A stretch of DNA of 64,000 nt from Tubulanus polymorphus (taxonomy: Eukaryota; Nemertea; Palaeonemertea; Tubulaniformes; Tubulanidae): assembly GCF_964204645.1 (NCBI RefSeq), contig NC_134030.1, positions 6,136,278 through 6,200,277 of the forward strand. Reading direction: 5' to 3'. Of the stretch, positions 1 through 64,000 are shown one piece after another. Under the pieces are notes generated by a model, which made no database searches, had not been told where the DNA came from, and worked only from the letters and a program-made list of their open reading frames with translations. Position 1 is the first letter of the stretch. Each line of letters begins with the position of its first letter. The position numbers and the translations under genes were made by a program.

Positions 1-3000
1 TACCGCTGAAACCTGCAATTTGTCATCACAACTATTCAACATAAGCTCATACTCTATCAAACTGAGGGATTGAAACTGAAGATAGAGCATCACACATACC
101 AGGTGGACAATCTCCACATCTGAAAGATCCTATAGTGTTAATACACTCCACTCGGGGCGCTAGCGAGCAACCTCCGTTCATGTTTTCGCATTCGTTGATA
201 TCGTAACAATGTACTCCGTTACCAGTGTAACCTGTTTTAACGTAGAACATAGCAGATAATAAATAAAACACATTCTCACGATTGTTTAAAGTGCAAATGT
301 TCGGAGTGCGAACCTGGAGGGCAAGCTGCACAGTGATACGATCCAGGTAAGTTAATGCATTGAACTCGTGGATTCTGCGAACAAGGCGGATGATTAGAGG
401 AACATTCGTCAACATCTTCAGTACAAGCAGGGCTTCCACTCCTGGTCGTCCATCCAACTTCGCATAAACATTTATATTTTGCCTGAAAGCAACGCCAAAA
501 ATTCATTAAGAGTTTGTACATCCTTTTTACGGTAGTTTAGATCAGGGGTTCTGCACTAGCTATTTTTTACCTGTCCTTTGACAATTCGTTTTAGGTTGAT
601 GCAAGTTCCGTGACCGCACATTTCTGCGTTCGATGATGATGTACAGTCATCATGGGCGGACGTACAGTGAACGCCGAACCAATTAGACGTGCAATCGCAT
701 CGATACGATCCTGGTAAATTCCTACAGGTGGCGCCATTCTGACAGCCGAGATCGGTGTTTGCGAATCGACCGCATTCGTTGACATCTTGTTCACAATTCT
801 TTCCCTGAATAAAAGGACAAATTATGGTAAACATTGTGTAAATTGAGACCGGCAAAAAAAGTTACTTACTGAAACAAATTCAACGAAGGAAATAAGAATT
901 AATATTGAACCTTGCATAAAGGATGTCTTAGTTAATCATATCGGATTGCCTTCAAGGGAGAAAACTAATTTACTGTCGACAGGCAACTGTCGATCATTTG
1001 ACAAATTTTGAACTGTTTATCTATGTCCGAGTAATTTTTCTCTTTTCTTTGGAAATGATAACAATTCGCCCGACTTAGAGAATGGAATCCACTTCATTTT
1101 AGGCATTTTGGGATGAAATATTTGTCAATCCAAAATCAGGAAAATGAATAGAAACTTACGGTCGAGATTCCTTCCTAGCCAATTTTCCGACTTACAGCGA
1201 GTTCTACTGTACATGTTTATTTTTTGAGTAAAATAGATGGAAAATCAAGAGAGTGGAGTTTTATTTACCTCCCAGTTCGGCAGACATTGGCAGACATAAC
1301 CGTTGTAAGAATCGATACACGAACCTCCGTGTTGACACGGCGAACTATTGCATTCATTCTGATTCAACAATGTCCATAATCGAGTCACCTTAGTCTCCAA
1401 CGCATTTATCTAAAATTCGAAAAAATGAATGGCAGTGACCAATACAGATCCAGAAAAAATCACCAACGGATAGAGCATTTTTCACCATGAACCCAAAAAT
1501 TGAAACATGTCATATACATTTAAGCCAATCATATATCGATAACCTTGTATTAAGAAGAGTCTTAGAATAACATAGTACATAGTGCAAATAATAGATGAAG
1601 TGTTATTATCGCCATAATTGTCGAATACAATGTATTTAGGTGTATTGCAATTGTGCAATCAAATTTGCGTGAATGTCAAAAAGAAATTGGGTAAGTAAAA
1701 GTAGTAAAAGTGTAGATTATTTCAATATTTGATTCATCATGATTTACTACATCGATTATAGACTTACCTCTGAAATTCCTTGATTGTTTTACTTTTCAAA
1801 CACTAGATAAATGCTTTAGATGGTCATGCATATTGTCGATATATTATAAACATATGTATTAAAACTCATGCGGTAGATTATATTTGAGAACTATGATGAT
1901 ATACCCTAGATTTCAGCACTCTTATTTTACCACCACCACCAGTAGCGGGTGCAGAAGTTGAGGACACCTGGAAGCAGTATACGGCAAAAATATTTCACAC
2001 TGATTAGAACAAAAAATAATAATAATGCTACATGCCTAGAAAAGTGAAAGAAAACCACAGAAACCTAAAGCAAAGAATTGAATGCGACACAGACAATGAT
2101 TACATGAATTCATCAAACTAGTTGCTCATTTTTAATGGATGGTTGAGGTATTTTCCTCTTTAACCATCCAGTAGGTGTTCGTCATATGCTGGTTTTTTAG
2201 AGGAGCTCCATTCATTCCATATTAGAAAAACATTGTCGAAGCCGGATTTGATCAAAACATTGGAAATAAAGCTTATTTTCAGAACGATCTGCAGCCATTA
2301 CATTAACTTGCTACTGGGAAAAAGCAACAGTCAATATTGATAGAACAGAGACAACAATTCATTAACAGGGATGGCTGAGTAGAGGTAATTGATTTCCAAC
2401 AGGGGTGGATATAAAAACCACTTGCAGAGAACACTGCCCCCTATGTATCAAAGCTTTGACGCTTTCACAGACAGGGGGCAATCTATCAATCAATCTATTA
2501 TCTGCAACTTTGAATATTCAGAGCAACAAGTTTCCGGATAAACTAAAAGTCAACTATCGATGCCGCATAAGAAATAATAACTTACTGCGTTATATTGAAA
2601 TCCTATATGAGCATGAAGATATACACACATACATATATATGTATATATTGTATGTAAATGTTGTTAGGTCAAGATTGATATATGATGAAATTATTGTCAT
2701 TAAATAATTCAGCAAGAAGTTTAACTTATTATGTATAATAGGATGATGATACCTTGTCACTGAGATTATCAGTATTTTCTATTGCAGTCAACTAGACAGA
2801 ACAAGTTCAACAAGAAGCTTTAATGAATTATATTTGATTGGCCTTTACTACGGGAGCAATTATCGCGTAAAATTGCGTACGCTACTGAAAACAGATCATT
2901 TATCGATTCATTTCAAAAGCGGAGTTGGTATTTTTCGAAGAAGGTAGACCTGAAAATTTGAATGGGTACTTATTTCGAAAAGGGCAGATTTGGCAATGTG

Positions 3001-6000
3001 AGGGTTGCATCAAAGAATTAAATATGAACTTGAACTTGACCTAGCGAGCAAAAATTGGCGTGGCTTCTAGTAGCCCTCCCATGGAGAGTTTAAGACTAAA
3101 GGGGCTTTTCTGGCCCTCATTACAACCCATTTGGATTTATTCTTTGTCCTTTCAAAATTTTCTTTGCAAAAAAAGTTTCCAGACTTTTTGGAGAGCGCAC
3201 ATTTTTTTAATTTGAAGGGATTGGGAACAGTCCACTCGGCCCCCGCCCTTGCAATTAACAGTATCAGTATATAATGTGTATTTGCTGAAAATGTTTACCT
3301 GGTCTTGAAGAGTTTTGATTTGCGATTTGAGATGTGCTAATTGACTAACGATCTCGTCATTAGGTGGTGGAGTTATTCGTGCCTGTTGTTCCAGCTGCGT
3401 GAGACGACTTTCAAATGATGATTGCTGCAAGTACATTTTTAACAAGACAAACATGTAGTCATTAGAGTACATGATTTCGCCGGTGATTGCGCTTGATTGG
3501 AAATTAACTTGATCACAAAATGAGTCGACTTACAGCAGTTTTAGTTTCCGAAAGTGTTTTATTGAAGCCTTGTACCTGAAATAGATGATCAATGTCAACT
3601 TTAATTCTTCAATATTATGCTCAGTTAGGTACGCTTAACCATTGGTGACACATGTCCATGTGAAAATATATATATAGAGATAAATAGAGAATCCAGCACA
3701 AATGTAATGAGAAAGATGAAGTCCAATAAGTTTCCTTTGAGCTCATGATTTATAGATTCGACTATAACCTAATAGCAAAAATACATTTGCTACTAGTCAG
3801 AAAAATACATTTGATAACATTCATCTTCGGGAATGAATTGAATACAGTCGAAACTTTTCGGACTTCATCTTCCTCATTATAATTAGTGTGGAATTCTCTG
3901 TACAACACGTTCAGCGTTATAGCACAGATATTTAGAAGAAAGTCACTGGCATCTTAGAAGTAGAACGTTGGCAGAATCAAAAAATTAAGGAACCGAAAGT
4001 GTTTCATCACTACGTCATATTAGTATTATTAAGACGACATAATTTTATTGCGATGTTTACTTGGCAATAACTCATATAGTACTTTGTCATATCCCGCTAG
4101 CTCTGAGCCCATTAAAACCATCTTGAATTCTACGAAATTGTTATCATCCGCTACATTAAAGTAGCTCTCTATACTGCCGCAATAACAATTGACCATTAAA
4201 TAACTGTGTATTCAAGTACTATATACAACAGAAAACTGAAGAGAACTATGACAGCTTTAACGGTACTTTCTTATATAGTCTGCATTCCACGCGAAGTCCT
4301 CTGCAGTTAGTTTGTCAAAGGGAATTTCGCATGCAAAACCCCAAGGTTACTTTCAATACTAAATGTATATTACAAAGAATGGGATTTATGTTTATGTTTT
4401 TCCCACACATATCATTTGAATACTTAACATTTTATATAAATCTTGATTAAAATCGATAACAACTGGGTACGACACTCCAAACTCACACTGAAATAAAACC
4501 TGATTATAAGAGAGTTAGAGAGTCTGTTGATTTCGCTAATCAAAATCTGTAAGCAGTTTCAGTTTAGACTAATTAGTTGTTTGGCCAGTTTATAATCAGT
4601 TTATAATCGGACTTGTAACTGATACTGCCATTCCCTAAATCGCACCACTTCAGCGAGAAATCTAATCTCGCAGAAACAACCAGACCTCTTTATACAACAA
4701 GGGGCTTTGTAATTTTCTACAGAAAACTAAGTATTTACATGGCACTCATATTACAAAACCCTCTTACATAACCGCACATTCAAAATTACCGCATATAGAA
4801 TTATATTTCTTAATATGATATGTCCTTTGTGAAACAATTTCTTACTGAGCTTTGTCTTTCTACACCACATATATACAGGAAAATTCAATAGTTACTGTAT
4901 TTGAAAAAAAGTTAACATAACTTTGTGACGACGGCAGCCAAGGAAAATACCGGTATGCCTGCAAGCTCGCGCATTCTAAATCGGTAAAAACATGTACATC
5001 TATGCTATCACAAACACGGAAAAGGAGAAGGAGCGTCCTGCTTATTAGAGAACCAGAACAGATGTTAATTGCGATAAAGATTGAAATCTGAATTGCTGCA
5101 AGTGACCCGAGTGATTTTCTACTGCATATATACAGCATGCCTTATAGTGGTGTATAATACTACTATCAGATTATTGTTTTCCATACAATAGACACTCACC
5201 AGTATGGAATCAACATACATTCACTACTTTATTCAAAGATAACCGAACATTCTTTATACACTAACAGTTCAATAATTAGCCCAGAACTTACGACTACTGA
5301 TATTGATAAACATCTGATATGAATGTACCAACCGGCATCAATTTTTAAACTTATCCAGACATCTGTATATATTAGTTGTCTGGAAGCAAAACGATTTTAA
5401 AGATGAAGAAAATCTTTCATGAATCACGCTAAGATCATGGTCAATTGTAGAATTTAAGCAGGGGTTCAAGTAAAAAATTTAGCATGAATACAATAGGACT
5501 TACACTTGGTTTCGAAGTAATAATAAAGAAAATCCGAAATAGCAAATTTAGACTAACCTTTATTTTTTGCACAGGGCAAAAATTCATGAAAAATTGTTGA
5601 TTTTTTTATATTTAGTCTAATCTGATGTAATAATTAACTGAAATTAATATAATTTGAATGCGGGTACTAATCCCCTAGGCTAGAAAGAAGACGATGCATC
5701 AAAAATTATTTGTAATGATTTGTTCTTTATAACTACAATTGATTATACTTACAACTGAGATGACATCGTTTAGACTGGTATCATCGATTTTAACTAAACC
5801 TCCTGGTGCTGTTTTGAACACAATGTTGCGATTAGGAACAGTTTGGAATATCACATTTCCATTGCTAGTAACTATCCTTGGTCTGGATGTCAATAAAAAC
5901 AAGAAGTACATTAAGAACTGAATACATGGTTTAACTAAAATATTTGACACTACAAAATTCACTAATTAAATTAAATTAAAGAATTATATCAAGTTACAGT

Positions 6001-6381
6001 AACACGCACAGTAAAAGAATTAATTTTTGTTATTTGGAATTTGAAGACATAACAGGTTGTTTTTTATTTCTCAAACTACTGAAAAGAAACAGAATAAATG
6101 AAAGCGCTACAAAACATTGATTTTTTTTCTCATTGTATTCGGTTTATTAGACAAGAACGCAGTGGAAGCGCGAAAATATCAATCCATTCAAAATTAAATG
6201 CGCGCAAATCACGCACACCCCCAGTTTCTGATTTCACTTACGTTTCTGGATCCAGCGATTTTTTCTCACGTGAATTCCTGCGTTGTGCAAAACCCTGATA
6301 ATCAGTGACAATGCACGATAAAACTAACAACACTATTGAAATATGATTGCGAAGGTACGTATACGTCCATCTCCTAGCCAT
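1..6381 (-). CDS. CUBN: Cubilin-like endocytic receptor, N-terminal part (partial)
   Basis: Cubilin is a large peripheral endocytic receptor: an N-terminal trimerising coil, then EGF repeats, then many CUB domains. Exons read on the minus strand are 6381-6242, 5882-5753, 3575-3534, 3424-3299, 1409-1269, 804-571, 482-314, 231-100 and 12-1 (continuing off the edge). All junctions are GT-AG and in phase, giving 375 codons. The start codon at 6381 opens a signal peptide with the hydrophobic core [12 protein letters not shown] dibasic stretch REKK|S follows, where vertebrate cubilin has its furin site. Next come the beta segment [18 protein letters not shown], a heptad coiled coil, and EGF modules with calcium-binding DVNEC, DVDEC and DINEC starts and the cubilin-like signature [15 protein letters not shown]. 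The exon order matches vertebrate cubilin as I remember it. The CUB domains lie outside the window. Identity is well supported; small coil exons could have been missed in the long intron. Confidence 0.88.
3686..3899. mobile_element. Diverged long-TIR MITE, relative of 47348-47511
   Basis: The left end AGAGAATCCAGCACAAATGT and the right end (reverse complement AGAGAATTCCACACTAATTA) are imperfect inverted repeats that both continue to GATGAAGTCC. The interior CGACTATAACCTAATAG is shared with the 47.4-kb element. It lies in the intron upstream of a cubilin-like coil exon. Confidence 0.65.
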
Positions 6382-7138
6382 GTTTTAGCTACACTAGGAT
6401 TTCCCCCAGCGTCTTAATCGGGTCATTAGTTTGAGCCATTATTCTAGAGGGGTTACAAGTTACGCGCCCTTTAATGAAACAAGTAGAAAAAGTAATTGTG
6501 CCTTGAATTCAGACTCTAGTGCCCTAAACAACAAAGACAAAGGCTATATACAACATTTTGAATTCTTTTAAATTCTTATTTTGATGGAGAATGATTGTGG
6601 TTGGAATGACGTATTACTCTCTGAGGAATAGACTGGTCCCGTTGGTACAGAGCAGTACGACTCGACTGTGTGGACCTTTCTTTAGACGTGACCTTCTTTC
6701 AGTGACAATGCAAGTTGCTGTCGCGTTTATTCCATGTCTTCGCAGTGCGCTCAAGTCCTCTCAACACAAAATTGGACTGAGAGGGTTACACTTGACACTG
6801 ATAACAAAATGTGAACAATAAATTTTTTAGACTATTCAAACCGGGTAGAATCTTTTCGATATTTTAGCCTTTAGTTAGCAACTGATACAAATATGAAAAA
6901 GGCCCACAATCAAATTTCATGAGGACATTCATCGGAACTATAATGAAAATAAATATTTATAAAAATCCCACCAAGAACCTTGGCAGCGTCTGGGATAACA
7001 ACACAAGATCGTAGAGCGACGGGGTGAAATAAAAATAGGTATAACCAAAATTTCATTGAGTTTTTGGTATAACCGATCCAGTTGATTTAAATAAGGACGA
7101 AACCGATCCAGTTGAGATGGATATAATGGATATAATGC
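6382..7138. other. Intergenic: upstream of the cubilin-like gene
   Basis: No gene is recognised here. The stretch should contain the promoter and 5' UTR of the cubilin-like gene, which reads leftward from 6381. A short open frame at 6591-6821 shows no domain and no splice support. A small direct repeat containing accgatccagttga occurs twice near 7074-7112. Confidence 0.5.
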
Positions 7139-7144
7139 AAAAAA
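7139..7144 (-). terminator. Pol III oligo-T terminator of tRNA-Val
   Basis: Six consecutive T on the minus strand, starting four bases past the tRNA 3' end, form a standard Pol III stop signal. Confidence 0.85.
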
Positions 7145-7148
7145 GTGA

Positions 7149-7220
7149 GGTTTCAGCGGGGCTCGAACCCGCGACCTTCTGCGTGTAAAGCAGACGTGAT
7201 AACCACTACACTATGAAACC
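7149..7220 (-). tRNA. tRNA-Val, anticodon TAC
   Basis: The minus strand folds as a complete 72-nt cloverleaf. The acceptor stem is GGTTTCA/TGAAACC. The D arm contains box A (GTGTAGTGGTTATCAC). The anticodon stem TCTGC/GCAGA encloses loop TTTACAC, so the anticodon is TAC (valine). The variable loop is AGGTC. The T arm, GCGGGTTCGAGCCCCGC, carries box B. All stems are fully paired and no intron is present. A run of six T follows on the minus strand as a Pol III terminator. It lies about 380 bp upstream of the divergently transcribed USF3-like gene. Confidence 0.96.
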
Positions 7221-7598
7221 GCGCTGGAATAATCAGTAGAAACAAAATACTATATTGTTCAATTCAACCCAGAAAGACCGGCGATAACGTTGGGCTTTAT
7301 CTTGTCACTTTAGAGTAGAGTCAATTATAACAATTCGTTGATATATTTATCATCTCAAAAGTGTTTTATGTGTGTTTAATGTTACAAATCATGTCACGAT
7401 AATTGGTTAGAAGAAAATATAGTGTTCGTACGTACGGTGCTGACGTCTAGCGACCGTGGACACTTCAAGGAATTCCCTTCTAAGGAAGGGATTTTCCGAG
7501 AAATGATAACGAGGCCAAAAATTCATTTACTGCCAAAATGGCGGCGAAGAAACACTGGGACAGGTCTTCTTTATGTTTGTTTACGCTGATTTAGAGCT

Positions 7599-10500
7599 AT
7601 GGATCACAAAATCAAAGACGGAAGCAAATCTTCCGCGAGTAGAAAGAAAAAGGAAAACAATAACGACGTCCATAAAGACGGTACGGCTTCAGAAAACCGT
7701 AAAAACTACTTGAATGGAAATTCAATTCATCTCCATTTTTTCAACTTTTTTTTTGTGTTGTTTACTCCATATTTTTGAGGTCACTTTATCAAAAGGAAAT
7801 GCTAGTAGCAACGAAGCTACGTATATTTCTTACGGCAATAGTCTTCACGCCGATTATTCGACGTCTTACTGTGTGGCTTATATTGATGTGATGAAGTACT
7901 TACTAACTAACTACACAGGGATCGGCCTGCTTGTGTTTTGTGTTTGATTGACTTAAGGTGTATGGCAGCTTTTTGGGTTTGAATTTTGATGTAGGCAACA
8001 GACGAATTCTAGGAATGAGCTATGTAACATATATGATCAGAAATTATTGATATTTTCATATATGTGGGAGTGACTTGTTTGTATGAAGTCTGTGTGTATA
8101 AAAATAATATGTCAGTTGATTTTGTCTAGTTTCGGCCCCGCACTTCACCAAGAAGTGCCGGCCCTTGTTCACAAAATCGCATGTGCTATTTGTGCAATTG
8201 TCTGCATCCACTGTGGTGGATGAACCCCTTAAAGAATTGTGTATGGTCGAATTGCAGTATCATTATTACTGCATAGTAGACAATTTGAATGAAAATTCTG
8301 TTATATTCACTGTATCAATTCAGGAAAGAAACTACAGAATGGCGAGTCTAAATTGGGTAAAGATCCCTACGCCTGGGAAGATGATCAGTCTCCAGAGTAA
8401 GTAATTCTCACTGTAAGAGGAGTTAATTATCAACTTTTGCTTTTTGATTGTCACTTTAAGAAGTTTCTGCCAATTTCGTCTGTCTCTTTGATGGCAGAAA
8501 CCTTCTACTGAGAAGAGCATCATTATTCCAGATTACTAATGCACCTTATTGAAAATATATTTGGCCTACTAATTTTTCGACTGACGATGTGTTGTAGAAC
8601 TGTTGTTCGGGATGGTGAACTGTAGAATTGATGTTCTGTTTTTTTAGACCGGTGACTTTAATGTCGGAAGACGATCGAAAACGTCATGCAAGAAATAAAC
8701 TCGAAAAACATCGAAAAGATAAAATCCGAGGTTTCGTGAATCAGTTGATCGATTTATTGCCACCAATATTAACGGGGAAAAAGACGCAGGTATTTTGTAT
8801 TCATTGAGTATTCACATGTTTTAAAGGACCAATTCATGCAGATTTTAGGCGACCAAAATATGTCTTTGTTTTTTATGTAATCCAGAGTTCATTGTATCTA
8901 TCATGAAATTGATTAAAAATCTTCCAATTCCAGTCAAATTTTTTGGCCAATGAATTGTTATTTCCAAAGTTATTAGTGTTTACGCTATAGACTTCAATAT
9001 CAAAGATGTAATTTGGATTAAGATGTAACAGTAATGAGTTGTATTGAAATTGATGATCTTAATTTTCATAGAACACAAATGAAGTGTTGGAAAGAACCGT
9101 CAATTACGTGAAAGAATTGAAAGGTCAGAATGAGCAGTTAATGAGAAATAATGGAGATGAAATCCAAGGTATGTAATCGAACTGAATGATTGATGAATTT
9201 GATCTCTATAGGTCTTATAGTTTGTTCATAACCTCGCGTTATTTGTTTCTAGCTCAAGAAATCGCTCAGTTGCGGAGAGATTTGGAGAAAGTTACGAATG
9301 AAAGGGATCATTTGGACAAAATTCTGGAGCAAGCAGGTACGATAGATTAAAACAGACCCGACTACGACTACTTTTTGAGTGGAGGGTAGTTAGCAATGAG
9401 CTCAACTACTCCCGAAAATATTTTAACAGTTCTCAAAATCAGAGTAATTTCTAGTTCATTTTCATAATTACTCTTATTTTGGGATAACTGCTGCAATTAG
9501 AGATATCAAGTGGTTAGATCCATTTAAATATAAAGGCAACAAATAAGATGTTTCGCTTCACTATATTTTCGCTTCGCTATTCGTCATGTTTCAGGAATGG
9601 TTGGACTCAATTCTTCCAACCTGATGTGGCAGAAAAATCGACAATGTTCAATGAACGCGGAACGACTGATGAAAATGGCGTCTGCTCACAAACAAACGGA
9701 CGACGAAGCGAATACGACGAACAACGACGACGTGAAAATCAATAATAAACCGAAACGTAATCGATCGGGCGGGAAAACCCTGAAAACTCACATAAACGAA
9801 TCGCAGCAAAACAGCGATTTCGTATCATTGGCGACGGCGCGTTCGTTAGCCGATCAGATCTCAGTCGTGACGTCGCACGCCGGATTCGAACTGTCCGGTA
9901 ATCCAGCGCTCGTATCGCCGTCGGACAGCGCGTCGAAACTATCGTTCGTCGACTCGAATGGAATGTTGATGGTTTCGCCGACCGCTGCCGCTCAGAGTTT
10001 ATTCTCGAACGTCGAAACGGATTCGACCTCGAAAAACTACGCGAGCAGCACCGGCGAAATCAACGAAGAAATGATGGATGCGACTGCGTGCGATAATAAT
10101 GACACAGCGTTACAGACGTTAGCCTCGTTGGCGACCAGTTCGCAGATTCTCGCCGGTAGTTCGAGTAATTCCGACGTGACGATGATGCCGGGTGCGGCGG
10201 CGGCGTCGATGTCGCAGCAAGGAGCTCCGGTGTCGATAACCGGTACGCAGGTTACTCAATCGGTCGGCATGCCGATCATGTCGACCGATCCTAAGTCGGG
10301 AGAACTGACTTCGGTCGTCGGTAATCTCGGATTCCCCCAGCAGCAGCAGCAGCAGCAGCAATCGGCGCCTGGCATTAATTCAAACATTCCAATTCCGTTG
10401 ATGCAACAAAATACTCAGCAGAACTCGGCCGCATCGAGTTTACAAGGTACGTTGGTTATGCAGAACGGACAGTTATTATTGATCAAAGATCCGGTCATGC

Positions 10501-13500
10501 CTCTACAACAACAACAGCAACAACAACAGATGGTGCCGCCAGACACCGCTGCTACTGATGTTAGTAAAACGGGCGGCAAAGATGAAAAAGACAGTAACGT
10601 GACCGATCAGCTGGTAGCATCCCAGCAGCAGCAGCAGCAGGCTGGGATGATGTTTCCCGGTGGTTTAATACCTCGTCCTCCGCTCGGTCAGTCGATGTTA
10701 AACGCCGCCGGTCAACAGATCGTCCCGCTCAGCAACGGACAGTTCGGCATCGTGAACAACGCGCAACAACAATCGTTACCGCCGACGATCCTCGGCTCGC
10801 ACCTCGGAATACAACCGACCAATCAAATACCGGGCTTGGTTCAGCCGCCCGGTAGTCTGCCGCAGGCGTTGATCTTACCGAACGGACAGGTCGTACCGGT
10901 CGTTACGCAACCGAACTTACTGTTTCCGCATTCGCAATCGGCGAACAACGGAATCATCGTGCCCGGCAATTCCGGCGCGTTGATGCAAATGCCACCAGGT
11001 GGCGCCGGTATGATGCCCGGGATGAATTTACTGCCGTCTGCGTCGAGTATGGCCGGCGGATTGCTAATGACGACGAGCGTAACGACGGTGACGACGTCGA
11101 CGGTCGCTTCGTCGTCGTGTAACTCGTCGATGCAGGTCGTGTCGAGCCACCAGATGGCGCCGATATCGACAGCCGCGCCGTCGCAATCCAACGCCACAAA
11201 CACGGCGACGACGAATTCCAATCGGCTACCGACGACGCCTTCGCAGATGCTGCCACCGATCGGACAACCGATGGTGATGAATCCGGCGACCGGACAGCCG
11301 CAGGTTCTCGTCGGTCAGCCGCAGTTATTGATGAATCAAAATCAGCTGAATCCGATCGGGATGAACGCGTTCGCCGGTCAGAATAATCTCGCGATGCCAA
11401 TCGGTCAATCGGTGGTGCCGTCTAGTGTCAGTACGGGAACCGATCCGAATCGAAAATCGACGCCCGTTTCGACGGTCGCGATGAGTGGGAACTTAGTGAA
11501 CGCTGCTACAGCTTCTACGTCCGTAACGTCGGGAACTCCTCCTGTATCAACTTCTAGCGGACCTACCACTCTCCGTGTCGTCTCTTCTAACGGAACATTC
11601 CTCATCACGTTGCCACCTGGTGTCAACCCGCAGAACTTAATCATCGATCCGAACAATCTGGCCGCGTTGCAGCAGCAGGGAAAACCGGGAATGATTCCGC
11701 AACCGGCTACGACGGTTACCGGGAACGTACCGGTTTCCGGACTCTCCACCGGAGTCGGCGGTAAAAATAAAAAAGGCCAACGCGTATTAATGCCTAAACC
11801 TCCTAATCTCGGAAACGGAGCGTATATCCCTCCGATTACAGTGTGGCCGATGCCGATGCAGCAGCAGCAGCAGCAGCTACAACAACAACAATCTCAGCAA
11901 CAGACCTCAGAAAAACGGACGAACAAATCACGACAGACGACGGACGGTGTTACCGCGGCGACTAAACAGACGGATAAATCGAACGATAAAAAGTCGAACG
12001 AAAGCGGTTCGGGGAGTGTAGCGACGGACGAAACGCTGGAGACCGACGCCAATTCCGATAATACTCCCGTCACCACGGTTACCGAGGATATTCTTGCGAA
12101 AGCGGCCGAATCGATATTCGCGTCGAGCATGTCGGATATTTCACCGACGATTTACGATAACGACGACAACAGTTTATACATCGATACGGCGAGTACGGCT
12201 GCCGTAACGGAGCCACAAACCGACGAGTCGGTCGCCGCTCCGATAGCTGAACCGGTCGAACCACCTGTCGTCGCGACCAGTAAAAAACCGGCCGATAAAT
12301 CGCGTTCGCGTAAGAAGAAATCGAAAGCGTCGAAAGAGAAGTTGAAATGCGATTCAGTCGAGATACCGGCAGCGACGGCGGTCGAAGTGGAAAAATCAGT
12401 CGAAACGATGCCGTGTTTGATATCGGAGCCGGTTTATACGACGCCAGCACCGCTACCTGCGACTGATTGCAGTAAATTAGGAGTGAGTGACGAGAAACAT
12501 GAGAAAATTATTTCACCTTCAAAACAGCAGCAGCAGCAGCAACCGGCACCATCTATGCCCATATTAGTACCAGAAGTAACGAACATTACGAATAAACAAA
12601 TGACGAAGCAGGAGCGTAAAGAAGCTCGTCGTTTGGCTAAAAAGAAAAGAGCCGAAGAAAAACTCGCGGCAGCCGCTGCTGCTGCTGCAAATGCGGCTAC
12701 CGTAGTCACGCCGATGGTTAAGGTGGATGCGGACGCTCCAGTTGCGATGGAGACGGAATCGGACAGCGCTAAAGAGAACAAAAATGAAACGAAAATCGCC
12801 GCGAATGAAGATCCCGGTCAACGGTTAGTGTCCGATGGTTTACCGGATACGATCACGTTTACGGAAAGCGAATTGTGCGACGTTTTAGACCAGGTCGAAA
12901 ATCTCGGACTGACGTTACAACCGGAGGAGCCGTCGCCTCCGAAACCGCCAGCGGTCGTCGCGGACACGACGCCGAATAAGTCACGCGGTCGTAAGAATAA
13001 ATCATCGAATCGCGACGGTCAACCGGTTAGTAAAAAGCGCAAGCATAATAACAAATCGTCGTCGTCATCTGGGGCGGGTGAATTCGACGTCGACGTTCAA
13101 GATGATATTCTACCGAACGATACCGGATTACAAATCGATTTAGATCCTCCGTCGTTAGAGATTAACGAACAATACGCGAGTCCGGGTCACGTCGTCGCTC
13201 CGGGGTCGACGGTGAACGCGTCGCCGCAAATTCCAAAAACCTCGACGACCGAAACGTCGAACGAATCGCCGCAAATCGACCAGCAGACAATCGACGAGGA
13301 CGATTCTGCCGAGAAAGAAAACTCGAACAACGTCGATAGTTTCTTCGATTCGATTTCGGATATGATAAATCCGAGTCCGCCGCCGCTGACGGCGCCGTCG
13401 TTACGAGAAACTCGCGCGTCGTCGACGGACATCGATAAAACGACGGCGTCGGTCGATAATTTAGAAACGTCGTTGAACGAGACGAATTTGAATATTTTGT

Positions 13501-16500
13501 CGAGTATTGCCGCGGAGGCGAGCTCGACGCTGGAGGCGATGGAACAATTGCGAAAATCGACGGAAGATCTGCGTATGCCACCCGACGATAAACAACACGA
13601 TCATCATCACCGGGCGGAATCGCCGATTCATATGAGACCCGATTCGCCAATGCGGATTCCGATGGATACGCCGATGCCGCCCGTCTGTCGGTCTCCGCCG
13701 CCGCGATTGAATTCTCCGCCGCAGCTGCAGTCACATTCCATGGCGATCGATTCACCGTCCGGTTTACCGTCGCCGCCTACGACGCATCACTTACCGAACC
13801 AGAGGCACGATAATAAAATCGTTAAACATTCTCCAGTTCACGCGGCCAATAACACGATGTTGTCGCCACCGACGAGTATAATGTCGCCTCCCGGTCAGAA
13901 TCTCGTGATGAAATCGTCGCCGGCTTCGTCTAGTTACACGAGTATGAACCCGTCGTCGTTGCAGCCCGATTCGCAGTCGCCGATGTCGCAATCGGGAGGA
14001 GATCGACATCGTCACGAGTCGTACGGCAGTCAGAACATGGGACCGTCGAGTATCGATAGCGCGTTATCGTCGCAGCACAGCGTACCGTCGCACGGTACGT
14101 CGAATACGACCGCGTTAAAACATCAATCCGCGCAGCTGGCAACTCATTCCGGTCTGACGGCTCCGTTTCTCAGTCATTCGGCCGAGAGTCTATTCAGTCC
14201 GGCTAGCGCGCCGTCGCATCGTAAAGAACCGATGAAAGCTCAAGAACCGTACATGGACACGGCTGACGTTCCGCCTCAGCAACAATCGGCGGCGCCGTCT
14301 CTACCGCCTTCCGTTACTAAGGCATCGCCGTCGAAATCGCCGGTTCGCTCGTCCGCCGGTAATATCACCGGTAACCATAACAACAATACTAGTGCTAATA
14401 ATAGTAAACATTCGCGCAAACAGCAACAACAATCGGGAGGGTTGCCATCGGCGGCGGCTTCGCAATCGAATTATTATTCCACGGAGAATCTATTAATGTC
14501 TAATCGTCACCCGGATAGCATGCCGCCTGGTGGCGGAATGTTCAACCAACCGCAGGCGCCGCCGCCGACCGCGAGCGCGAATAGTAATATGCAAAACAAT
14601 ACGGCGTGCGGAATGCAACGCGGTGGTAACGAGAATAATTTCAACATGCAATCGTTTATGCCGAATATCGCGTCGGATAGTTCGTGTACGGGACCGTTCA
14701 GTATGGCCTCGACGTTACCGGCGTTCTCGTTCAGTTTATCCGGTACGTCGACGTCGAATCCGAATTCTCTTCCGCCGCAGTTTCCGTTCTATCCGCTTCA
14801 CCCATCGATCTCTCAACAGGGGGAGCCACCGGCGCTTAATATGCCTCCGTTTCCTCCGCAGCAGCAGCAACAACAACAACAACAAGACAACCGTAACTCG
14901 TCGATCGGACCGCCTCCGCCGAGACCGACCAAACAATCGAACGATCCTCATTTCAACAATAGTAACTACGGTAGCACGTCGCCGCGGGATTCGATGAGAA
15001 ACGCGCGGCCGAATCAGTTCATGGAAGCGGTGGCGCCCCCTACTCAAGGAAAAGGCCCGCAGTCGTCTGCTAACGATTTCACGGCGATGAATCATAATCG
15101 TAATGATTTGAATTCGTCGGCTCCTAGTATGAACGCCGCCGGCGGACCACCGCCGTTTATCGATATAAATCAACCGATGATGACCGGTCCGGGAAGTTCG
15201 TCCGGCTCCCGATTGGCTAATGATATGAATAGATTACCAAATCATTACACCGACCTGAGTCACGCTCGTCCCGAAATGAATAGAAATCGTCCTCCTCCGC
15301 AGCAACCGCCCGCTCCGCAGCAGGTCGTGCCACCGCCGAAGAATGCGAGTCGACCGCCGAATATGACTCCACCGGCGAGTCGACCACCCGCGAGTCGACC
15401 AGTTGAGATTAGTTCTAGTCACAGACGCCAGTCCGATAGTGGTCCTCGTCTTACCGAAATTGGCCAATCGCAAGCCAGATTATCCGACATCGGCCAATCG
15501 CAAGGTCCGACGAGGATGGATCTGAATCGATCTCCCGGTCGAGTTCGCGATTCGAGCCAATCGCAGAAGAGATTGACGGAAATCGGACAACCGCCGGCGC
15601 CACCTAGAACTCGCTCTAATCCGACGACGAGTCAGTCACCTCAGATTATAAACAGCATGTTTTATCCACCGTCGTTTCCTAATCAGGTGTCTCCAGCCAA
15701 TCAGATGACCAGCCCGCCTTTACATCATCCAAATCGGCGGCCGGGACATCCCGGTGATAACATGCGGACTAATTGCCCTCCTAACTTCCATCCTCCTCCG
15801 CCTGATTTCAATCCAGTTTTGAACTTCGGCGCCGGAGGTTTCGATCCTCCGGCGTTGGAGTTGAATGTTCGAGATACTCCCGGGAGTGGCGGGCCTTCGT
15901 CGACGACGCAACCGAACTATCATCCGCCGGCGCCACCGCAGGCCAGTCCGCGAACTACGAGTAAAGCGAACCGCGAGGCTAACCGCGCGAAGGGTAACAC
16001 TACGAGTTCGAGTCGACAGAGTCCGGCGAATCCACCGGCTCCGTCGAAAAGTCAAAAGTCGCGTTCGAAATCGAAAAAACAAGCCGCAAATAAACCGTAC
16101 GAGATGGACACTAATTTAGGAAATTCGATCTTCGAATCGGGCCGAAGTATGACGCCGTATTTCCATCTCGGCGGAATGCCTTCCCCGCCGTCGCGAAACA
16201 TACAAGGCGAAGGCCCGACGTATCTGCCGGGGAATCTATTCCCGGGAGGTCCGCGCCCGCTTTCCAACGCGAATTCCGTTCAACATAAAAACTCTGAGAT
16301 GAACATGAATCCGCCGTTCAATTCGTTATTTCAAACTCGGCCGCAAAACGGATTAGGTTTGAATTTCCAGCCCGGATTCGGTATGAATCCGATGCATCCG
16401 AATCACCCGAATTCTCCCTCGATTCCTCCTCATTCGAACAGTCTATCGATGCCGCCTCATCTGTCGAACTTCAATCTGAATATATTCTCCGATATCAGCA

Positions 16501-16796
16501 ACCCCGGCCAGCCGGATTCGATGAACATATCCCCGATTAAATTTCCCCACGGTAACCCGATGATACCCCCGCAGCCGGGTATGGAACACAACGCTTTACA
16601 ACATCACCACCAGGGGGCGATATATCACAATCGATCTCATCCGCAAATGTTACATAATATGGGCCTGTTCGGTCACGGGCACCCGGATTTGACCGGGCGT
16701 TCGATGGGCCCAGCAGGAATTGCTCAATTTCACGGACATGGTTCGGGCCCGGCTTTCGGAATGCCCGGATTAAACTTCAACATGCACGAGCATTAA
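7599..16796 (+). CDS. USF3: USF3-like bHLH transcription factor with very large terminal exon
   Basis: Exons are 7599-7680, 8324-8396, 8648-8789, 9072-9168, 9253-9336 and 9595-16796. All are GT-AG and in phase, giving 2559 aa. An acidic leader (residues about 45-61) precedes the bHLH domain at about 62-116. The basic region RKRHARNKLEKHRKDKI keeps the E-box-contacting Glu and the following Arg. Helix 1 is FVNQLIDLLPPI and helix 2 is NEVLERTVNYVKELK. A coiled coil follows at about 117-158. The remaining roughly 2400 residues are Gln/Ser/Pro/Asn-rich and probably disordered, with many polyQ tracts and a Lys-rich block near KKKRAEEKLAAAAAAAA. The C-terminal HLSNFNLNIFSD resembles the conserved C-terminus of vertebrate USF3 (KIAA2018). 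So do the bHLH-plus-coil layout, the overall length and the single giant exon. It is expected to act in the nucleus as a transcription regulator; targets are unknown. The first two exons are inferred from splice phase and are the weakest part. Confidence 0.85.
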
Positions 16797-18210
16797 TCAC
16801 GAAATTAGAAACAAAAGAGATGGCTAGTTACAATCATTAAATACGCAATGGGTGCCGTACTGTTTTCAGAGTAGAAATGTTTTTATTCTATCGTACATCT
16901 GCAATTCTGCTTAAGAGATTTGTCGCTGAGTGAAAATGTTATGAATTATTTCAATTTAACTCACAGTAACTCACAGTTGTTAGTGTACATGGGAGATTTC
17001 TGTGTACAGCATTAGGTTACATAGCAGAGTGAAGAGTATTATTATCGTAGTTCCTAAACGCAGAAGATTTTTGAGAGAAACTCGTGGTGCTATCCATATG
17101 CATATCGTTTAGATGATTTTACATATCTCGAGCAATTGATTCGTTTTAAGTAAAAAAACTTGGTTTAATCAACGAGAAGCTGAGCTCTTTTTATTCATAG
17201 CAAATGTCAATAGGGTTATTGTTTTAGCAACGTTTTGGTCAGTTTATTTGTAAGTCCGTTGGTTAAGATTTATTTTATTAAATCATAAGTTCAGTGATTC
17301 TAATGATTGCGCCTGAAATGGTTTTTATTCGAAGCGTTTATCTGAGCCCGGATTGGCGAAGTATTAAGTAATATGATTATAAAATGCCAGATGGCACATA
17401 TGTTTTTATTGCTAGTGCAGTGAGCATTTCTATCCTCAATGGCATAATACGTTATTCAGTTTTAAAGTAAGAATCTCATGAAATAATGTCCATGATTTCA
17501 GAATTTTTGAAGTATGGTAGCAGTTTTGTGTTTCATCACCTGTTTGTACTGTAAACAAAAATAAGTCCATATGTTATTTTGGACTGAACGAATTAGCACA
17601 CAATCAATTTGTGTCGATGTGTAAATTGAATTTCCTAAAAAGCTGTAGAATAGAATTGTATGTGTACTTAACGTTATATACGTCAACTGTTTTAAGCGAT
17701 TAATGTTGTGTGTTTTGAGTAGAAAATCAAATGTATTATTCTTCGTTTTAACAAGCTTTTAGATAAGACAGTTACGTTAAGGCCCATTGCCCGCGATGAA
17801 CTAGAAAGTCGCAGCGATTCTTGCTCCGCGTGTTGCGTTCCCAGATATATATCGCAATGAAATGTTAAAACATTGTATAGCTTGAAATTGATGTCCATAA
17901 TAAGATATTTATATTTTCTATCGGAAAAATCTTTTGGCTTTAGAAGATTGTTACATCGTATGCGTATTTATGTAGTACTTTTTCTGCACTGTATTTACAG
18001 TGTATTAGGTTAACGTACATTGTGTGTATGTATTGTATATTTGAAAATCGTGTCTCGTCGATAGTTGTTGTGTTTAGTTTTTAGGAAGCTCTTGTACTGT
18101 GCAGACTAGAGATCATATTAAAAAATGTGTACTTTTGACGATATACAACTCAAGGTTAAATGAGATTCTGTGTCTGCATAGTATTTAATGTATGTGCCTC
18201 TGTAAATAAA
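16797..18210 (+). other. 3' UTR of the USF3-like gene with polyA signal
   Basis: AT-rich, with no coding potential that I recognise. AATAAA at 18205-18210 is a candidate polyadenylation signal about 1.4 kb after the stop codon. It overlaps TGTAAATA (18201-18208), which matches the Pumilio recognition element. A second Pumilio-type TGTATATA lies at 18350-18357, so the transcript may extend further. The true 3' end is not determined. Confidence 0.55.
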
Positions 18211-20283
18211 CGATTCATTAGCCATTTATTTGTAAATGTCCTTATGATATTACAATTATTATAATTATTATTAATATTATTATTATTAATGCATTTAAAG
18301 CAAAAAACTAAAATTATGGAGACATTTGTTTTATATATTGAATTGTAAATGTATATATTTTTATTAAAAAAAGAAACAATTACTATTTAAATACAAATTT
18401 TACGCGTGTTTTGTTACAGTTTGTATCACAGGTTTTTACTCTAAGAGTGGAACATCTGTATGTTTTGGCCTCGGAACTACTAAGTAATCAACTTTTTTAA
18501 CCCTGTGGTATACCGCCATAATCTCTATTCCAACAGAATCCTAATTTCTAGGATGAGACAACCCAACATCTATGCATCCTCTGATCAGCATCTAAGCCAA
18601 TCAACATCAGTAGACTGGGTTCGAACTACCAAAATTCCAATAGATGGTGAAAAAATCGATATAGAAAATCTCAGGAATCGGCTTTGAACCCGGGACATCC
18701 CTGTTTATCATTTACCAAGACTTCTCAGAATCAGTCCAAAAAGGTTGATACGAATATAGGACACCTAAATTAATCCAGTCCACTCGGCATCAATATTCAA
18801 TAATGCTGTAACTTTTATTGACTACCAATAAAGCATTACCACCTAACATAATGATATTTGGCCATGAACTTTGATCGATTCAGCATCCCAGAGACAACTC
18901 AGAATCGGCATTAATAACTGGATTCAAACCTTGGAAGCTGCTGTCGTCAGTTTCCACACCACACAGAATCCTCCTTTCCAATAGCAACAGAAACCTCTGA
19001 TATTAAATTGATTGTAATTTTATTCAATACAAATAAAACATAATATAAACCACGAATCATCTGCACAGATTGTCTCCCACAGGACACATTATTCAGTTCT
19101 CACATTAATTGCTCTTATAGTAGCATGAAATCTCAAACAGCACGCACATAAAATAAACCCCACCCTTCTTTACACAGACATACAAACAATAGATACGAGT
19201 GATTAATTACCAAACCAAACAAAATTATTACATCACAAACTGTGTTTGATGTACCTTACAAAATAAATACAGTAACAGGTATCATTACAACATTTGAAAA
19301 TAAATTGAACAGTTGCACAGTCGATGGATGTTACTAAAACTACGCGTGACTAAAACGAAGACCTATGTACTGTGTATGCTACCGCCTCTGATGAAGAGCG
19401 TAGGCCATACCAGAAATGAATATGTAAAATAGCCAGTTTTCTGCTGTGCATAAAACTTCGTTTTAGTGTGCATAGTTTTAGTAAAGCCCTACAGTCAACA
19501 CTTACTGACTAATCTAAAACCATTTTTAGCTAGTGCTGATCCAACAAATTGATACTCGTCAAAAGATTCAATTGGAATGTGCAACTAGCTCCAGCAGTGT
19601 TTAGGTCGTAGCTGTCTATGCAAGGCATAAATTCCTACCGGTAGTTCCAATTTAAAGCTGTCACCTTGTTATAACAAACTCACATTATAATATACTGGTA
19701 GCTACACTCGGTAACTGCCAACTTAGATCCGAATAAAAAACTTGAATAATAATCCACTGGATTAGTTAATGGTCTATTAAAATTATCCAAAGCAAATGTC
19801 AGGGTTCATAGTGTCCATGACCAATATCATTTAATGACTTTCAAGGACTTTTTTTAATATAATCAGTATAATATACTGATTATATTAAAAAAAGTCCTTG
19901 AAATTGCCATTATATTTGCATTGTCCAGGAACATTTTCATTGGAGTCGGGATTACCTGAATAGTGTGAAGTACACCTCACAATACAATGATCTGATATAA
20001 TGTGCAACGGATAACTTCAAATTATATCCGTGCAGTAAGGCAGATGCCATTCAAGGACCAATGAGAATGATTTAAGGATTTTAGAGGCCGCTCCATGATA
20101 ATCAAGGCCTTGAATTGACCCATTCCAATTCTATAACAGTTTATGACCTTCAAAGGACCACTATGAACCCTGAAATGTGGAATACTGAGTAACAAAATAC
20201 ACAAATAACAGTAGATCAGATCAGATCTGAAAAATGCATTATCTACTGCACGATATATATATATATATATATGTATAGAATGA
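18211..20283. other. Convergent intergenic region between USF3 and OS9
   Basis: Both flanking genes point into this stretch, so it should contain both 3' ends. No further gene is seen. Two tRNA-like box-B motifs occur in old repeat sequence around 18615-18695 (GGTTCGAACT on plus; GGTTCAAAGCC on minus). An inverted-repeat element occupies 19800-20172 and a TA microsatellite lies at about 20252-20272. Confidence 0.5.
19800..20172. mobile_element. Non-autonomous TIR element with 6-bp target duplication
   Basis: The left end CAGGGTTCATAGTG is matched by the right end CACTATGAACCCTG. The inverted repeats continue imperfectly inward. The hexamer AAATGT directly flanks both ends, consistent with a target-site duplication. 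There is no transposase reading frame. A perfect 65-nt palindrome (19839-19903) sits inside. The element lies just downstream of the OS9 stop codon, probably in its 3' UTR. The CAGGG terminus recalls hAT elements, but a 6-bp duplication is not the usual 8 bp, so the superfamily is open. Confidence 0.7.
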
Positions 20284-23200
20284 CTAAACTTCATCGACTG
20301 TTTTCTCCTCAGACTGTTCCTCATTCACCGACTGTTGACTGTTGGCAGACGTCCATTTGAAATTGTAACCATTTTCTAATTCTTGTTGTCGTTTCAGCTC
20401 TTCCGCTTCATCTTGGTTGCCGCCCTGACAATTGAATATAAGACAATCGAATCACTTTCAAACTATAATGATTAATTCCTGAAAGTCTATATACGACATA
20501 TTCTGTATACTGTTGAGCGTTATCTATCTATGGTTGTTATTTTGTGGCTACTGGACGACGTCACTGCAATCTTATAATCTGGGAATTTGTATAATTCAAT
20601 ACAATAAATCAGAGATTGAGATTTTTGGTCACTTGCTATATGGATTTAAACCAGTAAACTTGTATTGCCGTTATATGTGGAGATTGAAATTAAAGTTATT
20701 CTCTTATTTAGATAGTTTACATGAATTATACGAATTCAATTTTCTATTTGTTTGTAATTAATCGGGCATCCATCTTTGTGACGTTTTAGATAAATGACAG
20801 TAATGATTTCGCCTCGGAACATGAATTCTTCGTATTGATTGAATCTTCATGCAAACCGATGAACAGTTTTTAAAGGTTAAGCCATGAAAAACTTACCAGG
20901 ATCGAAATGATCATTTTATTCAATGCGAGCGAATCGTCGTCGGTGAAAGAGGTGAGTTTATCGTGACCGGCTGGTAGAGTGGAAATCACTTTAATCTGTA
21001 TGTTTTGATCTGTAGACGATAAATTGACAGGATTACATTCATTTCAATATTTTCGAATGAAAAGTCGAGAAGTTATACAATATCCGTGTAAGTGTAGGAT
21101 ACAAGAGGAATCCCAAAATAATTCAGCCAAAGCTTGTGAGTACAAGGCTTATATATTGAGGAACATTTCGGCTTAAGACCATTATTAGGCTTTTGGCTGA
21201 ATCATTGTGGCATTATTTATTGTATATTTTCTAATGAAACTACTGCAGATGAGACTGACTTGCGTTGAATCCAGCTTTTTTCAGTTCCTCTCTAACCGAT
21301 GATTCTAGGCGTTTCCGTTGCTCTTCCTCAATTTCTACATCACCGCCACTGCCGGGAGAACCGTCCGCCTTCGTCGTATCCCGCTGCGGAGCGTCTGGAT
21401 CGGTGTGCTTGATTTTCATCACGCGAACTTTGATCAAATTTGATGAATCTGTAGAAAAGGAAAATATACAAACTTCGTTTTCTGAGACAAAGATTTCAAA
21501 ATTCCTTCACCGGAATGAACTGAAATCAACTGACCGTCCGGATTTGTTAAACTATCTCCATCGACATCTGCGCCATCTGTTGGTGTTATCTGCTGCTGAT
21601 CACCTGATCCTGGTTCAATCTCACTACCACCAGCAGGGGGCGTTGGTTTATCTAATGCATCCTCATCACCCTCAACACTCGGTGGATGAATCCTATGCAA
21701 GGCACTTCTTAATTTTTCGTCAATTTCTTCCAATTCTGCACAACAACAACCAATTGATATAACACATTATCAATATTTCCTTGAGACTTACTATGATCGG
21801 ATCAACAAGAGAATGAATACAAACCTTGGTTTGATCTTTCTAGTTTAACTAATAAGTCGCTTAGAGATGACGCGAGTTGTTTCAACGATTCTTTCTTATC
21901 GAGTAATTCTGGATTGTTTATTCCCTCGACCGCCATCTGGTCTTCAACTTCTTTCATTATATCTCGAAACTGAGCGGTCATCGTGTCTCTCAATTTCGTT
22001 TTCATCATTTCCATTGATTTGTCATCTCGTTTCATCATACTTTCCATACTTTCCTTCAATTCTATCATTAATACGAATGAAACAACATCAACGTTTAAGT
22101 CGTAAAATTTGCTCTATCTAAGCGATGCAAGTTCCACTTACCTCTAGAAAACTGTTTGTCCGATTCATCAACATCTAATTTCTCCGATTCAGAAACCGAC
22201 CGCGAAGACTCTCCCTCTATAGATTCTTTAAGCGAATCTCCAGCTGGTAGCGAATCATCACCTTCAGGTTGCCGAGTTTGCTCACTTTTCTTACTGGATT
22301 TCGATTCTGTTTCGGCATGTGAAATGTCTTCCGCTATCTTCTGCTTTTTTCGTTCTAACGCGGCCTCTTCCTCTTTCTCAAGTAATCGTTTTCTTTTCGC
22401 GATCGTCTCGCGAACTTCTTTCATATAACTGTGCAATTCTTCCGGCGTTCGAATAGTCTTCATTTCAATTTTCACCTTACTCTCGGAATCCTTGTCGGCC
22501 AAGTCTTCTAACTTCTGTTCGGAAGATTCATCCGGAGAAGCACCCGCTGAAAAAGTAGATTCAGGTCAAGGTCCTGCTTCCTTCATTTGACAATTAGCCT
22601 CAGACACTCACCATTTTTCAGTTTCATGGTCTCTTTCAAGCCTTGTTTCAAGCTATGTATCATCGAATCTTTGATATTCTTGTACGGATCCCCAGCATCT
22701 TTTTGATTCTCTTCCATCAACTTCACCCGAGCCTCGTTTGCTTCTAAACCAAAGTTTGATAAAATCGAAAGAGTTTTCCTAAATTCTGAATTTCTAAGGA
22801 ACTGGGTTATATTAGGAACCTGTTATGGAATAGAACTTTAACACTTTGAGCCAATAAAACCTTTTCTTTATTGAGTTAACCCCAGGGTCCCAGTTGCAGA
22901 GTTTTGACTGGAGTCCCAAAGTGGTCATAAATTGTAAAGTTGTTAGATTGATTATAAAACTAACTAAGATGGTCTTAGACTGGTTAATCTAAGCCATGAC
23001 TGTGCCAGTGGCCCTTGGGTTAGTAAAACTAGTCCATATAAATTTTCCCCCACTTCAAATAACCAGAAATTCACCTTTTAAATACTTGTATTTAGCTTCT
23101 CTTAGCTGTTCCATGCGAATTCTTTCAGCTACAGTAGAAATTAACACGTTTTGACGATTTTGAATCCTTATTTTGTTTATTGAAAAATTATAAGCTTCGG

Positions 23201-25256
23201 TTTAGAACTTACCCTCTTTCGCTTTGAGATATTGCTCATATTGCTCGTGTTCTAACATCGGATTACACGTGATGACGAGAACTTTTTTCGTTTTCGATGG
23301 TTTCAAGTACGGATGATGACAGATTTTGGTGGTATGAACGGTGAGGACGTATCCACACGACTCGGGTTCCACTATACTAGCAATATGATCACCTATTCCT
23401 TCCTCGCATTCAAACTATAAAACAATTCCAATAACCGGCCTAATGATGGAATTGAGAAACACACAAATAAATTTGAAATATTACTCGTCGATGAGTTCGT
23501 ACATACCCTGACTTCAGTTCTGCGCGGTTTGCTGTTCAAATCACACATAGAACCATTTACATACTGCTGGCTGTGATAACGATTTAAACGTTCTTTCTTT
23601 TCCTGAAAAATATACACGAAACAACTATCACAAATGAAGACTGAAAAGAACCTAAACAGGAGCTCGTTCTACAGTTCTAAACTGAGTTCAAAAAAGCCGA
23701 CTCATACACAGTAAAGTACATAGCCTATGCAGCGAGTGCTTTAGTGGTTGACAGGAATCAAAAGGCTGTTTCTTGAATGAGGGCCTGAACCCATGGGTCA
23801 ATGAGGAATTAATTTTGTACTAGTAGTCTAATAGTAGAAATGCTCAGCTCTCACCTTGGCAGATTCATCATTATTCCAATCATATTCCGACTCATAAACA
23901 CCGAGTTTGATTATCTGTCCACTCGGTCGTCCATCTAAAACAATAATAATTAAATACAATAATAGCCTCATGATTTACTTCTATCATAGGCCTAATACAT
24001 AATTGTAAGGCCTACTGTTGTGTTGGGTCACCATCTTAGCAAAACTTTACCTTCTAGATGATATTGTTGAACATATCGCCCATAACAGAATTCATACGTC
24101 CACCAGTCTTTTGTCTAAATAAAAACATGCGAAAAAATTACTTTAAGGTAATCCCCACTAGATCTAATTCCTTCCTTAAATATCATTTATCATCATTTTC
24201 ATCCAGGCTTGTTAGTCACTATATAGCTAAATAAAGATGCTTCAGAACTAATGAGACCTTCTAAAATTTGGTTGAAAGAATTGACAAAAATTCCAGTTTT
24301 ACATTAACTTAAGCAATTAACTTACAAATATTAAACAAGGGCCTTGTTCTAATGGTTTCAGTAAGTCTGGTATTCCGAGTTCTTGCGCCAGTTTTTCCTC
24401 TTCTTTCTCTTTTAAATCATTCGTACCCGAATTCGGTAAAATGCATCGGTATTGCTGTCCGTGTTTGGAGGACAACGCAAGTACATCAGGAGAACCTAAT
24501 GGTACCTGAATCAAAATATATCATATCATATCATAGTTAGTCTATATAAGCCCAGCCTGTTCCGGAAACAACCGAAGATCATCTGGTATCCTGACTCTAA
24601 TGCAGTCTAATAGTAATATCATAAATGCGCAGTCATCGTGCCTGTGATAAATGACATCAGTCAGCTTCTGTTGGGGCTATTTCAGTGCATCTTTTAGGTT
24701 ATCATTTTGTCATTAGGGACGAGTTTCAGTATCAATAAAATATCCACTTTCTATCAAAAACTCTCTTACCACAGGGGCCCGACACACAAGGTTTTTGACC
24801 CCAGTATCCTGTGGTACTATAAAAAGACTTTTTTAGATATAGTAGTACCACCAGGATACTGGGGGTCAAAAGCCTTTTGTGTCAGGCCCCTGTCTGTCTC
24901 CAAGTCTAACCGATAAAGCTAAATGCACCTTTACCTTTCCGCTATGTGGTGCTAGTGTTATCGAGGATTTGGGTCATGTTTAGGCTAGGAACATGAACAT
25001 GGGATACAAAGTGCAGCAAATGGACTTCAATAACAGTGTAATAAACTTCAATTTGTTTTGTATTGAATATTTTGACATAAACCAGGAAGTAAATAAGTCA
25101 GAGAGAATTAATGTCTACCTGAGATGAATCGACTGGAACCTTTAACAATTCTATTCCATATTTTAAGTTCTTCAATTCTTCTATGTCCAGAAAGGCGAAA
25201 GACGTGGGAATATCGACTAGAAATAACAAAAACACCGCTAGTCTAGGACACATCAT
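20284..25256 (-). CDS. OS9: OS-9, ER lectin of ER-associated degradation
   Basis: OS-9 binds trimmed mannose glycans of misfolded proteins in the ER lumen and delivers them to the SEL1L-HRD1 ligase. Exons (minus) are 25256-25119, 24505-24326, 24114-24051, 23934-23855, 23602-23507, 23414-23213, 23128-23075, 22743-22612, 22546-22142, 22061-21825, 21735-21535, 21448-21260, 21009-20897 and 20424-20284. All are in phase, giving 743 aa. The signal peptide MMCPRLAVFLLFLV...TSFA is followed by FLDIEELKNLKYGIELL, as in vertebrate OS-9. The MRH domain spans about residues 100-235. Its glycan-contact residues are all present: WW in KDWWTYEFCYG, Gln in YVQQYHLED, Arg in RRTEVRFEC, and Glu/Tyr in EPESCGYVLT. 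The second half is acidic and coiled-coil-rich. The C-terminal block NQNIQIKVISTLP and the ELENGYNFKW end match the conserved OS-9 tail. No ER-retention tetrapeptide is seen. Two in-frame ATGs are adjacent at 25256 and 25253. Confidence 0.95.
24772..24892. mobile_element. Short foldback (MITE-like) element in OS9 intron 1
   Basis: A 121-bp imperfect inverted repeat. The left arm begins CAGGGGCCCGACACACAAGG and the right arm, read in reverse complement, begins CAGGGGCCTGACACAAAAGG. Both arms continue through GACCCC and CAGTATCCTG to a short AT-rich centre. It has no coding capacity. No convincing target duplication is visible. It lies between OS9 exons 1 and 2. Confidence 0.65.
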
Positions 25257-25284
25257 GCTAAACTTATCTTTAGTTTCGCTGGAG

Positions 25285-25346
25285 GCCGCAGAGTGGTGCT
25301 GTCAACTAAGATCGCAGAGGGTTCGAATCCTGATAATTCCTGCGGC
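25285..25346 (+). repeat. tRNA-like (SINE-head-like) sequence beside the OS9 start
   Basis: A box-A-like GGCCGCAGAGTGG and a perfect box B, GGTTCGAATCC, lie at tRNA-like spacing. A 7-bp stem GCCGCAG/CTGCGGC closes the unit. The T arm is not adjacent to the closing stem and the total is 62 nt, so this is not a functional tRNA gene. It is more likely a tRNA-derived SINE fragment or tRNA relic. It sits about 30 bp upstream of the OS9 start codon. Confidence 0.4.
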
Positions 25347-28253
25347 AACTTGAGAGAAGTCGAATCCACACCTATTAAAACAGTGTTCTTGGGGCCCAAG
25401 TTCTTTTTAAGTCAGTTCCAGAGTTGTTGGTTAAACAGATAATTAGTTATTGAACAGAACTCAATCACTTCATAGTCAAATTCTGACCACCTTAGATAGA
25501 TCAATCCACCAAGAGACAAGAATCCTTGCGAAAAAAAAGACAACTTGCAATGTTGTGAATATGTTTTTCTTTTTAATATATAAATGCAACATGTTCGTAT
25601 AACATTTATTTAGAGTACCTTTCATTTATAATGAAGCAAGCACCGGAACCTGTCAGAACACAAATGTATCATAACTGCACTAATTCTACTATACAAAATG
25701 ATCAAGGATAGAGAAATGGCAACCTTCTCTATGGGTGAGAGATCCCGGTTATCAGTTACTGATAGTTTTCTCTAAAACTCAAGAATTATCGTCATTAAGC
25801 ACACGCGATTATCAGACCCTAAAGGGGTTTATATGAATTCTACCCTGTTTTACTCCATATCAAGTCAAAACAGCAAAGAACCAACATATAGAAGCTAACT
25901 GGGGACGCGAATTAGAGCCAAATGATGAAAAATTATCTCAATCAACTGTCCTTAGTACCGGTAGTTGTTTAAAGCAAACCAGCCTCTACTTATAATTGCT
26001 ACTCTTTGGTAGACTTTTACTATGAAAGATAACTGCCTCCTGAACCACCTCCCTACAATATCATGAACTTGCTTACTAGTGATCAGATCTACATACTCTT
26101 TCAGAAAATATGGCTGAAAAGATGCGATCAATCAGATGATATTGTAGATTTTTGATATTGGAGACCATCTTTTATGGAAAGGTCCACCAGTTATGCCGGT
26201 CTCAGTCTCTCGAAGGTTCAAGTAATTGAAATAATTTCTTCATGAATTCAATTTCCATATTGTAAACTCAGATTTTTCTGTTTTTTTGTAAAACCTACTG
26301 CTCATCCATAGTGGAGACCGAAAGTCTTTAGACTGTAAACCTACGAGTTTCAAGCCCATTGCAAATGACACATATCTACAGAACAGCAGAATAATCACCT
26401 TTGCAAGCTTCGTTAATTAGATTCAACTGTTTTAGACAATTCCAATTGTAGTTCAACAAAGATATACAAAAGAAAGAAAAACCAATCGTATTCAGCTCGC
26501 AGCGCAGAGTAGGGCTGAGCCGACACAAGATTCCTGCTGTATACAGTTTGTAACAAAATGAGCATATTTCACTTATTTACGTACAAAATTCAATACACGC
26601 GCGTACAAACTTGACCGTATATGTATATGTATAGATGTATATACACACTAGGGGGCGTTGCTATACTGGTACTCTTCGCGTCGTCGATATTCGCAGAGAA
26701 CGGCGACCTAAAATTCACATCTGAACAAATGAACAAACAAACATCATCATATCACAATAATTTGAGAAATAAACTTCGCATTATATATAAAGAACCATTT
26801 TTTTCGTTTTTGTCTATACGTAAATAATCAAAAAATGTTAAGAACTACATACACACACACGCACGGCATAAATTCAAGAATATCGTTTCCCCTGGACATA
26901 ACATCTGACTAAGTACGAGGGAAAGTTTAAGTATAAAATATTTTTTTGATTAATGCAGATAGTTTTCTGCTGGGCTGTGGTGATCACTGATGATAATATT
27001 CTCATAAAAAGCGTACGATGGACAACAGACAGAAGGACATTTTGTATATATGTAGCAAATTTACTAAAAAGACTTCTTAATATATCATATATAAACGTAT
27101 TAGTGATTTCTCTAAAATTTCATCTTTGTAAAGCAATTTTTGTTCTTCTAAGAAAGCAGATTTTTTTTTTAGATTAAACAATCTGGCCGTTAAGTCCTTT
27201 TGATGAAAATACTCCCAAGAACATCAAAACATACAGATCAAAGTTCGATCTTTTGTTTGATCTGATACTCGTGAAAACGGAAAAATTTTTTACCCCCCCC
27301 CCCCCCCCCCGCGATTCAACGTTCTTTGTGGCATCAGTCGCTTCAGAAAAACAACGAACTCATAAAAATAATTCTTCAAAGACGTCCAAACAAATCGATT
27401 CAGTCAGATAGAACAGCTTACAGTTTAAAAAAAAAAATCACTAATCCTACAACAAATTCATATGATCATGTTACAGTATACCAGCAATAATCGTAGTCAA
27501 ATATTCAACAAATTTTACGATGAAATCAGTTTATAGTAATAACAAATTATTTTCTCGTTCAGATTTTTGACAGATTTTGCACAATATTCAACTGTTTTTC
27601 TGACTTATAACACACACACATATATAAAATATGCAGTGCAGTAAATAAGAGTATTCCACTGTATGCATTTATCCAATGATCAGTCTACCTAAAAACTATC
27701 ATCAGCGCAATATATTCACAAACAGGGAAGCATGTCCCCTATCCAGGGGTAGCCCGGACCAGAGGCAAATATTTATAAAATATTTCGCCCGATGATGGCC
27801 ACCATCGTGGGTTAAAGCATTCACACAGAATATAAATTCATGACGACCTGAGGCGAACAGCTGGCCCCGGTCTGGACTTATCGAATTGTCCCGGATCAAT
27901 TCCAATCATGAGGTAAGTAAGCCGGGGTGAGGAGAATTACCTATGTATATAATAACATGTTTGTGACTGTTCAGAAGTGGCCAGATTGAACTACTACGCT
28001 TATCAAACATACAACAAAATACTTCAAGCATACCCAGTAATCGGCCTAAAGCTTTCATTACTCATCGCAGATATAAATTACTACACTACAATATTACAAG
28101 TTATTATTATCATTATTATTATTAATCATCATTTATTCAATTATATATATATATATATATATCATCTTCTTAAATAACTATAAACAACATGAGTAATAGT
28201 CAGTTTTCGGTATGAACGAACGCTATCTCATATGAAGTTACGGTTTGTGGAAC
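25347..28253. other. Intergenic: OS9 upstream region and R3HDM-like 3' UTR
   Basis: Both flanking genes are on the minus strand. The stretch should carry the OS9 promoter and the R3HDM-like 3' UTR. Low-complexity tracts are a C run at about 27293-27310 and an A run near 27428. TA and ATT microsatellites occur at 28100-28165. A 68-codon plus-strand frame at 26621-26827 begins like a secreted protein but has no other support. Confidence 0.45.
28132..28137 (-). promoter_or_regulatory. Candidate polyA signal of the R3HDM-like gene
   Basis: AATAAA on the minus strand about 117 nt past the stop codon at 28254. Other downstream sites could also be used. Confidence 0.4.
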
Positions 28254-40536
<12,283 letters not shown>

Positions 40537-40802
40537 CGTGGCGCTTGAGTAGTTACTTCAAGCTGAAAATATACAATTTGTCAATTTTACAAAAAAACCT
40601 TCCACCTACCAAAAAAGAACAGCTTCACAAAATATAATCCACATTTATAAATAAGCTCGTGAACATCTTTTTCACATAATTAATTTTCATCCTAAAATCA
40701 TTTTCAAAAGAATTGTTTTCTTCTGTCAATCTTTAATAGCAAAAATACATTAGATTTACTGCTTCTTATAGCAGTAAGTCTGACTTAATCTCTTCCGCCT
40801 GC

Positions 40803-41290
40803 TTGTACCAGTTTGCAGACAATGTCTGAGAACTCTGAGAGTGGTACATGTCTCTATCACGTTCACCAGTTTCCAGACAGAGTTTGAGAACTCTTGACAG
40901 TTGTACATGTCTCTACCGGGTTCTCCAGTTTCCAGACAAGAGTTTGAGAACTCTTGACAGTTGTACATGTCTCTACCGGGTTCTCCAGTTTCCAGACAGA
41001 GTTTGAGAACTCTTGACAGTTGTACATGTCTCTACCGGGTTCACCAGTTTCCAGACAGAGTTTGAGAACTCTTGACAGTTGTACATGTCTCTACCGGGTT
41101 CTCCAGTTTCCAGACAGAGTTTGAGAACTCTTGACAGTTGTACATGTCTCCACGTTCACCAGTTTGCAGTCAATGTCTGAGAACTCTGAGAGTGGTACAT
41201 GTCTCCACGTTCACCAGTTTCCAGACAGAGTTTGAGAACTCTGACAGTTGTACACGTCTCTACCGCGTTCACCAGTTTCTGGACACCAAC
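40803..41290. repeat. 59-bp minisatellite, about eight copies
   Basis: The unit contains CCAGTTTCCAGACAGAGTTT, GAGAACTCTTGACAG and TTGTACATGTCTC, repeated head-to-tail about every 59 bp (one copy is 60). At least two unit variants alternate, differing at CCAGACAGAG versus GCAGACAATG. It lies upstream of the first coding exon of the R3HDM-like gene. Because 59 is not a multiple of three, frames across it are not conserved and it is non-coding. Confidence 0.92.
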
Positions 41291-42513
41291 TTCACCAGTT
41301 CGCGTATTCTAGATAGATAATCATTGATGATGACACAGAAATTGCTGTTGGCCTCTGTTTACTATAAAGAAGTTTAAAAACACGTCGGCAGGATTGTGTG
41401 TAGTAGTAGAATGCGATCACCGACAAAAACCGAAGAAATAAGAGAATTGATTTGCTCGGAGCGATCGTAATGAATATACACTGTGACTGAGAATGGTGAT
41501 CGATTGAGCTGTAGAACCTCAGGGTTCTTCAAATCAGTTGAAATGCATATATGTACGCACACGCACGCGTGGTATATTCTATCTGATAGGCTAAAACAAA
41601 GCTAAACCGTGAAAAAGAGGGCGACGAAAGGAATAAATATTGTTGGAGAGAATAAAAGCATAACATGATGCGCCACCAACAGAGATAAAATCCGCCAGAA
41701 ATTACATTTGTAATGATGCACGGTACTTACGGGTTCCCGATTTCATTTTCAATAACTTTTCCATACCCAGATTAAAGCATAAAGCCTAAAATTCAAAAAA
41801 CACCGAAGGAAAATTTTATTTTGAGACCATTTTCAGATTTTCCATAGCCATAGACAAAAAAAACAAAATTTCCATAGCTTTTACAGGACAAAAATTCCCA
41901 TTTTCCAAAACTATCGAAGACTTTCCGAAACCCATAAGAACCCTGAGGATGTACTTTCAAGACTAGACACTGAATGCTGACTTAGTGTCTAATACAAGGA
42001 TCCAATGGATCAGCGATCATTAAATCCGTAAAGTGACCCGCCAGACAATCAGGTCTCATCAATTTTATCCATCTTTTAATCAGAATCGTTCTGGTGAAGA
42101 CGAACACCAATAAATACCCGACTCATCGAGACGTTTTAACAAAAGAACTGCAGTCATCGTAACCGAAAAAATGCTAATCCAGTCAGTACATCTGGATTGA
42201 TTGAAAAAGCACTTTAAAAAGGTTGACAGTAGACACCACTAATAATTCTGATTGGGAGCGAGTGGAACACAGCAGACTTCTCGGCCGTATACCATCAGCT
42301 AAGCCTTCATCTTTCTGATCATTTTCAGATTCGGAAGCCTAAAAACTGACTGAAAAAAATAGGCTTTTCGGACTATTGGCACTAATCTGTGATTGATTTA
42401 GGTAATACAAAATATTTGGGCCTGAGGATATTCAATAGGAGAGACAGATCATTAACCTAGGAATGGATTGAGATAACCTTGATTAACATCACTGACAGCA
42501 GTAGCAGCAGCAT

Positions 42514-42549
<36 letters not shown>
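42514..42549. repeat. CAG/CTG trinucleotide array 1
   Basis: An uninterrupted run of about twelve CAG units, preceded by interrupted units from 42494. It reads as CTG in the transcribed sense of the R3HDM-like gene. Confidence 0.95.
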
Positions 42550-42550
<1 letters not shown>

Positions 42551-42650
42551 GTGGCTATACTGCACACGTCTTTTGATACCATCGATCCAAAGATGCCCGG
42601 TTCCAAGAAAAATGCAATCCTATGAAATTTCCCAATGATATATCATCATC

Positions 42651-42652
42651 CA

Positions 42653-42699
<47 letters not shown>
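42651..42699. repeat. CAG/CTG trinucleotide array 2
   Basis: About sixteen CAG units with one CAA near the start, roughly 100 bp from array 1. No reading frame runs through it into a gene. Confidence 0.95.
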
Positions 42700-42701
<2 letters not shown>

Positions 42702-43767
42702 CGTATTAATTCATCAATTGACGTCAGTCGTTATTTGCGTTGACATGCACGAAGGTCAAATTCAAGGTCGACAAAACCTAGATTTCAACTAAGAGAGAGA
42801 AGAGAGTACACGGACGTAGATGAACTCCGGTAATAAACTGAAGTGCGCTCTTACAGCAACCGATGATGATGATGAGTGTGAGAGAGGAAACAGGCGGCTG
42901 AATGCTTAAGTGTTTAGAAGAGCGAAAATTTGATTCAAAAATGAAACATTAATCTCCAAATACGACAACAATGATCTACTTTCAAAATGGTCTTTAAATT
43001 CAAGACCGATCTTATGCCAACTTCTATTAGGCCTAGCACTTAGATCTATCATAACCACATAGGCCCCTATGATACTCGTCTAGATTTACTTGTCTATACT
43101 CGGATGTTTTAATTGCTAAATCTTTAAAACAGATTAAGTATAATTATATTGTATCACATCTCTTAGATAAGTAGAATAAAATGCCAATGCACAGACCTAG
43201 CGAGGGCCGTCTTTTTCATCTTAAAATAGGGATTGACCCTGTTATCTATTTGATTGGTAGATTTAGTGAGTCCCTTACAAACCCACCACACCTGCCGGGA
43301 GCGAAACAGGGGTTTGATTGGGCTGTTTTTAGCTCTAAGACGGCTCCGACGTGAAAAGAGAGAAAAGAGTGAAGGGAAAGAGAGCGAGAGAGAGAGAGGT
43401 AAGAAGAGAGATGAGAGGAGAAACAGATATTATACTGACGTCATATTTCCCACAGTGAGAACAGCCTGTAACCAACTACTATTGATCCAAGCATCTATCC
43501 AACCAATATACACATCGTATTAACGTTTATTTAGTAAATAAACGCTATAAAGAATATATGAGAAAACAGCGCCAACACACACACACACACACACAGATAT
43601 ATGGATTATATTTCTGTCAATTACGTCAGTTCATATTCCGATGATTTACTTAGTTTATATTTTCCTACACGAATCGAGAATACGTACAAGAAAATGAAAT
43701 ACGCAGAAATTGAGGTTTGGGGAAAGGGGTTAGAGAGGGGATCTGGTGATAAAGGTAATGACGTAAT

Positions 43768-44090
43768 CAGCGTTCTCCATATCCTGGATTTTCAAAGGGG
43801 CTGCATTCATAGTTAAGTGTAATATAGTATGACATTGAGGCTGCTCAAGTAGCAAGGCTTCCGATCCCCCAGAAAATACAGAAAATTAAACTACATTTCA
43901 TTTCAGTGTAATCATCTATTTTTCACCTAAGCCTAATACATTTCAAAGCATTTATCAGCATTGATAGAATATTGACATCCATCCTGGTGGGGGCTGCAGA
44001 TATTTCATAAGATGTTGCTGATTTTCAAAGGGGTAGATGTAAAAATGAAAGGGAAGGCCGCCCCTCTTAAACCTGTTGCGGAGAACACGG
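43768..44090. mobile_element. CAGTGTTCT-type TIR element, copy 2
   Basis: Starts CAGCGTTCTC and ends GAGAACACGG. It is collinear with 39212-39542 (shared blocks AAAGGGGCTG, TTGACATCCA and CCGCCCCTCT). The termini have drifted and no target duplication is visible. Confidence 0.65.
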
Positions 44091-47000
44091 CCTCCAATTA
44101 CCTGGTAATAACTGGCAGTCGCGGGTGACCCGATAATCGGGTTCAAAACCATGTGAACCCTAAGAAATATAGCAATACTACATTAGAAGACGATCAGAAG
44201 TGAAAAACATGAAATTGGAATAGATTCGAGCCCCGCTAACATCTGTACTATATAAGGTAAAAATGAAACTGAAATCTTACTAAATATTGAAACGATTTTC
44301 TTCAGCGCTAATGTCTTATACAGAGGCAACACGTGACAGCCACGATCTCGCGGCAATCTTTAAAACAGCATCACATCCAATAGGCCTAGCCCCTTTTACT
44401 GATTTACTCACATGTTGTTATCTATGATCGATATATATTATGATATGTATCCATCATTTATCCCCTTCACCGCTCTGAATGCCTCTGTTCGTTCTGTTCT
44501 TTCTCTCTCATACAGGTCCGCTCACAGCCAACGCACTGATTTCGTTTTAGATCAAGGCTGGTCGGTGATAGTTATATCACGTTCTGCTCGTCACTGTGTC
44601 GCGGACGCCGCTACCGCTGCTGCTGCTGTTCTCAGTAGATTTCTCCTCGCAGCGTGTGAATGCATGTCGCATGAGTAGTGCACTGTGCCAGTAGGAGACG
44701 CATAACTACCCCAGTTACCATAGTAACCGAGAACAAACTAAATCCGTACTCCAGGAAATGCGATAGTCTTCGAGAAAACTGACGATTCTCCTCTTTATCG
44801 TCGTCGGCGGAAACAGCGATCGGCGATGGCGACCGTTTATTAAACGAAAAATTTCGCCGAGTATAAAACGACTTAGAGCGAAAATCAAACCCGAAATTTC
44901 ACTAGACCGGATTTCTTCGGGTTTTTAGCGAGACGATGCTCTCCGTTTAACCAAATTAAGGAGAAAAGGTTTATAATCGAAAAATATCACGCAAAACGAT
45001 AAAACAACCGAGTTACCTGGCAGCATCGCAACGAATGAGTCATCATTGTGACAAGTTTCCGTGTAGGTGTATACGCGCGCACGTCGATTACACCACCCTT
45101 GAGAGGCCACCAAACGCTAAACTACCCACATTTAACTCGTATAATTTAGTAAATAAAGCTACTGGAACGTATTTCGTTTTCGACATTATCATCGCCCCGA
45201 AGATATTCGCCCGCACTTGATTAATTTTTCATGCATACGATATTTGTTTATTACGGAAATCCCTTTAATCGGGGAATGTTCAATTCTCTCCCACACTACG
45301 TACCGGTTAACAATAGACAGACAGCACCGCGCATTTCCACGAAATCGCTAAGCTTCGGCAATAAAGAAAATGACTTGCCGAGAGTGAACTTATCATCCAT
45401 TAACGAAACCCACAATATTCTACATACACGGTGGTAGATCGTTGTTGTTTTTTCTTCTCTGAATGAATCATAGTTTTGATGATTATGATATAGAAACATC
45501 ACGCCTGACGGCTGGACGCAAAAGTAATAACTTTCACCAAATTGATATTGAAAAAAAAAAGAGAAGAATTTCATCCCACGACGTTGGATGAGTGTATTTA
45601 ATGAAGACCGAAAGTTCGCATGAGATTAGAGAACGTGTGCGGTGAAGATGTGGGGGTTGAAATCAACGAGTAGGCGTAGTTGAACAGATAATTATCCCGC
45701 TTGTCTCTCTCTTCTCTCTCTCTAGGCCTAAACCTTTCTTAAATTAATAGAAACGCAGTAAGAAAAAATATCGAAGAAAGCCTCTTTTGAATAGACGATT
45801 ACGCGCCTATTCGTTAATACACAAGACCGGTTAGATAAGAACAACACGAATTTGTCTCCGAGGAAAACTTTTCTACACAGAAAATGTCAATCGAGGAACC
45901 GCCAAATCTGGATTCAGAATGAAAAAAAATTAACCACTCGTAACATCATCATGGTACTAAAAGAGCGCGGGTCAATTTCAACGTACCAGAAGCACTTTTC
46001 TTAGATTTTGGCAAGTGTGCTTCCACCCAGTAATATGATAGCATTTAGGCAACAAGGTGCGCATGATCGATGACAGCAAAACAACTAGGTCTATGGGTTC
46101 ACAAAAACCAATCACGAACCAGTAATTCACTTAAGTTTCCGACGATAAACTCGATTCCTACCAGTATTCAGAAGCGAATAAAAACAAATCTTATTCCGTA
46201 GTCTCGCTACCTAAAAACATGGCATATTTAACGCGAAGAAAATTCCCTTACAAATTGTTCACGATCAAACACCGATGATTTATAAACTGTTAGGTTGTAG
46301 GCTTTCTGACAGAGATTAATAATATAAGAGAACGAAAATCGTTTACAAAACATTCGAAGAAGAACGCAAAGGTAAAACTGTATGGTACACGATGTTTGTA
46401 TCAGTTAAGCGTGCCTTACCTGAACCACCGAGTTAAAGAGATATAGTATCTCAATCTTCCTACATCATTCCGGCATCCTACTTCAGTAGATACAGAACTG
46501 TTGAGTAACGCGCGACTGACTGCACACATACACCATGCACACAGAAACCTGTAAAACACAAATCAATATAACAACTACTTGTACTCCATCTCTTCACTTC
46601 TCTGAGCACCGCCACAGAACCAACCACTGATTCTGTTAATTGCGGCCAACTGGCAGGAATCGGATGAACAATTCTAAATTCAGCTGCAAAAAACTAATGA
46701 AAACAGCTTTTTTTTCGATGGATCAATTTTCCCCGCGCACAGTAAGGAGGAAACAATTATAAAATCTACTGACTCCCAATTAAAATGAATTAGGTCTAAG
46801 CCTAGTCAGTGGAATAGGAGGCCTTGAAACTCCCCACACTCGAAAGTACCATCAAAAGCATTCTCAAAGCTACTAAAAGCTCCATTTCTGACAAAAACAG
46901 ATAACAAGCCTACTTCACTCAAATTACAAAAGCTTAGTGAAATTCTCTCCAACCTCATGACCTCCCTGAATTAAAAGACTGGTTTCTCTCCAACATTATG

Positions 47001-47347
47001 GCAATAAGGTCTACCTCCTTGCAAGACACCAGCAGTTCCAACCTCATTACCTCCCTCAAGTGACTAAGATTAGGTTTTCTCTAACCTCATAACCTCCCTG
47101 AAGTGACTAGGACGCTGAAGTCCAAACACTGTGAGAGTCTCGATAATGCTATCAGGTTTTTGAGTCTGCAACAAAGCTAGATTTGAACGAAAGGTCTATA
47201 AGGTACCGGTATTAAGCTTGAATTATCATCAGATGCTAAAAAAGTGGAAATATAGGATAATGTGTGGTGACAATACCAACAGCACCACAAAGCAGGAAAG
47301 CTATCATCCTCACCTCGAATGTGATGCCATCGAGACTCACCACAGTA

Positions 47348-47511
47348 GAGGAGAGAATCCCACAATGATAATAAAAAGTCCGAAAATGAAACTTTGAGAT
47401 AGAAGTTTATTTCAACGTTTCGACTATATCCTAATAGTCATCTTCAGGAATAATAACTATCTCGAAGTTTCATTTTCGGACTTTTTATTATCATTGTGGG
47501 ATTCTCTCCTC
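47348..47511. mobile_element. Near-perfect long-TIR MITE
   Basis: Two 55-bp terminal inverted repeats begin GAGGAGAGAATCCCACAATG and end GAGATAG. They differ at one position only. They flank about 54 bp that includes CGACTATATCCTAATAG. It has no coding capacity. A diverged relative is at 3686-3899. No clear target duplication is seen. Confidence 0.8.
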
Positions 47512-48771
47512 ATCGCGTCAACACGGATATAGTGTTCTACCAATTGTGATCACCACAGTAGGCCTATAGGCCTAAAACCATAGACCTACCACACTAACCT
47601 GTGTGTGCAGCTTAATGTCATTAGGCCTAAATCCTGTTTAAATTTTGACCTGGGTTTTCCAGGTAGACACATAGTTTAGGCCTATCTGTGAAATTTGCCG
47701 TGATTATAGGCAATCTGATTGGTGCAACAAGTTTTCTTGCGGCAAACCTGGGCTCGTTGTTTGTACCTGTCTGCACCCATGTTGCATGGGTTTTGTGCCG
47801 AGTCCAGTAATGCCCAGGCATAAGGTTTGGATCCCTACTGAGGAAGGATGCACACAGCGCGCACGGCATTGTGTGCGTGTGTCATTACGGAGACAAGACT
47901 AAGAGAAAATGCAGATAGGCTTGAATAGGCTATCATCGGCTAAACCAAGGCTCTGGCCCCTTCATGGATGGCCATCTCACTCGTTGAGTCTCAGTCTCAA
48001 GACAACATCATAAAAACCTCTTCGTTCGGTACACAACAAATAATCTTTAAATAACGATCTCCAGCAAAGGCTTTTTCTCAGAGCACGAAAGTCCGAAAGG
48101 CTTTCTTAGCATTTTTAGTAGAGATTCCGTCACCTCTCACCTGTCACACTCACTGTGACAGTGTAAAAAGTAGTGTGTACTCACTCAGCAATTTGAATTC
48201 GTTAAGCAAAAGACTAGCGAGGAAAATACCCCAAAGCGCACTTCATAAAACGTGAAAATGTGCAAAATACCTTTTTTGGAATTGGTTGTATTCCGATGAA
48301 TATGCACTGGGAACTGCTGCTGTAGAAGTACAAGAGATCATCCGATGCAAAACTGTCAAAATTTTTCTTTTTCGATCGAATTCTCTTCGAGCGAATATGG
48401 AGACCGGTGTGTACTACATCACGGTATTCCGCGTTCTCGCTGAATATTCTACGTCACGGTATGTTGCGTACTCAAATTCAAATTCACTCACGTGCCAGAG
48501 GATGCTTTGATTTTTGAGTTTCTTTTTCCTAGGCTATTATCGCGCGAGCCATGGTTAGATTAGAAGAGGCAAAACCGATGTCAAAATTTGATTTTCTCCC
48601 AGTTTAAATTTTTTTCAAATTCTTTTTGATGTTTAGGCAATCATCTTTTAAAAGTTTCTATAAAATTAGTTTTATAACTATAAATCCTTCAATTAGTACC
48701 GATCCCAGGCCGCCATCTAAAGTACGACATCAAATCAGAAAACTAACAATTTAAAAATACACAATTAACTT

Positions 48772-48777
48772 TTATTA
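48772..48777 (-). promoter_or_regulatory. Candidate polyA signal of CDK2
   Basis: AATAAA on the minus strand, about 142 nt after the CDK2 stop codon. Confidence 0.5.
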
Positions 48778-48918
48778 TCATAATATTAATTAATAAAAAA
48801 TAAGTAATAAAATACAAAGAAGAGATTTAAGTACATTTGTACTAAATTAAATGCATATTTTGCCGATGGAATTTACATCGATTTGAGCATTAATTCCAAA
48901 CATGAGTTGGAGTTTATT

Positions 48919-51900
48919 TCAAGGAAGTATTTGGGGTCGTTGAACTGTAACATCGCTGAGATAACGATGACCTAACGCGTTCTTAGCCGAGACCCTGTTG
49001 TGCGGTACATAGGTGAGCATCATCTATTAAAATACGAAAACAAAATATTGTATTAATGGACAGATGCAAAATAATCTCAAAATTGAAGTTATCAACCATT
49101 TATCAAATCAACAGATGAATTTTTTGATTGAACTGATACCGGGTAGCCACTTTCCACCAATTCACAAATTCCCAGAGTTTTCCATGTGATTACACACAAA
49201 TTCCTGAGCGAATCAGAGAATTTTCTAGGTTTAAAATGTTTCAATTCATTCATTTTTCATTGAATCATGCACTGATAAAGAAACACATGGTCAATAGCAA
49301 TATCTGAATTCTCTTGAGTTTTCCAGGTTTTTGGTAAAATTCATCAAATGTTCAGATTTTTTTCAGATTTTTCTGATTCCCCGAGTTTTCCAGGTGGGTG
49401 GCCACCCTGTGATATTTAGAGGTTAAAAGCTTGTGCAAAATGAATATTTCGAACCAAATTGAAAGCCAACTAAGTTGCTAATCAGTCTATACTATCAGGA
49501 TTATTCAATACTCACCATAAGTAATTCTTTACCATCTTCATCTAAAGTCGGAACTAGATGACCGATGTCTTTTTGAGGAGGCCATTTCGGAAATGTGCTT
49601 TTATAATCTGGTAATTTAGATACACCGGGCCATAAACGTTCATCAGGGGTACCTAAGTGAATGAGTAAAATATGTCAACCATATTTCGAGAGTCTATCTG
49701 AAAACTTGTGCGCTGTATTAAAGTAATAACTTGCCTAAAGTTCTAAAAATGCGGAAAAGTTGATCGATTTCAGAGTCACCAGAAAATAAAGGTCTTTTTG
49801 TAATCTGAAAATGAGTTAAGCAGAAATAATATTTTAGACACGATTACTAGCCAAATTATATCTAAGCCTCCCAATTAATAGAAATACAATTGATCATTAC
49901 TCCTGAAATTAGGTAAAATGTATTTTTAATTGCTTTCAGTATGTCTACACCGCAGTGCAGTGTAGAATAGCTGTAATGGACTTTGTTAGTACACCGCATC
50001 AAAATACATTATTGATGTTAATTACTAGCAAGTTTTTTTAATCTGTAGTCTATTGAAAGATCGTAGCATCCATTAAACATATTGAAATATTAGTAACTAA
50101 CAATACAACGCGGTGTAGGCGCGCTAAAGCGGTATGCCTATCATTCAACAAACCAGGATGGAATTCTAAAACATTTTCAAATTATCTCCAGCATTTTCGG
50201 GTATTAATTACAGGTAGTCAGCACTGAGAAGGGTTAACACTCACCATTTCAGCAAATATACAGCCAATACTCCAAACATCGATAGCAGTTGAATAGTATC
50301 GACAGCCTAGTAATATTTCCGGTGCTCGATACCACAGTGTAACTACCTAAAATACAGCAGTTAGAAACTATGAACAGATCAAACCAGTACCGCTTACCGA
50401 GCTTGGTCATAAAAACCACTTAATACTAAACACACTGCACTTTAAGGTATAACGTTAATTCCACTACAAAAATCTTGTACGTACATTTTAAAAGTATTTT
50501 TGTATTAATTTGTACCTCATGTGTATAGGATCGCACTGGAACACCGAACGCCCGAGCGAGTCCGAAATCAGCCAGTTTAATACTTCCCTCGCAATCGATG
50601 AGTAAATTCTGCGGTTTCAGATCCCTGTGTAGAACACGGTGTGTATGACAGTACGCGATGCCTTGTAATAACTGATGTAGATAACTCTATTGACAAAAGA
50701 TGAATCATAATAACTTAACTTCTGAATAAATACGGCAGGGATACTCGGGATGAAGCCCACACTCGGTTCCACAGTTCAGGGTTAACGATAACTCTAGAAT
50801 TACAGGATGGCTTACATCCCATTTACAAAGTTGTCAATGTTATAGGTCTAACACTAAATTCCCTGAGTGAATAAGCGGATAAATGGATATCTATTTGATA
50901 TCTAATTCATTTTCATGCGTTTTTGGCAAAAACAAACTAGGGGTCCAGGGACACCATGCCCACTTGGGAAGTGGTTTCAAATGCTCAAAAATCTAACAAT
51001 TTCAATATTCAACGCCCTCTGGTGACCATATACAAAAACCAATGACCTTGAAACTCAATACAATCATAAAACATGTCAGCAGCTACGATTTTATAATTGA
51101 TTGTGATAACAAAAAATGCCTCGTTACTAATCTAATATGGAAATACTAAGTTAATCTACTATTCAACGCCCCCTGATGACCATATTCAAAACCCAATAAC
51201 CTTGTAACTCACCATATTCATAGAACATGTCATGAACTACAACTTTGCAATTGATCATGGTAACAAAATATGCCTAGGTACCAATATAATAAGGAAATAC
51301 CAGGTTATTCTACTATTCAACGCCCCCATCTTGATTCTGATAGGGCCAATTTTTGGGCTGAAGATGTGTCTAGGGTAGATACATGTATAAACCAAATATC
51401 AAGACATTACCTTGAAGCGTCTTCAAAACTTCCCAAAATAACTGGATTCCGTCTACGGACGGACGAAGGACGAAAAGTGAACGCAATAGCCCGCTGGGAC
51501 TAAAGTCCCAAGTGGGCTAAAAAAGATTTCCAATTCCTTGAGTTTACCATGGTTTTTCTGATTTCTTGAGTTTTCCAGTTCAGTGGACTTAATCAATTAA
51601 AATTGATCTCATTGAACGATTAACCCGCCACTCTGTGTACCGGGTCCTCAAGTGCATTCTTACCTTAATTAATGGTAGAGGAATTCCTGAAGGTGGAGCG
51701 TTATCCATGAATTTCTTTAGATCTTGATTCAAATACTCAAACACTAGATACAATTTCTTATCATTGTGAATCACGTCTAGAAGCCTGCAAGTAAATGCAT
51801 TAATATATATGCATATATGAAGAAATGCATACATAAACTGTCAATTTCATAATTTGAAATATACTTAACTGACAATACTGGAATGATCTAACTCTTTTAA

Positions 51901-52261
51901 CAATGAGATTTCTCGTATCGCAGTACTTGGCACCCCTTCTGATTCCCTGAAAACATCAATCACATTTTAAGCCTGTCAGACACACTTAATGGTGTAGAAG
52001 ATTAAATTTCTGATCTTGACTTGTCGGATGGTTTGTTTATTGAGTGGACTGGGTGTCAAAAATAGGGGTACGTACACTGTACAACTTGATGAGCCACCTC
52101 TGGCAAGCGAGGAAATTTCGACCGTTTCATAGGCCTAAAACTTACGTGTCGAGTCTGATTTTTTTCAGCGCTACAATCTTGCCAGTTAGTTTATACTTGG
52201 CTTTGTAAACGACCCCATACGTGCCTTCACCAATCTTTTCTAATTTGTGGAAGTTTTCCAT
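48919..52261 (-). CDS. CDK2: Cyclin-dependent kinase 2
   Basis: CDK2 is the Ser/Thr kinase that pairs with cyclins E and A for S-phase entry. Exons (minus) are 52261-52146, 51946-51869, 51784-51664, 50686-50516, 50346-50245, 49804-49735, 49652-49516 and 49023-48919, giving 299 aa. Visible are [20 protein letters not shown] (Gly loop with Thr14/Tyr15), Lys33 in VALKKI, PSTAIRE at 45-51, HRDLKPQN (Asp127), DFGLARAF, activating Thr160 in [15 protein letters not shown], and [20 protein letters not shown]. Through Thr160 residue numbering equals human CDK2, and exon 3 has the same 121-nt length. Exon 2 (78 nt) is in frame only if it ends CAG|TTAAGT, a non-canonical donor. Intron 6 is GC-AG. The C-terminus ends [11 protein letters not shown]. 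Start chosen at the ATG of MENF; an open frame extends upstream without another ATG. Confidence 0.95.
49139..49409. mobile_element. CAGGGTGGCCAC-type TIR element, copy B
   Basis: The left end CCGGGTAGCCACTTTCC and right end GTGGCCACCCTG are inverted repeats. The interior is collinear with 32162-32409. The pentamer TGATA flanks both ends, a possible target duplication. It lies in the last intron of CDK2. Confidence 0.75.
50938..51523 (+). mobile_element. Pearl/HINE-like element with internal repeats and 3' hairpin
   Basis: It begins GGGGTCCAGGGACACC and includes GCCCACTTGGGA. Direct repeats of about 154 bp start at TATTCAACGCCC (about 51005, 51160 and a truncated third at 51314). An ACGGACGGACG microsatellite remnant follows (about 51455-51470). 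The 3' end is a hairpin, AGCCCGCTGGGACT/AGTCCCAAGTGGGCT, closing near 51518. Central tandem units, an ACGG-type microsatellite and a terminal hairpin are the architecture of bivalve pearl elements and Helentron-associated (HINE, DINE-1-like) elements. No Rep/helicase is encoded. It lies in CDK2 intron 3. Confidence 0.65.
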
Positions 52262-52837
52262 CTGGATTGAATAGGGTTTTGGGCGAAATGGAGACGAATT
52301 TCGCGGCACACTATGAGGAGCCACCGGCGGGTGGATGAAGTCCCTCAACTCAAACTGTCACGAAACATCAATACATTTTATTCGATTTAGTTTACACAGC
52401 TTTTGATAATAGAAAAAATGTATTCTAACAATCCATTGTAGAAAAAAATTCCTAAAACAATCAGGAATGTGTTTCAGACGTAAAAAATCATTCCAACCAA
52501 AGGGATTCGAACCCAACTTTAATTACGTGCTCACTCGACATGCGCCATTGAGAATCAATAAAATATTCATTTAATTGGAAATTGTTGATATTATTCGGTA
52601 CTATTCTACCTATTCTATATGATTCTAACGTCAATCCATTAATAAACGACAGAAATATATTGAAGAAAGACAGCGATTCGTGTGAGTTTATCTGACGAAT
52701 TTTTAATGTCAAAGCTCTTTCCCAGGAAAATGAGAAATACACTCGGAAAAGGCCTTTCACCTCCAAGTCCAATTCAATTCAATTTAATCTTTGTTGACCG
52801 ACAGGTAAAGAATTGATTTTTCTTCTTAAAGGTTGAA
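52262..52837. promoter_or_regulatory. Shared upstream region of CDK2 and NAA38
   Basis: 576 bp separate the two divergent start codons, so the promoters overlap or are shared. Inside, a tRNA-like box B on the minus strand (GGGTTCGAATCCCTTTGG, near 52495-52515) suggests an old SINE fragment. No TATA box is clearly positioned. Confidence 0.5.
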
Positions 52838-53582
52838 ATGTCGGCTACAGTTGATACACCTGGAAGAAAAATTCTGCGAAGTTGGTTGAACAAAACAATG
52901 CGCATTAAAATGACTGATGGCAGAGTGCTAATTGGTAAGAAAGAAAGAACACAATGCGACGACAGGCTGAAATGTCAGCTAACCTTCTTCAAAATGAAAG
53001 ATGCACTGACGCATGACACACCTGGTCATGAATTTCAAACCTTCACCTATCTCCCGTTGAATATCCTGTTGTAAAAATATGATCTATCTAAAATTGTAGG
53101 TGCTTTCATGTGCACAGATCGAGATCGAAATGTGATACTTGGTTCTTGTCAAGAATATTTAAAAGGTATTAACACTGATACTGGCCCTAGTCGATTCACA
53201 GTCTATAACAGTAATTTTACAGTAATTCACTTAATTCGGGATTTCTCAAGCTGGATTTTCACTTAATTAGAATGAAATATTTTGTCTAACCTGGAACCAA
53301 GTATACTATTTAAAGTCATAATTCAAATTTTATTTAACTCAGAAAAATCTGGCCAGTCCCTAGTCATCCAAAGTTGTAAGTTCTACTGTATATTTCACCG
53401 ATACTGAAATACACTGTGTTTCTTTCATGCTTTTTTGTTTTTTAGAGGATAGCCAGGAAGAGCCAAGAGTCTTGGGGCTTGCGATGGTTCCTGGACACCA
53501 TATCGTTTCTATAGATGTTGACCAATCGCAGAACGACGATCTGTCATGTGATAAATCAATGAGTGAATCAATGATTGAATGA
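52838..53582 (+). CDS. NAA38: NAA38 (LSMD1), auxiliary subunit of N-terminal acetyltransferase C
   Basis: NAA38 is the LSM-fold auxiliary subunit of NatC, which acetylates nascent proteins with Met-hydrophobic N-termini at the ribosome. Exons are 52838-52934, 53100-53165 and 53446-53582. All are GT-AG and in phase, giving 99 aa. The LSM core reads LRSWLNKTMRIKMTDGRVLI, then GAFMCTDRDRNVILGS and EEPRVLGLAMVPGHHIVSI. These are the Sm1 and Sm2 motifs seen in vertebrate NAA38. It is shorter than the human protein because the N-terminal extension is minimal. The tail is Ser/Asp-rich (SMSESMIE). It is head-to-head with CDK2. AATAAA at 53970-53975 may end the transcript. Confidence 0.92.
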
Positions 53583-54367
53583 TCGTGTTATAATCATAGA
53601 TTTTGATCTCCTTAATTCACCCAACTGACTGATCTTTTCACGTTGCATGTTGGACGCAAGCATAACCACGTTGATGATTAAGATATGGTTGGGCCAGGTC
53701 AACGCTATTCTGTTACCTGAAATTTTAACAACTGTTGAGATATACTTTATACAATTCATTTAGAAATGCATATTAAATTAATTATTATGTTTATAATAAT
53801 GAGTTGTTCGTCTTTTTCAAGGGAGTTATCTTATTTGAAGGATTAGGGATTGCAGAAAGGCAGGTTCAGCCCAGGGATCATCATTATCGTCACAGACAAA
53901 ATGGAGGCCACTAGCTCAATTTGCAATTTTCAGCAATTAGGCTATGTGACTGGTTTTTCGAATAGCGATAATAAAAATTATGACATGATAGAAATTTTAG
54001 TAAAAAAAACATTTAATATTTGAATAGTAAATTATATTATCGATGAAGTGATTTACTAGTCTTCTCTTTAGGATTAGTTGCATTTCATGGTTCGATTTTT
54101 TTCTGAAAAACTGGATTCTTTTTTCTTTCAAGTTAATTACAGTTGAATAGAACTGTAAATTAATCACCAATGATAATCTTTCAAGTAAATCAAGTCGATT
54201 AATTGGCTTTCGAAAGGTTGAAAGCCAATGTTTTGTTAGATGGCTAGCACGGTTTTGGGTAGAAAAATGGCGGCTTTTTGAATCGTAGTACTCTATGGGT
54301 CTGACTGTATCGTATCACAATCACATTTTTTTTATCTCGCCGATGGTTTCAACAACAATTATACAAA
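53583..54367. other. Intergenic between NAA38 and TTC3-like gene
   Basis: AT-rich 3' UTR of NAA38 followed by the TTC3-like promoter or 5' UTR. Candidate AATAAA at 53970-53975. No other gene or repeat with clear ends is seen. Confidence 0.5.
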
Positions 54368-57300
54368 ATGCCAGGTCGAAGTACGAACTGTATTTCCAAA
54401 AACAGTCCAACGTCATCTTCACCCCAAGGGATTCGAAACCGTGAGTTGGCAATACCCTTTAAATCATTACATCGTCAGTAAACAACTTTGCTTTTTATTG
54501 TATTGAATGCGCAGTTTTTTGATTTTTGCAACACAAGGAAAAGGAAAACGGAAATACCCGTACGAAGACTGATTGACAATTTGACAATTGGGGGAAGCAT
54601 TCCCATTATTTGGTATTGAACCAGACAGAACGAAAATGCAAAAGTCGGGTAAGATGAAAAACGGGACTGAGGTCCAATCTGCTGAATCAATCATGAATCA
54701 ATACACTGTTTATTAAAAAAAAAATCTTAAAATACAAAAAAACAAGGACCAAGTATTAAGTAAATAATTATTATGATATATAGCCATTGTGGTAAAATAG
54801 CCCTTAGGCCCTAGCGTTTACACGAATAAAGCCGCATTGGTGAAATACCAAATATCCACTATCAAAGTCAAAGATTGTTATCCAACAAATTTCAATTTAT
54901 GAAGCGGGATATTTATGATAACTTTTTACACATATTGATCAGTCGAGAACAAAAAATTTGCATTGTGTTTGTCGATTTGGTATTCAAATGCTTTTTTCTC
55001 CCAATGAGCGCCCAAAATTTTGAGTTTTATTCATTCTGTTAATATCATTTGTCGGACGATCGTTTGTAACAAGCAAGGGTAGCAGTGGTTCCACGCGTTA
55101 TTCTCCGGGACTTGAACGTGCGCAATGCTTTAAAATGGGGTATCGGCACAATGGCGCTACAATACACTCAATTATACATATTGAAGATTAGTTTTGAACT
55201 GGATTTTTAGGCTCCCAAATGGAAATGTTGTCAGATAAGTCATCAAATAGATAGGCCTATAAGATTGACGTTCCTAATAAGTGTATATGGTAGGCCTATA
55301 GTTTATTAGAAATTGAATAACTAATGAGAAAAGTAGACTAGAATTTAATTGAAATGTAGAAGAAATTGAAGCGCGGTAACCGAGTAACTAGCTAGCTAAA
55401 ACCTGGTGGATCCTTGCCTGCCATAATTGAAATCCTCGATTGCCACAGTAGCATTCCAGGTACCCCACTGGCGCGTTTGTTATTTGAAAATGATAGCCTC
55501 GATGGCCTCGTAACTTCAATGATTCGTGGAGGCGCAGTGCCGTGGGTTTCGAGTCCCAGCAAAGGGGAACATGTTTATTGAACATCATTTGTCAATGTTT
55601 TGTTTTGTCAATTTATTGCATGTCTAATCCTAAGTAAAAAATGTTATATATGGCGTGATAAGTATAAGTTCAAGTTCAAACAATCATTCTCGTGTAGTAT
55701 GTATATACCTTAGTTTCAACAATGTCAATATCATTTTATTTTGTAGATCAAAAGTGTGTGGGGGTTGCATTGAATGAGAAAAATCGCTTCGGTTTGTATT
55801 ATTGTATACAAATTCTATGAGACTGGGCAATCATGGGCTTAACTTTGATAAAACCTCGATCAACCAAAATATTGGACCACCTTCCTGTGGACTGGGAATG
55901 AATATAACCTAGGAGACAAGAAGATAATGGAATTGGGACAATTTTTTGGGGAAATAAGTATGTTGCTTTCAAAGAAAGGAATTCTCAAGATCTGTTAACT
56001 CGAAACTCCAGGACTACTTCGATGAATGAGTATATATTACAAAGAAGCCTATGATCGCCCTATTATATGGGTTGAAATCGGCATCAACTACTCACAACAA
56101 TGATAAATATTATTGGTAAATGTTGTTACAGAAGCGAGGGCTGATGATGCAGCTAAGAAATGGTTTAGTATCAGTGAGGTTCGTATGGAACAACATGAAC
56201 AGGTTATTCGGCAGTTAGCGTTCGGTCCATTCATCTGTGGATTAGGTGGATTAGGTTCCGGTCTACACACTAATAAATTCATGAACTGGATGATTCAAAC
56301 AAACTATCCTTTTCCCAGGTAGGCCATGTCTCGTTTTACGTATTGGGTTTACTTCTGTGCTTAAAAGCAGGCATCCACTTATCATTCTTGTTTAAACTAT
56401 TTCACTAGTCATTCAATCAAATCTTTTACATGAAGTAGTTTTTATGCGTTACTTTGTTAATGAAAAGTTGCATCCGTTTCAGATCGAATAACTATGAAGA
56501 TGAAGCGTTTGATGAACGAGAAGATGCCTCATTGAATGAGTTAGAAATCATCATGAAAACCTTGAATGATAAGATGAAGGTATGGCCCATTGGATGGTAC
56601 CAGAAAACAAGTCTGAATGTTTTAATCTTCCAGTCTTTTGATAACTTGAATTCTATGTAGGCATTCAAAAGTCTTTTTCTATTCAATTACAGAAACAACG
56701 TCATGACTATCTGAGGCGAGTGATTTCATTGATTACACAGATGAAAGATGTAGACGACATAGAACAAGCATTGTCATTTGCCAAGAAGGGCGAGCTGTTT
56801 TCAAAAGAAGATATGGAGATGTTACAGTAAGCCAATTAATGAATTGAATTCAACATCAAATTCTAACTTTACTTGCTTCAGAAATCTATTATCTGAACTT
56901 GTTCCATGAACTAAATTGGCGATATGAACCTGTATGAGAACTCTGCCTCGCTTGTTAAGTTGAACTTGACTAATAACAAGTGAAGCAGAGTTCGCTGCAT
57001 TATTCTATTTTGGAATATTTCTATCAATATGTACGCACTGGGAATTATTGAGTTATGAATTAATCTTAAACAGAATAACAGGCCTACCATCATTATTTGT
57101 TACAGAAATGCAGATAACAAGCGGATATATACTGGTGGATTATTCATCGCTGATTTATGTAAGTCTTTTGTGATTTATTCAAATAGTGTGAGTTTTCAAA
57201 AATACAACAATTCTAGATAAAAATCTAATCATCTCTTCTTTTTTTTCAGATGTGGAACACGTCACAAATTTAACGTGGAAAAATCAAGATTCCATCTCCG

Positions 57301-60300
57301 AATTTCGACATCGACTCGAATCAAAAGAAAAGGTAATTTCGGTGTAGCAGACGATGTATGCATAGTTCGCACAAGTTCTTCAAATTCTATGGTAATACCA
57401 TTTTTTTTAGGAAAGTCAAGCAGAGAATATATTAGGAAACACTGCTTTTCGTGAGGGAAACTATAATAAAGCGATCCAACATTATACTAATGCTGCTATA
57501 ATAAGGTAATTAATTGATAAGTTAGTTCATTAGCATGATTTCAGCATTGATCCATTTCCTCATCTTTCCTCCAACTGTCTGTCTTAAAAAATAACGCAAT
57601 ATCCTAGATGCTGTTTTATATTTGCTAATACTCTTCGCTAATGTCCATGTTATACCTGTAACAATGATATAAAAATCCCACTCGATGAATGAAAAAATAT
57701 AAGTCCCTCTAATCAAAATTAGCCTAAAAGTGATCATTTATAGAATACTTATGTGACAAATTATGAGAAATCTATATAATCCAGATCAAAGAGACTAATT
57801 AAGCAATAAGATGTGATACAAACTAGGGATAATGACTGTACAGCATAATAACCACTAAAGTGGAGCAAACTAGGGGGTGCTTAAATAATACAATAGTGAA
57901 TGTAACTTCAGTCAATGTAACAAAGAAATGGATCAAACAGTGGATCAAGGGGCAAATTATCTATTGAGTTTAACTGATATATTTTCTATGAATTGTTACA
58001 GTCCATATAGTTACACGTACTATGGTAATCGAGCTCAGTGTTATTTACGAATTAACAACGGACTACGAGCTTCTATCGACGGTCGCCGGTGTATTACATT
58101 AAACCCTTACTGGACTAAAGTAAGTAAAGTATTTCAAATCTTGTGATAGCACATTTCATCAGTGTTACCTAAATATAACTGTTAGTGAAAAGTGTTTATA
58201 ATAAACGAGATATTTCAAGATGCCGGAAGAGAATTATGTTTTCAATGAGATTCTTCTGTTAATGATGTGTGATCAAAGTGGTATGGATGACAATTACACG
58301 AAAATGGACCCCTAAAGTTTTCAAAAAGATTCTCTGCAAATTACAGTGGAACCTCTTAACAACGAACTTCGGGGGACCAGAAAATATGTTTGTTTCATTG
58401 AGAACCTTAGTGTCAGTGGTGAATCGCTGTCGCGACCCCTGATGGTTCACGTGAGCTCATAGTACACGCAGTATACTCTCAGGACTTGGTGAAGAGTTCG
58501 TTATATCCAGTATGAAATGAGTGAAATTTTCCTATTTGGGACAAAATTCTAGGTTTGCAATAACCAATAAATCGTTAAAATCCAAGGACGTGGTAACGAG
58601 GTTCCACTGTATATACCGTCAAATTACCTAAAGACCCTTGAGTTTATTGATCCCTTAGGAAGGCCGATATACGATGCATATCTTTTTTCGTAGGGTGTTT
58701 ATCGATATTGCCAGGCATTGGTGAAATTAAAACGATTTGATTTAGCGTTGAAAGTCAACGAGGAAGCCGTGTCTCGTTTCACTATAAGAAGTAGAGACAT
58801 GGAAAAATCTGGAATTTCTCTGTCCGATTTACAAGAGCTAGAAAAACTGAAAGCCTTTATCAATAAAGAAAAATGTAAAGGTTGGTAGTTTTACCTTAGT
58901 AGCAATATTATTTCAATTCCTCTCATTCGCTATATACATGGTTTCTATTGTGTCATCACTACTTAAAAATTAACTTATACCGTAAATCAATCCATACTTC
59001 TCTTCAAGCTACTGTATTTTAGTTAAATATGTTTTATAGCTAATATGAGCTTAGAAATTATTTTCTATTCATTGTTTTCAGAGGATTACACTCGCGAAAA
59101 ACTACTGAAAATTGGCATCGATATCGGTGAGAATAGTACGTTTTTCTTATAATAAGAAAATTCAATTTCTGTATAAGTTTTAGTGAATCTCTATAAAATA
59201 TTTTGTGTTTGAAAATAAGGAAAAAGATTTCAGTTAATTTTTGTATTTGTGGTATTAGGTTTTTTCCCGTATATCCAGTTTTGTGAGATATTTTCATTTT
59301 GCTTACAGGCAGCAAAAATAAAGATGATGACGTTGCGACTGGATCAAGGTAAAAGAGTGTTTCTTGTCTTAGTGATTTTAATGTCAGCTTTATTTACGGG
59401 TCCCCTATGACTCCTTAATTGCTTAATAACTTCAAAACATAAAATACTTGAAAATTTAACAATGACTGATCTGTATGGTCCCTGATTTAATCATCAGCCG
59501 CTTACCGTATCTTTTAGCGACGAAGAAGATGATGATGTCCCTGAGTTGATATCAGACAGCGATGAAGATTCACTGGGCAACGTTAAACAGGCTGCGGTGA
59601 GTGACGTTTCCGATGATGAAGAACCGCCGAATCTCGTAAGCGATGATGATTTTGATGTCGAGTGTATTGATATTGATGACAACAGCGATAGGAACAAGGA
59701 AAATCGTTGCGGCAACAAAACCCAATCGCGACACCACAGAGACAGTTATAACAATCAACGGCCTAAATTTCAACCGTCTATGAAAATAGTAAGTCATTGA
59801 GAGCACACAGAAATTCGACTCAGTTCAAAGTACTCGAAAATTCAGTAAGCCTCCTAAAAAGTGCTTACTTGTCACAAAAAAAGTCCAAAAGGGTTTACTT
59901 TCAGCATCCCAAATCCTTGTTTACCCTATGAGAGTGCTTCAAAGTGCTTAATTTTGCCTCAGCCAGACTACTATGAACCCTGTTGGGGTCTTGTAAAAAG
60001 ATCTATTTCAGAAAAAATTAGATGCAGTTCAGATATCTTTGCATGAGCCTGAGATTTTTGGCCATTGTTTGTGTGCTGAAAATGTTCTCTCTGAATCAAC
60101 TGCTGTAATGATGCCTTTATTTTACAGAACGATATAAACCAAAATGTTGACAAACCGAAAAAGAAAGAGTCAACTGAAAAACCTCCTCCTGAGCCGGTCG
60201 TGAAATTATTGCCTGAAGAGGAAAGACGGCATTTGTTTAATGAATATCTGAAAGAAGGAAGTTTAGCATTATTGGAACAGAGAAATCAATCGGCCTATGC

Positions 60301-63300
60301 ATCGTTTACTAAGGCGTTAGAAATGATTGCTCAAGATTCATATCAGGTAAACAGTGGACTCTCGTGATGAACTATGAAAATTTTACCCAAATGAAAAAAT
60401 GTGTAACATGTACCGCAGTTTGGAGTTAGAGGTGAAATTTTAACTCATGAGTTGAACTGGATACAGGTCTATAAGTTTGTTAAACCTAGATTGCATCGTC
60501 AACCAACTATCCTCTCATTTTTACTGATTTTCGGTTGTCTTCTATTCGTAGTTCTACAAATTATTACAAATGGATGTCATGATAGTGAAATATTCATTGA
60601 GTACATCTGCCATAGGTATTGGTGAAATTCACGTAAGTTGAATTGGACTAGACGATATTTTGGAATTCCTATCGAGTTGCTCAAATCAATAAACAAATGT
60701 CGAATTTTTTCATTGCAGTACTATAAAGATGGTATACAAGGTTTTAAAAATATAATCTCTGAATATAAAGATATATATTTTCCATTGGCTTATTACGGCA
60801 TTGGTCGGGGATATCGAAAACTAAACAGGTAACTACCACACAATTAAAATAGCCTCTACGCTCTGACGTGGAGAATCAATAATAACTTTAAAACACACTA
60901 CCAGTAAATACAATGTTGAAAAAACTAAAAGTGATACTACCGGTAAAATCAAAGTACACAACGTTTCAAACTCTCGCTAGAGATCATTGCCAGGTGTAAG
61001 GGAATAACTAAAGATGAATTCATATTTTTCAGATTCTTCGACGCGTTAGACCCGTTGAAGAAAGGATTAAGACTTTTGAAACGTTTAGAGAAAATTTCAA
61101 TTCGTAACTGGCCTGGAACTAAACACGTCATCGAAGAGACTAAACCAGGAATTTTACAAGAAAGATTACTGACCTTATATAATGAATGCCAGTATCCAGC
61201 GCCACCTGACGCTATTTGTCGTTACTGCGACTGTGCAGGAAACTCGAATATGTATTTTACAGACCCAGATTTCAATGTGAGAGACTGAATTCCTTGCTTC
61301 CCTGTGGACCCAGTTGATGAGAATACGATAATTATATTTCATTCTTTTCATGTTCTAGGGTTTTGTTCATGTAACATGTAACTATAAGTGCACGATAGAC
61401 TATCATACGAACTGTTGGAGATGTATGCGCCGTCTGCTGCCAGATAAACCTACCGACAAAGATTTCTTGCTGCGCGAATGTTTAACTCCCGATTGTCAAG
61501 GAGTAATAGTTAGAGTTGCTTACTGCGATGCTGATCGCCAGTGGAATAGACTTAAAGAGCAGTGCGCAAATCCACCTCTTAAACAAACTACAACTTCTAA
61601 AAGAAAATTCAAGATGCAGGTATCAAGGTGATTATTCGCTCTTACTTCATAAATCCTTTGTAAGGCTTTCCCCTTATTGCAGCACAAACGCTTGAACTTT
61701 TCAAATAAGGGCTTGCCTCATTGCAGCATTAACATTCTAGCTTCTTCAGAGATGCACAGAAGTTTTCTTATATGAACATTTTTCACGGTTTTTAGTAAAA
61801 AGAGAATTGATAAACAGGCGGCAAAGAAACTACTGAAAAAACAGAAAAAAGAAGAAGCAAGGAACCACGGAGATGCAGCAAAATCTATCAATTGCGATGA
61901 TGAGTTGTTATCAACACTAGAGAAAGTCGGGAAGGAAGCTGTGGCAGGCGGAGGCGGCGATGTTGAATCATTAGCAGAAGAATCAATAAGTCTACCGGGA
62001 GATGATGACAAGTTGCTGATCGACGAACCGATGACGTTACTGAAAAAAGACGTTGACGCAGATGACGTTCTATTTCGATCGTCTGCGAAACAAGGCAGCA
62101 GCAAATCGAAGAAAAAGAAGAAAGATAAATCGAAAAAGACGATTACGATCGAACAGGTTTTGCCGGAGAGACCGAATCTAAGCGGAGCTGGTGACGGGAA
62201 TCAACCTAATTTCCCGGATGAACAGTCTCTAGCGTCGTCAACAACTGAGTTGAGTGAAACTGAAACCAATCGAGCGATTAAAGAAAACATTTACACGTAA
62301 GTCAGTGCTATTCTTAAAACAGGGTCCCTTTCACTCCTCAATTCCTTAAAAACTTCTAAATGGAAAATGTTTTTGAAGGTGCTTGAAACTCCTTTAATTT
62401 GAGAAAAAAATTGCAGAAACTGCTTTAAAACTCCTTCAATGTTGAGAAATACTATATACTTTAGAAGTTGTACATTAGGCTATGCCTAAATCAGTACAGT
62501 TGAAACCAGGATCATTTTGTTACCCTATTAGGAGGTTACCGAATTAGAGACAAGTAATATCTAAGATAAATGTACGCTTATAGGGCCTAAAACCACAGAA
62601 TTAATGGTTTATGGAGATAAAAAGAACCGATTTAGGATGAGTACTGTACTTGTGAGGCAGGCGCTACCTTGAAATATGAAATTTTCTCCTTTAAAATTCC
62701 TTATATTCAGGAATGACTGATCTGTAGGGACCCTGTTAAATGCTTTTGTAAAAACCTCTTGTATCTCACTTCTAGACCTCCCTCGGTGTTGTCTTTTTTG
62801 TAGGTTTTTCATCGACTATTTCACAGCGAATGGTCCTATCGTGGCAACAAGTCCGAAGTTACAACAGTTCGTCAATGAGTGCTTTCCCGAAGAAGCAAAA
62901 AAACTTGTCATGGATAAAGGAGGAATCGCGAAATTTCTGATGCAAAATTTGAAATTCGCCATGATTGAAGATGTGTTGTGTTTAGTAAAAGATGCCATGC
63001 AAGGTCGAAAAATCGCCAACGAACGGAAGTATGGTAATGCAATGACGTCTTCTGCTAGTTATCACGGCGATGTGACATCATCAGTTCATTACCTCTGGAA
63101 TGACAATTTTGCCCGAACTGAAAGTAATTTAATGGCGTCTAGGTCACACAGTAATAGTGTAGCATCTTTAAAATCTGATACGAGTGAAGGAAAACAAAGC
63201 GCTCGATCATCATCAGGAGAACTTCATATGAAACCTTGTTCGACTCCTGCTCCTATCGTGGATAGTACACTTCATTATTCAGACGTGGCTTCTTCTTCTG

Positions 63301-64000
63301 TTTCTAATTCTTACGCAGACATTGGTAAATTGGATGATTTTACCTTACCACCATCTGCTTTACAACAATCTACAAAGAGTGATCTAGGCGGGATAGGTTT
63401 GGACGATTTCGCATTACCTCCTCCTCTGGGTGTTCTAGACAGTGATTATACCCTCCCGCCACCCGTTGCTAATTGGTCAACTGCTGATACGCCATCTACC
63501 CGGTCTCAAAAAGATGTTAGTCAGTCACTGGTAGGTGATACTACGATGACACAATCAGGAAAAAGAGGATCTCATCACGATGTTGTTGTTCTAGACAGTG
63601 ATGTCTGGTCGACTCCGGATATTGGTAACTTACAGGATGAAATTCAAAGAAACGTTATTGGCAGCGGACGAATGAATCGGACGGCTAGTCCTGCGTCAAC
63701 TTCTAGCGGAATTTCAGATAATGGACTGCTGTTTGGTGCCATGAAAAGTAATAAAAAGTCGAAAAAGAAGAATCCATCCGACAACAAGAATACAGAACCT
63801 AAGAAACCTTCCTCCATCTGTTCGGATTCATCGCACTCAGAAATTGCATCACCAGTCAGAAACTCTTTGATTAAAGACAGTGGATTATTGTTTGGAATTA
63901 AACCGAATAAGATTAACAATAGTGAACTTAAATCCAAATCGAAATCTGAAGCTGCATTTGAAACAGAACCAATTCTGACGTCGGATTCGTTTATGACTCC
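54368..64000 (+). CDS. TTC3: TTC3-like TPR protein, probable E3 ubiquitin ligase (partial)
   Basis: Exons: 54368-54440, 55747-55791, 56132-56318, 56483-56579, 56693-56826, 57106-57158, 57250-57332, 57411-57505, 58002-58119, 58694-58880, 59082-59126, 59309-59348, 59518-59788, 60128-60346, 60552-60632, 60719-60828, 61033-61276, 61359-61627, 61796-62296 and 62804-64000 (open at the window end). All are in phase, giving 1349 codons so far. TPR repeats span about 225-357 (AENILGNTAFREGNYNKAIQ; SYTYYGNRAQCYLRINNG; GVYRYCQALVKLKRFDLAL). An acidic linker follows. A second helical-repeat block contains LALLEQRNQSAYASFTKAL and LAYYGIGRGYRKLNRFFDAL. Then comes a Cys/His cluster CRYCDC...CNYKCTIDYHTNCW...CLTPDCQG, which looks zinc-binding. 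All three blocks, and the later GGIAKFLMQNLKFAMIEDV, match vertebrate TTC3 in order. The RING finger expected at the C-terminus is beyond the window. The first two exons rest on splice phase only. Confidence 0.88.
55190..55460. repeat. Dispersed repeat, copy 2 (partner at 33830-34045)
   Basis: Block order as in the partner (GGCTCCCAAAT, TGAAATGTAGAAGAAAT, ACCTGGTGGATCCT, CCTCGATTGCCACAG). This copy is longer, with an insertion near 55260-55300. It lies in TTC3-like intron 1. Confidence 0.55.
56938..56993. ncRNA. Candidate hairpin RNA in a TTC3-like intron
   Basis: The 5' arm GAACTCTGCCTCGCTTGTTA pairs with the 3' arm TAACAAGTGAAGCAGAGTTC over 20 positions, with one C-A mismatch and one G-U pair (plus-strand RNA). 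A 16-nt loop closes it. The size and pairing suit a small pre-microRNA, but no mature sequence is recognised. An AT-rich inverted-repeat remnant is an equal alternative. Confidence 0.3.
58344..58609. mobile_element. Pogo/Tigger-like MITE with TA duplication
   Basis: The termini CAGTGGAACCTC and GAGGTTCCACTG are perfect inverted repeats. TA directly flanks both ends, as expected for Tc1/mariner-pogo targets. 266 bp, no transposase. The CAGTGGAACCTCG-type terminus resembles Tigger/pogo families. It lies in the TTC3-like intron between the exons ending 58119 and starting 58694. Confidence 0.75.
59397..59489. repeat. Short relative of the 62320-62735 repeat
   Basis: Starts GGGTCCCCTATGACTCC and ends AATGACTGATCTGTATGGTCCCTG. 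Both edges match those of the larger element, so it is probably an internally deleted copy. Intronic. Confidence 0.5.
62320..62735. mobile_element. CAGGGTCCC-type TIR element in TTC3-like intron
   Basis: The left end CAGGGTCCCT and right end AGGGACCCTG are perfect inverted repeats. Flanks TTAAAA (left) and TTAAAT (right) may be a decayed 6-bp duplication. Non-coding. A shorter relative is at 59397-59489. Confidence 0.65.

Follow-up and report, generated by a model that had tools for sequence, protein, structure and literature searches.

The CDK2 gene of the nemertean Tubulanus polymorphus carries a T at the first position of intron 2, so that the junction with exon 2 reads CAG/TTAAGTA (the slash marks the splice site). 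This is a real one-base departure in a real CDK2 gene. With a probability of roughly 60%, we attribute it to a recent G-to-T lesion at +1, either a segregating allele or a consensus error, in an otherwise intact single-copy gene. The gene lies on the minus strand of the window, the 64,000-nucleotide stretch of contig NC_134030.1 that was analysed, and its main features, in window coordinates, are the following.

48920..52261, minus strand: CDK2 ortholog, by PDB match, BLASTP and splice-neutral alignment
51869..51946, minus strand: CDK2 exon 2, 78 nt, coding for 26 residues plus (R), with phase-2 introns on both sides
51785..51868, minus strand: CDK2 intron 2, 84 nt, TTAAGTATATTT...ACTTGCAG, by splice-neutral alignment and reading of the sequence
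51868..51868, minus strand: position +1 of intron 2, a T; CDK1 and CDK5 of this genome have G at the same position and phase
49653..49734, minus strand: CDK2 intron 6, GC-AG (TTAG/GCAAGT...ACTTAG), an accepted minor class, by splice-neutral alignment

The gene runs from its start codon to its stop codon (52261..48920) in eight exons, which encode a protein of 299 residues when joined at the homologous junctions. The closest PDB match of this protein is human CDK2 (E 6.5e-155, 517.8 bits), ahead of CDK3 (473 bits), CDK1 (433 bits) and CDK5 (367 bits). In BLASTP, it is identical to human CDK2 (298 residues) at 225 of 297 positions (75.8%), and the two proteins have the PSTAIRE helix and intact kinase motifs in common. 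The initial annotation was therefore right to call the gene CDK2. All eight exons are open, with the HRDLKPQN and DFG motifs in place, and no decay is visible beyond the intron 2 donor: the remaining junctions are all canonical, the other six introns being GT-AG with the exception of intron 6, which is GC-AG. A chance resemblance to a CDK2 junction is ruled out by the eight exons that yield a 299-residue CDK2 and by the canonical form of every other junction. A NAA38 (LSMD1)-like gene stands head to head with CDK2, the two start codons being ~580 nt apart (52261-52840), and the two genes may have a common promoter region. Within 50900-51500, intron 3 contains apparent imperfect direct repeats (..CAACGCCC..CTGATGACCATAT..) and a palindrome-like GGGACTAAAGTCCC, both resembling a repeat element.

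Exon 2 terminates in ATTGTCAG and is followed by the T at 51868 (TTAAGTATATTT). The acceptor of intron 2 is normal (ACTTGCAG/GCTTC), and exon 3 begins at 51784. The junction was located with a purpose-written spliced protein-to-DNA alignment against human CDK2, which gives zero credit for any splice dinucleotide. It returns an 84-nt intron 2 with four equal-scoring placements (CA-TG, AG-GC, GT-CA and TT-AG), none of which is GT-AG, GC-AG or AT-AC. The top canonical placement scores 9 versus 37, and no GT, GC or AT donor retains the homologous protein. Both the 78-nt length of exon 2 and the donor CAG/TTAAGTA, as originally described, stand by this alignment.

In CDK1 and CDK5 of this genome, residue 64 is followed by an intron at the same codon and phase as that of CDK2, and the donors read CAG/GTTAGAA and CAG/GTGAATA, respectively. 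Since all three genes have this intron, it is old, and the G at +1 is likely the ancestral state, as judged from paralogs within one genome. These paralogs bear out the earlier reading of the site as a G-to-T change at +1. The last codons of exon 2 (51869-51890) encode HSSIV, compared to HPNIV in human CDK2 and in the CDK1 of this genome and HKNIV in its CDK5. These two replacements, in an otherwise conserved exon and both within ~17 nt of the altered donor, may form a cluster.

Donor usage in this genome was sampled in the six other introns of CDK2 and in 15 gene copies (ENO1, GNB1, PPP2CA, two RAN, ATP5B, CDK1, CDK5, MAPK1, GSK3B, two G-protein alpha genes, PGK1, CSNK2A1 and NAA38). An intron was considered clean if its canonical placement scored at most 3 points below the best one; the 64 junctions set aside in this way were inspected by eye and ascribed to the ends of proteins, regions of weak conservation, truncation of the locus or aligner artefacts (e.g. 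YWHAZ and the first part of GNB1). Among the 93 clean donors, 92 are GT, one is GC (that of CDK2 intron 6) and none is of any other kind. A genome-wide change of the donor rule is unsupported in these introns, which are a small sample whose rate is biased by the definition of clean through canonical placement. The U1 snRNA genes recovered with an intact 5' end all read ATACTTACCTG (16 of 16), and a pattern search of the whole assembly for ATACTTA[AGT]CTGGCACAG, a U1 start whose base opposite +1 is A, G or T, finds zero copies. A U1 that compensates for the donor of CDK2 intron 2 is thus absent both from the 16 intact copies and from the pattern search.

The strength of the donor outside +1 bears on a different explanation, in which the TT-AG intron is fixed and functional: the major spliceosome would tolerate the T at +1 and join exons 2 and 3 accurately, if perhaps slowly. 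In a donor weight matrix built from the 93 clean donors, with nine positions scored besides +1, the intron 2 donor reaches 10.83 versus a native maximum of 10.38 and a median of 6.26. Its context is the best of all 94 donors, in a comparison that is post hoc, as the good context itself helped to draw attention to the site. Under independence, ~1.1% of native donors are expected to match at all nine positions. The pairing with U1, which contains a single mismatch, is worth -8.1 kcal/mol for a 16-mer. When 10-mers are used throughout, it amounts to -6.5 kcal/mol versus a native median of -7.5 kcal/mol and lies inside the native range, so U1 binding is expected to be ordinary. The acceptor scores 8.36 versus a native median of 9.36, and the other positions of the donor and acceptor are U2-like. 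A TT donor would require such a context in order to be tolerated. The remainder of CDK2, free of decay, is likewise in keeping with a working intron, and GT dinucleotides are present 1 and 5 nt upstream of the junction; the GA-AG donor of FGFR needs a GT 6 nt upstream.

There are precedents for such introns. In human, ETV1 is reported to contain a TT-AG junction that is used constitutively (PMC4176328) and that, like CDK2 intron 2, belongs to a U2-like intron starting with TT and ending with AG. The splicing of ETV1 has been demonstrated by RNA, whereas CDK2 intron 2 is predicted from DNA. Among the annotated introns of animals, 0.577% are not GT-AG, GC-AG or AT-AC (PMC7072748). The GA-AG introns of FGFR, E. 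affinis and O. dioica (PMC4176328, PMC7072748) also combine a non-GT dinucleotide with an otherwise strong donor, but they deviate at +2, whereas CDK2 intron 2 deviates at +1. A variant U1 was proposed to compensate for the GA-AG introns of E. affinis (PMC7072748), and none is found here. Furthermore, TT-AG introns are very rare, no similar donor occurs among the clean introns sampled, and +1 is the splice position most often mutated in disease (2362 entries, PMC2882926). That a core cell-cycle kinase has an efficiently spliced TT-AG intron as a fixed feature, served by ordinary U1 snRNAs whose near-perfect pairing with the remaining positions offsets the lost G, is a tentative and rather unlikely proposition. 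Whether the site is a lesion or a TT-AG intron, the anomaly is of a known kind.

A third explanation is that the real exon structure is different and gives a shorter working protein. It involves the following two sites or a constitutive skipping of exon 2.

51777..51869, minus strand: alternative GT-AG intron, 93 nt (GTCA/GTTAAG...CTTCTAG/ACGTG), the best canonical placement
51892, minus strand: cryptic GT donor in exon 2 (AGA/GTTAGAT), in frame, -24 nt, 8 residues lost, score 2.5

The initial annotation considered only the nearest GT as an alternative to the TT donor and noted that it breaks the reading frame. This is true of donor 51869 joined to the normal acceptor, which reads SF-stop, but three other alternatives keep the frame. 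Skipping of exon 2 does so because phase-2 introns flank this 78-nt exon on both sides, and it removes the PSTAIRE helix; donor 51892 takes away eight residues of the helix C-beta 4 turn; and donor 51869 combined with acceptor 51777 costs 9 nt and turns IVRLLDVIH into IVNVIH. Retention of intron 2 leads to a stop at the second codon read (AGT TAA). The residues lost in the three in-frame variants (RLLD, the eight of the turn and the PSTAIRE helix) are all conserved in human CDK2. The PSTAIRE helix makes contact with cyclin, and L66, within RLLD, is a residue of the regulatory spine; exon-skipped and cryptically spliced products should therefore be inactive or poor, with the kinase damaged. Donor 51869 scores -4.3, under all 93 native donors, and acceptor 51777 scores 0.87, a value equally low in two of 89 native acceptors, which places it among the three weakest. 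Exon 2 and the normal acceptor are intact, which is unexpected if they are unused. Despite the preserved frame, a different exon structure is very unlikely.

Function could also be supplied by a second, intact CDK2 copy elsewhere, the present copy being a decaying duplicate. This possibility was raised at the outset and gains nothing from the assembly: the present locus is the sole hit of a DNA search with a 761-base query, and the hits of a protein search are other CDKs with no second CDK2 among them, within an assembly whose gaps and withheld stretches keep this absence from being proof. A local tblastn search for a duplicate of exon 2 within the gene gives the known exon alone. Every exon of the present copy is intact, which is at odds with decay, and we regard a functional second copy as the most improbable of the explanations. 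Elsewhere in the assembly, four similar 14-3-3 C-terminal exons lie in tandem within 15 kb of contig C2 (C2:21559817-21574912), as tandem genes or alternative exons.

We favour the lesion over a functional TT-AG intron by about two to one because tolerated changes at +1 are rare, no compensating U1 is found and donors elsewhere are canonical. By rough estimate, a TT-AG intron that has become fixed, a +1 allele that segregates and an error in the consensus all have small prior probabilities of similar size. In favour of the lesion are the GT-AG and GC-AG ends of the other CDK2 introns, the open exons, the CAG/GT donors of CDK1 and CDK5 and the unchanged U1. Against it, a random donor hit would meet such a good context only ~1% of the time, a figure obtained post hoc, and the assembly shows no second allele and no second contig. 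Heterozygosity at the SNP level and outbreeding are probable for the sequenced animal, as contig C36 matches contig C10 at 98.2% and 99.3% identity over 6.7 kb, in the manner of haplotigs; the segments C36:90000-97000 and C10:8111500-8118500 are likely two haplotypes of one locus or else a recent duplication. Variants of splice dinucleotides do segregate in human populations (212 validated SNPs, PMC2882926). These polymorphisms and the +1 disease mutations of the same study resemble the present site in that a single base is altered, at a conserved +1 G, and the gene is intact apart from it. Loss of CDK2 is tolerated in mice, where Cdk2-null animals are viable (PMC7523694), and the earlier description of the kinase as essential was an overstatement.

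We infer that G was recently replaced by T at +1 of intron 2 in the sequence as assembled. The T would be either a loss-of-function or hypomorphic allele that truly exists, probably in the heterozygous state, and was chosen by the assembly, or a consensus error of one base; the sequence alone does not separate the two. If the T is real, U1 would still bind the donor because ten other positions pair with it, and the wrong base at +1 would block cleavage and ligation. Exon 2 would then be absent from most of the transcript, with an in-frame product devoid of PSTAIRE that is not expected to bind cyclin; otherwise, poor cryptic donors would be used.

If the T is an error, it illustrates the hazard that one base poses to annotation. 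If it is fixed and spliced, CDK2 intron 2 would be a natural test of how much relaxation introns permit at their near-invariant +1 G, and failure of this gene should show clearly in the phenotype. In the case of an allele, gene models and claims of essentiality drawn from one assembly can hinge on one base, and the site would be a plain case of recessive load in an outbred invertebrate.
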